Assembly (NCBI GenBank): GCA_963920765.1
Contig: OY987243.1
Span: 32,487,060 to 32,551,059, forward strand
Direction of reading: 5' to 3'
DNA from: Ulota crispa
Taxonomy: Eukaryota; Streptophyta; Bryopsida; Orthotrichales; Orthotrichaceae
Length of the DNA stretch: 64,000 nucleotides
This document shows, piece after piece, positions 1 to 64,000 of this stretch. The position numbers and the translations under genes were made by a program. The number at the start of each line of letters is the position of its first letter. The stretch's first letter is position 1. The notes below the pieces were generated by a model. That model made no database searches. It saw nothing but the letters and a program-made list of their open reading frames with translations, and had not been told where the DNA came from.

Positions 1-218
1 TTTTTTTTGGGCTGCCCGCCCTTGCCTTTTTTCAAAAATTCATGCATAACTTCTTCAATAAATGTCAAAATGAAGAAAAAATTAGATGCCCACATAGATC
101 TTTGAATTGCACACCTTCAATAAAAGTTTCAAAAAAATTACAAAAAGTAGTTTAGCCATAGGTACTTGCCCAAAATTCCATTTGTCCCTTGAGGGGACAA
201 TGGGCCTTTAGGATTTAA
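1..218. mobile_element. TTAA-bounded inverted-repeat element, family A, cut by window edge
   Basis: The sequence up to the TTAA at 215-218 closely matches the right half of the element at 33750-34247 and the segment 44763-45108. All three share a stretch ending in a CCTTTAGG-like tail next to TTAA. Only the right half lies inside the window. No coding potential is visible. Confidence 0.65.
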
Positions 219-463
219 CCCTTGAGTGCCCCACATGCGATATATGAGGCACTCAGAATGCTCAAACCGCGTTGAGTTGACCGCTCTAAACTTTTGGATC
301 ATAAGGTGGATTATTCCAAAATTTGTTCCATTTGATGCAGACCCTACCTCTTTCCATTTTCTAGCGGTGAGATTGCCCCAATTCTCTTTCTTAGGAAGCA
401 AAGCCACTTCATCTAGACAACCTTCAAAAATCCCATGTTGTGTCCTGGGCGCTTAGGGGTTAA
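215..463. mobile_element. Small TTAA-bounded element sharing its TTAA with the preceding element
   Basis: It begins TTAACCCTTGAGTGCCCC and ends GGGCGCTTAGGGGTTAA, so the ends are imperfect inverted repeats of about 17 bases bounded by TTAA (215-218 and 460-463). It is about 250 bp, like the element at 61899-62150. It abuts the preceding element with a single shared TTAA. The short open frames here look accidental. Confidence 0.6.
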
Positions 464-790
464 AATGGCCTCTTATAGTCATTGAATGCATGGAAGAAAA
501 GTTGTTTTTTATTGCAAAGAGCCAGACATTCACCTTGCTTCCCCAAATCTCTTCACAACTTACAAGTGAACGGTCTTGGAAGGTTTAGGTTCAGAAATAG
601 GGACCTATGACACATGCACTCTGAAAATTCATAAGTAATTCAAAAGTGCTTCAAAAAATATGAAACAACTTGTGTTACATTTTGCATCTATTTCTCCTTT
701 TTTGAAGGATGAATCAAAAATCATCCCATCCACGAAAAACCATGAAAAAGGGGATGAGCCCTTAGATGGTTGGTTTTTGAACCTCCTACC
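464..790. mobile_element. Family C element, left-truncated copy
   Basis: This stretch matches the reverse complement of about 36615-36960 over roughly 330 bases and ends in GAACCTCCTACC at 790. The same terminal motif closes the copies ending at 1483 and 49747. Its left end is missing, cut off where the TTAA element at 215-463 ends. Confidence 0.55.
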
Positions 791-838
791 TTAATGTATA
801 TGGAAATGACCCTCAAATAAGGAAGCACTTGCAGCATT

Positions 839-1165
839 AGGGGGCTTCAAACATAAAATATGGCCTTCAAACTTCTCACCTCACAAGATCTCCGCTCACT
901 AGTGAATTGTTTTCGTCCCCTCGCACGCGCAAAGTATGAGACACCCGTGAGTTTGCGGAAATTTTTGCAAAAGAAGTTTGGGCGTTTGAGGACGTAGGTG
1001 AATGAGCCCTGCAAAGCCACAAAAGTGAGTTTCTGAAGTTCACTCCTCACGTGAATCACGTTAGGAGTGAAGTCCAAAGGTGAGTCACCTTGCGGTTCAC
1101 TATTGAATTCACAGAGGTGAATCGCGACGTGAGTCACCTGAAAAAGTTTAAGTTTGAAACCCCCT
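839..1165. mobile_element. 327-bp inverted-repeat element with ATT flanks
   Basis: It starts AGGGGGCTTCAAAC and ends GTTTGAAACCCCCT, inverted termini of about 19 bases with two mismatches, flanked by ATT on both sides (836-838 and 1166-1168). The interior is rich in GTGA and TCAC motifs, including a CACGTG-like core and short palindromes, and is more GC-rich than its surroundings. The 96-codon open frame on the minus strand is not recognisable as a protein. Confidence 0.6.
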
Positions 1166-1180
1166 ATTTAGACGCAATAA

Positions 1181-1483
1181 GGTAGGCGGCTCAAATTCGG
1201 AACAAGCTCTAAAATGGAGCACCTCCTCAAATGTACTCACTTTGTACATGTTGTTTTTCATAACCCTTCAATAATGTACAATTCAAGTACATTTGAAGAG
1301 GTGCTCCATTTTAGAGCCCTATGACCTTTCCACTTCATATAATCATAACTAATTCCACAAAACTCCAAAAAACATGAAACAACTTGGATTTCAAGGAAAG
1401 TTTACTGAAAATCGTTTGAAGGAGTTTCACCTACCCAAAATTCAGTTTCAGCCCTTAGATGCTCCATTTATGAGCCTCCTACC
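1181..1483. mobile_element. Family C foldback element with internal hairpin
   Basis: The ends are GGTAGGCGGCTC and GAGCCTCCTACC, inverted with one mismatch. Inside, a near-perfect inverted repeat (1206-1236 and 1287-1317, starting GCTCTAAAATGGAGCACC) forms a hairpin. The same element in opposite orientation lies at 49432-49747 in the first intron of the dehydrogenase gene. It lies about 350 bases upstream of the HPR start codon. Confidence 0.65.
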
Positions 1484-1828
1484 TTACATGCATGATCGAG
1501 CCAGGGCAGGACAGTCACCACCAGACTCACCACTCACCAGACTTGAATCCCAGATAAGGCTCTCTACACCTCTCCTCGGCCTCTTTAACTCCCAGGCACA
1601 AGTTCCCCGCCACGTTCATCCCTAAACGGATGACAAATCGACTCTCATCCCGTAAACAGTTGACAAAACGACATTCATTCATCGATATCATCGTCTTCCC
1701 CGCTCCTAAAGCCTCACTCACTCTCAGCCATGTCTCCGAGGTCACTCTCGCTCTCTCGCAACTTCAGCTGCCGTTACCATTGATTCTCGCACAGGTCGAT
1801 TCTGGTGCAATTGCAGTCGTTTGGAGCG
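1484..1828 (+). promoter_or_regulatory. 5' flank and presumed 5' UTR of the HPR gene
   Basis: This is the non-repeated sequence between the last upstream element and the HPR start codon. It is rich in CTC and TCTC pyrimidine stretches, as is common in plant leaders. I see no TATA box I would defend, so the transcription start is unknown. Confidence 0.35.
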
Positions 1829-4800
1829 ATGGCAGCACGGCAGTTGGCGGTGCAGGTTCACAATGCGGGCGGATCGCTGCGCGTCATCAGCACCAAGCCC
1901 ATGCCCGGCATGCAGTGGATCAAAGCGCTCACCAGCGTCGGCTGCCGCGTTGAGGCAAGCGGCACCTCTCCATTTCCCTTTTCCATTCAGCCTTTTCTTC
2001 GCGAATTTGGATTCTTGTCATCACTACGAATGGTTGCAGAGCATTCGAATTTGGCTATGGAGAACGTTGTTTGCGTCAATTCGAGGTGTATCTATCCTTT
2101 TTGTTTTGTTTGAGTTATTAAGCTTCTTTGAAATGCGTCTGTGTTCACTCTATGGCATGAAATTTTCTCCATTCGGCCTTTTCATCGCGAATTTGGATTC
2201 TTGTCATCACTACGAATAGTTGCAGAGCATTTGAATTTGGCTATGGAGAACGTTGTTTGCGTCAATTCGAGGTCTTTCCTTTTTGTTTTGTTTGCATTAT
2301 TGAGCTTTTCTGAAATGCGTCTGTATTCACGCTATGGCATGAAAAGTTTTCCATTCGACTTTTATGTTCGAATTTGGATTCTTGTCATCGCTACGAATGG
2401 TTGCAGACGTTTGAGGTATTTGAATTTGGCTACGGAGAACGTTGTTTGCGTCAATTCGAGGTCTATCCTTTTTGTTATATTTGCATTATTGAGCTTTTTT
2501 GAAATGCGTCTGTGTTCACGCTATGGCATTCAAATTTTCCGTGGCTTTTAAGTTTGAATCCACTGAGAAGGGCAATTGCTTAAAATTTCAGCTATAGTTA
2601 CGCAGAACAGAGTTTGTGTACAGACTTTTAGTTTTAGCTCGAACGTTTCTCTAACTCTTTTCAAAAACATCTGAGAGGTTACTGCTCTAGAACACAGGAT
2701 TTTGAAAAAGACATACACAAGAATGCACATCCTATTATTAGTAGCGCAGTCCAAGGAACTCAAATGTGGAATATTCGACCACTTTTAATAACGATTATGT
2801 ATCATCCTCTTCAGGAATTTTGTGTGCGCTTATTAATACTTATTCCGCAGTTTTGTTTCGCTGTTATTGGTTCTTGATTCTCATTATGATCATCTGCACT
2901 ATGTTCTCTGTCGTTTGTGTGGTTCCAATGAGGCTACACGTGATTTTTTCCCTTCCGACAGAGACGATCTTCCAACTTACTCAAGAATGTTACCGCTGTT
3001 ACGTTAGAAAATTGAGTGCCTTGCACTTTAAACTCCTTATTCTATCTAGTGTATTCTACATTGGCTATCACATTCTGTTTTACATCATCTTTATGTGTGT
3101 TAATTGAAAATAGTTGCTACCATCAAACAACGGAAGGACCTATTTTCTTCTATCTTTTTTCCTACATGTGGATAAAAATATCATTTGGTTCAAATTCTTA
3201 CAACATCTTACAGAAACGATTATGCGAATTATTTCGTGCCACGCCAAAGTGACTAAGAGTGAAGCACCGTACCTGTAATCATTCACAATTCGACCGGACT
3301 GTATCCCATCGCCCATTGCTTCATTCGACACCTCAAGTGTTCGAAGTGCTTATTTCTTTAGTATACGGTGCGACTTGATATCTGAGCTCATGATATAAAC
3401 CTGTGCGTTAGAACGAGTGATGATTTTTGCCTCCGTTGTAACCGTGTTTCAGATTGCCTGAACTGCATATGTTTATGTGTTATTGAATAACTATTAATGC
3501 ATCGACTTGTTCGTTTTATCTTCTTTTCCCTTATTATTAATCTGGATAGAGGTGAAATGTGACATCCTTCTGTGACTTTGGAATGCTCGGGTTTTCCTAG
3601 CTTCGTCTTGCCTCTTTGAATCATCCATCACGAGGTGGTTCTAATCCTGTGTGCTGAACGCAGATATGCACAGAAAACAAGACTATACTCTCTGTGGACG
3701 ACATCGTGTCTCTCATTGGAACGAAGTGCGACGGTGTCATTGGGCAGGTAGACTATGGTGGAGGGTTTTGTACGAAGAACAACTGTTTTCTTTCATTAAA
3801 TTTTCTCATTGGTTGTGTCATAAAGTCGACTCCAAAAGGAGGCATCAAGAGTAGCATATTTAATTTGCGTCCGTGTAGTACTGTCAATAAAACAGCCTAA
3901 CAGACTCTTCATTCGCGTTATCTTCTTCTTCTCATTCGTTGCAGTTTTTACTAGCGAGCAGTCTTTGTGAATGACAAGTGCATGCTTGTGTGTGCAGTTG
4001 ACAGAGGATTGGGGTGACACCCTCTTTGGGGCCCTGAAGAAGGCTGGCGGGCATGCGTTTAGCAACATGGCCGTGGGCTACAATAACGTGGATGTGGACG
4101 CAGCTACTCGACATGGCATATCTGTTGGCAACACTCCTGTATGTGTATCCTGCTCCACTTCGATCCAAAGTGCATACTCTTCTCAGAACATGTGGTGTGT
4201 TTTGAGGGCCATCATAGTGTTTGCTAATAGGATCAGTTTATTTACTCTACTCTTTATTGTCTATGGTGTAGGCCTTTACTTGCTGTTCTACATCTTGTTT
4301 TTGTGCCTTTACTAAAATTGTTTTCCTTAAAAGTTCTATTACAAAACACATAACATGATGTACAACGACAAGTAGAAGCTAGTATAGGCCACACTAAATA
4401 GAATGAAGAGAGTAGTACTTTGGAAAATCGGCAGGATAGTTAATTTTTCAGGAATTCTATAGTTTCAATGTCTGCGTATAACATCCAAGCCTTGATTTTC
4501 TGTCGGGTGCGTACTGTAGGGTGTACTTACGGAGACAACAGCAGAACTGGCTGCATCTCTAAGTCTTGCAGCAGCCCGGCGTGTTGTGGAAGCCGCTGAT
4601 TTCATGCGTGCTGGCCAATACGATGGATGGCTCCCTACTCTGTATGTTCCTACGTTCTAGAACTCATTATTATCCCCTAAAATCCGCGAGGCCAAATTTG
4701 GGCTCCGTGGCTTTTTAGCACTTTTGAGTGGGTCATGCGGGGACTCTCTTTTGTTTTATCTTTTTACTTTTTGCCAAAAACGCACGCAATGTTCTTCCTG

Positions 4801-7684
4801 ATCTTGGTGATGTTAAAGTTGGCCTTGTGTGAATTATGTTTTTCACACTACGATCAGCGTAATTGGTCACTTCAAATCCATGAAATCTTAGTCCTTTATT
4901 ATGGATGTGAAGATTGACAAGCGTGAAGCAGAATTGATGATAAATGCTGTCTTCTAGGTTTGTGGGAAATCTGCTGAAGGGGCAGACAGTGGGCATTATC
5001 GGTGCCGGAAGAATCGGGACTGCCTATGCACGCATGATGGTATTTTCACTTTCGTAACCTTTTAGAGGAGTGTTGTCTAGCCTCACTTTTCACAATTGCT
5101 GCACTATGGTTGGCAGACAACTACGCTTATCTATAACAGTTTGCCAAGTATCAACAATTTCATTCTTGAACTCAAGATGTGGAAGTATCCGTGTCAGAGA
5201 AGAAAATAATAGAAATTTTTTGTGTTTTGCATACTTCAAGGTTTTCAAATGTTATGGTATCGTCTTGGGATTTCCAAAACGATGCTTTTGTCAACCGCGG
5301 TTCTGCCCCTCTAATCTCTGAGCTGCGCATGTTCTTTAAAGTTTTCGTGTTTCCTGGTAGGTCGAAGGCTTCAAAATGAACGTAATCTATTACGACTTGT
5401 ATCAATCGACAAAACTAGAGAAGTTCGTTACAGGTTTGTGCAATACGTTAGCCTCGACATGCGTTTTGATCTTCTTTGGATTGTTGTGTAGTCAGGTATT
5501 ATTCCATCTACTAATTGGTAACGTCGCCAAAGAACACAGAGCCATTTTGCAGATTGTGGTATCGGATCTTATTATATTTTGTAGAATCGCTTAACATCGC
5601 ATGAATTCATCTCAAGTGGTTTTGGTTTTGGCAGCTTACGGCGAATTTCTCAAGTCTCAGGGCGAGGCACCTGTACACTGGCGCAGAGCATCCAGTCCGG
5701 AGGATGTCTTGAAGGAAGCTGATGTGGTATGAAGTGCCAGGATGTGTCTACTGCTAAATTTCAGTGTGTAAAGAGAGGCACGCATGGCTTTATATGGGAG
5801 CGTTGTCATTTGAACTCTCACAGTTGGACTTCACAACATTATTGTGTTCCTCCAGCAGAATTTAGTTGATGTTTTCCTTAATATTTTTGTCACCTTTTGG
5901 TTTTGAAATGTAGGTGAGCTTGCACCCTGTCCTAGACAAGACGACGTATCACCTCATCAACAAAGAGAGGCTGGCCCTTATGAAGAAGGTATTTTTCATG
6001 TTCTTTTAAACTTTTGCTCGAGTTAAGACCATTCTGTTGAATTCAAGTATACCTGTTTTTCTATATTGTGAGAAAAAAAATTCCAGTTCTTTGAATGATA
6101 AGGATCGTGCAGAAGACTTCCGGCGAGCACTGTTGAGGGATCAACTAGCAAAAGGGTGCATGATCCGATACCTCTGCATATCAAAAACTAATTTTGTTTA
6201 AACTCTGGGTGAAACAGGATGCAGTCCTGGTGAATGCAAGCCGAGGTCCCGTTGTTGACGAAGTTGCCTTGGTGGAGCATCTCAAAGCCAACCCCATGTT
6301 TCGTGTTGGGTTAGATGTATTCGAGGTAGGATGCCTTACTTTTCTTTAAAAAACGTAGGATGTTGCGGAGCTGAACATTTCATGGTATTATGTGAATGCC
6401 AAGCAACATTTTCTTCTAGTTGCTCCAACCCTGCGATTAGGTCCTGAGCTAGAGCAGCTCCGTGGATGCGTGACATGCCAACGTAGTGGTAGTATTAATG
6501 ATTGGGTTGATCTGCAGGACGAGCCTTATATGAAGCCTGGCCTTGGTAACCTCCCAAATGCTGTGGTTGTTCCTCACATTGCCTCCGCCTCAAAGGTAAT
6601 CTTACTTTGCTTTTGATATTGTCTTGTCACCAAATTACTGATGCATTCCGGAAACTTTTCGAGACTCATCTTACCAAGCTGGGCATACTGACATGTGGTT
6701 ATGGACTCCGAACAGTGGACGAGAGAAGGAATGGCATTGCTTGCTGCTCAGAATGTTGCGGTGAGTTTACCCTTGTCATTTCTATTCTTGAAATCTTATT
6801 CTCTCTATATGATCAATTAGTCGCTTTTAAGTGTCTTTCAGATCAGTGTTAAAAATTTGAGTGCTAGCTGATTCATATTTCTCTATTGCGCTTCGATCTC
6901 CACATGGCGCAGGAAACTCTTGAGTCATAACCTGCATCTTCTTGCACTCTCTCAGAGAGCTACAGATCTTTAAGATCATAGTGGTTCTGGTTTATTTCTA
7001 GCGGAGAGGGTTGTGTCCAATACTTGCTTTTGGTCTTCCAGCCCTCAACCATTTAGCTAATACGTAACTTTTAAACCTAAAAAATGGGAGGGTCGAGAGT
7101 CATAAACATTGTCCTCTCCTCCACTTTCAAAGAGGTATAGATCTCCAAGATTTGGATGGTCTTGATTTAGTCTGAAGAAAGGATCGTGGCCGCTAACTGT
7201 CTGGGACCGGCCATCTAATATATGACCTCTCAAATAAGAGCCCTCAGTTATACAGGGTCTTGACTGTTCATCGGCTTCTGTTCAGGCGAAACTAAAGGGA
7301 TACCCAGTATGGCCCAACTCGAACAACATTGAGCCCTTCATTGACGAGAACAACCCTGCGCCGAAGGCTGCCCCAAGTATTGTCAATGCAAAAGCTCTTG
7401 GTATGTGATTACTTTATCTTTGCCTTAAAGAGTAGGCTAGTGTTCATCTCGTTCTTTCTCAGCTACCCAAGGTTTTCTAATGTTTAGAACCTGAAACGAC
7501 TTTCTGTTTTGTTCAAGTGTGAAAACAATAAAGGAACGGTGAACACAGATTATACATGTCTCCATTGGGCGAGGGTTTTGTGTTAGTTATATCTTAATGA
7601 CTAACTGTTTTAGTACTGCCATCGTATGTTGACATCTTCAAAGGCCTTCCAGTTGGAGATGGGAAAGCCAAGGCAAAGTTGTAA
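1829..7684 (+). CDS. HPR1: Hydroxypyruvate reductase, peroxisomal NADH-dependent (HPR1-type)
   Basis: The enzyme reduces hydroxypyruvate to D-glycerate in photorespiration. Exons are 1829-1954, 3664-3747, 3998-4138, 4520-4641, 4958-5039, 5361-5433, 5635-5726, 5914-5988, 6218-6325, 6518-6595, 6716-6760, 7286-7400 and 7614-7684, joining in frame to 403 residues (flowering-plant HPR1 is about 386). It belongs to the D-2-hydroxyacid dehydrogenase family. The NAD-binding GAGRIG is at residues 173-178, and the catalytic Arg, Glu and His are predicted at R274 (NASRG), E303 and H321 (PHIAS). The spacing R+29 and R+47 fits the family. The start aligns with plant homologues (VISTKPMPG follows shortly). 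The C-terminus AKL is a peroxisomal PTS1 variant, reached through a C-terminal tail longer than in flowering plants. Intron 1 is GC-AG; the others are GT-AG. Retention of the last intron would remove the PTS1. Confidence 0.95.
1955..3663 (+). other. HPR intron 1 with a non-canonical GC donor
   Basis: Exon 1 ends ...GTTGAG and the intron begins GCAAGC. The acceptor is CGCAG at 3659-3663. Joining there gives the family-conserved stretch GCRVE-ICTENKTILSVDD without a gap, and no GT donor nearby keeps the frame. GC-AG introns are a known minority class in plants, usually with an AG|GCAAGT-like donor as here. At 1.7 kb it is by far the longest intron of the gene. Confidence 0.85.
1977..2550 (+). 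repeat. Threefold tandem repeat of about 185 bp in HPR intron 1
   Basis: Three consecutive copies start near 1979, 2167 and 2349, with the beginning of a fourth near 2536. Each contains GAATTTGGATTCTTGTCATC followed by GGAGAACGTTGTTTGCGTCA. The copies differ by a few percent and by small indels. The overlapping open frames on this stretch are by-products of the repetition. Confidence 0.8.
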
Positions 7685-8160
7685 AACCACGGTGCAGCTT
7701 TGAAATCCTATTTGCATATTGATCTCCAGAAGGCTTCTGCGCGCTATGAGTGGTTGTGTATAATCACGAGTAAAAGGAGAGCTTGTCAGTGTGTAGACTC
7801 AATTTATCGCATCCACAGTTTACTTTTGAGGTGCATCTTTCTCAGGTAGCAATTCAATTTTCGCTGCCTTTGATATTTTTGCTGATCTCAAACACTGTCT
7901 TTGTACAGTATGGAATGTGTAGAAGAGATTGAGTTTCTCTATTTTCGTATAAAAGAAAGCTACTATTATTGGCATTGAATTTCTTGTTCGTCCTCTAACC
8001 GAATTTAAACACGTACTTCACCTCAGCACTGGGGGCCCTTGATGCTTGCCAAAATAGGCGACAGCTGGATTGCATTCCAGCTTGCAGGATCTTTGGATGC
8101 GCGCTGTCAGAGTTAGAACATCCTTCTATCACCAGCGTCTTGCTGTCAGAAGTAAAATTA
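7685..8160 (+). other. 3' flank of the HPR gene
   Basis: This is unique-looking sequence after the stop codon, presumably including the 3' UTR. Several AT-rich stretches could serve as polyadenylation signals, but none stands out. No other gene is seen. Confidence 0.3.
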
Positions 8161-8483
8161 AGGGAAAAATTCATGGATCCCCCTGAAGTTTGCGATACTT
8201 ACATAAATATCCGTGCTTTTTCAGAAATTACACAAATATTCTTGGACCAAAAAATTTAGGCATGTATTTGTTGTGCTTGTACCTTTTTCATGACCATTGG
8301 TGAAGAAGGGAATGTAATGAAAACAAAAAAGTAGTGTGTGCACAAAGGTAGATCAAAAGTGGCATAGACAACAAAACAAATGCTTGAAAATTTTGGTTCA
8401 AGGGTATGTATGTAAAATCTGATAAAGCAAGGGTATCTATGTAAGTATTGTAAACTTCAAAGGTATCCTTGAAATTTTTCCCT
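8161..8483. mobile_element. Family D long inverted-repeat element
   Basis: It begins AGGGAAAAATTCATGGAT and ends in the inverse (TTTTTCCCT), with arms of about 110 bases. Each arm is itself made of related units of about 35 bases. A second copy lies at 19481-19822. There is no open frame, so it is probably a non-autonomous element. The duplicated target is not clear. Confidence 0.6.
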
Positions 8484-9043
8484 AAATTTAATTATCAATT
8501 TGTGGGGTCATGATAGACTACTTTAGCTATCTCACTTGTCAAAAAATGTAAGAGTTTAGATATTTAGAAACAAGATATTAAAATTTGCAAAATTTGAATT
8601 CACATTTGGATTCAAAGACCTTGCTTTGCTCAAATTACCTTGGAGGAGAATACAATTAAACAATTAGTCATAAAAAAACTTTGAGATTTTGATACCTTGA
8701 TTCCACAGACCATCATGTCTTTACCCCTAAGCGTGCAAAGTTTTTTTGTGCTTTTGAGGAGGCCAACTAGGTCTTTTCAATTTAACTCCACACATTTATC
8801 CAGAAAGTACATCCACAATATTTATAACCCCTCTGGACTCTATCACAACCCCACTTCCAGAAGCTCGGGTACACCCTAGTCCTTTGTATGAGCCCATTTG
8901 CACTCAAAGTGAACTCATTTTCCAATTTCAATCAACAAGATCCCATCGGTGGGGCGCTCCATGGTTAACCCCAATTCATTTTGGTGTTGTTCTCTCACCT
9001 CCTAACTAAGGTAAAGGACATTTCTACAGTACAATTGTTTAAA

Positions 9044-9117
<74 letters not shown>

Positions 9118-10414
9118 TGATTTTAGTAAAATTGGTAAAAGAAAATTTGGGGAACAATTTCCAAATATTTTGTTGAAAATGAGAGTCATTTTTATCATCA
9201 CACAATTCCTATAATCTATACCTTAAATTAGGTTGTTTGGATGTTTGGATGTTTGTCACATTGAGATCTCATGGACCGTGTGTCCCCTTGTCAAGTGTTT
9301 GGTACCGTCGGAAAGCTCTCGGCAAGGAGGGGTGCACAAGTTTGGTTTGGTGGCATTTGGACCTATAGTGGGAAAGGTATTGAATTTCAAAGTATTTTTT
9401 GAATTTAAAATTTAAAAAATTATTAATTGGCCAAAGATAAGTTTTGTGTAAAAATAGGGTAGAGGACAAGTTTAACTAAAGTGAAGTATAGGTTTAACCA
9501 CGGGTGGCATGAAGAGATGTCATGGGGGGTGAAAATTGGGCCAATGGCACAAGGCCACACTAGTCACGATTTGAAAACACTCATTCTCTACATTACAACA
9601 ATCTTCAAGATTAAGACAAAGTTGTATGATTCCATATCGACTGCATTTCTTTGTCTTCCCTAACCTACAAACAAAATTGTCATGGTGCAAGACTCCATCA
9701 TCTATATTAGGGGTAGTCACGGCACTTTCATGCGCACCCATGGAGAATACGAATACAGAGTTGTCAAGTCGCTAGTGGCTGCCAGAGCTTTAGTTTTTCT
9801 TTGTGTGTGAAACTTCTCAGCGTCCCATTCTTCTCCTCTGGAGGAGAAGAATGGAGTGGAGAATGAGTTAGCATGTGAACTTCTTACCATGGTCTACTTG
9901 TTTTCCCCGCTTGTGAATGGCTTTCCACCATAGTTTTTTCTGCTCCTCCAATTGTTGAACATGCTACCTTTTTCTAAGTCAGCCATTTTCCATTCTCCAT
10001 TCTTATTCTCCAAAACACACAAGTGGGGGTGTCACAGCATCTTCACCAAGAACAAGCTCCTATTGGCTCCTCTTTTCTCTCAACAACTTCTCAATCTTCA
10101 TTCTCTAAGAAGCCGTGACTATCCCTATTATAAAGCATGGATTATTTGTCTAGAATGCAATATTCAAAATATTCTATGAACACCAAAAGTTCAAAATTCT
10201 TTATTATGAAGCATTGGAGATTTGTCAATCACTCAAATTTTGAAATTCAAAAAGGGAGGAAGTGAGAGGAAAAGATAGGGAAAAAAAGTGTTAAAAGTCA
10301 TTAGAAATTGATCAAGAGGGGGAGGGAGAGGAAAAAGGAGAGAAAGAGAGGGTGAAAAGTCAACTAAAAATCATTGGAAATTAAAAGAGAGATTGTGCAA
10401 AAAAAGTTCACGGC
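8484..10414. other. AT-rich intergenic DNA, no gene recognised
   Basis: It contains an (AT)n array (9046-9113) and a palindrome at 9825-9854 (arms CCATTCTTCTCCTC and its complement, 2-base spacer). Open frames are short and unconvincing; those over the array simply read the dinucleotide repeat. Confidence 0.4.
9046..9113. repeat. (AT)n microsatellite
   Basis: About 34 uninterrupted TA units. Two similar arrays lie at 23879-23977 and 38493-38568. Confidence 0.95.
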
Positions 10415-11649
10415 TAAGAGCATCATCAATGTGTACAATTGAAAAGAGATTAGCCTGCATTTTGCTTTGTGGGAGCCACTTTAGCGAGAGGTTTAGGGAT
10501 TTCTAAGGCTCCAACGTTGCCACGGGAACGGAAACGCTGGACCTAACCCCATTAAAACCACCTCTTGGAGCGGCATATTGTCTTGTTTTGCCGTGCCCCA
10601 ACTTGTTTTCCTAGTGCGCGTTGCATCACTAGTAGAAAATTTGGTAGTAAATCAATAGAAAATCAACTCAAAATTGTTGATTTCATCTATTGATTTGGTC
10701 AAGTTGATTCGGGTACTTTTCAACAAGAGTTTGTTGATTTTCTACTAATTTTCTATTGTTTCTTTGTTGTTTTTGGTTAATTTTTGCTTATTTTCCGTTA
10801 AATTTTGATGTTAATTTTTGTTTTTTATCAATATTTTTTTTTCAAATTTTTTCAAAACAAAAAACAAAAAACAAAAATGGATTTGCCAGGCAAGCGCTGG
10901 CTATTGCCGGGCAGCAGCGCGGCCAGTCGACCTGACAGCAACGCGGCCAAGGGCTGGCAACAGGGCGACGAGGCTGGGGGTTGAGCCCCACACCTCTGGC
11001 CTTGCATTGCTGCACCTCATCACATCACTCCTTACCACTAGGCCACTCCCATGCACATGTGCACACAAAGGTGAAACAAATCTACTTGTATACTACAAAT
11101 GAATTGATTTCATTACTTTGCAAAGCCAGTAGACTTTGAAGTTTATTTTGACCTTGTAGAGGACTATTTTTCAAAAAACTTATAATTACAAAAAGCTGGT
11201 TAATGTAATCTACTTTCACCTCCGACAATTTTTTTCAGATTTGAGATCTTTAATCAAAAGTTATGAGCAAAAAGCAAAGAAAGTGTTAAGAAATTTTTAA
11301 AAATTATTTATTTCCTCCGCTTTGATATTTGTTTATAACTTTTGATTGAAATACAAAAATCTCAACATAATTTTTGCAAGTGAGAATTGGCTTCATTTAT
11401 ATATTTTTTTATTTTAGTTCTTTTTGAAAACAAAACTCTTATTGGGTTAAAGTAGCCTCCATAGTTTGCTAGCTTCAAAGAACATCAAAGTTTGAAAAGT
11501 TATGAAATTAAAATATTGTAATCATACAATGAAATTTTCAAGGTATCCAAAAGATTAAAAAAGATTTTGTAATATTTTGAAGGTTTTTGAATCTTTTTTA
11601 AAAATTCCAAAAACATTTCATAAGATTTATTTATTTTTTGAACTGATTC

Positions 11650-12411
11650 ATAGAAGAAGGGGAAATATGAAAAATGCTCTTTGGTTGTCTCAAAATATGA
11701 AATTTACCCATTAATGATTAAAAATATCAAATATACTCTTGTTTTTTTGTCAAAATATCAACTCTACCCCTATTATTTTGAGGTAATATCAAAAATGCTC
11801 TTTTATTTTGAAATATAAAATTCACCTTTGGTTTTATGTTAGAATATTAATTAAACTATACCTTTTGTATGTTATTTTTGAGGCTATTGCAAGTTTCCAT
11901 AATTCATTTTCTTGTTGAATTTTTTTGTAAGTATTAGAATGACAATGAAAATGATTAAAAATAGAGGAAAGTTAATAGCAAACTCATTCTTATAGTCAAG
12001 TTGTTCAAACTCTTTGTAGGATTTTTGCATATAGATTTTTCATTTCAAAAACTATTGCATCAATTGCATAGTGATTTTCATTTTTGATATAATATTTAAA
12101 ATAGAATTGTACTAAAAAGGCACAAAAAATTGAGGTATTTATAGTATTCTAAAAATCTAAGAATGAAGAGTAATTGGCATTTTTACACAAAACCAAAGGT
12201 AGGTTTTTTTTTTTCAAACTATACAAGGACTTACTTGATAATTTAAAATAGATGAGGAGCATTTTTAATATTTTCCCAGTATATTAGAGGCATTGTTGAT
12301 ATTTTTGCAAAAAGCCAAGGGTATTTTTGATACTCTCAATCTTTGAGGGACATATATGATTTTTTGAAAGAATTGAGGGGCATCTTTTATGTTTTTTCAC
12401 AAAGAAATTTT
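11650..12411. mobile_element. Family E inverted-repeat stretch inside the CACTA element
   Basis: The left part (AAAAATGCTC, AAAATATCAAATATACTC) and the right part (GAGGGGCATC, GGGTATTTTTGATAC) are inverted and built from related units of about 35-40 bases. The same unit type reappears at 21810-21900 beside the assembly gap. The borders are approximate. Confidence 0.45.
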
Positions 12412-12929
12412 GGTATTTAAAACAACAAATGTTGTGTTTTTGATATAAAATTTTGTTGAGTTAATGAAGTTGTGTCCAAAAGTGTCCAGATCAACAAAAA
12501 ACTGTTGATTTTCTGTTGTTTTATTTTGTCCAAAAGTGTCCAGATTAACAAAAAACTTTTGATTTTATGTTGTTTTGGTCATGTTTTAGTAAACTTTAAA
12601 GCCTACTAATGTTGAACCATACCAAATTGTGAAAAATGAAGAAAAAGCCACACTAAAATTCTAAAAGATTCTAATTTTCTTGAAAACTTCTTTTATTTTT
12701 CAAAACTTCAAAACATTTTCATGTAGTCCAAAAAGATTCTAGAAAGATAACAAAAACAACCCAAACTATTCTAATAGTTTTTTATGAAAAAATATTTTAA
12801 AGCATTTTAACAAATTACAGAAAGATTTTAAAACAACTCTAATTGAGTCTAAGAGATTCTATTTTTATAAATATTTTGAATTCTTTTAACAAATTTCATA
12901 ATTAAAATTTTCAAAAAGATTTTATCAAG

Positions 12930-13210
12930 AATTCTAAAAAAATTCTCAAAGAGTCTAAAGAAGATTCTAAAAGATTCCAAAAAGATTCTCAAAGATTCTC
13001 AAAAATTGTCGAAGATTCTCATAGATTCCCAAATACTCTCATAGATTTTCAAAGATTCTTAACTATTCTGAAAAGATTCTAAAAGTATTCTCAAAGACTC
13101 TCAAAGATTTTGAAAAGATTCTCAAAGATTCTCAAAAATTCCAAAAAGATTCTCAAAGGTTCCAAAAACATTCCAAAAAGATTCCCTAAAGATTCTCAAA
13201 GATTCCAAAA
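12930..13210. repeat. Degenerate tandem repeat of about 10-11 bp
   Basis: About 25 imperfect copies of a unit like AAAGATTCTC fill this stretch, near the right end of the CACTA transposon. Confidence 0.8.
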
Positions 13211-13601
13211 TTTCTGTTGATTTAGATAATGGTGTCCAAATCAACAGAACATATTTAGTTTTTTACAAATTTTTATTAAATTAGTCAATTAGCGTGGGCA
13301 AGTGCCCAAAACAACAAGAAATTGTTGATTTTCTATTGTTTTGGACAGAGTTTTCTACTAGTGCATTTGCTGACAAAGTGACACTTTGCTTGTGATGGCT
13401 TACAATAGCTTGCAATTTCCCAACAACAACTTGCAAGTACTTACATTCTTCTACTACTATGTTTGAATATGCGACGAGAGTTGCGTCAACATTGGGAGGA
13501 TCTGGCTAGTGAAAGAAACTACATACTTAAGGGGCGGGGAGCGACACAAGACCGGCCACTTGCGAGTCCCATTTGCAGTGTACACATTGATGATGCTCTA
13601 A

Positions 13602-14143
13602 GGACATGGGCTATGCACCTAGAAATAGTCCAAGCAACGGTCCTTGTAAATCACTATCGTCTTTTAATAGACAATAAATTTTAACATTATTTTCTTTTGA
13701 TTTGAAGGGTATTGAAAAAATTATTGTGAAAACATTGTAAAATTTGGGTTTGGATATTGATTAATTTAGATACATCCCATCAATTATTAGCTAGCTTCCA
13801 AAGAAATCTAGAGGTCTCTCCAAATCAAGCCTAAAAAATGAAAATTTAGCCAAGGAGATGGTATTGGGGTGTCATTATACCGTCCTCTTGACCAAATTTT
13901 CATTTTTTAGGATTGATTTGGAAAGACCTCTAGATTTTTTGGAAGCTAGCTAACAATTGATGGGATCTATCTAAATTAATCAATATCTCGACCCAAACTT
14001 TGTAATGTTTTTACAATCATATTTTCCATGCCCATCAAATTATTAAAAAATTATGGTAAAATTTAATGTCTATTAAAAGACCGGGCTGATTTACTAGGAC
14101 TATTGTTGGGACTGTTCCTAGGTGCATAACTTAGTGGATGCCA
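13602..14143. mobile_element. Long-hairpin element between two TAA sites
   Basis: Two arms of about 200-250 bases are inverted around a loop near 13870-13890. The best-preserved part contains AGCTAGCTTCCAAAGAAATC and its complement. The inner part is homologous to the hairpin element at 41451-41965. It lies between TAA at 13599-13601 and TAA at 14144-14146, which it shares with its neighbours. Confidence 0.6.
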
Positions 14144-14146
14144 TAA

Positions 14147-14405
14147 GAGCATCCCCAATGTAGCCAGTTTAAAAGACCCCTACATGTCGTCATGCTAGGC
14201 TCAACTGCGAGGGAGGAGGAGGGCTAGTGGTATTCAAGACTCTCCAAATAGTGCAAATATGCAAGGGAGGTACTCTTGCATGGAGAGCCTTGAAAAATGC
14301 AATTGCAAATACTAGCTGCATTGGAGCCCTAATTTTCACTCAAGCCTGGTTTAATAATCTATATAATCTTTTCTTTGCCTTGTTATGGCTACATTAGGGA
14401 TGCTT
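14147..14405. mobile_element. Tourist-like MITE, 259 bp
   Basis: The inverted ends GAGCATCCCCAATGTAGCCA and TGGCTACATTAGGGATGCTT are flanked by TAA on both sides (14144-14146 and 14406-14408). It belongs to the same terminal class as 10418-13598 and 41451-41965. Confidence 0.75.
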
Positions 14406-14916
14406 TAACATAAAAAGCTTACTGTAGTTGCAAAGAAAATTAGCTTTTTAAATGGTTATGAACAATTGAAAGATGCACGTACAGGAAGATGTTAGTTAGG
14501 AATGACAGATTTTGGACTCTCCAAGATCTTTCAAAACAAAATTAGTCCAATGAAATTGCATATTGATTGTGTAAAAACTACATTGAATATTGCGTTTAGG
14601 TTGCCCCACACTAAATTCTTGACATTTCACACTATATAAATATTTACTGTTGCTACAATAATTTTCATCAAAATTCTTGTAATAAATAAATTTTAAGGGC
14701 TTGTCTATAACAATGAAGTTGCAAAACGACAAATTAGCGGCTTCCAAGTCATAAACCATGTAAAATCTAAGTATCCAAAGAATTGCATGCACCTTCAAGT
14801 GGCCAAGTGATGAGTCATGAGGTAACTTACCAAGGTAAAGCAACCTAATTGTCAAGGCAACGTAAATGCAATATTCAGTGTAAGTAACTTAAAGTAAACT
14901 GCACATGGCCTGCATC
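14406..14916. other. Intergenic DNA, nothing recognised
   Basis: AT-rich sequence between two elements. A 119-codon open frame on the minus strand lacks any recognisable motif and is probably accidental. Confidence 0.35.
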
Positions 14917-15855
14917 TAGTGATTTTTTTTTTGGGCAATTTAAGGCCCAATTGCCTCAAAAAAAAAGGTGAGCTTCAAGCCTATAGAAAAAAAGGGGGGT
15001 TTTTTTCAAAAAATGCCTCATTGCAATAATGAAAATTGCATTGTAGTCCAGCCTTCCGTAAAATTCTCGTCAAATTAAAAATTGATGCCATCACTTTTAA
15101 AATTATTTGAGGTATTGTCTAATCCAAGTCCATGCAATAATAAAATAATGCCAATGATTATTTGGATACTTCCAAAAAATGTCAATGAATAATTTTTGCC
15201 TACAAAAAAAATCCCATGATGCTGCAAAAATCCATGATTAGGGGCCACCTTCAACTCCAACCAAAAATAGGATAGAGCCTCCAAACTACAAACTATTTTC
15301 AAAGAATGCCACATAAGCATTAGTTGGAAAACAAACAAAAAAAACCCTGCCTGCATCATTTGAATTCCTCGAAAAGATGTGCCATAACCGGGGGTCCCAC
15401 TGGCTTATTCTAGATGGAATCTGATATTACCCAAAGCCGTACCATCCCAAGTTAGAAAATGCTTGATTACTTTAGCCTAGAGCTAGTTGGGCGAATGTAC
15501 ACCTTCCGTCACTTGCGCGCACCTTCCCCAAAACCAGGGTACTTTTTTTTGTTTTTGTTGGTCGCGCAATGTGCGCCCAAAAATGCAAGCAATTGATGGA
15601 AGTCATGGAACTATCCATGTGTGCATGTTCATCCATACCATATACTAATTTTGGTATCTGCATCCATTTTATTTTTGTAAACCTGGTGTTTATTTGGGAG
15701 GGGTTTGGCAATTTCATCAAAAATTTCACTTGTTTTTTTATAGTTATGGTACCTACTGTCAAAATGAGGTAAGATTGCTGGAAAAATTTGTCCAAAAAAA
15801 TTTCCTTGCCCAATCCCATTACACTTTCAGAAACATGTCCTCTTAGAGACAATTG

Positions 15856-15900
15856 TTAACCCCTAAAGGACCAAGGAGCCCACTTTGGATTTTATGAGAA
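15856..15900 (+). other. Isolated left end of a TTAA-bounded element
   Basis: TTAACCCCTAAAGGACCAAG starts at 15856, identical in type to the ends of the family A elements. No matching right end was found downstream, so the extent is unknown. Confidence 0.45.
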
Positions 15901-17259
15901 CTCGGGTAGGCTCTATTGACTTCATAATTTGGAAAATTTTCATGAAATTTTTAGGATGGATGCTACTCATCATAGCCTAAATGTGAAGTTTTATTTCATG
16001 TCATTCCAATAAGTAATGCAAAAGTTAGAAGGTTTTTCCAATTTCAATATCAAACCAGGCAGCAAAAAATATATTCTATATATTTTTTATTTTATTTTAT
16101 AGAATTTTATAGACTGATACCTACTCAAAAAAAATTGAATCACTTGATTCCAAATAATGAGGTAAGAGTTAGAAGGAGTTTTATTTTGCAAGCAATGAAG
16201 GTAGGAAGAGGGTAGAAAAAACATATAAAGTTATCTTTTACCCTCAATTTTGAAAGTTTTCTAATGAAAACAAAAATTAAAGTTACTAATTGTCTGTTAG
16301 AGCATTCTCACCATTGGGATTAACAATTTTCAAACTCTTCCAAAACTCATTAACATATTAGTTATATCTTTCATTCATCAATACCTTTCACTTTACAATT
16401 TTTGTAAAATTGAATCCAAAACCTTTTTTGGTTAAATTTTTTTATATATGCTTTCAACCCATTTTCCAACATATTGCCAAAATTGCATTAGAAATACAAC
16501 ATACATGTTTTTCTCCAAAAATTTTGAAAACCAAAGCTTCACCTTCATGAAGGACTAGAAAAGCCTACATTTTGAAATTTAGGCACATTGATTTGCAATT
16601 GGTATGGATATTCATTCTGAAATTTTGGGACAATGCACTTGTGCAAGTTAACCAAAGAATCCTACAGTTGGATTTGTTAAAAATTAAGTTTCAATGAAGA
16701 TTTTGACCTTGCTTTTGGGAATAGTTTTTTGAAGCAGTTTTGGGTCTCTAAACACAAAAGAATTTTAGGGGATAATGAGAAGTGGTCCCCTCTTTTTTCT
16801 CTAGTGATTTAAAAATGTGACCCTGTCTCCCACTCATGTACTGTACTTCATGGAACTTCAAAATTGAACCACCAATGGCGGGTTTGGGGCTGTCGGTGAC
16901 TCTTAAATGGCCTTCATTGAAAACAAGTCACAAAATTGTTTGTTATTGAAAAGAAAGCCATCCCATTGTCTAGTGCAAGCTTGTTTCAAATTCTCAATAA
17001 CAACTGAGGGTTATTTTCCATGGTGGTCCCGAATTGAAAAAGCAAGTAACTTAAACCACAAACATGTTACAAAGCCATGCAGGGAAGTGTGCTACAAAGG
17101 GACCAATTTGAAAATTTGAAACTGTGTTTTCGCAAGTATTTAGCAAGAAGCACGGGAAATTCAGAGGTTTGACTTTCGTCCAAACTTGGATTTGGTTCAA
17201 AAATGAAAGAAAAAATATACTCGGAGAGCGAGAGAGTAAAAGAAGCGCAAAAAAGCGTA

Positions 17260-17880
17260 TAAAAAAAACAGAGGAATGCTCTGCTCTGCTCTGCTCTTTA
17301 TTGACAACTCCATTCTCAACAATCTCAAGCGCCCACCAACAAAATGGGCCACAATCCCCCGACATTACAAAATCTGCACAACAACACTTGCGACGATGAC
17401 GACAATCCCAGCTCCTCCGTCGCCAGAGCCATCGGCAGAGCTGTCGCCGGAGCTGTCGCCGGAGCTGTCGCCTTCAATCGAACCAGAACTCCCCCGGAAT
17501 GACAGGCCACAGCTTCCCTTCACAAAACGCGACAGAATGCGCATCATACGGCCGGTTTGCGCATGCGTCGTTCATGGCGATCCGCAGAACCTCCTCGTGC
17601 TCGAACCGAGCAATGCGCACCGCCTCCCCGTTCATTCGGAACCGATTCGCGGCCCCTGCGACGTTTACCAGCCATTGCCAGCGATTCTCCATGCTCCCTC
17701 TCGATCGAATTCAATCTGCAACTCTCGCCGCCTGTTCACAAATCCCAGTTCAGTCACCAATTTATCGATCAAACCAACATTCCTCTCTTCCTCTTCCACA
17801 CATTGCACGAATTTCGTAAACATCAGCAAATACAAAGACTCAGCAGAAAGCTACGAAATTTTGGCAAATGTAGATTAGGC
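17260..17880. pseudogene. GC-rich gene-like segment inside the long-TIR element
   Basis: Base composition changes abruptly from AT-rich to over 50% GC. A TATAAAAAAA sits at about 17259 on the plus strand. Open frames exist on both strands. On plus, about 200 codons run from 17276, with a stretch repeating SPELSPELSP. On minus, 72 codons (17474-17692) read MENRWQWLVNVAG near the start. I recognise neither, and neither has visible introns or conserved motifs. It may be a captured fragment of a host gene. Confidence 0.3.
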
Positions 17881-18557
17881 CTCGAATGTGAATTGACGAA
17901 GAATGTAAGAGAGTGACGTGTTCATGAAACTGACCGTGATTTTAAAGCTCGTTCAGAAATGGAAACCTAACGACGAGTTTCCAGAAATTTGCCCGGATTT
18001 GTCCTCCCGAGTTTGAAGTTGTGAGTGTGGTGCAATAAGAGACAAAAAGGAATGTGATTTTTTCTCCAGTTCTGGAAATGGCGATGTTCGAGCTGGTTTT
18101 GTAGCATTCCATAAAAATATGGTATCCACAAACCGCGCTGCATGAGAAAATCAAAGATGCTCGTGATGTTCGCCGTGTGTACTTGCCCGCGCTTGACCAG
18201 AGTGTGTTGAGTCGAAGGGGAGCGTGTCGCGATTGACCTTGGATGACGAGGAGACGTCGTTCATCGAGTTTGCGGTAAAGGCGCGCTTTTTGAACGAACG
18301 AAATGAACGATCGAACGAGCGAATGAACCTCGGTCGTTGACTCGACGAGATCCGGGGTCACTCCTCTTTTGAGCAACACCATCAACACCAGGGTTTTTTT
18401 TTGGTTTTCCGACCAATGCTTGTGTGGCATTCTTTGAAAATGGTTTGTAACTTCCAAACTCCATCCTATTTTTGGTTGGAGTTGAAGGTGGCCTGTGAAT
18501 GGATTTTTGCAGCATCATGGGATTTTGGGATTTTTTTTTGTAGGTAAATAATGTTCA

Positions 18558-19208
18558 TTAACTCCTAAATGCTCAAGGCATCCAATTTGGGTGTTTGTAA
18601 AACTCTGAAGACAAATAAAATCTTATCAAATCACTATTTTTGGTATTTCCTTTTGAACACAAGTTTGTTTTGAAGCCTATTTTCAACATCAAAAATCCAA
18701 TTTTGAAAATGAATGTTCATGATTTCTCTATTCAAGATTTTGTACAAGGGTGTCCACTGCAATCTTGAGTTTTCTAGTGTTGGAAGATCTTGAAAATGAG
18801 CCTCAAATACACTAGAGCTTGGAGAAAAATCCGCATTAGAAATCCATTTAAAAAAATACAAGAGTAGATTTTGAAAGCTATAAATTGACTAAAGTTAAAC
18901 ATGTAATGACCTTAACCTCATATTTTTTTGATGACCAACTTTTTAGATTTGACATGTGAAATGAGGATTAGAAAACTTCAAGTCATTTTTGCAATTTTAA
19001 CACCCTCATGTTCAAACGTTATAATCTTTCAAACTAAAAGTGATATTGTTGAATTTTCTTTTTCCATATAATTTCTAACATGTCAAGTTTAAATTTGTAC
19101 GGTTACAGTTTAAAAAAACTTGATGAGATTTATGTAAAGGTCAGTTGATTGTTCACTTTCTTGAAAATGCCAAGAAGTTTTGAATGGCCTTGGGCATTTA
19201 TAGGTTAA
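18558..19208 (+). mobile_element. TTAA-bounded element, family H, copy 1
   Basis: It is bounded by TTAA at 18558-18561 and 19205-19208, with inverted ends TTAACTCCTAAATGCTCAAG and, on the other side, the complement of TTAACCTATAAATGCCCAAG. It lies inside the right arm of the 4.5-kb element. The left arm of that element carries the unoccupied site (TTCATTGACATT as read on the matching strand), which aligns with TTCA-TTAA-CATC here only if one TTAA is removed as a target duplication. Other copies are at 26720-27356, 37070-37678 and 40799-41450. Confidence 0.8.
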
Positions 19209-19480
19209 CATCCTTAAAAAAGTATCCAAATAACCTTTGGTATTACTTAATTGTTGCATGGAATTGGATTAGACAATACGTCAAGTAATTTTAAAGTTTT
19301 CAATTTGACGAGAATTTTATGGAAGCCTAGACTGCAATGCAATTTTCATTATTGCAATTTGGCATTTTTTGAAAAAAAGTCTCCCTTTTTTGTATAGGCT
19401 CAAAGCTCACCTTTTTTTTTTGAGGCAATTGAGCCTTAAATTGCCCAAAAATAAAACACTGATCAACACCTTTTGAGTTT

Positions 19481-19822
19481 AGAGAAAATTTCATGGATAC
19501 CCATGAAGTTTGAAATATTTACATATATGTCCTTGTTTTTTCAAAAATTACACAAATACCATTGGACCAAAAAATTAATACATTTGTTTTGTTATGCATG
19601 CCACTTTCCTTCTTCCTTTGTGCACACATTGTTTCTTTTTTATTTTATTACATTTCCTTCTTCAACAATGGTCATAACGGAAGTATGAGTAGAACAAATA
19701 AATGCCTAAAAAATATGGTCCAAGGGTATTTGTGCAATTTCTAGAAAAGCAAATGTATCATGTAGATATTGCAAACATCAAGGGTATCCATGAAATATTG
19801 CAAACATCAAGGGTATCCATGA
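19481..19822. mobile_element. Family D long inverted-repeat element, copy 2
   Basis: The arms match those of 8161-8483 (GAAATTTCATGGATACCC type), including CAAATACCATTGGACCAAAA. Near its right end a 35-base unit is duplicated in tandem (ATCAAGGGTATCCATGAAAT). It lies 20 bases beyond the end of the 4.5-kb element. Confidence 0.6.
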
Positions 19823-21480
19823 AATTTTCCCTAAGATTAATTTGCTGCACAGTGCCCAAAATTCTTTTGGAGCTTGCTACGTTACTTATAAAGTGATACT
19901 CCTAATTTTTTGGTACTTTCAAAGCTCCATGTGCCACTTCTCTACAAAAAATTTGCAATAGTTATTGCGATTTATATAAGGATGGGTGCACACTCTTCAT
20001 TGCTTTTAAAACGTTGTCATTGTGATACTATGCAGTTATGTATATGTATATTTATAATATTATTGAATCCAAATGAATGTGTGTGTGTTTATTGTTGTAA
20101 CTTATAGAATGTTTGAAGACATTTTAACTGCAGAAGCAAAAAAATTACTGCAGTCACTCTTCATAAGTCAAATTGTGATGGAAATTTGGCTTTAGTCTTG
20201 GGAATCACTTGGTGCTTCATATTTGGCGCATACTGTGATGTGGGTAAATAGGGAATATCATGCTGCAAAAGTGCATATTGTATGCAGATGCGTAAGGCAT
20301 CTGCACGCATTTGCATGCCACATATAGTTGTAATAACTTAGACTCTTGATTACTTTATGGTTTTTTTGTTAGTTCAATAGGAAAGAGCCAGTGGACAATT
20401 TTTGGGCCGACTTTTCAAGCACTACCTTCATCACACCATCTTCAAAGGGCCTTGCATTTACTAAACACGCTAAGGAACAAAAGCATTCTCTTTTGTCTTA
20501 ACATTGGGATTTGATAGTGTTGACTTCTCCTGCTAGCCTCATGCTCCCATACGGCCTCCAACCACCTAGAACCCAAAACAACATCAAGTTCACATGAGCT
20601 CCTATGTACTCCTCCCTTTGACAAAATTGCACTTAATATTTGGAGACATCAAAAGCCCATCTTCCATCTCCTCTTGGGAGATTCCGTGCTCCTAGCTTAA
20701 TCACTAGCCCTCCAAATTGAAGTGCACCTAATTTTGAGAAGAAGGGTAGAGATTCTTTTAGTGCATGTTGTGGTGTGAAACTTCTAATGCCCTTTCAAGG
20801 CGAAAGCCTAATTCAAAACTGTGTACGTGTTGAACCCAAATAATCCAAAGCTGGTCCGTATTTACCACAATGGCTTGTAAGTCATGAATGCTGTGAAAAG
20901 ATCGTCCAGCAGGGGTGAAGAAACTGACGAAGCTTGGGTCGGCAAGCCAACGAACGGAAATCGATTTTCGTAGGAAGAATCTCGTTCGTTTACCGACGGT
21001 CTGTATGACGTGGCGAATGACGAGGCACTGTTGCAACTCGTCTTGACTCTAGAGTTTAGACTCCTAGAGGATAGGTCAATCACTCCGGTCAGTCCGGTTT
21101 TACTATTTAACTTACGACTCTTTACTTTTCTTGAAACTCAGATTTGAATTTCACGCGCAAATTGTGTACTTGAAGCCACGTGTCATCTACTCCGCGATCG
21201 TTTGACTAACCTGACATGCTGCTACAGCATTGATCCCAAATGTGATTTTTTATTCAGCTCAAGTGGTTAAACACTTTGCTAAATGTGCAAACACTCAAAT
21301 TTAACAGTACGGTAATCAAATCCTCCACAGGTATAAATATATAAATAATTGTTAAAAGATTTGTCTAGATTTAGCTTCATTTATTTTAACAATTTCGTGC
21401 AGGACGTTAAATGTTGCACTTGAAAGTTGCCCGAGCCGATGTGGCACGTGGGGCGGGGCAAGGGCTCGGGTCTAACCTTG
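19823..21480. other. Intergenic DNA, no gene recognised
   Basis: Mostly AT-rich. From about 20380 to 21120 the sequence looks less repetitive and has a moderately GC-rich patch (20880-21060). The open frames there on the minus strand (73 and 92 codons) carry no motif I know. It could be a remnant of an old gene or element. Confidence 0.3.
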
Positions 21481-21489
21481 CCGCATGGT

Positions 21490-21655
21490 TGGTCGGTTTT
21501 ATCACGCATCCCGCATTTTGCATCCCGCATCTTGCATCCCATGTTTTGCATCCCGCATCTTGCATCCCATGTTCTGCATGCCGCATCCTGCATTCTGTGT
21601 TCTGCATCCCGCGTCTCGCATCTCGCGTCCTATTTTTGGCGTCCTATGTCATGCG
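21490..21655. repeat. Heptamer minisatellite (GCATCCC type)
   Basis: About twenty imperfect copies of a 7-base unit such as GCATCCC, GCATCTT and GCATCCT lie in a row. Because 7 is not a multiple of 3, all frames stay open and produce repetitive peptides that should not be annotated as proteins. Confidence 0.85.
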
Positions 21656-21808
21656 GTTTAACTAAGCCCGTTTTATTTAGAAAACCACTTGTAAGGGAGA
21701 GTGGGGGGTTTGTCCCATATCGTTTGGAGCTGGAGGTGAGTTGCTTTGGGTACAAGAAGGGCCACTTGAGAGAGAAGAAATACACAACCTCATTTCTTTC
21801 TGAGTGAA

Positions 21809-22106
21809 AAATGTAGGGAAAATACCAAAAATGCCCCTCAATTCATCAAAAATATCAAATATAACCCCCAAAGATTTGAAATATATAAACACCCTTTGAA
21901 CACAATATTTGTTAATTTGGAAAAACGCTTTCCCAAAACAGATTTCAGGATACTCAAATTTTGCATTTGTGAGAATATTTTGGAGATCTAAATTGAGTTT
22001 TTGATAATTCCTTCAAGATGTTTCATCAATGATGTAAGGTCTTGAAGAAATTATAATAAAACTCAATCTAAATCACCTCGAAACTCTAAAACATGAAAAT
22101 TTCAAA
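21809..22106. mobile_element. Fragment of a family E inverted-repeat element at the gap edge
   Basis: AGGGAAAATACCAAAAATGC and following units resemble those at 11650-12411. The stretch runs into the run of N, so the other arm may be inside or beyond the gap. Confidence 0.4.
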
Positions 22107-22306
22107 NNNNNNNNNNNNNNNNNNNNNNNNNNNNNNNNNNNNNNNNNNNNNNNNNNNNNNNNNNNNNNNNNNNNNNNNNNNNNNNNNNNNNNNNNNNNNN
22201 NNNNNNNNNNNNNNNNNNNNNNNNNNNNNNNNNNNNNNNNNNNNNNNNNNNNNNNNNNNNNNNNNNNNNNNNNNNNNNNNNNNNNNNNNNNNNNNNNNNN
22301 NNNNNN
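22107..22306. other. Assembly gap of 200 N
   Basis: Exactly 200 undetermined bases. The open frames reported across it are artefacts. Confidence 0.99.
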
Positions 22307-23889
22307 CATCTTTGTTGCGTATGTTGTTGGTACCACTATCGCTTTCTCCAATATTGATATTTGACATCAATGTTGCATTGATGCATGTATATTGATGTGC
22401 AAACTATGAGGCAATAAATGATTTGTTGCAATTACATTTACAAGGAATAAACCAAGTAATTTAAAAGGGCCTTCTGTGCTTCTTTAGCAAATTGCAAGTT
22501 GCCCAAGCCTTAATTAGGGAACAACATCAATCATAATATTAAAAGCAAGTTAGGTAGCATAGGAATTTTATACTTAACAGATAAGGCCAAAGAAAGGCAA
22601 GACAAATAGTTAGAAATTAAAAAAACAAAAAGTTCAAAAACTCGCAAAGTATTACTGTATTTAAAAGAGGCTCGGTTTATGTAAAATAAAATCCATCTAT
22701 CATGGAGATTTAGTCATGGTCCATGGATAGGTCACAGTTCAATAACTTACAGGATTTTGAATTTTTGAGTATATTGGTTTAGGTCAATTTAAACATCTAC
22801 TTCATTTCAAAATTTAAATCCTCGCTCATTTCAATTCAAATAAGGGATTATATCGGCATTGCAAAACTTTAGCACAATTGCCCAAGGTTATGACACAAAT
22901 GTTTTCATAATAAAAATAATCTTAACCCTTAAATGTTTAAATATACTTCTTTTGTTTCAGGATGGCATTTTTGAGGTTTTGGAACTGTCCTTGTAAAATC
23001 ATTATTAAACATCAAAACAAAATCCTAACTGTGGGATCTTGAACTTCAAGGTTTCTAGATGGTGTTATCACAATTTTTTTAATAAATGTCACCCAATTTT
23101 TAAGATATTTGTAATTAAATGCGGATGAGTATGTAAGTTTCTAATATTTTTTTGGAGCCGTCCAAAATGCCTAATGCAAAAATGGTAACTTCTGAATAAA
23201 AATTTGGGAACCTACCACTTATGATGATTTGGTGTTTTTTGTTGTTACTTCATGACTCCACTTCAAAATCCATGAGCACAATTTACCAAATGAGCCTATT
23301 AATATGTTATGCAACTATCATAGCTACCACTCAATACAAAGAAAATGTTTAGCTCCAATTATTAACCAAAAATCATTATGAATGAAAGAGAGTTCAAGGT
23401 AAATGTATTCTACTTTGTATAACAAAATTATTCCAAGCAAAATTAGTACAAAAATGCATGTAGATTTTCTTAGATGATGAAATTTCAATAAAAGGGCCCT
23501 CACTACCCAAGGGAGTGCCCAAAGGAAATGTTGACTTTATTCTCAACTTGTTACCCATCTTTTCAATGTGACAGCTTGTCATAGGCTCTTTAGTGACATT
23601 ATTCATTGCACTTTTTGATGCATAAGAGGCATGCTTATAGTTTAACTTTAGCCAAAAATAATTGGAATGTAGTATGGAGGACATTCAAATTGAACATTGA
23701 AGCTAACTTTAGATAGCATCGTCTCCCAAAAAGAAATCAAATGAATTCTTTGCCTTGAGCAAGGTTTCAAAGTTTCTTGAACAACAAAAATATGGTGCCA
23801 AATGACCACCTCAAGATACAGTTATTCTATAAATAATTACTTCTTTGGTATGAAATGGACACTTGAATCAAAGAGAGCATATATATATG

Positions 23890-23983
<94 letters not shown>

Positions 23984-24195
23984 TAAATATAAGAGTGCAT
24001 ATGGCTTAGGGTTTTGGTAAAGTTGCTCATTCTAAAGTGAAAGTGTTGTTGTGTAGCTTCCAATTACTATTTAAAAAGAGAGAAAAAGAGAGAGAATGAT
24101 ACATACATAAAATGGTTTACACTGATTTCAGTACGTAAATCATGAAATCCCTTTCACCATACAACAAAATACTGCAAAAGAGACTTAGATTGGAT
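22307..24195. other. AT-rich intergenic DNA with an (AT)n array
   Basis: No gene is recognised. The only clear structure is the dinucleotide array at 23879-23977. Confidence 0.4.
23879..23977. repeat. (AT)n microsatellite
   Basis: About 49 TA units with two G interruptions near the left end. Confidence 0.95.
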
Positions 24196-24269
24196 TGTCT
24201 GATCCCAGGTTCGAACTGGGGACCTCTAGTGTGTGAGACTAGCGTGATAACCGACTACACCAACCAGAC
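24196..24269 (-). tRNA. tRNA-Val (anticodon CAC)
   Basis: Read on the minus strand, the acceptor stem is GTCTGGT paired with ATCAGAC, followed by discriminator A. The anticodon arm is CTAGT-CTCACAC-ACTAG, giving anticodon CAC, which decodes GTG. The T arm CCCAG-TTCGAAC-CTGGG is perfect and includes the B box GTTCGAACC. No intron is present and CCA is not encoded, as expected for a nuclear gene. A TTTT that could end Pol III transcription follows about 20 bases downstream (near 24176). It stands alone among transposable elements, but its arms show no mismatch that would suggest decay. Confidence 0.95.
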
Positions 24270-26719
24270 GCGCTCCAAGTTCCGGCCGTAGCTGGTGACT
24301 GGCTGCTGTCGGTCATTAGCTGCAATGCTGTTCGCACTTCGTAGTTCATACAAGTCTAGCATTTTATTTAGTGCAAGAGGTAGAAAGGGCACCTTTCGTC
24401 ACTTGAACAAGTTTCTTCTTCTTATCTAAGGAACTTTTTTTTCTCTTCACTTGCCTTGAATCCCTCCATTGTCGCTCGGTGGTGTTGACAAAGTCTTCTT
24501 GTGCAACACTCAGGACTCCAAAAAAGTGCAACACATTTATGTTTGGGAGACAAAATTAACCCCTACAGGACACACAACGTGTCACTGCAAGTAGAATATG
24601 AGGTATTTTTCTTGTACTACATTTGAGATCAAACAAAGAAGTTGGAGAATAGATCAAAGCCGTTCTAGTGGGCTACTGGAGATCCCAAGTTAAAACTTCT
24701 TTTTGGTAACAAATACCAGTTATATGATAGCGTATACTATGCCCTATGGTCCTTTAACGGTTAACTTTGTTTTTATAATTTTGATTTGCCCATTGCCGGT
24801 AACGAAATGGGGTGAAGCATTAGTCGGTAGACTCGGTACACACTTCCTTGGGTGCAATAAGCTTAAGCAAAGCAGCGTTTGGTGAGAAATTTTAGCTTTA
24901 TGGGCTAAAATGTAGCATATCTCATTTCCACTGATTTTTCACAAGTACACATTGTATGTTTTATTTATGTTTATATTTTAATAAACTATAATTAATGTTT
25001 TTAGAAAAAATAAGCTTTTTGTTCAATAGTCTCAAATTTCAACCACTTTATTCTTACAATTTCAAAATTTCTAGTGATCACCATTAAATGTTGGTTCTCT
25101 TCAAATCCTAACCCAAATTATGCAGGTTCACAATGTGACCACACCAAGATAAATGTCATTGTTTATTGGTTTCAAACTTCAAGAGGAGGAGGCTTTGCAT
25201 CAAGAGAACCTATCCGAACATAGTTTGCGTACTTAGTATTTTACTCAGGAAGGCAACTTAGTGATACAAGATCAACATTGTAATGTAAATTGTCATTAGG
25301 AGATTTTCAAACAACTTTAATCACATACACTCTAACTCATACAAAAGTGAGGAATATCCATTTAGGTGATACAACATTCTCAAATCAAATGAATTCTTTA
25401 AATATTTGTTGTTCAAGTCCTGTGGGAAAACTACCTTGTAGTGAATATTTGAGGTGATTTTTTGTACATTTAACCATGTGGTCTCAAAGGTAAATTGATT
25501 TTTATTGTGTCAATTTCAAACCTTAAATCGTTACCATTTACAAGATTGTAACATTCAAAGATGGGATTTATTTATTAATTTTTGCCAAAAGGAAAATATT
25601 TAAAATCAAGATTTTCTAAATTTCCAATTTTGTGCTTGTGTGCCTAATAATGCTTAAAATTATGTTGCACAAGTGTGTTGAGAGTATGTGTTGGAAAACC
25701 TAGACCAATTGGACCCTATCTATCATGGTGAAAGTGAACTCTTTGCAAGGTGGTCCTCCAATTTCATACCGCAAAGGGTAGACTTTAACCCCCATTGCCT
25801 AAGCAGACATTTTTAGCCCCGTTTCTTGTCTACTTTGAGAATCACTAGCAATGAGGAGTTACCGGGTGCAAAAGAAAGATTAAAGGGTGCAAAAGAAAGA
25901 TTAAAAGGTGCAAAAGAAAGAATGATTATATTTGGGGGAGATCAAAACAGTGAGGGCATAGCTTGCCTCCTAACCAATGTCAATCAAGTGGGCTAAAAGG
26001 AAGATAAAAACAATACCTTTGGACTTAGAAGCCTTTAAATGTGAAGTTCTTTTTGTGTTGATGATGTCCAAAATATGAGAAAACATTTGAAAAACTTGTT
26101 AATCCAAGATATGTGCTTGTATGCCTTGCAACTCTTTAAGTATATTACATAAATGAGTTAAGAGAATGTGGGCAAAAAAATCAGACCAACTAGACCTATT
26201 TATCATGGCTGCCCAAAACTGCCCTTAGTTAAACGACACACATTGACATTTTGAGGCACAACTTACGAACCGCAATTTGGATTGCTACAGGATTTTGTAG
26301 GCGTGAAGGTAGTAATGAAACACATGTCTAATCAAAATTTCACAAGAATTCAGCAAACACTGCATCCAAATGGGTCTGCCCAAAGTTGCAAAACAACTTG
26401 AAGATTCAGTTTAGGGTTTTAGGGGTTAATTGGCTGTGACTGATTCAACTCAGTTTTCAAGAGCCCTTCCTGTATCGAGTGCCTGAATGTTATATCCAAA
26501 AAGATGTTCTACGACTACTTTTTCAATAAGAAAACTCAAACAATGATACATGAATATAGACTTAATAGCTTATAATAATAATAAAAAGCCATGAAACTTA
26601 GTAAAAGTAATAATAAATTTGAATAACACATCTTCAAGAAGAGCACTATTTGGCCAATCTTATGGGTTCGCACATGTAGCAAAGTCATGGGTTATAACTT
26701 GCAAGTAGAAGAATAACGT
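24270..26719. other. Intergenic DNA, little recognised
   Basis: A TTAA-bounded end (TTAACCCCTACAGG) starts at 24556, and a mirror end (TTTTAGGGGTTAA) lies near 26433. The two do not match beyond the outermost bases, so I do not call one element. A 22-base unit (AAGGGTGCAAAAGAAAGATT) occurs three times in tandem at about 25863-25925. No gene is seen. Confidence 0.35.
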
Positions 26720-27356
26720 GTCTCGACCTCAAAATGATCCTGAGGACAGAATGTGTCCTTGACCAATTTTTGAAATTAAATAAAACCTTACCAAATTACG
26801 TAATTTATTTTTTTGAAAAAATCTTTTTGAAGTTTAGTTTTAGCTTCAATAATCCGATTTTGCAAACTATTGATTATGATTTTTCTATTCAAGATTTTGT
26901 GCACAGGTGGACATTGCAATTTTGACTTTATGTAATGTTGAGGGCTCGTGGGAATGAGCCTCAAATACCCCCTAGTAAGATCTTTGAGAAAAAATCACAT
27001 TAGAAATTCATTTTAAAAAATTATAAAGTAGATTTTGAGAAGTCATAAGTTGATTGGGGTTATGCATGTTGGGCCCTTTAACCTTATATTTTTTTGGTGA
27101 CCAATTTTTTAAATTTGAGATGTGAAAAGAAGACTGAAAGACTTCAAATCACTTTCACAATTTTAAAACCCTCATGATCAAATCTTTGAATCCATAAGAG
27201 ATATTGTTGTGTTTTCTTTTCTAATGTCATCTCTAACATGTCTAGTTTGATTTTGTATGGTTACAACTTACAATTCAAAAATAGTTGATACAACTTATCA
27301 AAATGCTGTTTTTGGTCAAATTAGCTCAAGAAGTTCCAGGGTCGTTTTGGGGTTAA
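26720..27356 (+). mobile_element. TTAA-bounded element, family H, diverged copy
   Basis: The interior follows copy 1 (18558-19208) in order and orientation, for example GATTTTTCTATTCAAGATTT and GAATGAGCCTCAAATAC. The right end is TTTTGGGGTTAA (TTAA at 27353-27356). The left end is degraded and its position is approximate. Confidence 0.6.
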
Positions 27357-27464
27357 ACAATTGGTCCACAACAATTGCACATATCCCCCCAACAACTACA
27401 ATTGAATTGTTTAGTCAATATGAACATTTGAAATTGTTATGAACAAGTTGTTAAGGACACAGTA

Positions 27465-27727
27465 ACGCCATATTTGTTAATTTGGGAACTATGTTCAAAT
27501 TTGAGACTTCTAAATATTTAAAGTGATTAACTTAAACTGAGTTCCAAGTTTAAGCAACATTTTTTTGGTACACGTGCCCTCACTTGAGAGGAGAAATTTG
27601 CGAGGGAAAAAATCTTAGTGGCCCAGACTAAATTTGATACCTTCGATTCTGGTTTAAGGTAACCTTTTAGGTTTAAGGTGAAGTTCAATTTGGGAACCGC
27701 GTTTTCCCAATTTAACGAATATGGCGT
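27465..27727. mobile_element. Family K inverted-repeat element (about 265 bp)
   Basis: The ends ACGCCATATTTGTTAATTTG and CAATTTAACGAATATGGCGT are inverted. Related copies with ACACCATATTCGTTAAATTG-type ends lie at 31391-31656 and 33447-33700, and a shorter relative at about 32712-32862. All share an inner AGTCTGAGCCACTAAGATTT-like segment except the shortest. Confidence 0.65.
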
Positions 27728-28125
27728 GACACCTTCTTCTTCTAGTGTGGAGATGTCAGTCCCAACTAGCATGAAAACATTTACCTTGTTTTACTACGAT
27801 TTCCTGCGTCACTTTTAGTTTTAAAAAACATGTATGGTTTGGGTACCTCATTCTGTACCCACAACATGTATATACACATGTATATGTTAGGTTTGAGGAC
27901 ATAACAAACATGCTGCTTTCCTACTCCACCAATGAGTGTTTGTCATTTACAGTGATGCAAGTAGAAAGTACACACCCAAAAAGGTCATGGGTTTATGGGT
28001 TTATTACATAGTCAAGTAGAGGAAGAATGCTCCAAACCTCTACTTAAAAATCTGGAACTCTACGAGAAAGTTGTGTGAGTACTTCGCAGTTTAAAAAGTA
28101 CAAAGTCTAAGGCGGGGTGCAAAGG

Positions 28126-29332
28126 TTAGACGAGATACAAAGGGCCAGGAGATGCAAGGCGGAGGCGGGGGGAGTGTCTCCCACCTAAATACGTATACGG
28201 CGACCGGTTGCAGAAGTCTTCGTCTTGCACGGCAACCAGCTTGCTTCGCCGCAACATGGGTTCATACCACGGCCGGATCGACGCGGGGGAGCCCAGATCG
28301 TCAGCACAGTAGAGTGGAGACAGTACTGCTCCAGAAGAAGCGGTGTATCTATGAGCAGGACGATGATGATGCTGCTGCCGCACCCAAGCTTTGCGTGTCG
28401 GCGTTTGCGACCACCCAGCGTGGTAGTAATGGCTCAATGGCGTCGACGATGCACTCACCCCGGGCACCGATCCCAAGCTTGCCGACCTTGCAGGCGTGCT
28501 ACTTCTGCTACTGCTGCTGCTGTGTCGGCGTTTCCAGAAGATGAGCGTTTTCCAAGCATGGCGTCCTCCGGGAGCACCGAAGAGCGCCGATCGAGCTCGA
28601 GCTTGCGCTTGCACGTGCCGCTCGTACTCGAGGTATTCCACGTCGTCCGTGAATGCTGCTGCCGCTGCGGCGTCCTGCGCGACGGATGCGCCGCTCGACC
28701 TCGGGTGCGTGTCTAGCGACGCAGCTGTCGTCGTCGTCGTGTTGCAGTAGTCGCTTGGCCTCGGGAACTGCGCTATATCGATGATGGTGTCTGTTCGCCT
28801 TGGGAAGTCCGCCGCCGCCGCCGTTGTCGATGTGAGGTGAGACTCCACGGCAGAGGTGAGGTCGGTTTTCAGTGCTCGGGATTCCTCGCCACACCTGGAA
28901 AACCAAAAGAATGTACAGGGCGGCAAGTATAATGAGAAGGACGGACAACAATTTGGAAGGAACTCTCGTAACCTAATTCTGTACACCGCTAGAAGAAGAA
29001 GCGTCCCATTGCATTACATCGGATTTTCGTAAACTTTGCATGTTCGTAACCTTGCAGAAGATACCCTTGCACGACATGTTTAAAAGCCCAGATATAGGAT
29101 CTTTCCTTTCAAATAGATTGTCTCATTGACCAGTGAAATACAGCCCGATTTATTAAGCCAAGCCCATATCCCCCGAGACGAGTTCTACTTGGCTTTGAGC
29201 GCAGAAATTTTTGCAGTCAAATAAAAAGGGAACTGAGTATTTTTCTTACCTTCTCTTCTGTGGAGATGCTTCGCGATCCTTCTTGTTCTTTCTACCGACT
29301 GCATACCATTTGACAAACGAAAGCTTGTTATG
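28126..29332 (-). CDS. Hypothetical low-complexity protein, last two exons (incomplete)
   Basis: A GC-rich open frame on the minus strand (28894 down to the stop at 28126) follows a strong acceptor (TTTTGGTTTTCCAG). It joins in frame to an upstream exon ending at 29250 with a good donor (AAG|GTAAG). The upstream exon, at most 29332-29250, encodes a basic segment (WYAVGRKNKKDREASPQKRR). The last exon, about 256 codons, is rich in Ser, Ala, Thr and Arg with runs such as TTTTTAAS and SSSSSRSS. I recognise no domain. The start is not found and more exons must lie above 29332. An alternative reading uses the unspliced open frame from 28986. Confidence 0.45.
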
Positions 29333-31390
29333 CTAAAGCATGACCTAAGTCAAGGGCTAGCTGCAAATGCCGCTTCGTAAAAGTCTAGCGAAATGAAACC
29401 CTTCCATGCTTCAACAGAAGAATTGCAACCACCACATGATTCGAACGTGATTCTAACAAAAACCAAAGTTTGTGTGCCTTGGCAAAAATGCTGGACATTG
29501 CATGAGAAGAACCGAAACTGCAAGGACGCCCAGAAGGAAAGAAAAAATGAGAGCGTTAGTGCGTTACCTAACCATAGTCGCCCCAAATACTCCATAGGGA
29601 ACCGCCTTCGTCACCACAAAGATGTGCACGCATCCGTAGGAGATAGCTAGCTATGAAGGTCTGTACAAAAATCCACACCATTGGGAGAAACGACACACTA
29701 GCAATCAATATGTGTACCCCACTTCCATGCTCCTACTCTGATGAAGAATTTCTGGAAAGAAGCATTTTGTATCAACGATCGGGACTCAACTCTCAAGGGG
29801 TTTTACATGACCTAACCTTCTTCACGTATAGCAAATAAACCGTGGGTAAATGCAGTTTAGAATTCAGTACCTTGAATCTAGCGGGAAGCAAGCCGCATTG
29901 TCGACGAGGTTTGAAAACCACGAGCGCGGCATGCTGATCGCCACGTCAGGCCTCTTGATCGACGCAACTAAAAGCCTGCTGCTGGGGTTAGGATTAGGAG
30001 TAATTGCTGCAGATCGATCCTCGTTGATGGTTGCCAGAAGCCATTAATATCCAGACCGCAGACATTAATGTTGCAAGTCAACACCAGTAAATCTACTCAA
30101 GCCGGGTAGATAAATTAGCGTATAAGACCCTTTGAACTGACTGACAATCTCTGCTCATCAAAGTGGCACTCCCTTCATTTGTGTCGATTACGAACAAACA
30201 AACACAAAACAACAAAATGGCACATGTCTCTTCAAAGCGCGCCACGCTTGGTCCTAGTTTGCTCTAGACTACTCGGAGAATGTAATTCGTGGAGGGTTGC
30301 GAAATAAAACTAGTGACCTGACTTACGAGAGCACCAACCAGTGGACGGAATGTCGGACGCCGGCGGTGAAGTGGCGAGCTCCCGAATCGAGGAAGCAGTG
30401 AAACTCACTCAACTGACTCAAGCATGTTGGACTTGCTATTTTTACATGCTTCAGATTAGATATTCCCTTTTCCAGAGACTGTGCCGACTATCTAGCTAGG
30501 GGAAAAATAGGAGACTCTAGCTAGGTGTCTAGAATCTAGATTCATGGAAACATTCCGCAGTGAGCGCACAGGTGGCCTTTGCTTCGATCAGGTTCGGGCT
30601 GAGTTTACCTTGGCTTGGCTTGGTTTTCAGTCCATCTAGAGAAGGATGTGGCGATGCTTTCAAACTCCTGTGTCTACGTTTGAAACCTGAGATTCAACAA
30701 GCTTCGATCTGAGGTACCACAAATCTCAACTAGTGTTGCTTCCGCTATCTCTCTCTGAAGCTTGTCACATCGTGTGCAATATATCCTTTGAGAGAAGGTG
30801 AGGACCAAGACAGATAAGTTTGCTACGGCAGCAGTAATTATGGTGCTATTTTCAAGGCAAATCTCCGTCTCTCCCCCAAGAAATGAGTCCCGAAATGAGT
30901 ACTACCGTCACCAAACAAGCAGCAACGACAACGAGCCAGCCAGCCTTACGTGCTATGAGCTCACCATCATCATGCGCCTGGAGCTAGTGCCTGCCTGTGA
31001 TTATGTCGTTCAATTATCAGGAGGAGTGGCTGCAACCAGAGATTTTGAATTGCGAAGATTAACTGGTGACGAGCTTTTCAAGGATAATGTCCGTTTGTCT
31101 TTTGAGAGCGGATCTTCGACGACGTGCGGGGCAGACTGTGTGAGTGAGTGCGTGGTGAGTGTCAGCTAGGTCGTCATCCATGGCTTTGGTGTTGCACGGC
31201 TGCACGAACGGGGCAAAACTGCGGAGGACTGCGTACCCGTACTGGAAGAGATCGATGATTTGTCAGTACATGCATTCCCGCCCCTGCCAGGTGGTCAACT
31301 GAACAGGAACTTTGCACCAACCGAAAACTTGCTGTAATTCAACACTGGAGGTAAGCTTATACCATACAAATACTTTGCAGAAAACTCTAA
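29333..31390. other. Low-repeat DNA above the hypothetical gene
   Basis: This stretch lacks the transposable elements that fill the surroundings and has moderate GC, so it probably contains 5' exons, leader or promoter of the minus-strand gene at 28.1 kb. A donor-like GTAAGT lies on the minus strand near 30325. I could not assemble a convincing reading frame. A plus-strand open frame at 30798-31169 begins with GTG and has no recognisable product. Confidence 0.3.
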
Positions 31391-31656
31391 ACACCATATT
31401 CGTTAAATTGAGAAAAACGGAGATTCCATTTTGTATTCTACATTAAACCCAAAAAGCTACCTTAAACCAGACTTGAAAGTATCAGATTTAGTCTGAGCCA
31501 CTAAGATTTTTTCCCTCATAAATTCCTCCTTTCAGGTGAGGGCAGGTGAGGGCATGTGTACCAAAAAAAACACTGCGAGCTAAAGTTTTAAATGATCACC
31601 TAAAACCTCAGAAGTCCCAAAATGTATTATTTTTCCCAATTTAACGAATATGGTGT
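31391..31656. mobile_element. Family K inverted-repeat element
   Basis: The ends ACACCATATTCGTTAAATTG and CAATTTAACGAATATGGTGT are nearly perfect inverted repeats. The interior matches 33447-33700. Confidence 0.7.
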
Positions 31657-32711
31657 TTCTACGATATATGCACTGGACGTTGAACATTTTTTGCACAAAT
31701 CCAAGAATGTAACAAGAGCTTTTAAAAATGATATGATGGTAACGGACAGGTTTAAATATTTCTGAGGCAAAATCTCTTTAAGGACAACTGCTATGGAGCA
31801 GTACTACGTCATAAGATGGTTGCATTCACCCAATTTGGGCCGGTTGCGGGTTGTCCCCAGGGGTGAACAACATACTGCATAAAAGCACAAGTGCGTGTTT
31901 AGAGAGCATAGAGCATAGTCAATGCTCTTCTGGGTAAGACAATAATTCAGAAAAGTACCGCAAGGTCGAAACCAATACGAACTATCTTCAATATAATAAG
32001 GTCGGGAGGCCTCCAGTGCCAATAACGCCCCATACCTAACTGATACCTAACCAGTATGGGGTGTTGTTTTCAACCTCAGCATGGATAGGTGCTTTGGAAT
32101 GCGTTCTTTTGTCCTTTTCAAGGTTGGGATCACTTAACCTCTAAGTGTCCAGACTTGAAACCAAAAAAATTTGACCTACTTGTAGTCAAAGTGCCCCTAT
32201 GGACTAAAAAAACCAATGTACAAGATTGGAACCATACAAATTGTTAGTAGGAAGCATTCTCCATCGTGATGGGCTTGATTGAAGGTGGTTTCAGCAAAGG
32301 AGCAATGAGATTATCTTAGTCAAACTTGCATTGACCTAGCTTTTGGACTCTCAGGCGTTAAATCATGCCACTTGTCCCAAAGTGAAGAAGGAAGTAATAA
32401 GCAAAAAGTAGTTTGACTATCATTAGAATTGCATGAGTATAGAGGTTGGCAATGGGTTCAAACTTCAAAGCACTTTTTGACTCTCAAAATTCACAATAAT
32501 TTCAGTTTTGCCGAGAGTTTTGCAAATAAAATTATAAAAACTTTGCAAAGTAGTGGCACAATCAGGGTACCATGAGGCTAGATCATCTAGGCTACCCAAA
32601 AAGACACTACAACCACCTAAAAGGCTAAAACCCTTATTTTGAACACCTATTTGTACATACAATATTAATTATTGACCTTTTAATCACAATATTAATTATT
32701 GACCTTTTAAT
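31657..32711. other. Intergenic DNA, nothing recognised
   Basis: An isolated TTAA-bounded end (TTAACCTCTAAATGTCC) lies near 32134. Otherwise I see no gene or paired element. Confidence 0.35.
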
Positions 32712-32862
32712 CACTATATTTATTAAATAAGGAAAAAGTGACATTTTAGGACTTTTGGGTTTTATGTTTTTAAAAAATATACTTTGAATACTCCTTAGAA
32801 AACATAAAATCCAAAAGTCCCAAAATGTCACTTTTTCCCTTTTTATTGAATATCGCATTTTT
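32712..32862. mobile_element. Short hairpin relative of family K
   Basis: The arms contain GGAAAAAGTGACATTTT and its complement around a loop near 32780. The outer ends ACTATATTTATT and AATATCGCAT resemble degraded family K termini. Confidence 0.5.
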
Positions 32863-33446
32863 AGCAATTTTTATTTTACGTGCACCTAGAAACTAGAAAA
32901 TGTGCATATTTTTGCTACTTGAAAAGTAAAATTCCAATTCTTTAATGTTTTATGTTGGGCGTGGAAAAACTCACTCTAAATTGTTATTTAAATAATTTGT
33001 AACAACTAGCTTTAGTACTTTATGGGCTAATACACTTGAAATATATGGACTATCCATGTTTGTACAACTATAATCCCTTTTTCCCAAATCCTATCAAGCA
33101 AATTTGTAGTTTGAATGAGTCCTTTACTTTGTTTTGTTGAAATGAGATAGTTCTAGAATTTCTCACAAAAACACTCATCCGGACATGATAATATTCATAA
33201 TTTAATTTGATGTATATATTTTTTGCTAATCTACAAGTATAAGCAACTTCTGGTCAAAACATAAACATCGTAGCACAATCTATCTAGTAGGACATAATAA
33301 ATAGGAGAAGTGTCATAGGTAAGACCAAATAAGCTTTAAGCTGTCCTTTTTGGGTACCCCAATTGTGCCGTTACCTTGCAAGTCTGCAACCCTAATATTT
33401 CTTATCTTCCAACATGGGAAAAATATTTGTTGCAAAATAGCATGAA

Positions 33447-33700
33447 ACACGATATTCATTAAAAGGGGAAAAACATGTGTACCATTTTGTATTTCACCTT
33501 AATCCAAAATAGCCACCTGAAATCATATTTGAAGGTATCATATTCAGTCTGAGCCACTAAGATTTTTTCCCTCTCAAATTCCTCCTCTCATGTGAGGCCA
33601 CGTGTACCAAAAAAACGCTGGAGCTTGGATTCAAGTGACCACCCTAATTCTTCAAAAGTCCCACTTTGTAAGATTTTTCCCCTTTTAATGAATATTGTGT
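33447..33700. mobile_element. Family K inverted-repeat element
   Basis: The ends ACACGATATTCATTAAAA and TTTTAATGAATATTGTGT are inverted, and the interior follows 31391-31656. Confidence 0.65.
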
Positions 33701-33749
33701 TTTGAGTTATCAAGTATGGGTGCTTCCACCATAGAACAAAAAGTGTGCC

Positions 33750-34247
33750 TTAAACCCCTAAAGGACCAAGCCCCCATTTTGGAGACAAATGGGATTTTGG
33801 GTATGTACCTATGGCTAAACTACTCTGCGTGATTTTTTGGAAATTTTATAGATGATGGGGAATTCAAAGATTTATGTGGGCATTTAAGAAAAACCACACC
33901 TACCCGCAAACAAAAACTTCTCATAATTTTCATCTCATCAATGAAAATTGAATGATTCAAAACTCCCCACCTATATATAAGTCTAAAGAACTTATTGCTT
34001 TTTTAATTTTTTTAAATGCAATTTTCAAAAAAGTTTCTGGGCTGCCTGATATCGTTCGTTTTCCAGAAATTCATTTTGAACTTCTTTAATAAACGTCAAG
34101 ATGAAGAAAAAATTAAATGCCCACATAAATTTTTGAATTCCACACTTTTAGTAAAAGTTTCAAAAAATCACAAAAAGTAGATTAGCCATAGTACATGCCC
34201 GAAATCTATTTGTCGCCTGCGGGGACAGTTGGTCCTTTAGGGGTTAA
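33750..34247. mobile_element. TTAA-bounded foldback element, family A, complete copy
   Basis: It is bounded by TTAA (33750-33753 and 34244-34247) and ends in ACCCCTAAAGGACCAAG and its complement. The outer 170 or so bases on each side are inverted copies (ATGTACCTATGGCTAAACT and its counterpart near 34180). At 498 bp with no open frame it is a non-autonomous element. Related copies are at 1-218 and 42786-45108. Confidence 0.75.
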
Positions 34248-34896
34248 CAATTGAAAAAAGTGTCTACAATAACTTGCTTTAGTCATTATTAAATCATTGT
34301 GTTCCTTTCTGAACACAGTTTTTTTTCTAGTGTGTTGCTGCAACGAACTCTGACGCACACATTGCATAGTTTTCTTATTCTTTCAAAGCCTTGTATGATA
34401 CACAAAAACAAGCTTTGTCACTGCCACAATTGCATGAATGCTTTTTTGGAGGAGTTCCTGTTGCAATTGATGCTATCTTGCAAACCCACTCCGCCGCTTA
34501 GGGCAAAAAAATCACTTTTCTCTCTCAGTCTTTTAACTGTAGCTTATATTGGAGCAGTTGCTTATTTTAACCAAGCCGCCATATTCCTAGAATTTCACAA
34601 GGGTACGCATCATTTCCACAGTCTACATTTGGTGCGTACATTGAAGATGCTCTTGTACTTCCACAACAACTGTGGGAAGATGGTGATGAACTGATGATGC
34701 CCTCAAGATCCTTTTGTACAAGCCAGCCAGCCTTCATTGCAAAGCCTGCTGATTCTGCAATGGTGACTCTCCTGTCGAAATTATAGAGAGACTGGAAAAG
34801 AGGGCGACGCCCCCGCACTGATTGCCCCGCTTTCTGCCTACTTGTCGGTTTTGAAGCACCTCAGCATTGCGCGCCGAGCCACTGATTTGTTCACTC
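34248..34896. other. Intergenic DNA, no gene recognised
   Basis: Slightly less AT-rich than its surroundings. A 131-codon plus-strand frame (34299-34694) and a minus-strand frame (34567-34818) carry no motif I can identify. Confidence 0.3.
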
Positions 34897-36553
34897 TTAA
34901 CTCCTAAGCGTCTTGCTAAGAAAAATTCAGCATACCTCCGACATGAAACCTTTAACACATTCTTTAAGTTTTTGGAAAGTTGCACAAGTAGTCACGTAAT
35001 CCAAACCGGTCATTCTATACCCAACTATAAATCAAAATGTTTTAAACCGATTTGATTTCAAATTCAAGTAAATCTGCAAAATCCCCACTGTTGAGAATCT
35101 CATGTCTTCCAATTTGGGCAACAGTTCAAAATATGGATTTTGGACTTTCATGTAATATTTTCTCAAAAAAAAAATTTACCTAATTGCTAATCTCATGAGA
35201 TTGTGTCTTGCTACACTTGATGGAAAAAAAAAAAAAAATCCATAAATTGATAAAAAATCCAAAGGATATGGTCACTCAAAGTAGCTAGATTCCACTAGCT
35301 CCTTACTTTAGAGCTAAAAAACCTTGCCCAAATCAAAAAAAAAAAGTGATGCATCACCAAACTTCTCCCTTGTACTGTACAGTACCCTAAAGAAAGTATA
35401 TGGAAGTTCATTTTCCAGCATTCAAAGAAGTTGGTATAACATAGAAAATAATTGGCATTTTGTCCTCATATTTTTTGCATGTAATCCTTGTGCCATCTCA
35501 ATCAAGCATACCAAATTTCAGCTCCTAATAATCAAAATCTTATTTTTGTTGAATTATTTTTATTAAAATTCATGGGTTTTACTTGATAATTGATTAAAAA
35601 ACATTGGTGATGAATTTTTGAGATTTGATTGCACAAATATGTAGGAAACATCTGTACACACATCTTTCCTTTTAACTAAAATCTTCAAAAAGTTTCAAAT
35701 TCCTTCTTTTGAAGTTTCCATGGTAGGGTGATCATGCCCAAATTTAGTAAAATAAATATTTTGATTTTTTAATTAGCTTTTGGCAAACTAAACATATCAT
35801 CATGCTCAAAGGTACAAACTCAATCACAATATACAAGTCAAATAGAAAAACCTTATGACCATAAAGAAATATCTATTTTACTAAATTTGGGCATGATCAC
35901 CCTACCATGGAAACTTCAAAAGAAGGAATTTTGAAACTTTTTGAAGATTTTAGTTAAAAGGAAAGATGTGTGTACGGATGTTTCCTACATATTTGTGTAA
36001 TCAAACCTCAAAAATTCATCATCAATGTTTTTTAATCAATTATCAAGTAAAACCATGAATTTTAATCAAAATAATTCACCAAAAATAAGATTTTGGTTAT
36101 TAGGAGCTGAAATTTGGTACGCTTGATTGAGATGGCACAAGGATCATATGCAAAAAATATGAGGACAAAATGCCAATTATTTTTTATGTTATACCAACTT
36201 CTTTGAATGCTAGAAAATGGACTTCCATATACTTTCTTTAGGGTACTGTACAATATGAGACATGAGAGCACCCATTCCATCCGCTCTCTAGGCCGCTTCC
36301 TTCGTTTGCCCAAAGACATTCTTCTCTTAATTGTTGAAAAAATAGAATATCTTCCATATTCCATGTAGAATCTAGAGCAAAGGAGGCGCATCAAGGAACA
36401 ACAAGCCAATCAAAATTTTTTATTGAACTAACAACTCCATTTGGACTTGAGTAGCAGACCAAAATTTGAGCTAAAATTGCCTCTTTTGTATACTTTCAGA
36501 CCTCCAAGCACCCCTTGTGGCCAAATTTGGCTCTTTGGTCCTTTAGGAGTTAA
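34897..36553. mobile_element. Possible TTAA-bounded element enclosing a giant hairpin
   Basis: The left end reads TTAACTCCTAAGCGTC and the right end GGTCCTTTAGGAGTTAA, bounded by TTAA at 34897-34900 and 36550-36553. The pairing rests only on these outer bases. The hairpin at 35370-36253 lies within. Confidence 0.35.
35370..36253. repeat. Near-perfect inverted repeat with arms of about 390 bp
   Basis: The arms 35370-35761 and 35867-36253 are complementary with few mismatches around a loop of about 105 bases. Diagnostic matches are CTAAAGAAAGTATATGGAAG against its complement near 36230, and CATGGTAGGGTGATCATGCC against 35891-35910. The outermost bases contain TACTGTACAGTA. The symmetrical open frames in both arms are consequences of the repeat. 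Confidence 0.9.
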
Positions 36554-36599
36554 GAGTGGTAGTAGCAAAGAAAAATTAGATGCACTTGGACACACTTTT

Positions 36600-37018
36600 G
36601 GACTGCATTTGTATTGCTAATAGAAAATTGACCATCTAAGGGCTCATTCCTCTTTTTCATGGTCTTCCGTGGATGGGAAGATGTTATGTTCATTCTTCAA
36701 ACAAAGAGAAATAGATGCAAAATGTAACACAAGTTGTTTCATATTTTTTGAAGCACTTTTGAATTACTTATGAATTTTCAAAGTGCATGTGTCATAGGTC
36801 CCTATTTATGTCCCTAAACCTTCCATGAACTGTTCACTTGCAAGTTGTGAAGAGATTTGGGGATGCAAGGAGAATGATTGGCTCTTGCAATTAAAAACAA
36901 CTTTTTTTCCTAGCATTCAATGACTATAAGAGGCCAATTTATGAACCACCTCATGTTCATTTCACCACACTCTATGTGGGCAGTTCAAAATGCCTAGGCA
37001 GAATTTGAGCCTCCTACC
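36600..37018. mobile_element. Family C element, fuller copy
   Basis: It ends GAGCCTCCTACC at 37018. About 36615-36960 is the reverse complement of 464-790. The left border is approximate (CCATCTAAGGGCTCAT near 36628). Confidence 0.5.
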
Positions 37019-37069
37019 TTACCCCTCCTAACACCAAGTGTGAAAATGTCCTGAGGCCTATTTTGAGCT

Positions 37070-37678
37070 TCTAGGAGTTAGCTCTAAAGTGAACAAAAAG
37101 CCAAAATTTTGATAAGTTGTATAATTAAGAGAAATTGTAATCATACAAGTTCAAACTAAATATGCTAAAGAAAAGAAAACACATCAATATCACTTAAGGA
37201 TTGAAAGATTATAATATTTGATCATGTTGACTTTGTGAGAATGACTTACAGTCTTTTTATCCTCTTTTCACACATCAAATCTAAAAAATTAGTCACCAAA
37301 CAAATTTGAGGTAAAAGTACAATACATACATAACTCCAATCAAGGGCTATTAGAAATGTATTCTACAATTTTTTGAAATAAATTTTTAGTGTAAACTTTT
37401 CTCTAAGATCTAGTGTATTTGAGGCTCATTTCCAAGAGCTCTCAACACTACAAAAATCAAGATTGCAATTGACACCCTTGCACAAAGTCTTGAATAGAAC
37501 AATCACAATCAATAATTTTTAAAATCAGGTTTTTGATGCTAGAACTAGACTTCAAAAAAATATATAAATAAAATATAAACTAATAAAAATAACAACTTAT
37601 AGCAACTTAGTTAGATTTTATTAAACTTCAAAGAATTTTTTACATCAGAATTTGGTGCCTTAGGCATTTAGGGGTTAA
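37070..37678 (-). mobile_element. TTAA-bounded element, family H, copy in reverse orientation
   Basis: The interior matches 40799-41450 in the same orientation (TAGTGTATTTGAGGCTCATT and others). The right end is GGCATTTAGGGGTTAA with TTAA at 37675-37678. The left TTAA appears mutated to TTAG. Confidence 0.65.
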
Positions 37679-38491
37679 CCCCTCCTAGAGTAGGGGAGTG
37701 GGTAGCATGTAGATTTGAAGCATTCAACCCAAACTGAATTATGGCATAAAGGAGAGATTTTAGATAGATAATCTCATTTTGGCAAAAAAGTAAAAAGTAA
37801 AAAAGAAATCCCTTCTATCCATGTCAAATTGAATCAATTCAAAGGTTTCTTTATGACCAAACCAATCACATAATTGAAAAATAAACAAAAATACTGCCAT
37901 ATTTAATTATTCATGGATTCTGCAAAGTTCATATAGAAATAAATAAATGACAAGGTATCTCATGTTGGGTTAATTTGTTTAAATGTTTTGAGACTTCCTA
38001 GTTTTTTTTCCATATACCATCTAAACATTAAGAGAAATTTAGGTGTTTCACATAGTCCATAATTATAAGCATAGTCCATAAATGCATGAGTCATTTGTAT
38101 TTGGTCAAATATGACATAGTATCTTACTAAGCATACATGGATGTACTTTGTCTATTTCATACATCTCATATGATAAGCATTTGAAATCATCCATTATCCA
38201 CATTAGAAATGCTTGCACATGTAGGGGTTCAAGAAGCATAGCCTTTGTATATTGCGGTTTTCCAAAACTCCTAAAATTCTTGTAACATATCAATATACTC
38301 TAATTTTTAATAGTGCTAAAATTCCATCTTTTCAATAAATTGGATGTCCAAACTCCAAAGTGAACTTTTTCAAATTTTGTGTGGTTGTGGCCTTAAGTTT
38401 GTTCAAATGCTTAAATTCCTTTCACATCTTCAATTGCAAAGCAAGGAAATCACTAATTATCACTACATTTTATTGGTAAAACATCAAGTAA

Positions 38492-38492
<1 letters not shown>
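37679..38492. other. AT-rich intergenic DNA, nothing recognised
   Basis: No gene, paired element or tandem structure is visible. Confidence 0.35.

Positions 38493-38568
<76 letters not shown>
38493..38568. repeat. (AT)n microsatellite
   Basis: About 37 TA units without interruption. Confidence 0.95.
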
Positions 38569-38571
<3 letters not shown>

Positions 38572-40798
38572 TGATATGTTATTCTTTGCTTGCGGCATGT
38601 TAAGGGAACCCTAAACCTTGATATTTCTGTAAATTGAAGTAAATTGGTTTAACAACAATAAGGTTGGAATTATAAAGAAGAAGCAACATGTATGGAGAAT
38701 ATATGCTTTTGTTTCATTTTGGATATTACAGTTCAATTTGTATAGTTTTCTAAGTTTCCCATGGACCACTGTCAATTCTTTTAAGTATCATAAAATACCC
38801 AAACTTTCAAAGGACACCAAAGTGAATGATAATTTATGCCGTGGTTGCTCACAAGTTACAGAAAGCCATGTTCAAATAATTCTAAACAATGGACTGTCCA
38901 GAAATAATAACACATTTTTTTGTTATTTCGGAAGCATATGCAAACCATTTGAGATCTCTCAATGTTTTGCTTACATATTTTCCATACTCCGTTTTTCACA
39001 CAACGGTACGTTTCTTTTTTTATTCTTTTTTTCTCAAGTTTTGTATTTGTGATGTGCGCTTTGCAACAGCTGAATGCTCAGTTATGGGGCCATCTTGAGG
39101 GATGTCACGGATATAGGACCTATAAAGGACTAACAATTGCATGATACCAAACACACGAAACAGGAGCACGGCTTGAGTGCAATGTTTTAACAAGCCATGT
39201 GCACTATCACTTTTGTTTTTCATTTTGTTTGATGCCAGAAAACTTTTAGAATTTCAATAATTTTTTCTTTCATATATGAAATTGCCCAAGTGCACTGTGT
39301 ATTATTTGCTTGCACTCTAGGACAGCAGAACAGCGCAAAAGACAAGAAAACAATCAACTACAAATTTGAGGTTGTCAAAACTTGGGGCTATTTGAACCAA
39401 AAGTTTAGCCCAATTTCATTTAAAACAAAACCTTGTAATCTTTCATGTGTACTGTTGATTTCTAATCACATTCATTTAAAACAAGGAGCTATGCCACAAG
39501 GGGCTTTAGTTTTTGGATCATTGGCTTGACATTTTCATTTTTATTGTAGCTTCTCTCAATACAAAATTTCCGTCCCTCTGGTTTAGAGCCAACAAAACAA
39601 TATGTTCAATTTTGACTTTCAATCATATCATTTCAACAAAGTTCCAACAAGCTAGGGAATCTTACGGGCACCTTGACACATGCCCACCTACTAACCAGCC
39701 ATAAAAAAATCTTCAATTCTACATTGGAGAAGGCACATATATAGTTGGAAGAAATGCCAAGAGCAGGCCTTAGGAGATGGGAGTACTAAGTCAATTGCAA
39801 TACAAGAGCGCTACTTTTTTCTTAGTACCAATTGCCCTTTCTTCTCCCATACAAGATACTTTGAATTTCTTCATAACCTTGTATGTTGCGTAGGTTTTGT
39901 CAATGCCACATAGCAACAACAAAGGAATACAAGGAACACAAAGGAAGTTTTTTTTTTCCTTGAATAGAGAGGAAAAACTTGCTATAATGGCAAAAAGTGC
40001 TCTTTCCACTGCTTTTGCCGAGCTGTATTGGAGCTAGATGTACTTGAACCAACTTGTAATATTTCTGAACATCAATTTTAGCACAATACCCACCTGATTC
40101 CATGTTTGCATTTGGTGCATGCATTGAATATATTTTAAGGGCTGAAATAATTGATAGCTACTCTAAAAACAATTAGTATGTCTAGGACCAACATGAGACC
40201 CTCCATGCCTCTCCAACATCCCTCTATGCAGCCTAAACCTTCTTATTGAAGTCATTTTTCAAGCGCTTTGTTTGCAAGTCTCTATGTTTGGTGGTCTTTT
40301 TTTCTTGAATTATGTAACAAAACTTGACTTTCTTTTTCAAATGCTCAATTTTTTTCCAATCAAGACATGGTATAAGATGAATGACTCTACAATATTCAAA
40401 CCCAAACCCTAATTTCAAGGAATTGAGAAGTCTTTATGTACCTTTGATCACTTATAGTTTTGTTCTTAAGCTTGTAAAAAGGCAAAGCCTATGTTCAAGA
40501 GCTTCAACATTAAAAAAATCACTTTACTTATTCATTTTTGCCGATCTGTATGGGTGAATTTTTAATGACATTTTTTAAATATGGAATCGCGTGCCTTCTA
40601 ACAGCCACACGAATTTTATATTCATTTGTGGAGATTTGAATTACAACACATTTGTAAAGAAAATAGAGAAAAAAACAATCAAAATAAAGAGTGCTGACAG
40701 TTTTAAAAAGCCTCATTGAGGGATACAGGAAAGTACAGATCATCATGTTGCAATCAGTCTCTCGTGTCGTCTACACTAAATATTGCATTTAGGTTACC
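38569..40798. other. AT-rich intergenic DNA, nothing recognised
   Basis: Open frames are short, overlap on both strands and show no motifs. No element ends could be paired. Confidence 0.35.
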
Positions 40799-41450
40799 TT
40801 AACCCCTAAATGTCCAAGGACTTTCTGAACTTCTTGGCATTTTCAAGAAAGTGAAAAATTGACCAATTTTTTCATAAATCTCATTGAGTTTTTTAAAATT
40901 GTAATCGTACAAATTTAAACTTGACATGTTAGAGATTATATGGAAAAAGAAAACACAAGAATATCATTTATAGTTTGAAAGATTATAACATTTGAACATG
41001 AGGGTGTTAAAACTGCAAAAGTGACTTGAAGTTTTTTACTCCTCATTTCACATGTCAAATCTAAAAAGTTGGTCATCAAAAAAATATGAGGTTTAAGGTC
41101 ATTACATGTTTAACTTTAGCCAATTTACAACTTCCAAAATCTACTCTTGTATTTTTTTTAAATGGATTTCTAATGCGGATTTTTCTCCAAGCTCTAGTGT
41201 ATTTGAGGCTCATTTTCAAGATCTTCCAACACTAGAAAACTCAAGATTGCAGTGGACACCTTTTACAAAATCTTGAATAGAAAAATCATGAACATTCATT
41301 TTCAAAATTGGATTTTTGATGTTGAAAATAGACTTCAAAAAGAACTTGTATTCAAAAGGAAACACCAAAAATAGTGATTTGATAAGATTTAATTTGTCTT
41401 CAAAGTTTTGCAAACACCCAAATTGGGTGCCTTGGGCATTTTGAGGTTAA
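40799..41450 (-). mobile_element. TTAA-bounded element, family H, copy in reverse orientation
   Basis: TTAACCCCTAAATGTCCAAG at the left and CCTTGGGCATTTTGAGGTTAA-type bases at the right (TTAA 40799-40802 and 41447-41450). The whole interior is the reverse complement of 18558-19208. The next element begins within its right TTAA. Confidence 0.8.
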
Positions 41451-41965
41451 GAGCATCGCCAATGCAATCGTAACGAGGGCCGATATAACAAGCCCATATT
41501 TTTTAATTAATAATTGATTGTAATATAAATTTTATATGATTTGAATGGCATGACTTTTCTTATTGTAAAAACACAATAAAATTTAGGTTTAGGGTTTAGG
41601 GTGATTTAGATATATGGCATCAAATGTTAGCTAGCTTCCAAAAACTTTAGAGGCCTCACCAAATCAAGCCTATAGAGGGGAAAATCAGCTAAGGGCGTGG
41701 TATAAATGGTCTTGTATACCATGCCCTTGGCTGATTTTCCCCTCTATAGGCTTGATTTGGTGAGGCCTCTAAATTTTTGGAAGCTAGCTTTCATTTGATG
41801 CGTTATATCTAAATCACCCTAAACCCTAAATCTAAATTTCATTGTGTTTTTACTACAAGAAAATTCATGCCATTCAAATCATATAAAATTTATATTACGA
41901 TCAATTATTAATTTAAAAAATGGTTTGTTATACTGGCCTTGGTTACAGTTGCATTGGTGATGCTT
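41451..41965. mobile_element. Tourist-like MITE forming a near-perfect 515-bp hairpin
   Basis: The ends GAGCATCGCCAATGCAA and TTGCATTGGTGATGCTT-type bases are flanked by TAA (41448-41450 and 41966-41968). The arms are inverted over nearly their full length around a loop near 41705-41720. Telomere-like TTTAGGG units sit in the left arm and CCCTAAA in the right arm at mirrored positions. The inner part is homologous to 13602-14143. Confidence 0.75.
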
Positions 41966-41968
41966 TAA

Positions 41969-42785
41969 CAATTAGGTTGCCGTATCTTGGAAAGTTTTCT
42001 CATCATTCATCTCTTGGTCACAAGGAGGCGTTTGCCACTTTCTAGATACTACAAATTTGCATGGTTTACAATCTAGATGTCACTAGTTTGTGTTTCAACT
42101 TCTTTGTTCTTGCTAAACCCTTAAAATTTGGTTTGTTGCAATAATTATTGATTAAAATTACCAAAGTATTAGTAATCATTTAAATAGTGTAAAATGTCAA
42201 GAAATTAGTGTGGGGCAACCTAAATGTAATATTCATAATACATTTAATATTGCATTCATCTTGTCTTCCCAATTAGGTTGTTTTACTTGAGAAGTTATCA
42301 TTCATTGCTTGGCCACTTGGGTGCACATGCAACTTTTTAGATATTATGATTTCACATGATTTACAACTTGAATACTACTAATTTGTTTTTCATCAACTTT
42401 GTTGTTGTTGCCAAGCCCTTTAAAGCTTTATATATTGCAGTAGATATAATGAAAATCACTGTAGTAGTGATAAATGTTTATGTAGTTTAAAATGCCAAGA
42501 AATTAGCGTGGAGCAACCCAAATGCAATATTTAATGTAGTATTTAAAAATACGGTTATAGGATCCGCATTTCTTATTGCAATAAAATGTTTGTTTGTTCT
42601 TGGAAGTCTTCAAAGTTTTAAAGCTTAGTAGAAACCAAAATTAGAAAAGATAAATTTTGTACATATTATTCCAAAGAAATAAGGAAAGTTTGAGGGGTGT
42701 TTAAATTCACGTGTTCAAACATATTCTCTTGAGATAAAACACCCAATATTCAAGTAGAAAGTATTCAAAGTGAATTGAACTTCAC
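41969..42785. other. Intergenic DNA, nothing recognised
   Basis: A phrase around AATTAGTGTGGGGCAACC (near 42203) and its variant near 42505 suggest an old partial duplication. No gene is seen. Confidence 0.3.
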
Positions 42786-43352
42786 TTAACCCCTAAAGGA
42801 CCAGCCCCTTTTCTGTGTGAAAATCACTGAAAACTGTCATTTTTGGGATGAAAGGAATGGTAATTTATTTGTTTATTTTAAATTTAACCGTAAGATTTTG
42901 CTCTAGATATAATGAGGTACTTGAGAAAAAAACGAGCTTACTTCAAATGAAAAGGAGTGAGATATTTACATGTGAAGTGAAGAAAAAAGTTTTTTTTTGT
43001 ACTGTCCAAAAATTTCAAAAGCCGTTGATCACTCCTATATCAAAAAAATTGCTCTATGCAAAGTTAAGGTTTTTTTTCCATGTAGGAGATCAAGTTAGGT
43101 ATGTGTGGGAGAAATTGCAAATAAATTGGAACTACACAACACATGGAAAAAAATAGTAAGTAAAAAGTAGAGAATGAGTCAAAACACTAAACTGTTGAGA
43201 ATTTAATTATTAAAATGAAAAATGCAAATCCCAACGGTCATAATGTTGTGACAAACAATCTACATCCTCTTGTTTTGTTTTTTTTCCCAAAATTTGAAAA
43301 TTGAGTAAAATAAAGGACTTCAAAGTTTATTTTAGAGTAGAGAATCTAGAAC

Positions 43353-44751
43353 CAAGGTTGCTAGGAGGCAAGCCTATGAGCGAGAGCCCATGAGTCTGTG
43401 AGCCTGTGAGCAATTAGTTTCAAACCTTGAAATTTACAAAGAGGTCCTATTACCATGGGTTTAGAGTGACCAAGATAAGCCGCACACTTATTACCGTGGA
43501 ACAAGCAATAGGGTGGCCCTTCACAAATGATATGTATTTTGCGGCCCTGCCATCTTGAATGATTAATTTGTGCTTCTTTGTACATACTGCTTGACATATA
43601 AATGTAATTTGTATTGGTGCAAACTAGCTTGATTCGGGACCTCTCATATGTTGTTTAAATTGTTCTTCATTCAGTTAGTACCGGAGACTAGGTTATTTTT
43701 CTAAACATTTGTCCGAAAATGATCTCAAAGACAATGTAGTGTCCGTGAGAATAAATTACAAACTTCCATTGGAAGTTCCTTCTACAGTGGTTCTATTATT
43801 TGAACATTCTTCCAAGAATTGATGTCTGAGGGTGGCTACTGTTCGCAAAGAAATGGACTTGAACATTCTTCCAATAATGATGTCCGAAGGTGGCTACTAT
43901 CCGCAAAGAAATGGACTTAAACATTTTTCCAAGAATGATTTTGCAACGTGCCCTATGTCCATGAAGAAATGAACTTGAACATTCTTCCAAGAATGATGTC
44001 CTAGGTAGGCTACTGTTCATGAAGAAATGCACCTTACTCCATTGAAGTTTACTGCAAGTGAACATTATGCCAAGAATGATGTTCTAGGGGTATCACTGCC
44101 CATGAACATTTTCAGCATATTTCTTACAGAGAGTAATAGAACTTCTATTGTGTGCTGTATGTAGAACTTCACCCTATAAGAGCTGGCGGATACGCCTACT
44201 TGCAATTTGTCAAAAACCTTCTACAACAAGTGGCTTCAGATGTCTGGTAATCGTGGAGGTAATATGCTTGAAGCTACTTGTGACAATGGTTGTTTTGTTC
44301 TTCTCTGTTTGTGACCAAATAATATCGAAAACTATGCACTCACTACTGCTCATCAAATCTGAACTCCCTCTTTGACAACTCGTGTAATACACTACTAAGT
44401 CATGGCAAATCAAATTCCCTCAATTTTTGCACCTTCTCTTCATTTTCTTGAATACTACCTATTTTGTTTTATTAATGCCCTATCATGTGCTACAACGATT
44501 TAGAAAACCTCTAAAACATTTGGCTTAATCTGCTTCAACTACACGGTCATGAGTGCAGCCCAATATCCATGGTAATTAGGACCTCATTCTTAATTTGAGT
44601 ACTATTTTCATTTAATTACTACAAGTGTTTAAACTCATCATTGTAAATTTTCATTAATACTTCAAATGCTTAGGATTTAGGCTCCACGCTCATGACTTTC
44701 TCGCTCCCGGCTCACAAGCTCACCGCTTGACACTCCCCCAATAGCGTCGTT
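43353..44751. mobile_element. Mutator-like non-autonomous element with 11-bp target duplication
   Basis: It is flanked by GAATCTAGAAC on both sides (43342-43352 and 44752-44762). The ends, CAAGGTTGCTAGGAGGCAAG and the complement of AACGACGCTATTGGGGG, are imperfect inverted repeats rich in GAGC. A target duplication of 9-11 bp fits Mutator-like elements. It has no transposase and contains a 60-bp tandem repeat. It is inserted in the family A element 42786-45108. Confidence 0.65.
43801..44110. repeat. Tandem repeat of about 60 bp, five copies
   Basis: Each unit begins like GAACATTCTTCCAAGAATGA and ends near AAGAAATGGACTT. Copies have diverged by 10-20%, and the fourth is longer. Confidence 0.8.
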
Positions 44752-45108
44752 GAATCTAGAACTACTCGCAAACAAAAAGTCCTCATAACTTTCATCTCAT
44801 CTATTAGAATTAATTAATTCAAAGCTCCTCACATCTATATAAGTCTAAAGAACCTATTTCAGATTTTTTATTTGAAAAAAATGAAAATTTTAAAGAAGTT
44901 TTTGGTTGCCCAGGGAGCAGCATTTTCCAGATTTTCATGCATAACTTCTTCAATAAATGTCAAAATGAAGAAAAAATTACATTTCCACATAGATTTTTGA
45001 ATTCCTCACCTTCAATAAAAGTTTCAAAAAATCAAAGTAGTTTAGCCATAGGTACATGCACAAAATCCCATTTGTCCCTTGAAGGGACAATGGTCCTATA
45101 GGAGTTAA

Positions 45109-46640
45109 TGATGCAGGCATACCATTGGCAAGAGGCATACAAAAAATTGATGTAAATTCTGTTGATTGTTATTGTTGTTATTTGTAAAGAAACCATAATC
45201 TGAAAGTCACTTTCTATCTGCTAATATGAAAAGATTAACTCCTTATAAACCAAGAGTGCAAATTTTGAAAAAACCATCCACTGCTAACAAGTTCCATCTA
45301 TGTATAACTTGTTTTTCACCTGCCCACATGCTATTAGATCTTTGTATCAATTTTCAGTGTTTTTTGGTATAATTCTCAAAAAGTCTTAGAGTGCAATTAT
45401 TCTATAGGCTCAAAAGTACAAATTTTTTTCACCTTCAAAAACTATATTTTCTAATTAAAAACAAGGACTGTTCAAATCTAATTAAAAACAACTATTGTAA
45501 AACATTTTAAAGACTATCACTATTGGAACCTTACACTCGAGCTTACACTATAACTGTAAGCATGGAAGAGAAAAATCGTTGTGATTTTTTAAAATTTTCT
45601 GTAAGTAATCAATTTGAAGATGTGTATTTGATAAATAACGATGAGTGCAATGATAGATTCAACTACACATAACATTCAGTAGCGCTCATTATGTCTGCCC
45701 TCCCTCTAGATGAAGAGTGTGGAATATTCCACACTCTTTCATCTTACTAAATGGAAAAGTGTGGAATATTCCACATCCATCAATAGCTAAGAGGACACAT
45801 GGTTGAATTTGTTACAGAGTTTATGAAAAAAGCTTAGTTTAGTGCACATACGTCGATGTGAGGGCTAGCCATGTCAGAAAAAAAAAAAAAAAAAAAAAAA
45901 TTGGGTTTCATGATGAACTTCGTAGATGATACCTGAAGAGAGGGAAAGGCAGCCTCTCTTCAAGCTACTAAATGTTATGATGGATGTGATTTATGGGTTG
46001 TTTATTTTATAGTTTTTATAATTTAATATTTAATTATTCTTGCAGATCACATTAAATGATTGCCTTCACACTTTAGGAATCTAAGATCCCTCAATCCTTA
46101 AAAGCATAAAGTTATTCTTTAGGAGGTCAACATTAAATCCATTATTTTTGTTCTTGAGTTTAGTCTAGAGGAAGAATTCTCAATTTATTACATGAGAAGA
46201 TTTGAGCACTTCAACCAAATTCAAATAAATATAATAGTTCATCCCTTTAAAACCTAATCAAAACCTATTTTGAGGAAATTGTTAAAGTGGTGACCAATAT
46301 TTTATAAGTTGATGATACTGTTCATTAAATGTGAGAACTCTTAAAATGAAATGAAAAATGGTCACATGCATTTTTTTGGATGCGTTTGGATGAAAAGAAT
46401 AAATTTCTACCCAAAATGAAATTTTAAACATAAAATATGTCATTTATCAAATTTTTGTCATAAGTTTGATAGCAATGGGGATTAGGTATGACGAGGATTG
46501 TTATGTTTAATTATGTTTGCCATGCTTTCAATTCCTCACAAACCATGCATTCACCTTTAGAAACCATGAATAAATGGAAACAAGTTCCAAATACACAAGA
46601 CTTTATTTTTTCATCTATTCATACATAATTATATTTGCGT
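45109..46640. other. Intergenic DNA with a duplicated palindrome and a poly(A) run
   Basis: The perfect palindrome AGTGTGGAATATTCCACACT lies near 45717-45736, and a close variant follows at about 45765. A run of 24 A lies at about 45877-45900. No gene is seen. Confidence 0.4.
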
Positions 46641-46649
46641 GATTATTGT

Positions 46650-47290
46650 CTAATATTCTTGGGGAGGTAACTTACCGCATTTTAGAAATAACATGCGGTA
46701 AAATATAGGTAGCATTTTATTCTTTTTGGGTAAAATCTATAAAAAGCTTAAAAATAAGATAGAGGTCATGAAAAGGTAAAAATCATTTATAAGTAATTTA
46801 GGTAACCTTTAAATGTGGGTCATTAGTATTTTGTACATGTAATTTAGTCTGTCATATATTGGATCCTCTAAACTAAATTTGCTATAGCATGTGTGTACAA
46901 TTGGGAGCACAATTGGGTCAAATGTTTTTTGTTTTGTTTTGTTTTTTTGTTTTGGCAAATAAATGCCCAATTTCTTCAAATTAAAATGGGTAGCTTCAAG
47001 GCTTTAGGAAGAAAAAAAGGGTTGTGTACTTCTTTGTCTAATTTTTCTCCTTTCAACTTGTTTTTCAATTCTAGGTTTTTCTTTATAAAGAATATAGCCT
47101 AGAATAAATTGCATTGAAGTATAAAGTATAAGTAATGATAGAGTTCCATCAAATAAGCCATTTTGCCAATTATAAGTAACTATAGGGATCTTTTAATTCT
47201 TACCTATGAGATAAAAACCCCCTAAAAAAAACCCCTCGCTGCCCGGGATACTCAAAATATACATAGAGTAACCTCCCCAAATTAATATTT
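46650..47290. mobile_element. Possible inverted-repeat element
   Basis: TTGGGGAGGTAACTTACC near 46658 and its approximate complement (AGTAACCTCCCCAAATTAAT) near 47268 are inverted. Between them, 46950-47170 resembles a diverged copy of the arm of the 4.5-kb element at 14917-15349 (CAATTTCTTCAAATTAAAA with GGTAGCTTCAAGGC). Confidence 0.35.
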
Positions 47291-48180
47291 GTATGATACA
47301 ATTCAAAGTGCACAAATATATATCCCATCAAAAAACAGCTTTCTTAACTCATGAAGTGATGTATCAAAATTTATTCTAAGAATTAAGCAAGGTAAATCTC
47401 ACAAAACTCCTACAATTAGAAATCAATATTATAGACTTTCAAGGGAAATATCTTGAGTAAATAATTGATTTTGCAATCCACAATTAAATTTAGAAAAAAA
47501 TCAAGTCATTCATTTAAGCTAGAGCCCTGGACATAAAGTTGTAGTCCTTAATTTTTTAAACTCCTCCCACACATTCAATTCTTCATCAAATTCAAGAGTG
47601 ATTACATATTTGAAAAGCTTGCTAGGGTGGAAAAATGTATTAGAATTTGAAAAGTAGATTGTTCTTATTTCATGCTTTTAATCCATACCAAACACGATTT
47701 TGCGCAAATACGTATGCCATATTTCTCAACTTTTACCAACATCATCAACTTCTTTGTCGCTTTTAAGAGCCTTTTAGAACTTGAAATTGTCTGAACTCAA
47801 GCAAGCTAGTTGTACATTGAGAATAGATTGAGAATACGTTGATGGTAAATTGTTGACAAATTTGTAGTGATTTTAGAAGTATCTAAATCACAATTGAATT
47901 TTTTTTTCAAATGGTTTTTTTTTCTAGCACTTATCCTAATTAGATTTAGGTTAAAACTTCACAAAAAAAATTCATTTTTGTAAGCTTTTCAAATATATAT
48001 TTAGTTTTAGATTTAGTAAAGTAATGATTGCGTGAGAAGGTTTTTAAAAAAGAACTACAACTTTCTGTCCAAGACTCTACTTTCATCCAAATTTTGACAA
48101 ATTGGATTTTTGCTCAGGCAATTTCATCTAGTTTCTCACGCAAATTTCTTAGTGTAATGGTAGACACAGAGGCCTTTTGA
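47291..48180. other. AT-rich intergenic DNA, nothing recognised
   Basis: No gene or paired element is visible. Confidence 0.35.
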
Positions 48181-48182
48181 GG

Positions 48183-48278
48183 TAACACCCTTAAGCGCTG
48201 GGGCCTATTGCCGCAGATACAAGGGCTCAGTGTATTCACCAGGGACGATTTTTGTCCCCAGCAACATTTAAGGGTTAA
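48183..48278. mobile_element. Tiny TTAA-ended foldback element (about 95 bp)
   Basis: The left end ACCCTTAAGCGCTGGGG and the right end CCCCAGCAACATTTAAGGGTTAA-type bases are imperfect inverted repeats. Only the right border has a clear TTAA (48275-48278). Confidence 0.4.
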
Positions 48279-48938
48279 GATTTAGGCAAAAAAAATCGCC
48301 AAGAAACTCAACTCCAAAAATTTAAATTTCAAGTGCGGGGTTCGGGTGAGTTCACACATAACATTGTTCACCCGACTCGATTCCTCTCTAGAATATGCCT
48401 CCCCATATACCTGGGAGAGGTTTTAGTTATAGATTCTTGAAAGTGATTGATTCTCTACTATTGCTAAAACCAACAAATGACATTTGCTGTGGAATCCACA
48501 GATTTGGGGAGCAAAAGGGAACCACCCAGTGAAGGTTAACAATGTTATGCACTCCACAGACCTCAGTGAAACAAGAATCCACGTGTGATGGAACCAGCAG
48601 AGAGCAAGCAAGAGGGCGACACGCGGAAGCGAGCGAAGCCAGGTCCACTTGTCTGGTAACAAGGCCACGACTGCATGGCTGTGCAACTCATCGCCACTGA
48701 TGACTGATGACCCAGAAAAGCTTCCCACCACAGACGGCAGGCACGTTTGTCTTGCAGTTCCCGGCGCTTATCACCTCATCTCATTGCAATTCGTAAGTTC
48801 TGCATCTCTCTCCCTTGAACCCCATTGCTCTCCACCACTGATCCACCACGCACTATTCACAATCAAGCTCCGTCTTGTCTCGGGCATTGCTCCGAATTAG
48901 TCACTGCCAAACGATACACGCACTGGTCTCGAGTACTG
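48279..48938 (+). promoter_or_regulatory. 5' flank of the short-chain dehydrogenase gene
   Basis: GC rises from about 48340 toward the start codon, and the sequence is free of repeats. No TATA box is convincing. An upstream in-frame ATG at 48825 would add 38 residues. Confidence 0.3.
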
Positions 48939-51851
48939 ATGTCTCTGCGCTTGGTTGCAGCCCGGCACTTGGCTGGATCCACGAATTCGCTCCCATTGTC
49001 GCACCGCACATTCTCGGCGGCCTCTCACTTGCGCACCTCGACAGGGAGCCCTTCCGACTTGGTTCGGTTATTTAGGGTTGGTGGTGGTGGTGCCGCAGGT
49101 CCCTCCGAGTGTGTGCAGAAGCAGCTCCCGCGCCGGTGCTTTGCCAGCATGGAGAACCAGCGGAAGCCGCAAATACAGGATACGCATCCCGGTAAGGAGC
49201 ATGAAATGGACCCCGCGCCCACCCACATGCGCTCCTCTTACAAACCTGCAGGAAAGCTTGAGGTATAACCCTCTCAATCTCACGTGGCATGATTTCGGGC
49301 ATGATTAGAATACTAGAGTAGCAAGTGTGCAGGATATTCCATAATGCCATGTTCGAGACAGTTATGTCACCTCAGCAAAATATCAGTGTTACTGTCATCG
49401 GTCATGCAGACTTTTTTTTAGGTCACACGATGGTAGGAGGCTCATGAATGGAGCATCTATGGGCTAAAACTTAAATTTTGGGGAGGTGATGCTTCTTGAA
49501 ATGTTTTTTTAGTAAATTTTCCTTGAAAGACAAGAGGAATTGGCATCTAACCCAAGTTGTTTCATATTTTTTGGAGCTTTGTGGAATTAGTTACAAAATT
49601 TTGAAGTGGAAAGGCCAGAGGGCTCTGAAATGGTGCACCTCCTCAAATGTACATTGCTTGAAGGGCTATGGAAAACAACATGTACAAGTGGAGTACATTT
49701 GAGGAGGTGCACCATGTTAGAGCCTGCACGCTTTAGAACCTCCTACCTTGATGTTAATGATATTGGCCACCAATTGTTTTGTGATTTTCTAGTGCCGAAT
49801 GGGGTGTGAAAACTTGGATTCGAGCTTTAAGTAAGTGGTTTGTCTGAGAAGTGCTGGTGTTTTTGAAGTGTCGATTAAAATGGGTGGGGTGATTGCAGGG
49901 GAAGGTTGCGTTGATTACAGGAGGGGATTCTGGGATTGGTCGAGCTGTGGCTCATCACTTTGTTCTGGAGGGAGCCACTGTGGCGTTTACCTATTTGCCA
50001 GGACCGGAGGACAAGGATGCCGACGATACTATTGATATTTTAAAGAAGGCACAGACGTCTAAGGCCGAAGATCCTCTGAAAATTGGAGTGGACCTTGGAT
50101 ATGATGAGAATTGCCAGAAGGTGGACCCACTATATGACCTTTATATCTTCTCAGTGTTGCACGTTGAAATGCTTGCAAACTCTTATAATATACTCCCAAC
50201 CAGGGCTCAGTCTCTCTCAGTCTTTCTTGTCTTACTTTTTAGGTTTTGGTTTTGGTATTGAGAAAGGAATCATTGTGACTTACAAGAGTCACCTGCATTG
50301 GGTTGGTGTGCAGGTAATCAGCGAGGTGGTGGAGAAGTACGGGCGAATTGACATTCTGGTAAACAATGCAGGAGAGCAGCACACCGTAGAGAACATGGAG
50401 GACTTGGGACCGGAGCAAGTAGAGCGGACTTTCAGAACTAATATTTTCTCCATGTTCTTCCTTGTCCGGTATGGTCAGCTTTTCATTATTTACTATAACC
50501 CCCTTCTGTGATGCGAGCCTGTTGGCTATCAAAGGTTGTGTTATCCATTTGTAAAGTCATTTTGGTAGAAGAAAGTTATGAATATCCGTCTTATTACTTT
50601 AAAACACCAGTTTTGTAGCATGTCAGTTTTCTGTTGGAAATCAAACACGATCAATCAGTTGTGTAAATCTCGAGGCACAGTGTAAACCCTCTTCTTGCAA
50701 TATCATTTAAAAAGAAGATAACATTAAGTTGTTATTGCTTCAAGTTTTAGATTGGAAGAAACAACAGACATATGTCTTCTTTTTTTAATGTTATTTCAAC
50801 AGTGGGTTTACAAGTGGGGCTTATTGTGAACTGTTCTTTTTATTTAAGACCGGAATTCACTCAACCTTTAACAACGACACACTCTAGAATTGCACCTTCT
50901 CTTTCTCTATACACATATCTTGAGAATTTATCAATTGAGTGCGCATGTGATTTGGCAATTTCTACTCATGTCAAGTTCTGAGTATATGCGTATGCATTTA
51001 GAACCCCATTTACCTGCTGAAAGTAGTTTTACTAATTAATGTTGCAAATAGACATTTCTCAACAGTTAAATCAACATGTATTTTTTATATTTTATTGAGT
51101 GACGTTGACGCTGTTTTTTTCTGTGAAACAGACATGCATTGCCACACATGAAAGACGGGAGTACTATTGTCAATTCCACTTCGGTGAATGCATTCAAGGG
51201 CAATGCAACACTGCTGGATTACACTGCAACCAAAGGAGCCATTATTGCTTTTACCCGAGGCTTGGCTCTGCAGCTTGTGAAGCGCGGAATTCGTGTCAAT
51301 GGTAAGTGCTGCACATCCACCCAACTTGTATAGAACCAAAAACACGTTATATTCGTTATATTCAGCCCTTTTTGCAGCTGAAGTTCCATACCTTTACGTG
51401 CTTGCTTATATGAATCAACAAGTTGGTTTCTACCGTATGTGACTCAAAACAGCAAGGGCTTGTTTTGAAACGGGCTTTCTAAGGATTAATTTACGAGACT
51501 TTTTGTGAAAATTGCAGCCGTGGCTCCGGGACCCGTGTGGACTCCTCTGATTCCCTCGTCCTTTTCTGCCGAGAAGACTGAGAAGTTTGGGAGTCAAGTT
51601 CCCATGGGACGTGCAGGAGAGCCTGCAGAAGTTGCCACTTCTTACGTATTCCTTGCCTCGGAAGACTCCTCTTACTTCACTGGCCAGTGCTTGCATCCCA
51701 ATGGTACGACACACTGCAACTCAACCGGGCTCTATTTTTTTTTCATTTTAAATCTTCTTACTTATTCTTTGTTGTCGATTTTGTCAAATTAGTACCTTAT
51801 TAAATGGTGCCAACTTGATTGTTTGCAGGTGGTTATATTGTGAATGCCTAA
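48939..51851 (+). CDS. Short-chain dehydrogenase/reductase, glucose and ribitol dehydrogenase-like
   Basis: An NAD(P)-dependent oxidoreductase close to the plant seed and stress proteins called glucose and ribitol dehydrogenase homologues. The true substrate is unknown. Exons are 48939-49262, 49899-50120, 50314-50468, 51132-51301, 51518-51703 and 51829-51851, joining in frame to 359 residues. The cofactor motif TGGDSGIG is at 115-122, NNAG at 199-202, and the catalytic Ser251, Tyr264 and Lys268 are in STSVNA and YTATK. The family hallmarks THPGKEHEMDP and GGYIVNA are present. The first 70 residues, rich in Arg, Ser and Ala with few acids, precede the usual family start (MENQ at 71) and look like an organelle-targeting peptide. 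The start at 48939 is chosen for that reason; 48825 upstream and Met71 are alternatives. All introns are GT-AG. Confidence 0.92.
49432..49747. mobile_element. Family C foldback element in intron 1 of the dehydrogenase gene
   Basis: The ends GGTAGGAGGCTC and GAACCTCCTACC are inverted. An internal hairpin has arms 49620-49651 and 49692-49723. The sequence is the reverse complement of the element at 1181-1483 over most of its length. Confidence 0.7.
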
Positions 51852-53909
51852 TCAACAAGGTTGCTCAAGTGGTTTTTTAGTGAAGACGTGTGTGTCAGAA
51901 AGCGAGAGAGAGAGAGAAAGTGGCAACTTCACAATTTTCGTTCACAGCATTTTGCTACAGACTTTGAAGTAGTGTCGGTATTGAAAGGAGCATTTGAATT
52001 TAGTCTATTTTTTATTTGAGTGCGGAGCCCAATGCTCTTGCCTTACTTTTGTCCATGAATCTGTTCAATGAAAACATCAGCAGCCAGCTTTTGGATTAGA
52101 ATTGGAAACTTTTCACAACTGTGTGTTGCTGCAATTTTGGAGATGGACTCGATCATGTGGGATTAATTGCTTTCTCTTAGATGATCAAGACTTCAGTCTT
52201 GTGGAGTGGTGAGGGTTATTTAGTTTTTGGAACAAGACTGGACAGAATTATCAGATTGAAGATTCGTTATTTGAAGCAAAAGTTTAAGCTTACGTGAAAA
52301 CTTAGCAAAGTGATCAAGAAGTTTCAATGAAAACTCAATTCTGCACCGCACTACAAAAGTTCCATCAGATCCAGTTTGTGAAACTCTTGTACAATGCCCT
52401 CCAATAAAGGCTGTCGCTCTCTTTTACCATTCAAAAAAATTAGCAGTGGGTGAAGATCAAGTAGTCTGAGGGCCCTTTAAAAATAGACGGAAATCTATAA
52501 ATGAGGCAGGTGTGGCGAGCACCTGTGGAGATGTTTAAACATTATTTCCAATTCTAAATCTGTTGTGCATGGCTCCATAACTCCGTCATTTCAACGCTTC
52601 ACCAACCCCAGTTCTCCAATACGGAGGCAGCAGGAAGTTGGCCAACCCAAACGAATGTTCGTATCAAGATACGGAATCTTCTAACTCGTAACTTACGCTT
52701 TGGCTCTAAGGAAGAGTCCAGTCACCCCAACTGAAGCCCAACTGGCACCCTCGTTGGCAACGGACATCCACCTGGAATGCCACGTGGACCCGGGGACCGA
52801 CCGGAAGCGGCAGTCCGCCGGGACACACCCTCCTCGTGGTACCAGAACCGGCGACCAAGCCGGATTCTCAAACCGGCACCTCTTACGCCGGATTTTCGGG
52901 CAGGGTTCGATTCCTGGGGCACCATCATCTCGCCGTCGCCGTCACCGATTTCACCGTCGTCGTCAAGCACACAGCTGCGCTCGCTTGCGTCCACTTTGCA
53001 CATGCCCGGACGGTGACCGGGCATCGAAATCACATTAAGTTATGCATTCCCCGTCCTCCGCTCTGTCTCTGCTCTGCCTAACTTACTGCCTAGGGCTCTC
53101 TCTCTGACTCTGTACTTCTGTAGCCGGGTGGAGCCAGGGCCCCCAGTTTGTACGAGGAATCCACCGTGACCGATTCAACCCTCGCTGTCGTCACATGGTG
53201 GCATCGATGTGCACTTTGGAATGCAACTTCTCGGGATGCAACTTTCGGGATGCAACTTTTCTATTCAGCAGAGAGAGAGAGAGCAGAGAGAGTAGAGAGT
53301 AGAGAGATAGACAAGGACTTTTCTCATCATTTCTGTATTAAGCTTATCTGGAGGGTGGGCCTCATCCAACTGACGCTGCCTGCCGGCTGACTAACTTAAC
53401 TTCCTGCGAGTTTATTCCTGCCAGCTGCACTGCACCAACTCCACATTAGCCCGTAGAAGCCGGTTACCACCCGGTGTGTCCCAACGTCGCGTGAAGTCTC
53501 CGTTACGGTGCGTCCTGTCAGACGTTTGCCGGAAAACAAGTTAGGCATCATTCGCAAGTTGGGCATCATTCGCAAGTTGGGCATCATTCGCAAATTGGGA
53601 TCAGGCGGTTACTCGAACATGCCTGCCTAGCTAGGGATACATGCATTCAACCTGAACGAAGTGGAAGTGTACGCGCTGCAAAAGCTTGACTGATCGAAGA
53701 AAAAGAGTATCAATACTTTTGTGCATTTCGATCACAGAACTAGCACACTATTGATTCATAGATTGATTGGTTATCAAGCGGCAATCGTAACTCTTGGAGT
53801 TGTACTCCCCGGTTTTGTTTCAAAGTGCTACGAGGTTAAGGAGCAGATCTTTAAGAGAGGTTGCCGTCGTCGCGGACTACTGTTTATAGGTTTGCTTTTA
53901 TGAGGGACG
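51852..53909 (+). promoter_or_regulatory. Intergenic region between the dehydrogenase and AFG1-like genes
   Basis: The first part is the 3' flank of the dehydrogenase. From 52700 to 53150 it is GC-rich and unique-looking, with open frames on both strands but no recognisable product. There is a GA-rich microsatellite (53267-53310) and an 18-base unit (GGCATCATTCGCAAGTTG) repeated three times at about 53543-53596. The AFG1 promoter should lie in the last few hundred bases; I see no certain core element. Confidence 0.35.
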
Positions 53910-54010
53910 ATGCGGGCGGTGGCGCGCGTGGTGCGCGCTCGAGGGCTACACCGGACGCGTCCACAAGCACAAGCAGTAGCAGTGTCCGTTGCGGAGCTTC
54001 TCCGCCATGA
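53900..54010 (+). CDS. Upstream reading frame overlapping the AFG1-like start
   Basis: An ATG ten bases before the AFG1 start opens a 36-codon frame (MRDDAGGG...) in another register, ending at 54008-54010 inside exon 1. If the mRNA starts above it, a scanning ribosome would meet this ATG first. Its context (CTTTTATGA) is weak, so leaky scanning to the main ATG is likely. Confidence 0.35.
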   Translation: MRDDAGGGARGARSRATPDASTSTSSSSVRCGASPP

Positions 54011-57000
54011 CAAGACTTCGCCATCTTCGCCTTGCTCATCCGAGCGGTGCCTCGCTGGATCTCTTTGGCCGCGGCAACGGCCGAGCTTGCAAGCGGTTGA
54101 TTCTTCTTCGTCTTCTTCGACTTCTTTCGCGACGCGGGGGTTAGCCTCTTCGTCCGTCCATGCTTCCGTTTCAGGTTAAGATTCCCACGCCCCACCCATC
54201 CAAAGGTGCCAGTTTTGAGCCTTGCCATCTTGTTTAAGTTTAGGGATTTGCTAGAGGCACACCCAAATTGCTAACGCCACACCCCGAGGTGTGCTATGAG
54301 CATGAAATGTGAGAATTTAATGCTGAATTTTATTGATTTGGATCAAAAGATTTGGTTTCACCTTTATCATTCTAAGGCTATATGTTCAAACAAAAATGGT
54401 TCTTGAATTTGAAACTAAAAATTTAGGATTTTTGAATTACTTCAAAGCAAAAGTACATAAAAAAAATTAGCAATGATTGAATGAATGATGGATCACTTGA
54501 ATACATTAAAAACAACAGCATTAAAATTCTCATATCGTATGCTTACAGGGGGTGTGACGTTAGCAACTTTAGGTGTGACTTTAGCATTTCCTTAAATTTA
54601 ATGTCAAAAAGTAGTAGTTCTGATGGGATGTTTTGTTGTGCTTTTCTCCTTTTTTGTGTGTGGTTTTAGGTGATGAGTATAAGGCCGGTCCGCTGGCTGA
54701 ATATGAGCGCCGAATTGCTGCTGGAGAGTTAAAGTCAGGTGACGAATTCCAGGTAATTTGGGTTTATCTGCTATGTTTAGTTATGTAAATCAGCAACACT
54801 TGCTAGTTAAACGGAATTGATGTCAAGGGATTGTATGTTGGCCGCACACCATCCATGTTGTTTTCTCTACTACTAAGGGCGGGAGAAACCTGGCAATGAT
54901 TTGAAAATGCAATGTATACCATCATATTGATGCCCACTCTTTTATAGAACGAATTTCCTCATGTCTAGAAATATGGCAAAAAATTGTGGCAATGTTTACA
55001 GAAGGATTCTAACTCCAAGGTTGCCGATTAGGGTTATTGAATTTCTCATTCCTCTCAAGATCATGCTTGAGATTGTAATGAGATTTGTATAGAGATATGT
55101 GTATATCATTTCACAGACTAGGGTTACGTTGGAGAGTCTGGGGATTCAAACGAGGCACGCAATGAATGACAGAAAACTGGGGGTCCTGCGTGGTGGAACT
55201 TCAGGAAAAGACGATGATGGTGCTTCAGGATTTATTTGAAAAGCTATTCAGGGATTCGTACGACATAGGGCTGGACAAGGACTCACCTCGTGCTTCACAA
55301 CGCAACAGGTGAACTCACAAACCGTCAAGTAACTCCCTTCACAGTAAAACCCAAGGCAGAGAATATGTCCGTAATTGCTAGTAACATGAACAAACAAGTT
55401 AGGTACCTGTTGTGCCAATGGAGGCAACATGAATATCAATAAGCAAATTCTGCAATAGCAATCCTATCACAAAATGTGGTCAATTTAAAAGTTTAAAGTA
55501 TGAACGACCGGTTAAGTCACAAATGTCATCAACCTGATTCAAAGTAACGTCTCATTGTAAACCGCTTTATGAAAGTACCCCTCTCTTCACTTTATACATG
55601 TATCCTGCTCTCCACTTTATGCAAGAGGATGAACAAGTCATTTGAAATTGCACCATGTCATTCTCTTAGCCAATCAAAATGAGCAGCTTCACGACTCTTG
55701 TGGTGGTTAATGAAAGTACAACAAGTCATTGAAAGTTACACCACAACACTCTCTCTTTAGAATGAGTGACTTCATCAAAACCCTAAACTGGAGGGATTCT
55801 TTTATATATATTGACAAGTGTACTGGTTAGAAGCAACAACACAAGAGGAATGTAAGAACAAAGAGAACTGACATACAGAGCTTTGCAGCGGAGGAGGCTG
55901 GCTGTTCAAGCACTTCATGTCGCCCACAAAAACTCCGTCGCCGCGAGGTCTTTATTTGTACGGAGGTGTTGGAACCGGGAAAACCATGCTCATGGACATG
56001 TTTTACGAACAACTGTAAAGCTCTTTTCTCTCTCTCCTCCGAACTTTCTTCTACCTCCACTCCTTGCCTTCACAAAAATTCGACTTTTAGCTCCACTCCT
56101 TGTCTTTACAAAGTTTCGAACAGAATGCCAGGTTTTGCTAATCAACAAAGTGTGCATTGTAAATGGCTTCCGTGACAGGCCTGAGACATGGAGGAAGCGG
56201 CGAATCCATTTCCATGATTTCATGCTGAGTGTCCATTCTCGTTTGCAGGTTGTGCTTAAACTCCTAACCAAGCTCTCCTACCATTTCTATATCTATAAGA
56301 AAAACTGGCCAAATTGACCAAATGTGTCCAAAATGACAAAAAAAACTTCCGTAGTGACAAATAAAAATGTCCAAATCAACATGTCCTAATCCACAGAAAA
56401 TGTTCTAATTGACACTGTTCCCTTGTAGTATATCAACGAGAGAGAAATATGAGCTAGATTTTGCTGCTTGTTTTCTAGAGCAGCAAATCATTTAAAACCT
56501 GCCATGCTAGCTCTAGTCGGCTTCAATTCTGAGAGCTGATTAAGTTGTGATTACAGTCAAGGTTTCGAATAATTGCTGTAACTTGGTTTTGAGATTCTGT
56601 GGGGGTGGTGATTTTGAATGCAGAGGAGCCGAGGCATGAAAGATCCTCTGGAGAAAGTTGCCGAGGAGATCATCGAAGAATCAATTTTGATATGTATCGA
56701 CGAGTTCATGGTTGATATCATTCTCCGTCCGGTTTTTTGTTTCAAGCCTGGTTTTTTGTTTCCTAGTCTTATTTCTACACCCTCTGTCCCCCTAAAAACG
56801 TCCAAAAAGCTATCTTGCAAAGGATTAACCATGTTTTTTAGTCTTTGTGCTAGTGACACATAGCATTCTAGAACCAATATACCATCTACCAAATGTATGC
56901 AAAATTTCCAGCTTTGATGTTGTTGTTTGGACACCCAATTTCCATGCAAAAAGTATCATATTTGTGCATGCTGCAGCCATTTCCTCATTATTGACGATTT

Positions 57001-60000
57001 AAAGATTAGTAGCAACAATGGTACCTCGTATGGGCAAGGCCAAGCTTGCTAGGAGAGGAATGCTCCCTAATTGCTTAACTTGTCCCCACGAGATCGTTGA
57101 ACATGGCAAACGCTTTCTTAGCGTTTGACATTAGCAAAAGGGAGCTTTTTAGTGGTTCAAGAAATGTGTCTGATTTGGACGTTTTTAGAGGGGACAGAGG
57201 AAGTACATAGTAATTTTAGTGCTTGTTGTGGGATTTTAGTCATCTAGATAAACTGAGGGTGACTCTGGGGGGTGGTGTAACAGGTTACAGATGTTGCAGA
57301 TGCTCTTATACTGAACCGACTTTTCGACCATCTTTTCAGAAAAGGAATTGTGAGCGTTTAACCAAATCCAAAGTAAAACTTTTCTTTTGTTTTGTATTAA
57401 AAATCACAATATTGAAAAGTTTTAATAAGGTGGAATGGAATTGATTTTTTTGTATAAGAAATGTGAACTTTTGCAGGTAATGGTATCAACTTCAAACAGG
57501 GCGCCTGAAAAGCTTTATGAAGGAGGCTTGCAACGGGCTCTTTTTCTACCGTTTATAGCAAAACTCAAAGTATGCAACAAGCTTACTTAAATGTGCTGGC
57601 GCATTTTGTTTATTTTTTATTACTTTTCAAGTTATAGAAGGTTTTATAGTTTTATTTTTATTTCTACCGATTTGTTGTTACTCTGGTTGATTGAATGTCT
57701 TTTTATTGAGGGGTTTTGCAGGAGCGATGTGTGGTCCATCAGATTGGTTCTGCCACGGATTATCGAAGATTGACCGCTGTAAGCTCTCAGTTGTTTAATT
57801 ATTCATTCAAGTGCTTTGTTAGTAACTGTATCAGCATGACTTTTATTTTGATTTATTTTTTGATTTGTTTCTTTCTGTTGTATGAACAGGCTGAGACTGG
57901 GTTTTATTTCATGGGTCCGGGAGCCTCTGAAACTTTGCGTAAGTTGTTTATTGCCGAGTTAGATGGAGAGGAAGCTAAGCCAGTGACTGTGGAAGTTATC
58001 ATGGGTAGAAAACTGAAGGTACGTTGATGAAAGAAAAACTCCCACAGCAATAAATTTGTTTCTTCAAAACAAACTTCAAAAACATCAAAATGATATGTTT
58101 TTTCTTTTTTTTCTGTTTATTTATTTTTATCTCTATTTTTATGTATTCAATTCTCTCATATGTGAACATGTGTGTGTGTGTGAGTATAGGTCCCTCTTGC
58201 AGGTGCAGGCTGTGCGTTGTTCCAGTTCCATGAGTTGTGTGAGATGCCATTGGGCGCTGCGGATTTCTTCGGACTCTTCAGTAAGTTTTTGTCCTCTTAT
58301 AAACAGATTTGAAATAACGCTCACAGAATGTTGATTTTGCAAGGGTTTAGCTCCTTAGAGCCGTTTTTAGATTGCAAATGTTGAATCAACACCCTTGAAG
58401 AAACAAGATATTTTATTGCAAAATAATTGGTTTAAAGGGCAAAATGAAGTGTCAAAACAAAGCCTTGAATTTTTTTAGCGAAACAATTGGTGGGACTTGG
58501 GAGCTTGAAGTTAGGTGTCCATTTTTGCGCTATCCAACTCTACATCAAAGTCCCACCTTCTTAGCACCCAAAACTTCCAAAATAGTGCTGCCACGTAGGC
58601 ATTTCAAACCAAACCGAGATGTGGGTTCTCGGGATACTGAGTCTGCCAAGCCTTGAGTTTCAGCTCTCAAATTCATTCAAATTCTGAAGTTTCAGTGGGA
58701 CTTGGTACCTGGGCGATAGTATGAACTGCCCCCTTTGTTAGGGCTAATTTTCATGCTAGTTCAAAATTGAAAAACTCAAAAACAACAAACAAGCTTGCAA
58801 TATAATAGTGTTTTTTGTTTCTAAGTTTTCTAATTCAGCTTGGAAGTTTGCTCTTTCTTACTGATTCCTTTGAATGCATCATCATCATCAAGTGGTCATA
58901 AACAGAATGAGTTATTTGAAGCGCGTTATCTCACCTCGCTATACACAATGCTGATTCAAATTCAGAACTTTTTCTTTAAAGTTTTACTTCAACCAAGTGG
59001 CCTTTACTTCGATCAAAAGCATCTTTATAGCTTAATCTTGTCAGCAGCACTGTCCAGTGTCTTGAACAAAGACTTGTTAAACCTACTCTGAACTTGCTAT
59101 TCTTATCTTGGATCTTCAACGTGATTGTCATTGCAACCTCGGGTTCCTCACCATTGCTAAAGAAGGAAAAAAACTAGGTTGAAAATTGTGTGGCATGGAT
59201 GCAGAAAAGTTCAACACTTTGGCCCTGGACAATGTCCCTATATTCGGTGCACACAACCGATCCGCTGCTTATCGATTTGTAACTCTTGTAGATGTAAGTA
59301 AACCTCTCAAAACTTGAATCCTACTTGAGACTAAACAATCCATTCTTGTGGCTTTTTGCCGTTTTGAGTGTTTGCCGTCCCTAAACCCTAAAACCTTCAG
59401 TCGTTTCCTAGATAAACCTTGCTCCCCACAATTTTGGAGAAGACACCTATGCACTTAACTATGTATCGTTTGGACAGTGTATGAACAAGTAATGCATTGT
59501 CCAAGTTTTTAGTACAGTAGTAGGATTCCTATCACATGCTTAGACAACCCTTGAACCACACAAGTATTGCATTGCAAGTATTCCGGTGACATTTCAATAC
59601 ATGGGAAACGAAACCCAGGATTAAGATTTAGGGTTAGGGTTTAAGGGTTGGGGTTAGGGTTTAGGGTTTAAGACGCTTTGCAAGTTTGAAGTAGCAGTGT
59701 AGCAACTTCTTCATTGATGTTGCGAGTTTTTGCTTCGTCTTCTTCTTCTTCTGTTTGTCGTTGAGGTTTTTGCCAAGGAATGTGGTAGTTGCTCTTTACA
59801 TATTTTGAAGGATTGGTGTGGTGGGGTATGCTTACAGGTGATGTATGAACACAGGGCACGGTTTATGTGCTCAGCCGAGGGGACACCAAAAGAGCTCTTC
59901 GAGAAAGTAATCACCCGAGGAGACGCTCCTCTCAAGACTGCCACTCGAATTAACCGCCTTGAAGACGCAGACTTGCTTGTGGATGACGAACTCGGATTTG

Positions 60001-60266
60001 CCAAAGACCGCACCATGAGCAGGTCTCAGCCTAACTCCTTGCATTTGAATCTGCAACACAATTTTTACAGCAAGATTTTGACCATTTTAGAAACTGTTCT
60101 TTCCATGAAGAGACTCGAGCGTTTGTAGTGATGCTGGTCACTGAGAACAGCGGTGCAACGTGTGTACAGATTGACAGAAATGCACAGTAAGGAGTATTTG
60201 AAGGAACATGCTGCAGCGCATGCGTGCAAGGACCACCCATACGTTGCAGTTCTGGAAGCGCTATAA
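53910..60266 (+). CDS. AFG1-like mitochondrial AAA ATPase
   Basis: A P-loop ATPase of the AFG1/LACE1/ZapE family. Characterised members act with mitochondrial proteases or membrane insertion in respiratory-chain quality control. Fourteen exons join in frame to 513 residues: 53910-54174, 54670-54752, 55205-55308, 55889-56014, 56179-56248, 56624-56710, 57284-57349, 57477-57569, 57722-57778, 57890-58018, 58190-58280, 59205-59293, 59838-60022 and 60170-60266. Residues 1-88 are Arg- and Ser-rich and look like a mitochondrial presequence. Walker A GGVGTGKT is at 176-183, Walker B ILICIDEF at 237-244 and sensor-like STSNR at 271-275. HFHDFMLSVHSRLQ and DELGFAKDRT are family signatures. Exon 3 was placed by alignment (LQDLFEKL against LQRLYDEL in homologues). 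Exon 6 uses a weak donor (ATG|GTTGAT). It converges with the DUF599 gene. Confidence 0.93.
54243..54591. mobile_element. Mutator-type MITE in AFG1 intron 1
   Basis: Inverted ends of about 48 bases start GGGATTTGCTA and finish TAGCATTTCC, both arms carrying GCTAACG and CACACC. The flanks TTAAGTTTA (54234-54242) and TTAAATTTA (54592-54600) are a 9-bp target duplication with one difference, as expected for Mutator-like elements. Confidence 0.7.
56778..57203. mobile_element. Stowaway-like MITE in AFG1 intron 6
   Basis: The ends CACCCTCTGTCCCCCTAAAA and TTTTTAGAGGGGACAGAGGAAG-type bases are inverted and flanked by TA (56776-56777 and 57204-57205). CCCTCTGTCCC ends with a TA target are typical of plant Stowaway (Tc1/mariner) elements. 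It is 426 bp with no open frame of note. Confidence 0.75.
59625..59672. repeat. Interstitial telomere-like repeats in AFG1 intron 12
   Basis: Six or so imperfect TTTAGGG units lie in a row on the plus strand. The heptamer is the common plant telomere unit. A shorter pair in the other orientation (CCCTAAACCCTAAA) follows just after the gene at about 60281. Confidence 0.8.
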
Positions 60267-60299
60267 ATCCCGTTGTAGAACCCTAAACCCTAAAGTTCT

Positions 60300-61129
60300 T
60301 CAGCACCATCGTTTCGGTAGTGCAAAATTAGTGAAGAAACTTTCGCATGGGCTAGAGTAGCAATCCCTCACTAGCTCCAATTGAAGTCATCACCTTTCAA
60401 GCAAGGCGTTAGGATTATCATGGTTATATTTTACATGCCAATTCAGACGGCGCTCTACAAGGATTCTCTCACAATCATTTAATAATTGATCAATCTTCAT
60501 TTTTTCATAATCTATGTTGCAAGGAAACTACTATGGGTGTCTCAACAATTGCATGTTTACCAGTGTCTGCACTTGTGTGTTGAGAGCGTCAGCACCATCA
60601 TTTCGGTACTGCAAAATTAGCGAAGAAACTTGCGCATGGGCTAGAGTAGCAATCCCTCACTAGATCCAACTGAAATCATCACCTTTCAAGCGAGGTGTTA
60701 GGACTATTATGGTTATATTTTACATGCCAATTTGGACAGCGCTCTACAAGGATTTTCTCATGATCATTTCATTATCTATCACTCTTCATTTTTTCATATC
60801 TATGTTGCAAGGATAACTACCATGTGTGTGTTAAGAGTTGCATGTTTACCAGTGTCTGCACTTGTTTTGAGGAGCTTGAGAGCTTACGCATGGGCTAGAG
60901 TAGCAATCCCTCGCTAGGCGCAATTAAAACCACCTTCCAAGCAAGGTGTTAGGACTATGATGGTTATATTTTACATGCCAATTTGGACGGCGCTCTACAA
61001 GGATTCTCTTATGAGCATTTTATAATTGATCACTCTTCATTTTTTCATATCTATGTTGCAAGGATAACTACTGTGAGTATGTTAAGGGTTGCATTGTTTA
61101 CCAGTGTCTGCACTTGTGTTGAGAGCTTT
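60300..61129. repeat. Threefold tandem repeat between two convergent genes
   Basis: Copies of about 288, 287 and 254 bp start near 60300, 60589 and 60876. Each holds GCATGGGCTAGAGTAGCAAT (60345, 60633, 60888), then TTACATGCCAATT and GTTTACCAGTGTCTGCACTT. The array begins about 30 bases after the AFG1 stop and ends at the DUF599 stop codon, so it must contain the 3' UTRs of both genes. Confidence 0.85.
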
Positions 61130-62912
61130 CTATCGACCAAGCTCCTGGGCGGCTCGGATGCGCATGTCGGAGTGGCTCCAGTGATGATCCGAGCAAGCGG
61201 TGAGGAGGAGGTCGCCGTCGGTAGTTTTTCTGAGATCATGGCAGGGAGCTCTGGAATTGGCACCACCACCGAGAGGGCTGTTCAAAGGGCGAGGAGGCGC
61301 CACGCTGATCCTGTTTGAGGAGTGTTTCCGGAGAAACTCGTCGTCGCTGTCCATGTCGGAGGCGTCGAGGTAGTAGAGCACGGGAACCAGCAGGAGGCAG
61401 CTGCAGAGGACGGCGATGGGGCTGAAGAGCCAGAGCAGCATGGGCACGGCGAAGAAGAAGCCGCGGGTGCCGGCGGTGTAGAAGTTGCACCCCTTGGCCA
61501 GCACGTTGGCGACGTACTCCGGGGAGATGCGGATGGCCATGGCTTCGTGGAGGGGGATGTTGACGAGGAAGTTGACGTGGTTGAGGAAACGCACGGACTG
61601 CGCGTACGAGAAGAAGCTGAAGATGAAGCAGGCGATGATCGCCAGGTACTTGAACCCCTGCAACTTGGGGTTGTCCCCTCCCAGCAGCGGCTGCTTGGTG
61701 CTGAAGTAGGCGCTGCTCATGAACACTGCTGTTGCGGAGCACAACAGGATGGCTGTAGTCGCCATCAGGGAGGATCCCATGATGTTGTTGCGCAGCGTCT
61801 GCACTGCCAGAATGTTCTTCTTATCATTGTCCTGCACACCACTCCTCTCCTCTTGTCATGCACCTTTCCAATTCCAACTAGCAGAGCCTTGTTGTGACTT
61901 AACCCTTAAACGACCAAGCATCCATAGTACATAGTATGTACGCTGCTGTATAACTAGCATTTGCTACCAACAACAAAGTTGTAATTTGGGATCTTGACTA
62001 CCTCGCTAGAACAGCATTGATCTATATTCTAGCTTCTTTGTTGATCTCAAATGTAATAAAGGTGTGGATGCATTCCAAATACAAGAAAAATACATCGTAT
62101 TGTACTGCTTACTACGGGCACTACGGGCTGCTTGGTCCTTTAGGGGTTAAGCCACAGCAAGGCAAGGCATCCATGTTTTTCAAGTTGTTAGACGTAACCT
62201 CAACCTCAGTGGTTGAATCCTGTAAAAGAGAGACGCCATAACGTAAAAAGGCAAGTGCATGAGATATAATCCTGTGGGCTCCATTAGGGTTACGGAGCTC
62301 CACAGACCTTTCTAACCCGTAGTGCAAGGAAACTAGTAAACTGTGCGTGACGCATGACTTCAAGCAAGTTCTGGTAAGAGAGGATATCTAGCCAACATTC
62401 ACTGCTGTTACGTTACGCTTTCGAGTTTTCGAGTTGCCGTGATAGAATCTGCGAGTGTAGAATTCTAAGAGGATGATCATAATGTTCTATCATCTTTAGA
62501 CCTTGAAGGACTAGGCATTTGAAAACAGCCATTCTGACCGATTGTTTCAATAATTGAACAAAAGTACAGAGTCAAGTTTTGTCTCCTGGTTCTTTAGGAG
62601 GTAAGAGACGTGTCTGCTTGATAACATTTGTAAAACGACACTTATCCTGACTTCTGTGTTCAGACTTTAGAGTAAAACTTGTATGAAGCAGTGAGATACA
62701 ATTGAAGTTACAATGAGGCAATGATACTCGGAGTAGAGATGTACCTTCATTATACTTTCCACCCAATGTCGCCTCGCAAGGTGGTTTACTCCCAAAACGG
62801 TTTGCAGGGGTGCATAGCGCACTTTCCATAGCCAGAACAGCTGATATGTGAGAAGGACAATCAATCCAACAGGCACTAAGGTTGCGTCCAATATGCCTTC
62901 TCTGCCATTCAT
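61130..62912 (-). CDS. DUF599 family membrane protein
   Basis: A plant membrane protein family of unknown function. Exon 1 is 62912-62745 and exon 2 is 61831-61130, joining in frame (ESIMK|DNDKKN) to 289 residues. About four to five hydrophobic segments are visible: residues 10-30 (TLVPVGLIVLLTYQLFWLW), about 75-100, about 118-140, and a long one near 178-212 (FFFAVPMLLWLFSPIAVL). Family signatures are NILAVQTLRNNIMGS, RFLNHVNFLVNIPL and YVANVLAKG. The start is the first ATG in this frame. The C-terminal 75 residues after the last membrane segment are longer than I would expect and polar. The intron (61832-62744) carries two small TTAA-type elements. Confidence 0.92.
61899..62150. mobile_element. 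Complete 252-bp TTAA-bounded element in the DUF599 intron
   Basis: It is bounded by TTAA at 61899-61902 and 62147-62150. The inverted ends are TTAACCCTTAAACGACCAAG and the complement of TTAACCCCTAAAGGACCAAG, continuing CATCC against CAGCC. It is among the best-preserved small members of this class in the window. Confidence 0.75.
62496..62605. mobile_element. Degraded TTAA-type element, about 110 bp
   Basis: The ends GACCTTGAAGGACTAGG and CCTGGTTCTTTAGGAGGTAAG-type bases are imperfect inverted repeats like those of 61899-62150, but both TTAA borders are mutated. It lies in the DUF599 intron. Confidence 0.4.
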
Positions 62913-64000
62913 ATTTGCGTGCAACTGCTCCCCACTCCTCAACCAGCCCGATATTACTCACCTGGAACTCAATGTAGTGCAACCTGTAACAGAAGCATTT
63001 TCTCGTGAAACAGGAGATAATCCAATGGTAGCTTCATCCACACACTCACAGTAGAAATTCTTCGTCATCCAGCTATGGCGGCAATCAATGCTCAACTCGC
63101 CTTTACGACTTCAAAATCTTCTCTGGAAATATTCGATGAAGTGGCCAATTCTGCACTCAGGGAGAGACCATGGAAGAGCTCTATTGCAATGGTTTTTTCG
63201 ACTGCCTCACAGATTCTGTGAGTGACGAGTTAAAAATCCGGAGTGCATGTCTGGTTCAAACCCTAATTGTCCACTAAAATGCGCAACTCAAGCAATTCTT
63301 GGCTGCTTCTTCACAAAACAGCTTCTACTGAAAATTCAGATTCCTCCAAATGTAATGCCCTCTCAATCTGCCTGCGACACAAGATTTGCGAGAAGCAGAT
63401 CATCAAACGGGACGCAATTTTACAAGTGCAGCACATGTGTCAACCATTCTTGCTCCTCATTCACGACTCTCTGTTTTCTCAGTTTGAGTACACAAAACAT
63501 GCACATGTTCGATATACCACAGATTCAATCCCGCCATCGCAATCGCTCTCCAAAAACTCCCGAAAACTCTCCAGCACCGAAATCAACGCTCCAAAATTGA
63601 GCACAAAATGGAAGTACCAAATGTATCTCTGGACACACTTTTCAGCGGCGGCGTTCGCATTCTTCATCACTTAAGTCTCTCTCAATGGCGTTATGTTACA
63701 AGCATGCGAACGAGGCGTAAGCACCACAGACTGTACGTGACACGAAACACATGCCACAACCAGTTCAATTCAAAACATTCTACAATCCGATCCATAGAAT
63801 CAATCGGTCCATTCAAAATCAACATCAGACAAAGAAACGAAAGTGAAAAGGTGATTGAATCTTTATGGAGTGTCTTACATTACGTTATACTCTCTTGGAA
63901 GAGCGTGTAAGTAATTTGTGATCGTGGTAAAGTCATGAACTATCAGCCGCAATTTGGAAATGAATGCCCGCTAATCACGGAGAGTAGTGGCAGTGATTGT
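62913..64000. other. 5' flank of the DUF599 gene, no further gene recognised
   Basis: This is unique-looking, moderately GC DNA. The plus strand has short open frames at 63075-63212 (MAAINAQLAFTTSKSS...) and 63608-63910 (MEVPNVSLDTLFSGG...). The second is 100 codons long and reaches close to the window end. Neither has a motif I recognise. One could be the first exon of a divergent gene continuing beyond the window. Confidence 0.3.

Follow-up and report, generated by a model that had tools for sequence, protein, structure and literature searches.

The window analysed in this study is a stretch of 64,000 nucleotides from Ulota crispa, within which a DUF599 domain is encoded and a large inverted repeat (14917-19461) carries a miniature inverted-repeat transposable element (MITE) in one of its arms. 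The body of the MITE, which we read as a non-autonomous piggyBac element, comprises 643 bp on the plus strand (18562-19204), as delimited by a DNA search of the genome, alignment and pairing of the terminal inverted repeats (TIRs). It is flanked by TTAA at 18558-18561 and 19205-19208, both read from the window letters and placed by alignment, with the 4-bp length taken from variant copies described below. TIR comparison located the left TIR at 18562-18579 (plus strand) and the right TIR at 19187-19204 (minus strand), each with two mismatches to the 18-mer CCCCTAAATGCCCAAGGC; the termini of this copy read CTCC...TAGG and those of the family CCCC...GGGG. None of the 27 stop-to-stop frames of at least 130 aa falls inside the element. 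A second copy of the same MITE, found by DNA search and TIR pairing, occupies 40799-41450 on the minus strand, with its body at 40803-41446 and TTAA on both sides.

According to self-alignment, the right arm of the inverted repeat (approximately 18394-19461, minus strand) holds the MITE, and the left arm (approximately 14917-15345, plus strand) was recognized by self-alignment and genome search as one of many copies of a roughly 430-bp dispersed repeat. When the MITE and one TTAA are removed, the arms are identical at 364 of 442 aligned positions (82%), and the unoccupied counterpart site, TTCATTGACATT, is found in the other arm at 15178-15189 on the minus strand, as supported by the window letters, the alignment and paralogous loci. 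An earlier sequence-only reading of this DNA had placed the MITE inside one arm of this repeat and between two TTAA tetramers, had quoted the counterpart letters and had described the arms as matching again, apart from one A/G difference, without the MITE and one TTAA; all of these statements were borne out. The inverted repeat as a whole consists of two opposed copies of the dispersed repeat around 3 kb of DNA with a 212-aa open frame (17240-17878).

The genome search with the MITE-emptied arm returned 936 first-look candidates, of which the best 40 were scored. Among these best-scored matches, 40 of the 41 rows cross the MITE join unbroken, and the remaining row is the right flank of the window itself. 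The join was uninterrupted in all 12 repeat loci that were read, with the site being TTGA in 10 and TTAA in two (L081 and L084). The A/G mismatch between the window arms is explained by this, because most repeat copies read carry G, the usual base of the repeat; the MITE landed in a copy carrying TTAA where most of them carry TTGA. The repeat stands alone in 12 of the 12 loci read, and another inverted pair, 74 bp apart, lies at C9:5058809-5059616.

The MITE belongs to a large family. The DNA search in the 275-Mb genome gave 4861 first-look candidates, and among the best 40 that were scored, the 39 places besides the window copy are 91-93% identical to the MITE. The exact 22-bp end, TTAA followed by CCCCTAAATGCCCAAGGC, occurs 1545 times in the genome and a degenerate end pattern 1958 times, with the backwards-read pattern occurring 0 times in either case; VTAA with the exact TIR was counted 76 times, TTAB 60 times, and ends with the first TIR base changed 132 times. 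The sequence-only reading had proposed that the TTAA flanks be checked across genomic copies. We considered distinct two-ended elements, defined by TIRs with at most four mismatches, from loci found by the MITE DNA search and the degenerate end pattern. TTAA was present on both sides in 22 of 27 such elements and absent in five (L005, L014, L016, L026, whose pairing is doubtful, and one in L037). The degenerate-pattern loci were preselected for TTAA at one end, and the eight DNA-search loci were not; in elements from these eight unselected loci, TTAA stood on both sides in seven, and TTAA starts at 0.66% of the positions in the window background. TIR ends with an unusual inner base number 89 in the genome. 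Four unpaired TIR ends inspected for a long element turned out to be decayed or nested MITEs, with no transposase seen in them. In three loci (L017, L024 and L041), copies sit in or beside a TTAA that belongs to another copy, so that the junction reads GGGG-TTAA-CCCC.

The sequence-only reading took the filled and empty pair as direct evidence for a TTAA duplication. TTAA flanks alone leave the length of the duplication open, because duplications of TA, of 3 bp and of 4 bp give identical letters at a TTAA site; a single pair cannot discriminate among them, and classification from TTAA alone was dropped in favour of variant copies. We examined 30 of the 76 loci with a VTAA end and an exact TIR, and six of them showed the same odd 4-mer on both sides, with CTAA/CTAA in four (L043, L047, L061 and L071) and ATAA/ATAA in two (L044 and L049). 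In the remaining 24 loci, the opposite side was TTAA in eight and another 4-mer in 12, many with poor partner TIRs, and four had no partner within reach. Joining the full genome lists yielded five convergent VTAA/TTAB pairs, in which the bases match in four (L043, L061 and L071 again, plus a new one on contig C7) and do not match in one, as well as one VTAA/VTAA pair with unmatched 4-mers. The binomial probability of the matched 4-mers ranged from 3e-6 to 0.014, varying with the assumed rate and with the sample (26 VTAA loci with a partner, or the 17 whose partner TIR has no more than two mismatches).

The matched odd 4-mers occur in either orientation relative to the MITE (the VTAA side at one end in two and at the other end in three of the five matched loci that could be aligned to the window MITE), and therefore the duplication is 4 bp. 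The target duplication of this family is 4 bp long, with TTAA preferred and CTAA or ATAA occasional, so that the 4-bp TTAA duplication itself, as earlier claimed, holds. A TTAA-preferring element of Tc1/mariner (Stowaway) type, duplicating TA and counting the flanking A and T as its own, could not be told apart by its letters either at TTAA sites or at the empty site; however, in the copies flanked by CTAA/CTAA or ATAA/ATAA, the duplication includes a base that must otherwise be the element's own T, and with the variant-site copies departing from a TA duplication in this way, we regard such an origin as extremely improbable. Likewise, a 3-bp TTA/TAA duplication by a PIF/Harbinger (Tourist) MITE with one asymmetric end base would, with the additional A, place TTAA on both sides. 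This reading deserves hardly any credence, as the odd base is duplicated in either MITE orientation, which the variant-site copies would not display under a 3-bp duplication, and the family TIR begins with CCCC at both ends. TTAA MITEs can thus be safely classed through variant target duplications and not through TTAA alone. Several VTAA ends lie near contig ends (for example C1:41366995, C3:34062704, C7:23142 and C10:20772), and the flank ACTTTC is common to five VTAA loci (L053, L054, L055, L059 and L069), which suggests, from the shared letters, a duplicated block.

The signature M-x-G-V-D-x-x-D-Q, which we take to be typical of piggyBac transposases, has 118 matches in the genome, compared with 0 for the backwards-read pattern and a chance estimate of about 1; a stricter signature, YN..MGGVD, has 0 genome matches. 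Two signature loci were inspected (L085 and L086). L085 contains a 326-residue frame that is identical to that of its sister copy, L089, and each matches PF13843 (DDE_Tnp_1_7) with E=4.3e-54. Against PDB structures, the 326 residues of L085 match piggyBat (9c0f, E=8.6e-19) and piggyBac (6x67, E=2.4e-17), the alignment spanning about 290 residues of the catalytic region. The aspartates of the query (VDE, MDN, GVD and ADQ) align with LDE, MDN, GVD and ADQ of 9c0f and with IDE, CDN, GVD and LDQ of 6x67, and are presumably the catalytic residues of piggyBac. L086 is a decayed transposase copy, in which one of three pieces matches PF13843 (E=1.1e-10) and no TIR with at most five mismatches was found in its 6 kb. 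Cysteine-rich stretches follow downstream in another frame in L085 and L089, and also in L086, where the piece concerned gave no Pfam match; at most, these stretches are candidates for the cysteine-rich C-terminal domain of piggyBac. When the five signature sites within the initial 10.6 Mb of contig C1 were compared by eye with the listed degenerate-pattern TIRs, none lay within 10 kb of one.

The sequence-only reading had also proposed a search for a full-length partner with the same termini, and such an element is present in the same genome. The sister copy of L085 (C2:36777762-36782969) is 5208 bp long, carries the PF13843 transposase (E=4.3e-54), has TIRs matching the family TIR at 18/18 and 16/18 positions, and is flanked by TTAA on both sides, its ends reading TTAA-CTCCTAAATGCCCAAGGG and GCCTTGGGCATTTAGGGG-TTAA. 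It lies 13.8 kb from L085 in opposite orientation. L085 itself ends on the right in a TIR with 17/18 identity to the family TIR followed by TTAA, and the outer part of its left TIR is lost. Close to the ends, the identity between the two copies is 99.3% (744 bp) and 100% (757 bp); there are 0 substitutions in 3934 aligned columns, with 33 gap positions, and the flanks beyond the right TTAA differ; nearly identical elements in differing flanks are therefore separate, recent insertions. The transposase pieces of both 5.2-kb copies are spread over three frames, a split that may reflect either decay or introns. Should the frames have decayed, the 5.2-kb copies would for that reason have been moved in trans. 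Thus a transposase-bearing partner with the same ends was found, and no intact source was seen. Upstream of the transposase, the minus strand of L089 (C2:36778400-36782300) has an open frame of 432 aa with a high content of Q, E and R.

The ends of this partner lead to the MITEs by way of a second size class of about 900 bp. The right 585 bp of L085 is 85% identical to the right end of the approximately 900-bp MITE family (as seen in L024), and the left ends of L085 and this family are homologous as well. Members of this family were noticed in L014, L015, L024, L034, L036 and L044, and its middle (an GTGAATAGTGTTGT-like run in L024) occupies the position that in the piggyBac element is taken by a middle of 4.4 kb. 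These MITE ends flanking a transposase, together with a single TTAA tetramer close to each of the two L085 break points (1049 and 5453), could be taken to mean that an unrelated piggyBac became nested inside an approximately 900-bp MITE of another superfamily, and that the 5.2-kb element is unrelated to the MITEs. Nevertheless, about 120-130 bp of the MITE middle is missing from L085, the sequences inside the two break-point TTAA are not inverted repeats, and the sister copy is built alike between ends of its own that are flanked by TTAA. Nesting is accordingly disfavoured by the sequence comparison and seems most unlikely.

The relationship of the 5.2-kb element to the 643-bp subfamily was read on each side separately. 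On the left, alignments of L024 with the window MITE and with four copies of the same size span 102-156 columns (63-75%), and those of the left end of L088 with these five copies span 37-43 bp (84-92%). On the right side, the alignment of the second window copy with L085 covers 169 columns (61%, E=0.001) and that with L021 covers 202 columns (61%, E=2e-8), and the window MITE itself aligns beyond the TIR over only 113 columns (E=0.05). No immediate parent was seen for the 643-bp subfamily. In a by-eye comparison of 100 listed right ends of the approximately 900-bp type, out of 220, only that of L085 itself lies near a listed signature site.

TTAA is the target of Sola3 elements too. Sola3 is recorded as a MITE superfamily in iMITEdb, the portion of which consulted gives no TSD, yet the transposase of the partner is of the DDE_Tnp_1_7 type and matches piggyBac proteins of known structure, and a Sola3 element is accordingly given only a negligible chance. 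The termini bear on the choice as well: piggyBac termini begin with CC/YY, as do those of the MITE family, unlike the RR of Kolobok. The resemblance of the CCC/CTC termini to piggyBac ends, pointed out earlier from the letters, is supported, with the family ends CCCC...GGGG lying on an element with a piggyBac transposase. The sequence-only reading had left the choice between piggyBac and Kolobok, of which the former stood and the latter did not. A Kolobok MITE, with the TTAA duplication made by a Kolobok transposase, would by itself be compatible with the duplication, and Kolobok is known from chlorophytes and rhodophytes, according to the available text of PMC9587614; the same text gives its termini as 5'-RR and YY-3', against CCCC...GGGG here, and the partner with the same ends carries PF13843. 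The Kolobok reading is thus contradicted by the termini and is very improbable.

With high confidence, we therefore classify the window element as a piggyBac-superfamily MITE, presumably moved in trans by the piggyBac transposase of longer relatives. As a MITE it is 643 bp long, non-coding, bounded by TIRs, high in copy number and shares its ends with a longer element. The 4-bp duplication, the preference for TTAA, the sharing of ends with an element that bears a transposase, and the family of that transposase were observed directly, and mobilization in trans, as well as excision and joining chemistry like that of insect piggyBac, is what we infer by analogy. Longer relatives within this genome would provide a DDD transposase of piggyBac type in trans, and this enzyme would recognize the 18-bp TIR and subterminal sequence. 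It would then excise the MITE and join it to 4 bp of target DNA, as a rule TTAA and now and then CTAA or ATAA, the joining presumably duplicating these 4 bp; in the window, the MITE would in this manner have been inserted into a dispersed-repeat copy with TTAA. It is conceivable, though we put it forward only tentatively and consider it less probable than its alternative, that a land plant here harbours a piggyBac-MITE system of its own which was active recently and may be so still, in which an intact transposase elsewhere in the genome recently moved the 5.2-kb copies and amplified more than 1000 MITEs in trans. If such recent trans-mobilized activity is true, this would be the first plant system for piggyBac transposition on native ends.

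PiggyBac has been studied mainly in animals, and in plants it has been used as an imported tool. The closest comparison is with Pokey and mPok of Daphnia, members of the piggyBac superfamily with MITEs, which likewise duplicate TTAA, with ATAA and CTAA as minority sites, and likewise have MITEs that share ends with transposase-bearing copies. The target sites of Pokey, as given in the available part of PMC3849761, are TTAA in 88.13%, TTAT in 5.93%, ATAA in 5.09% and CTAA in 0.85%, and the same part describes copies inserted in TTAA beside another copy, as in L017 and L024 here. Unlike Pokey and mPok, the present family has a plant host, an 18-bp TIR (CCCCTAAATGCCCAAGGC) and more than 1500 exact ends. 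With piggyBac of Trichoplusia ni (6x67) and piggyBat of Myotis (9c0f), it shares the catalytic region, the aspartates and the TTAA target, but the element here is 5.2 kb long and has an additional long frame upstream; according to the accessible text of PMC2874221, piggyBac itself measures 2.4 kb and its TIRs 13 bp.

The earlier statement that there are few or no descriptions of piggyBac and Kolobok from land plants was overstated. In the portions of the sources at hand, piggyBac is named among plant or angiosperm superfamilies (PMC10004981 and PMC10794571), is stated to be present in plants (PMC2874221), has 1230 copies in a fern genome table (PMC6890710) and, as worded in one abstract, has been isolated from plants too (PMC10813416). 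As far as these excerpts go, the angiosperm MITE lists and the fern table share the superfamily name with our family, and they offer a label or review statement, whereas here the ends, the duplication, the transposase and the derivatives are tied together. Among the PMC open-literature matches listed, as represented by titles and abstract openings, there was no native plant piggyBac family with both transposase and ends. PiggyBac in plants has thus already been named, and the chain of evidence is unusually complete here. The more than 100 transposase signatures, the 5.2-kb structure and the more than 1500 exact MITE-type ends provide, for testing, ends and a transposase family that are native to a plant.

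Other features of the genome were noticed as well. The locus L042 encodes a sucrose/proton symporter (TIGR01301, E=1e-169), a family of plant range, and it is this symporter and the DUF599 domain of the window that mark the DNA as plant. Of two contig ends inspected, one read only N and the other had no telomere repeats. Further TTAA-bounded ends beginning with CCCCTAAAGGACCA were noticed in the window at 15856, 34247, 36553 (where CTCC is read), 42786 and 62150, and also in L002, L017 and L023; judged by their letters, these ends perhaps belong to a second large family of like kind.
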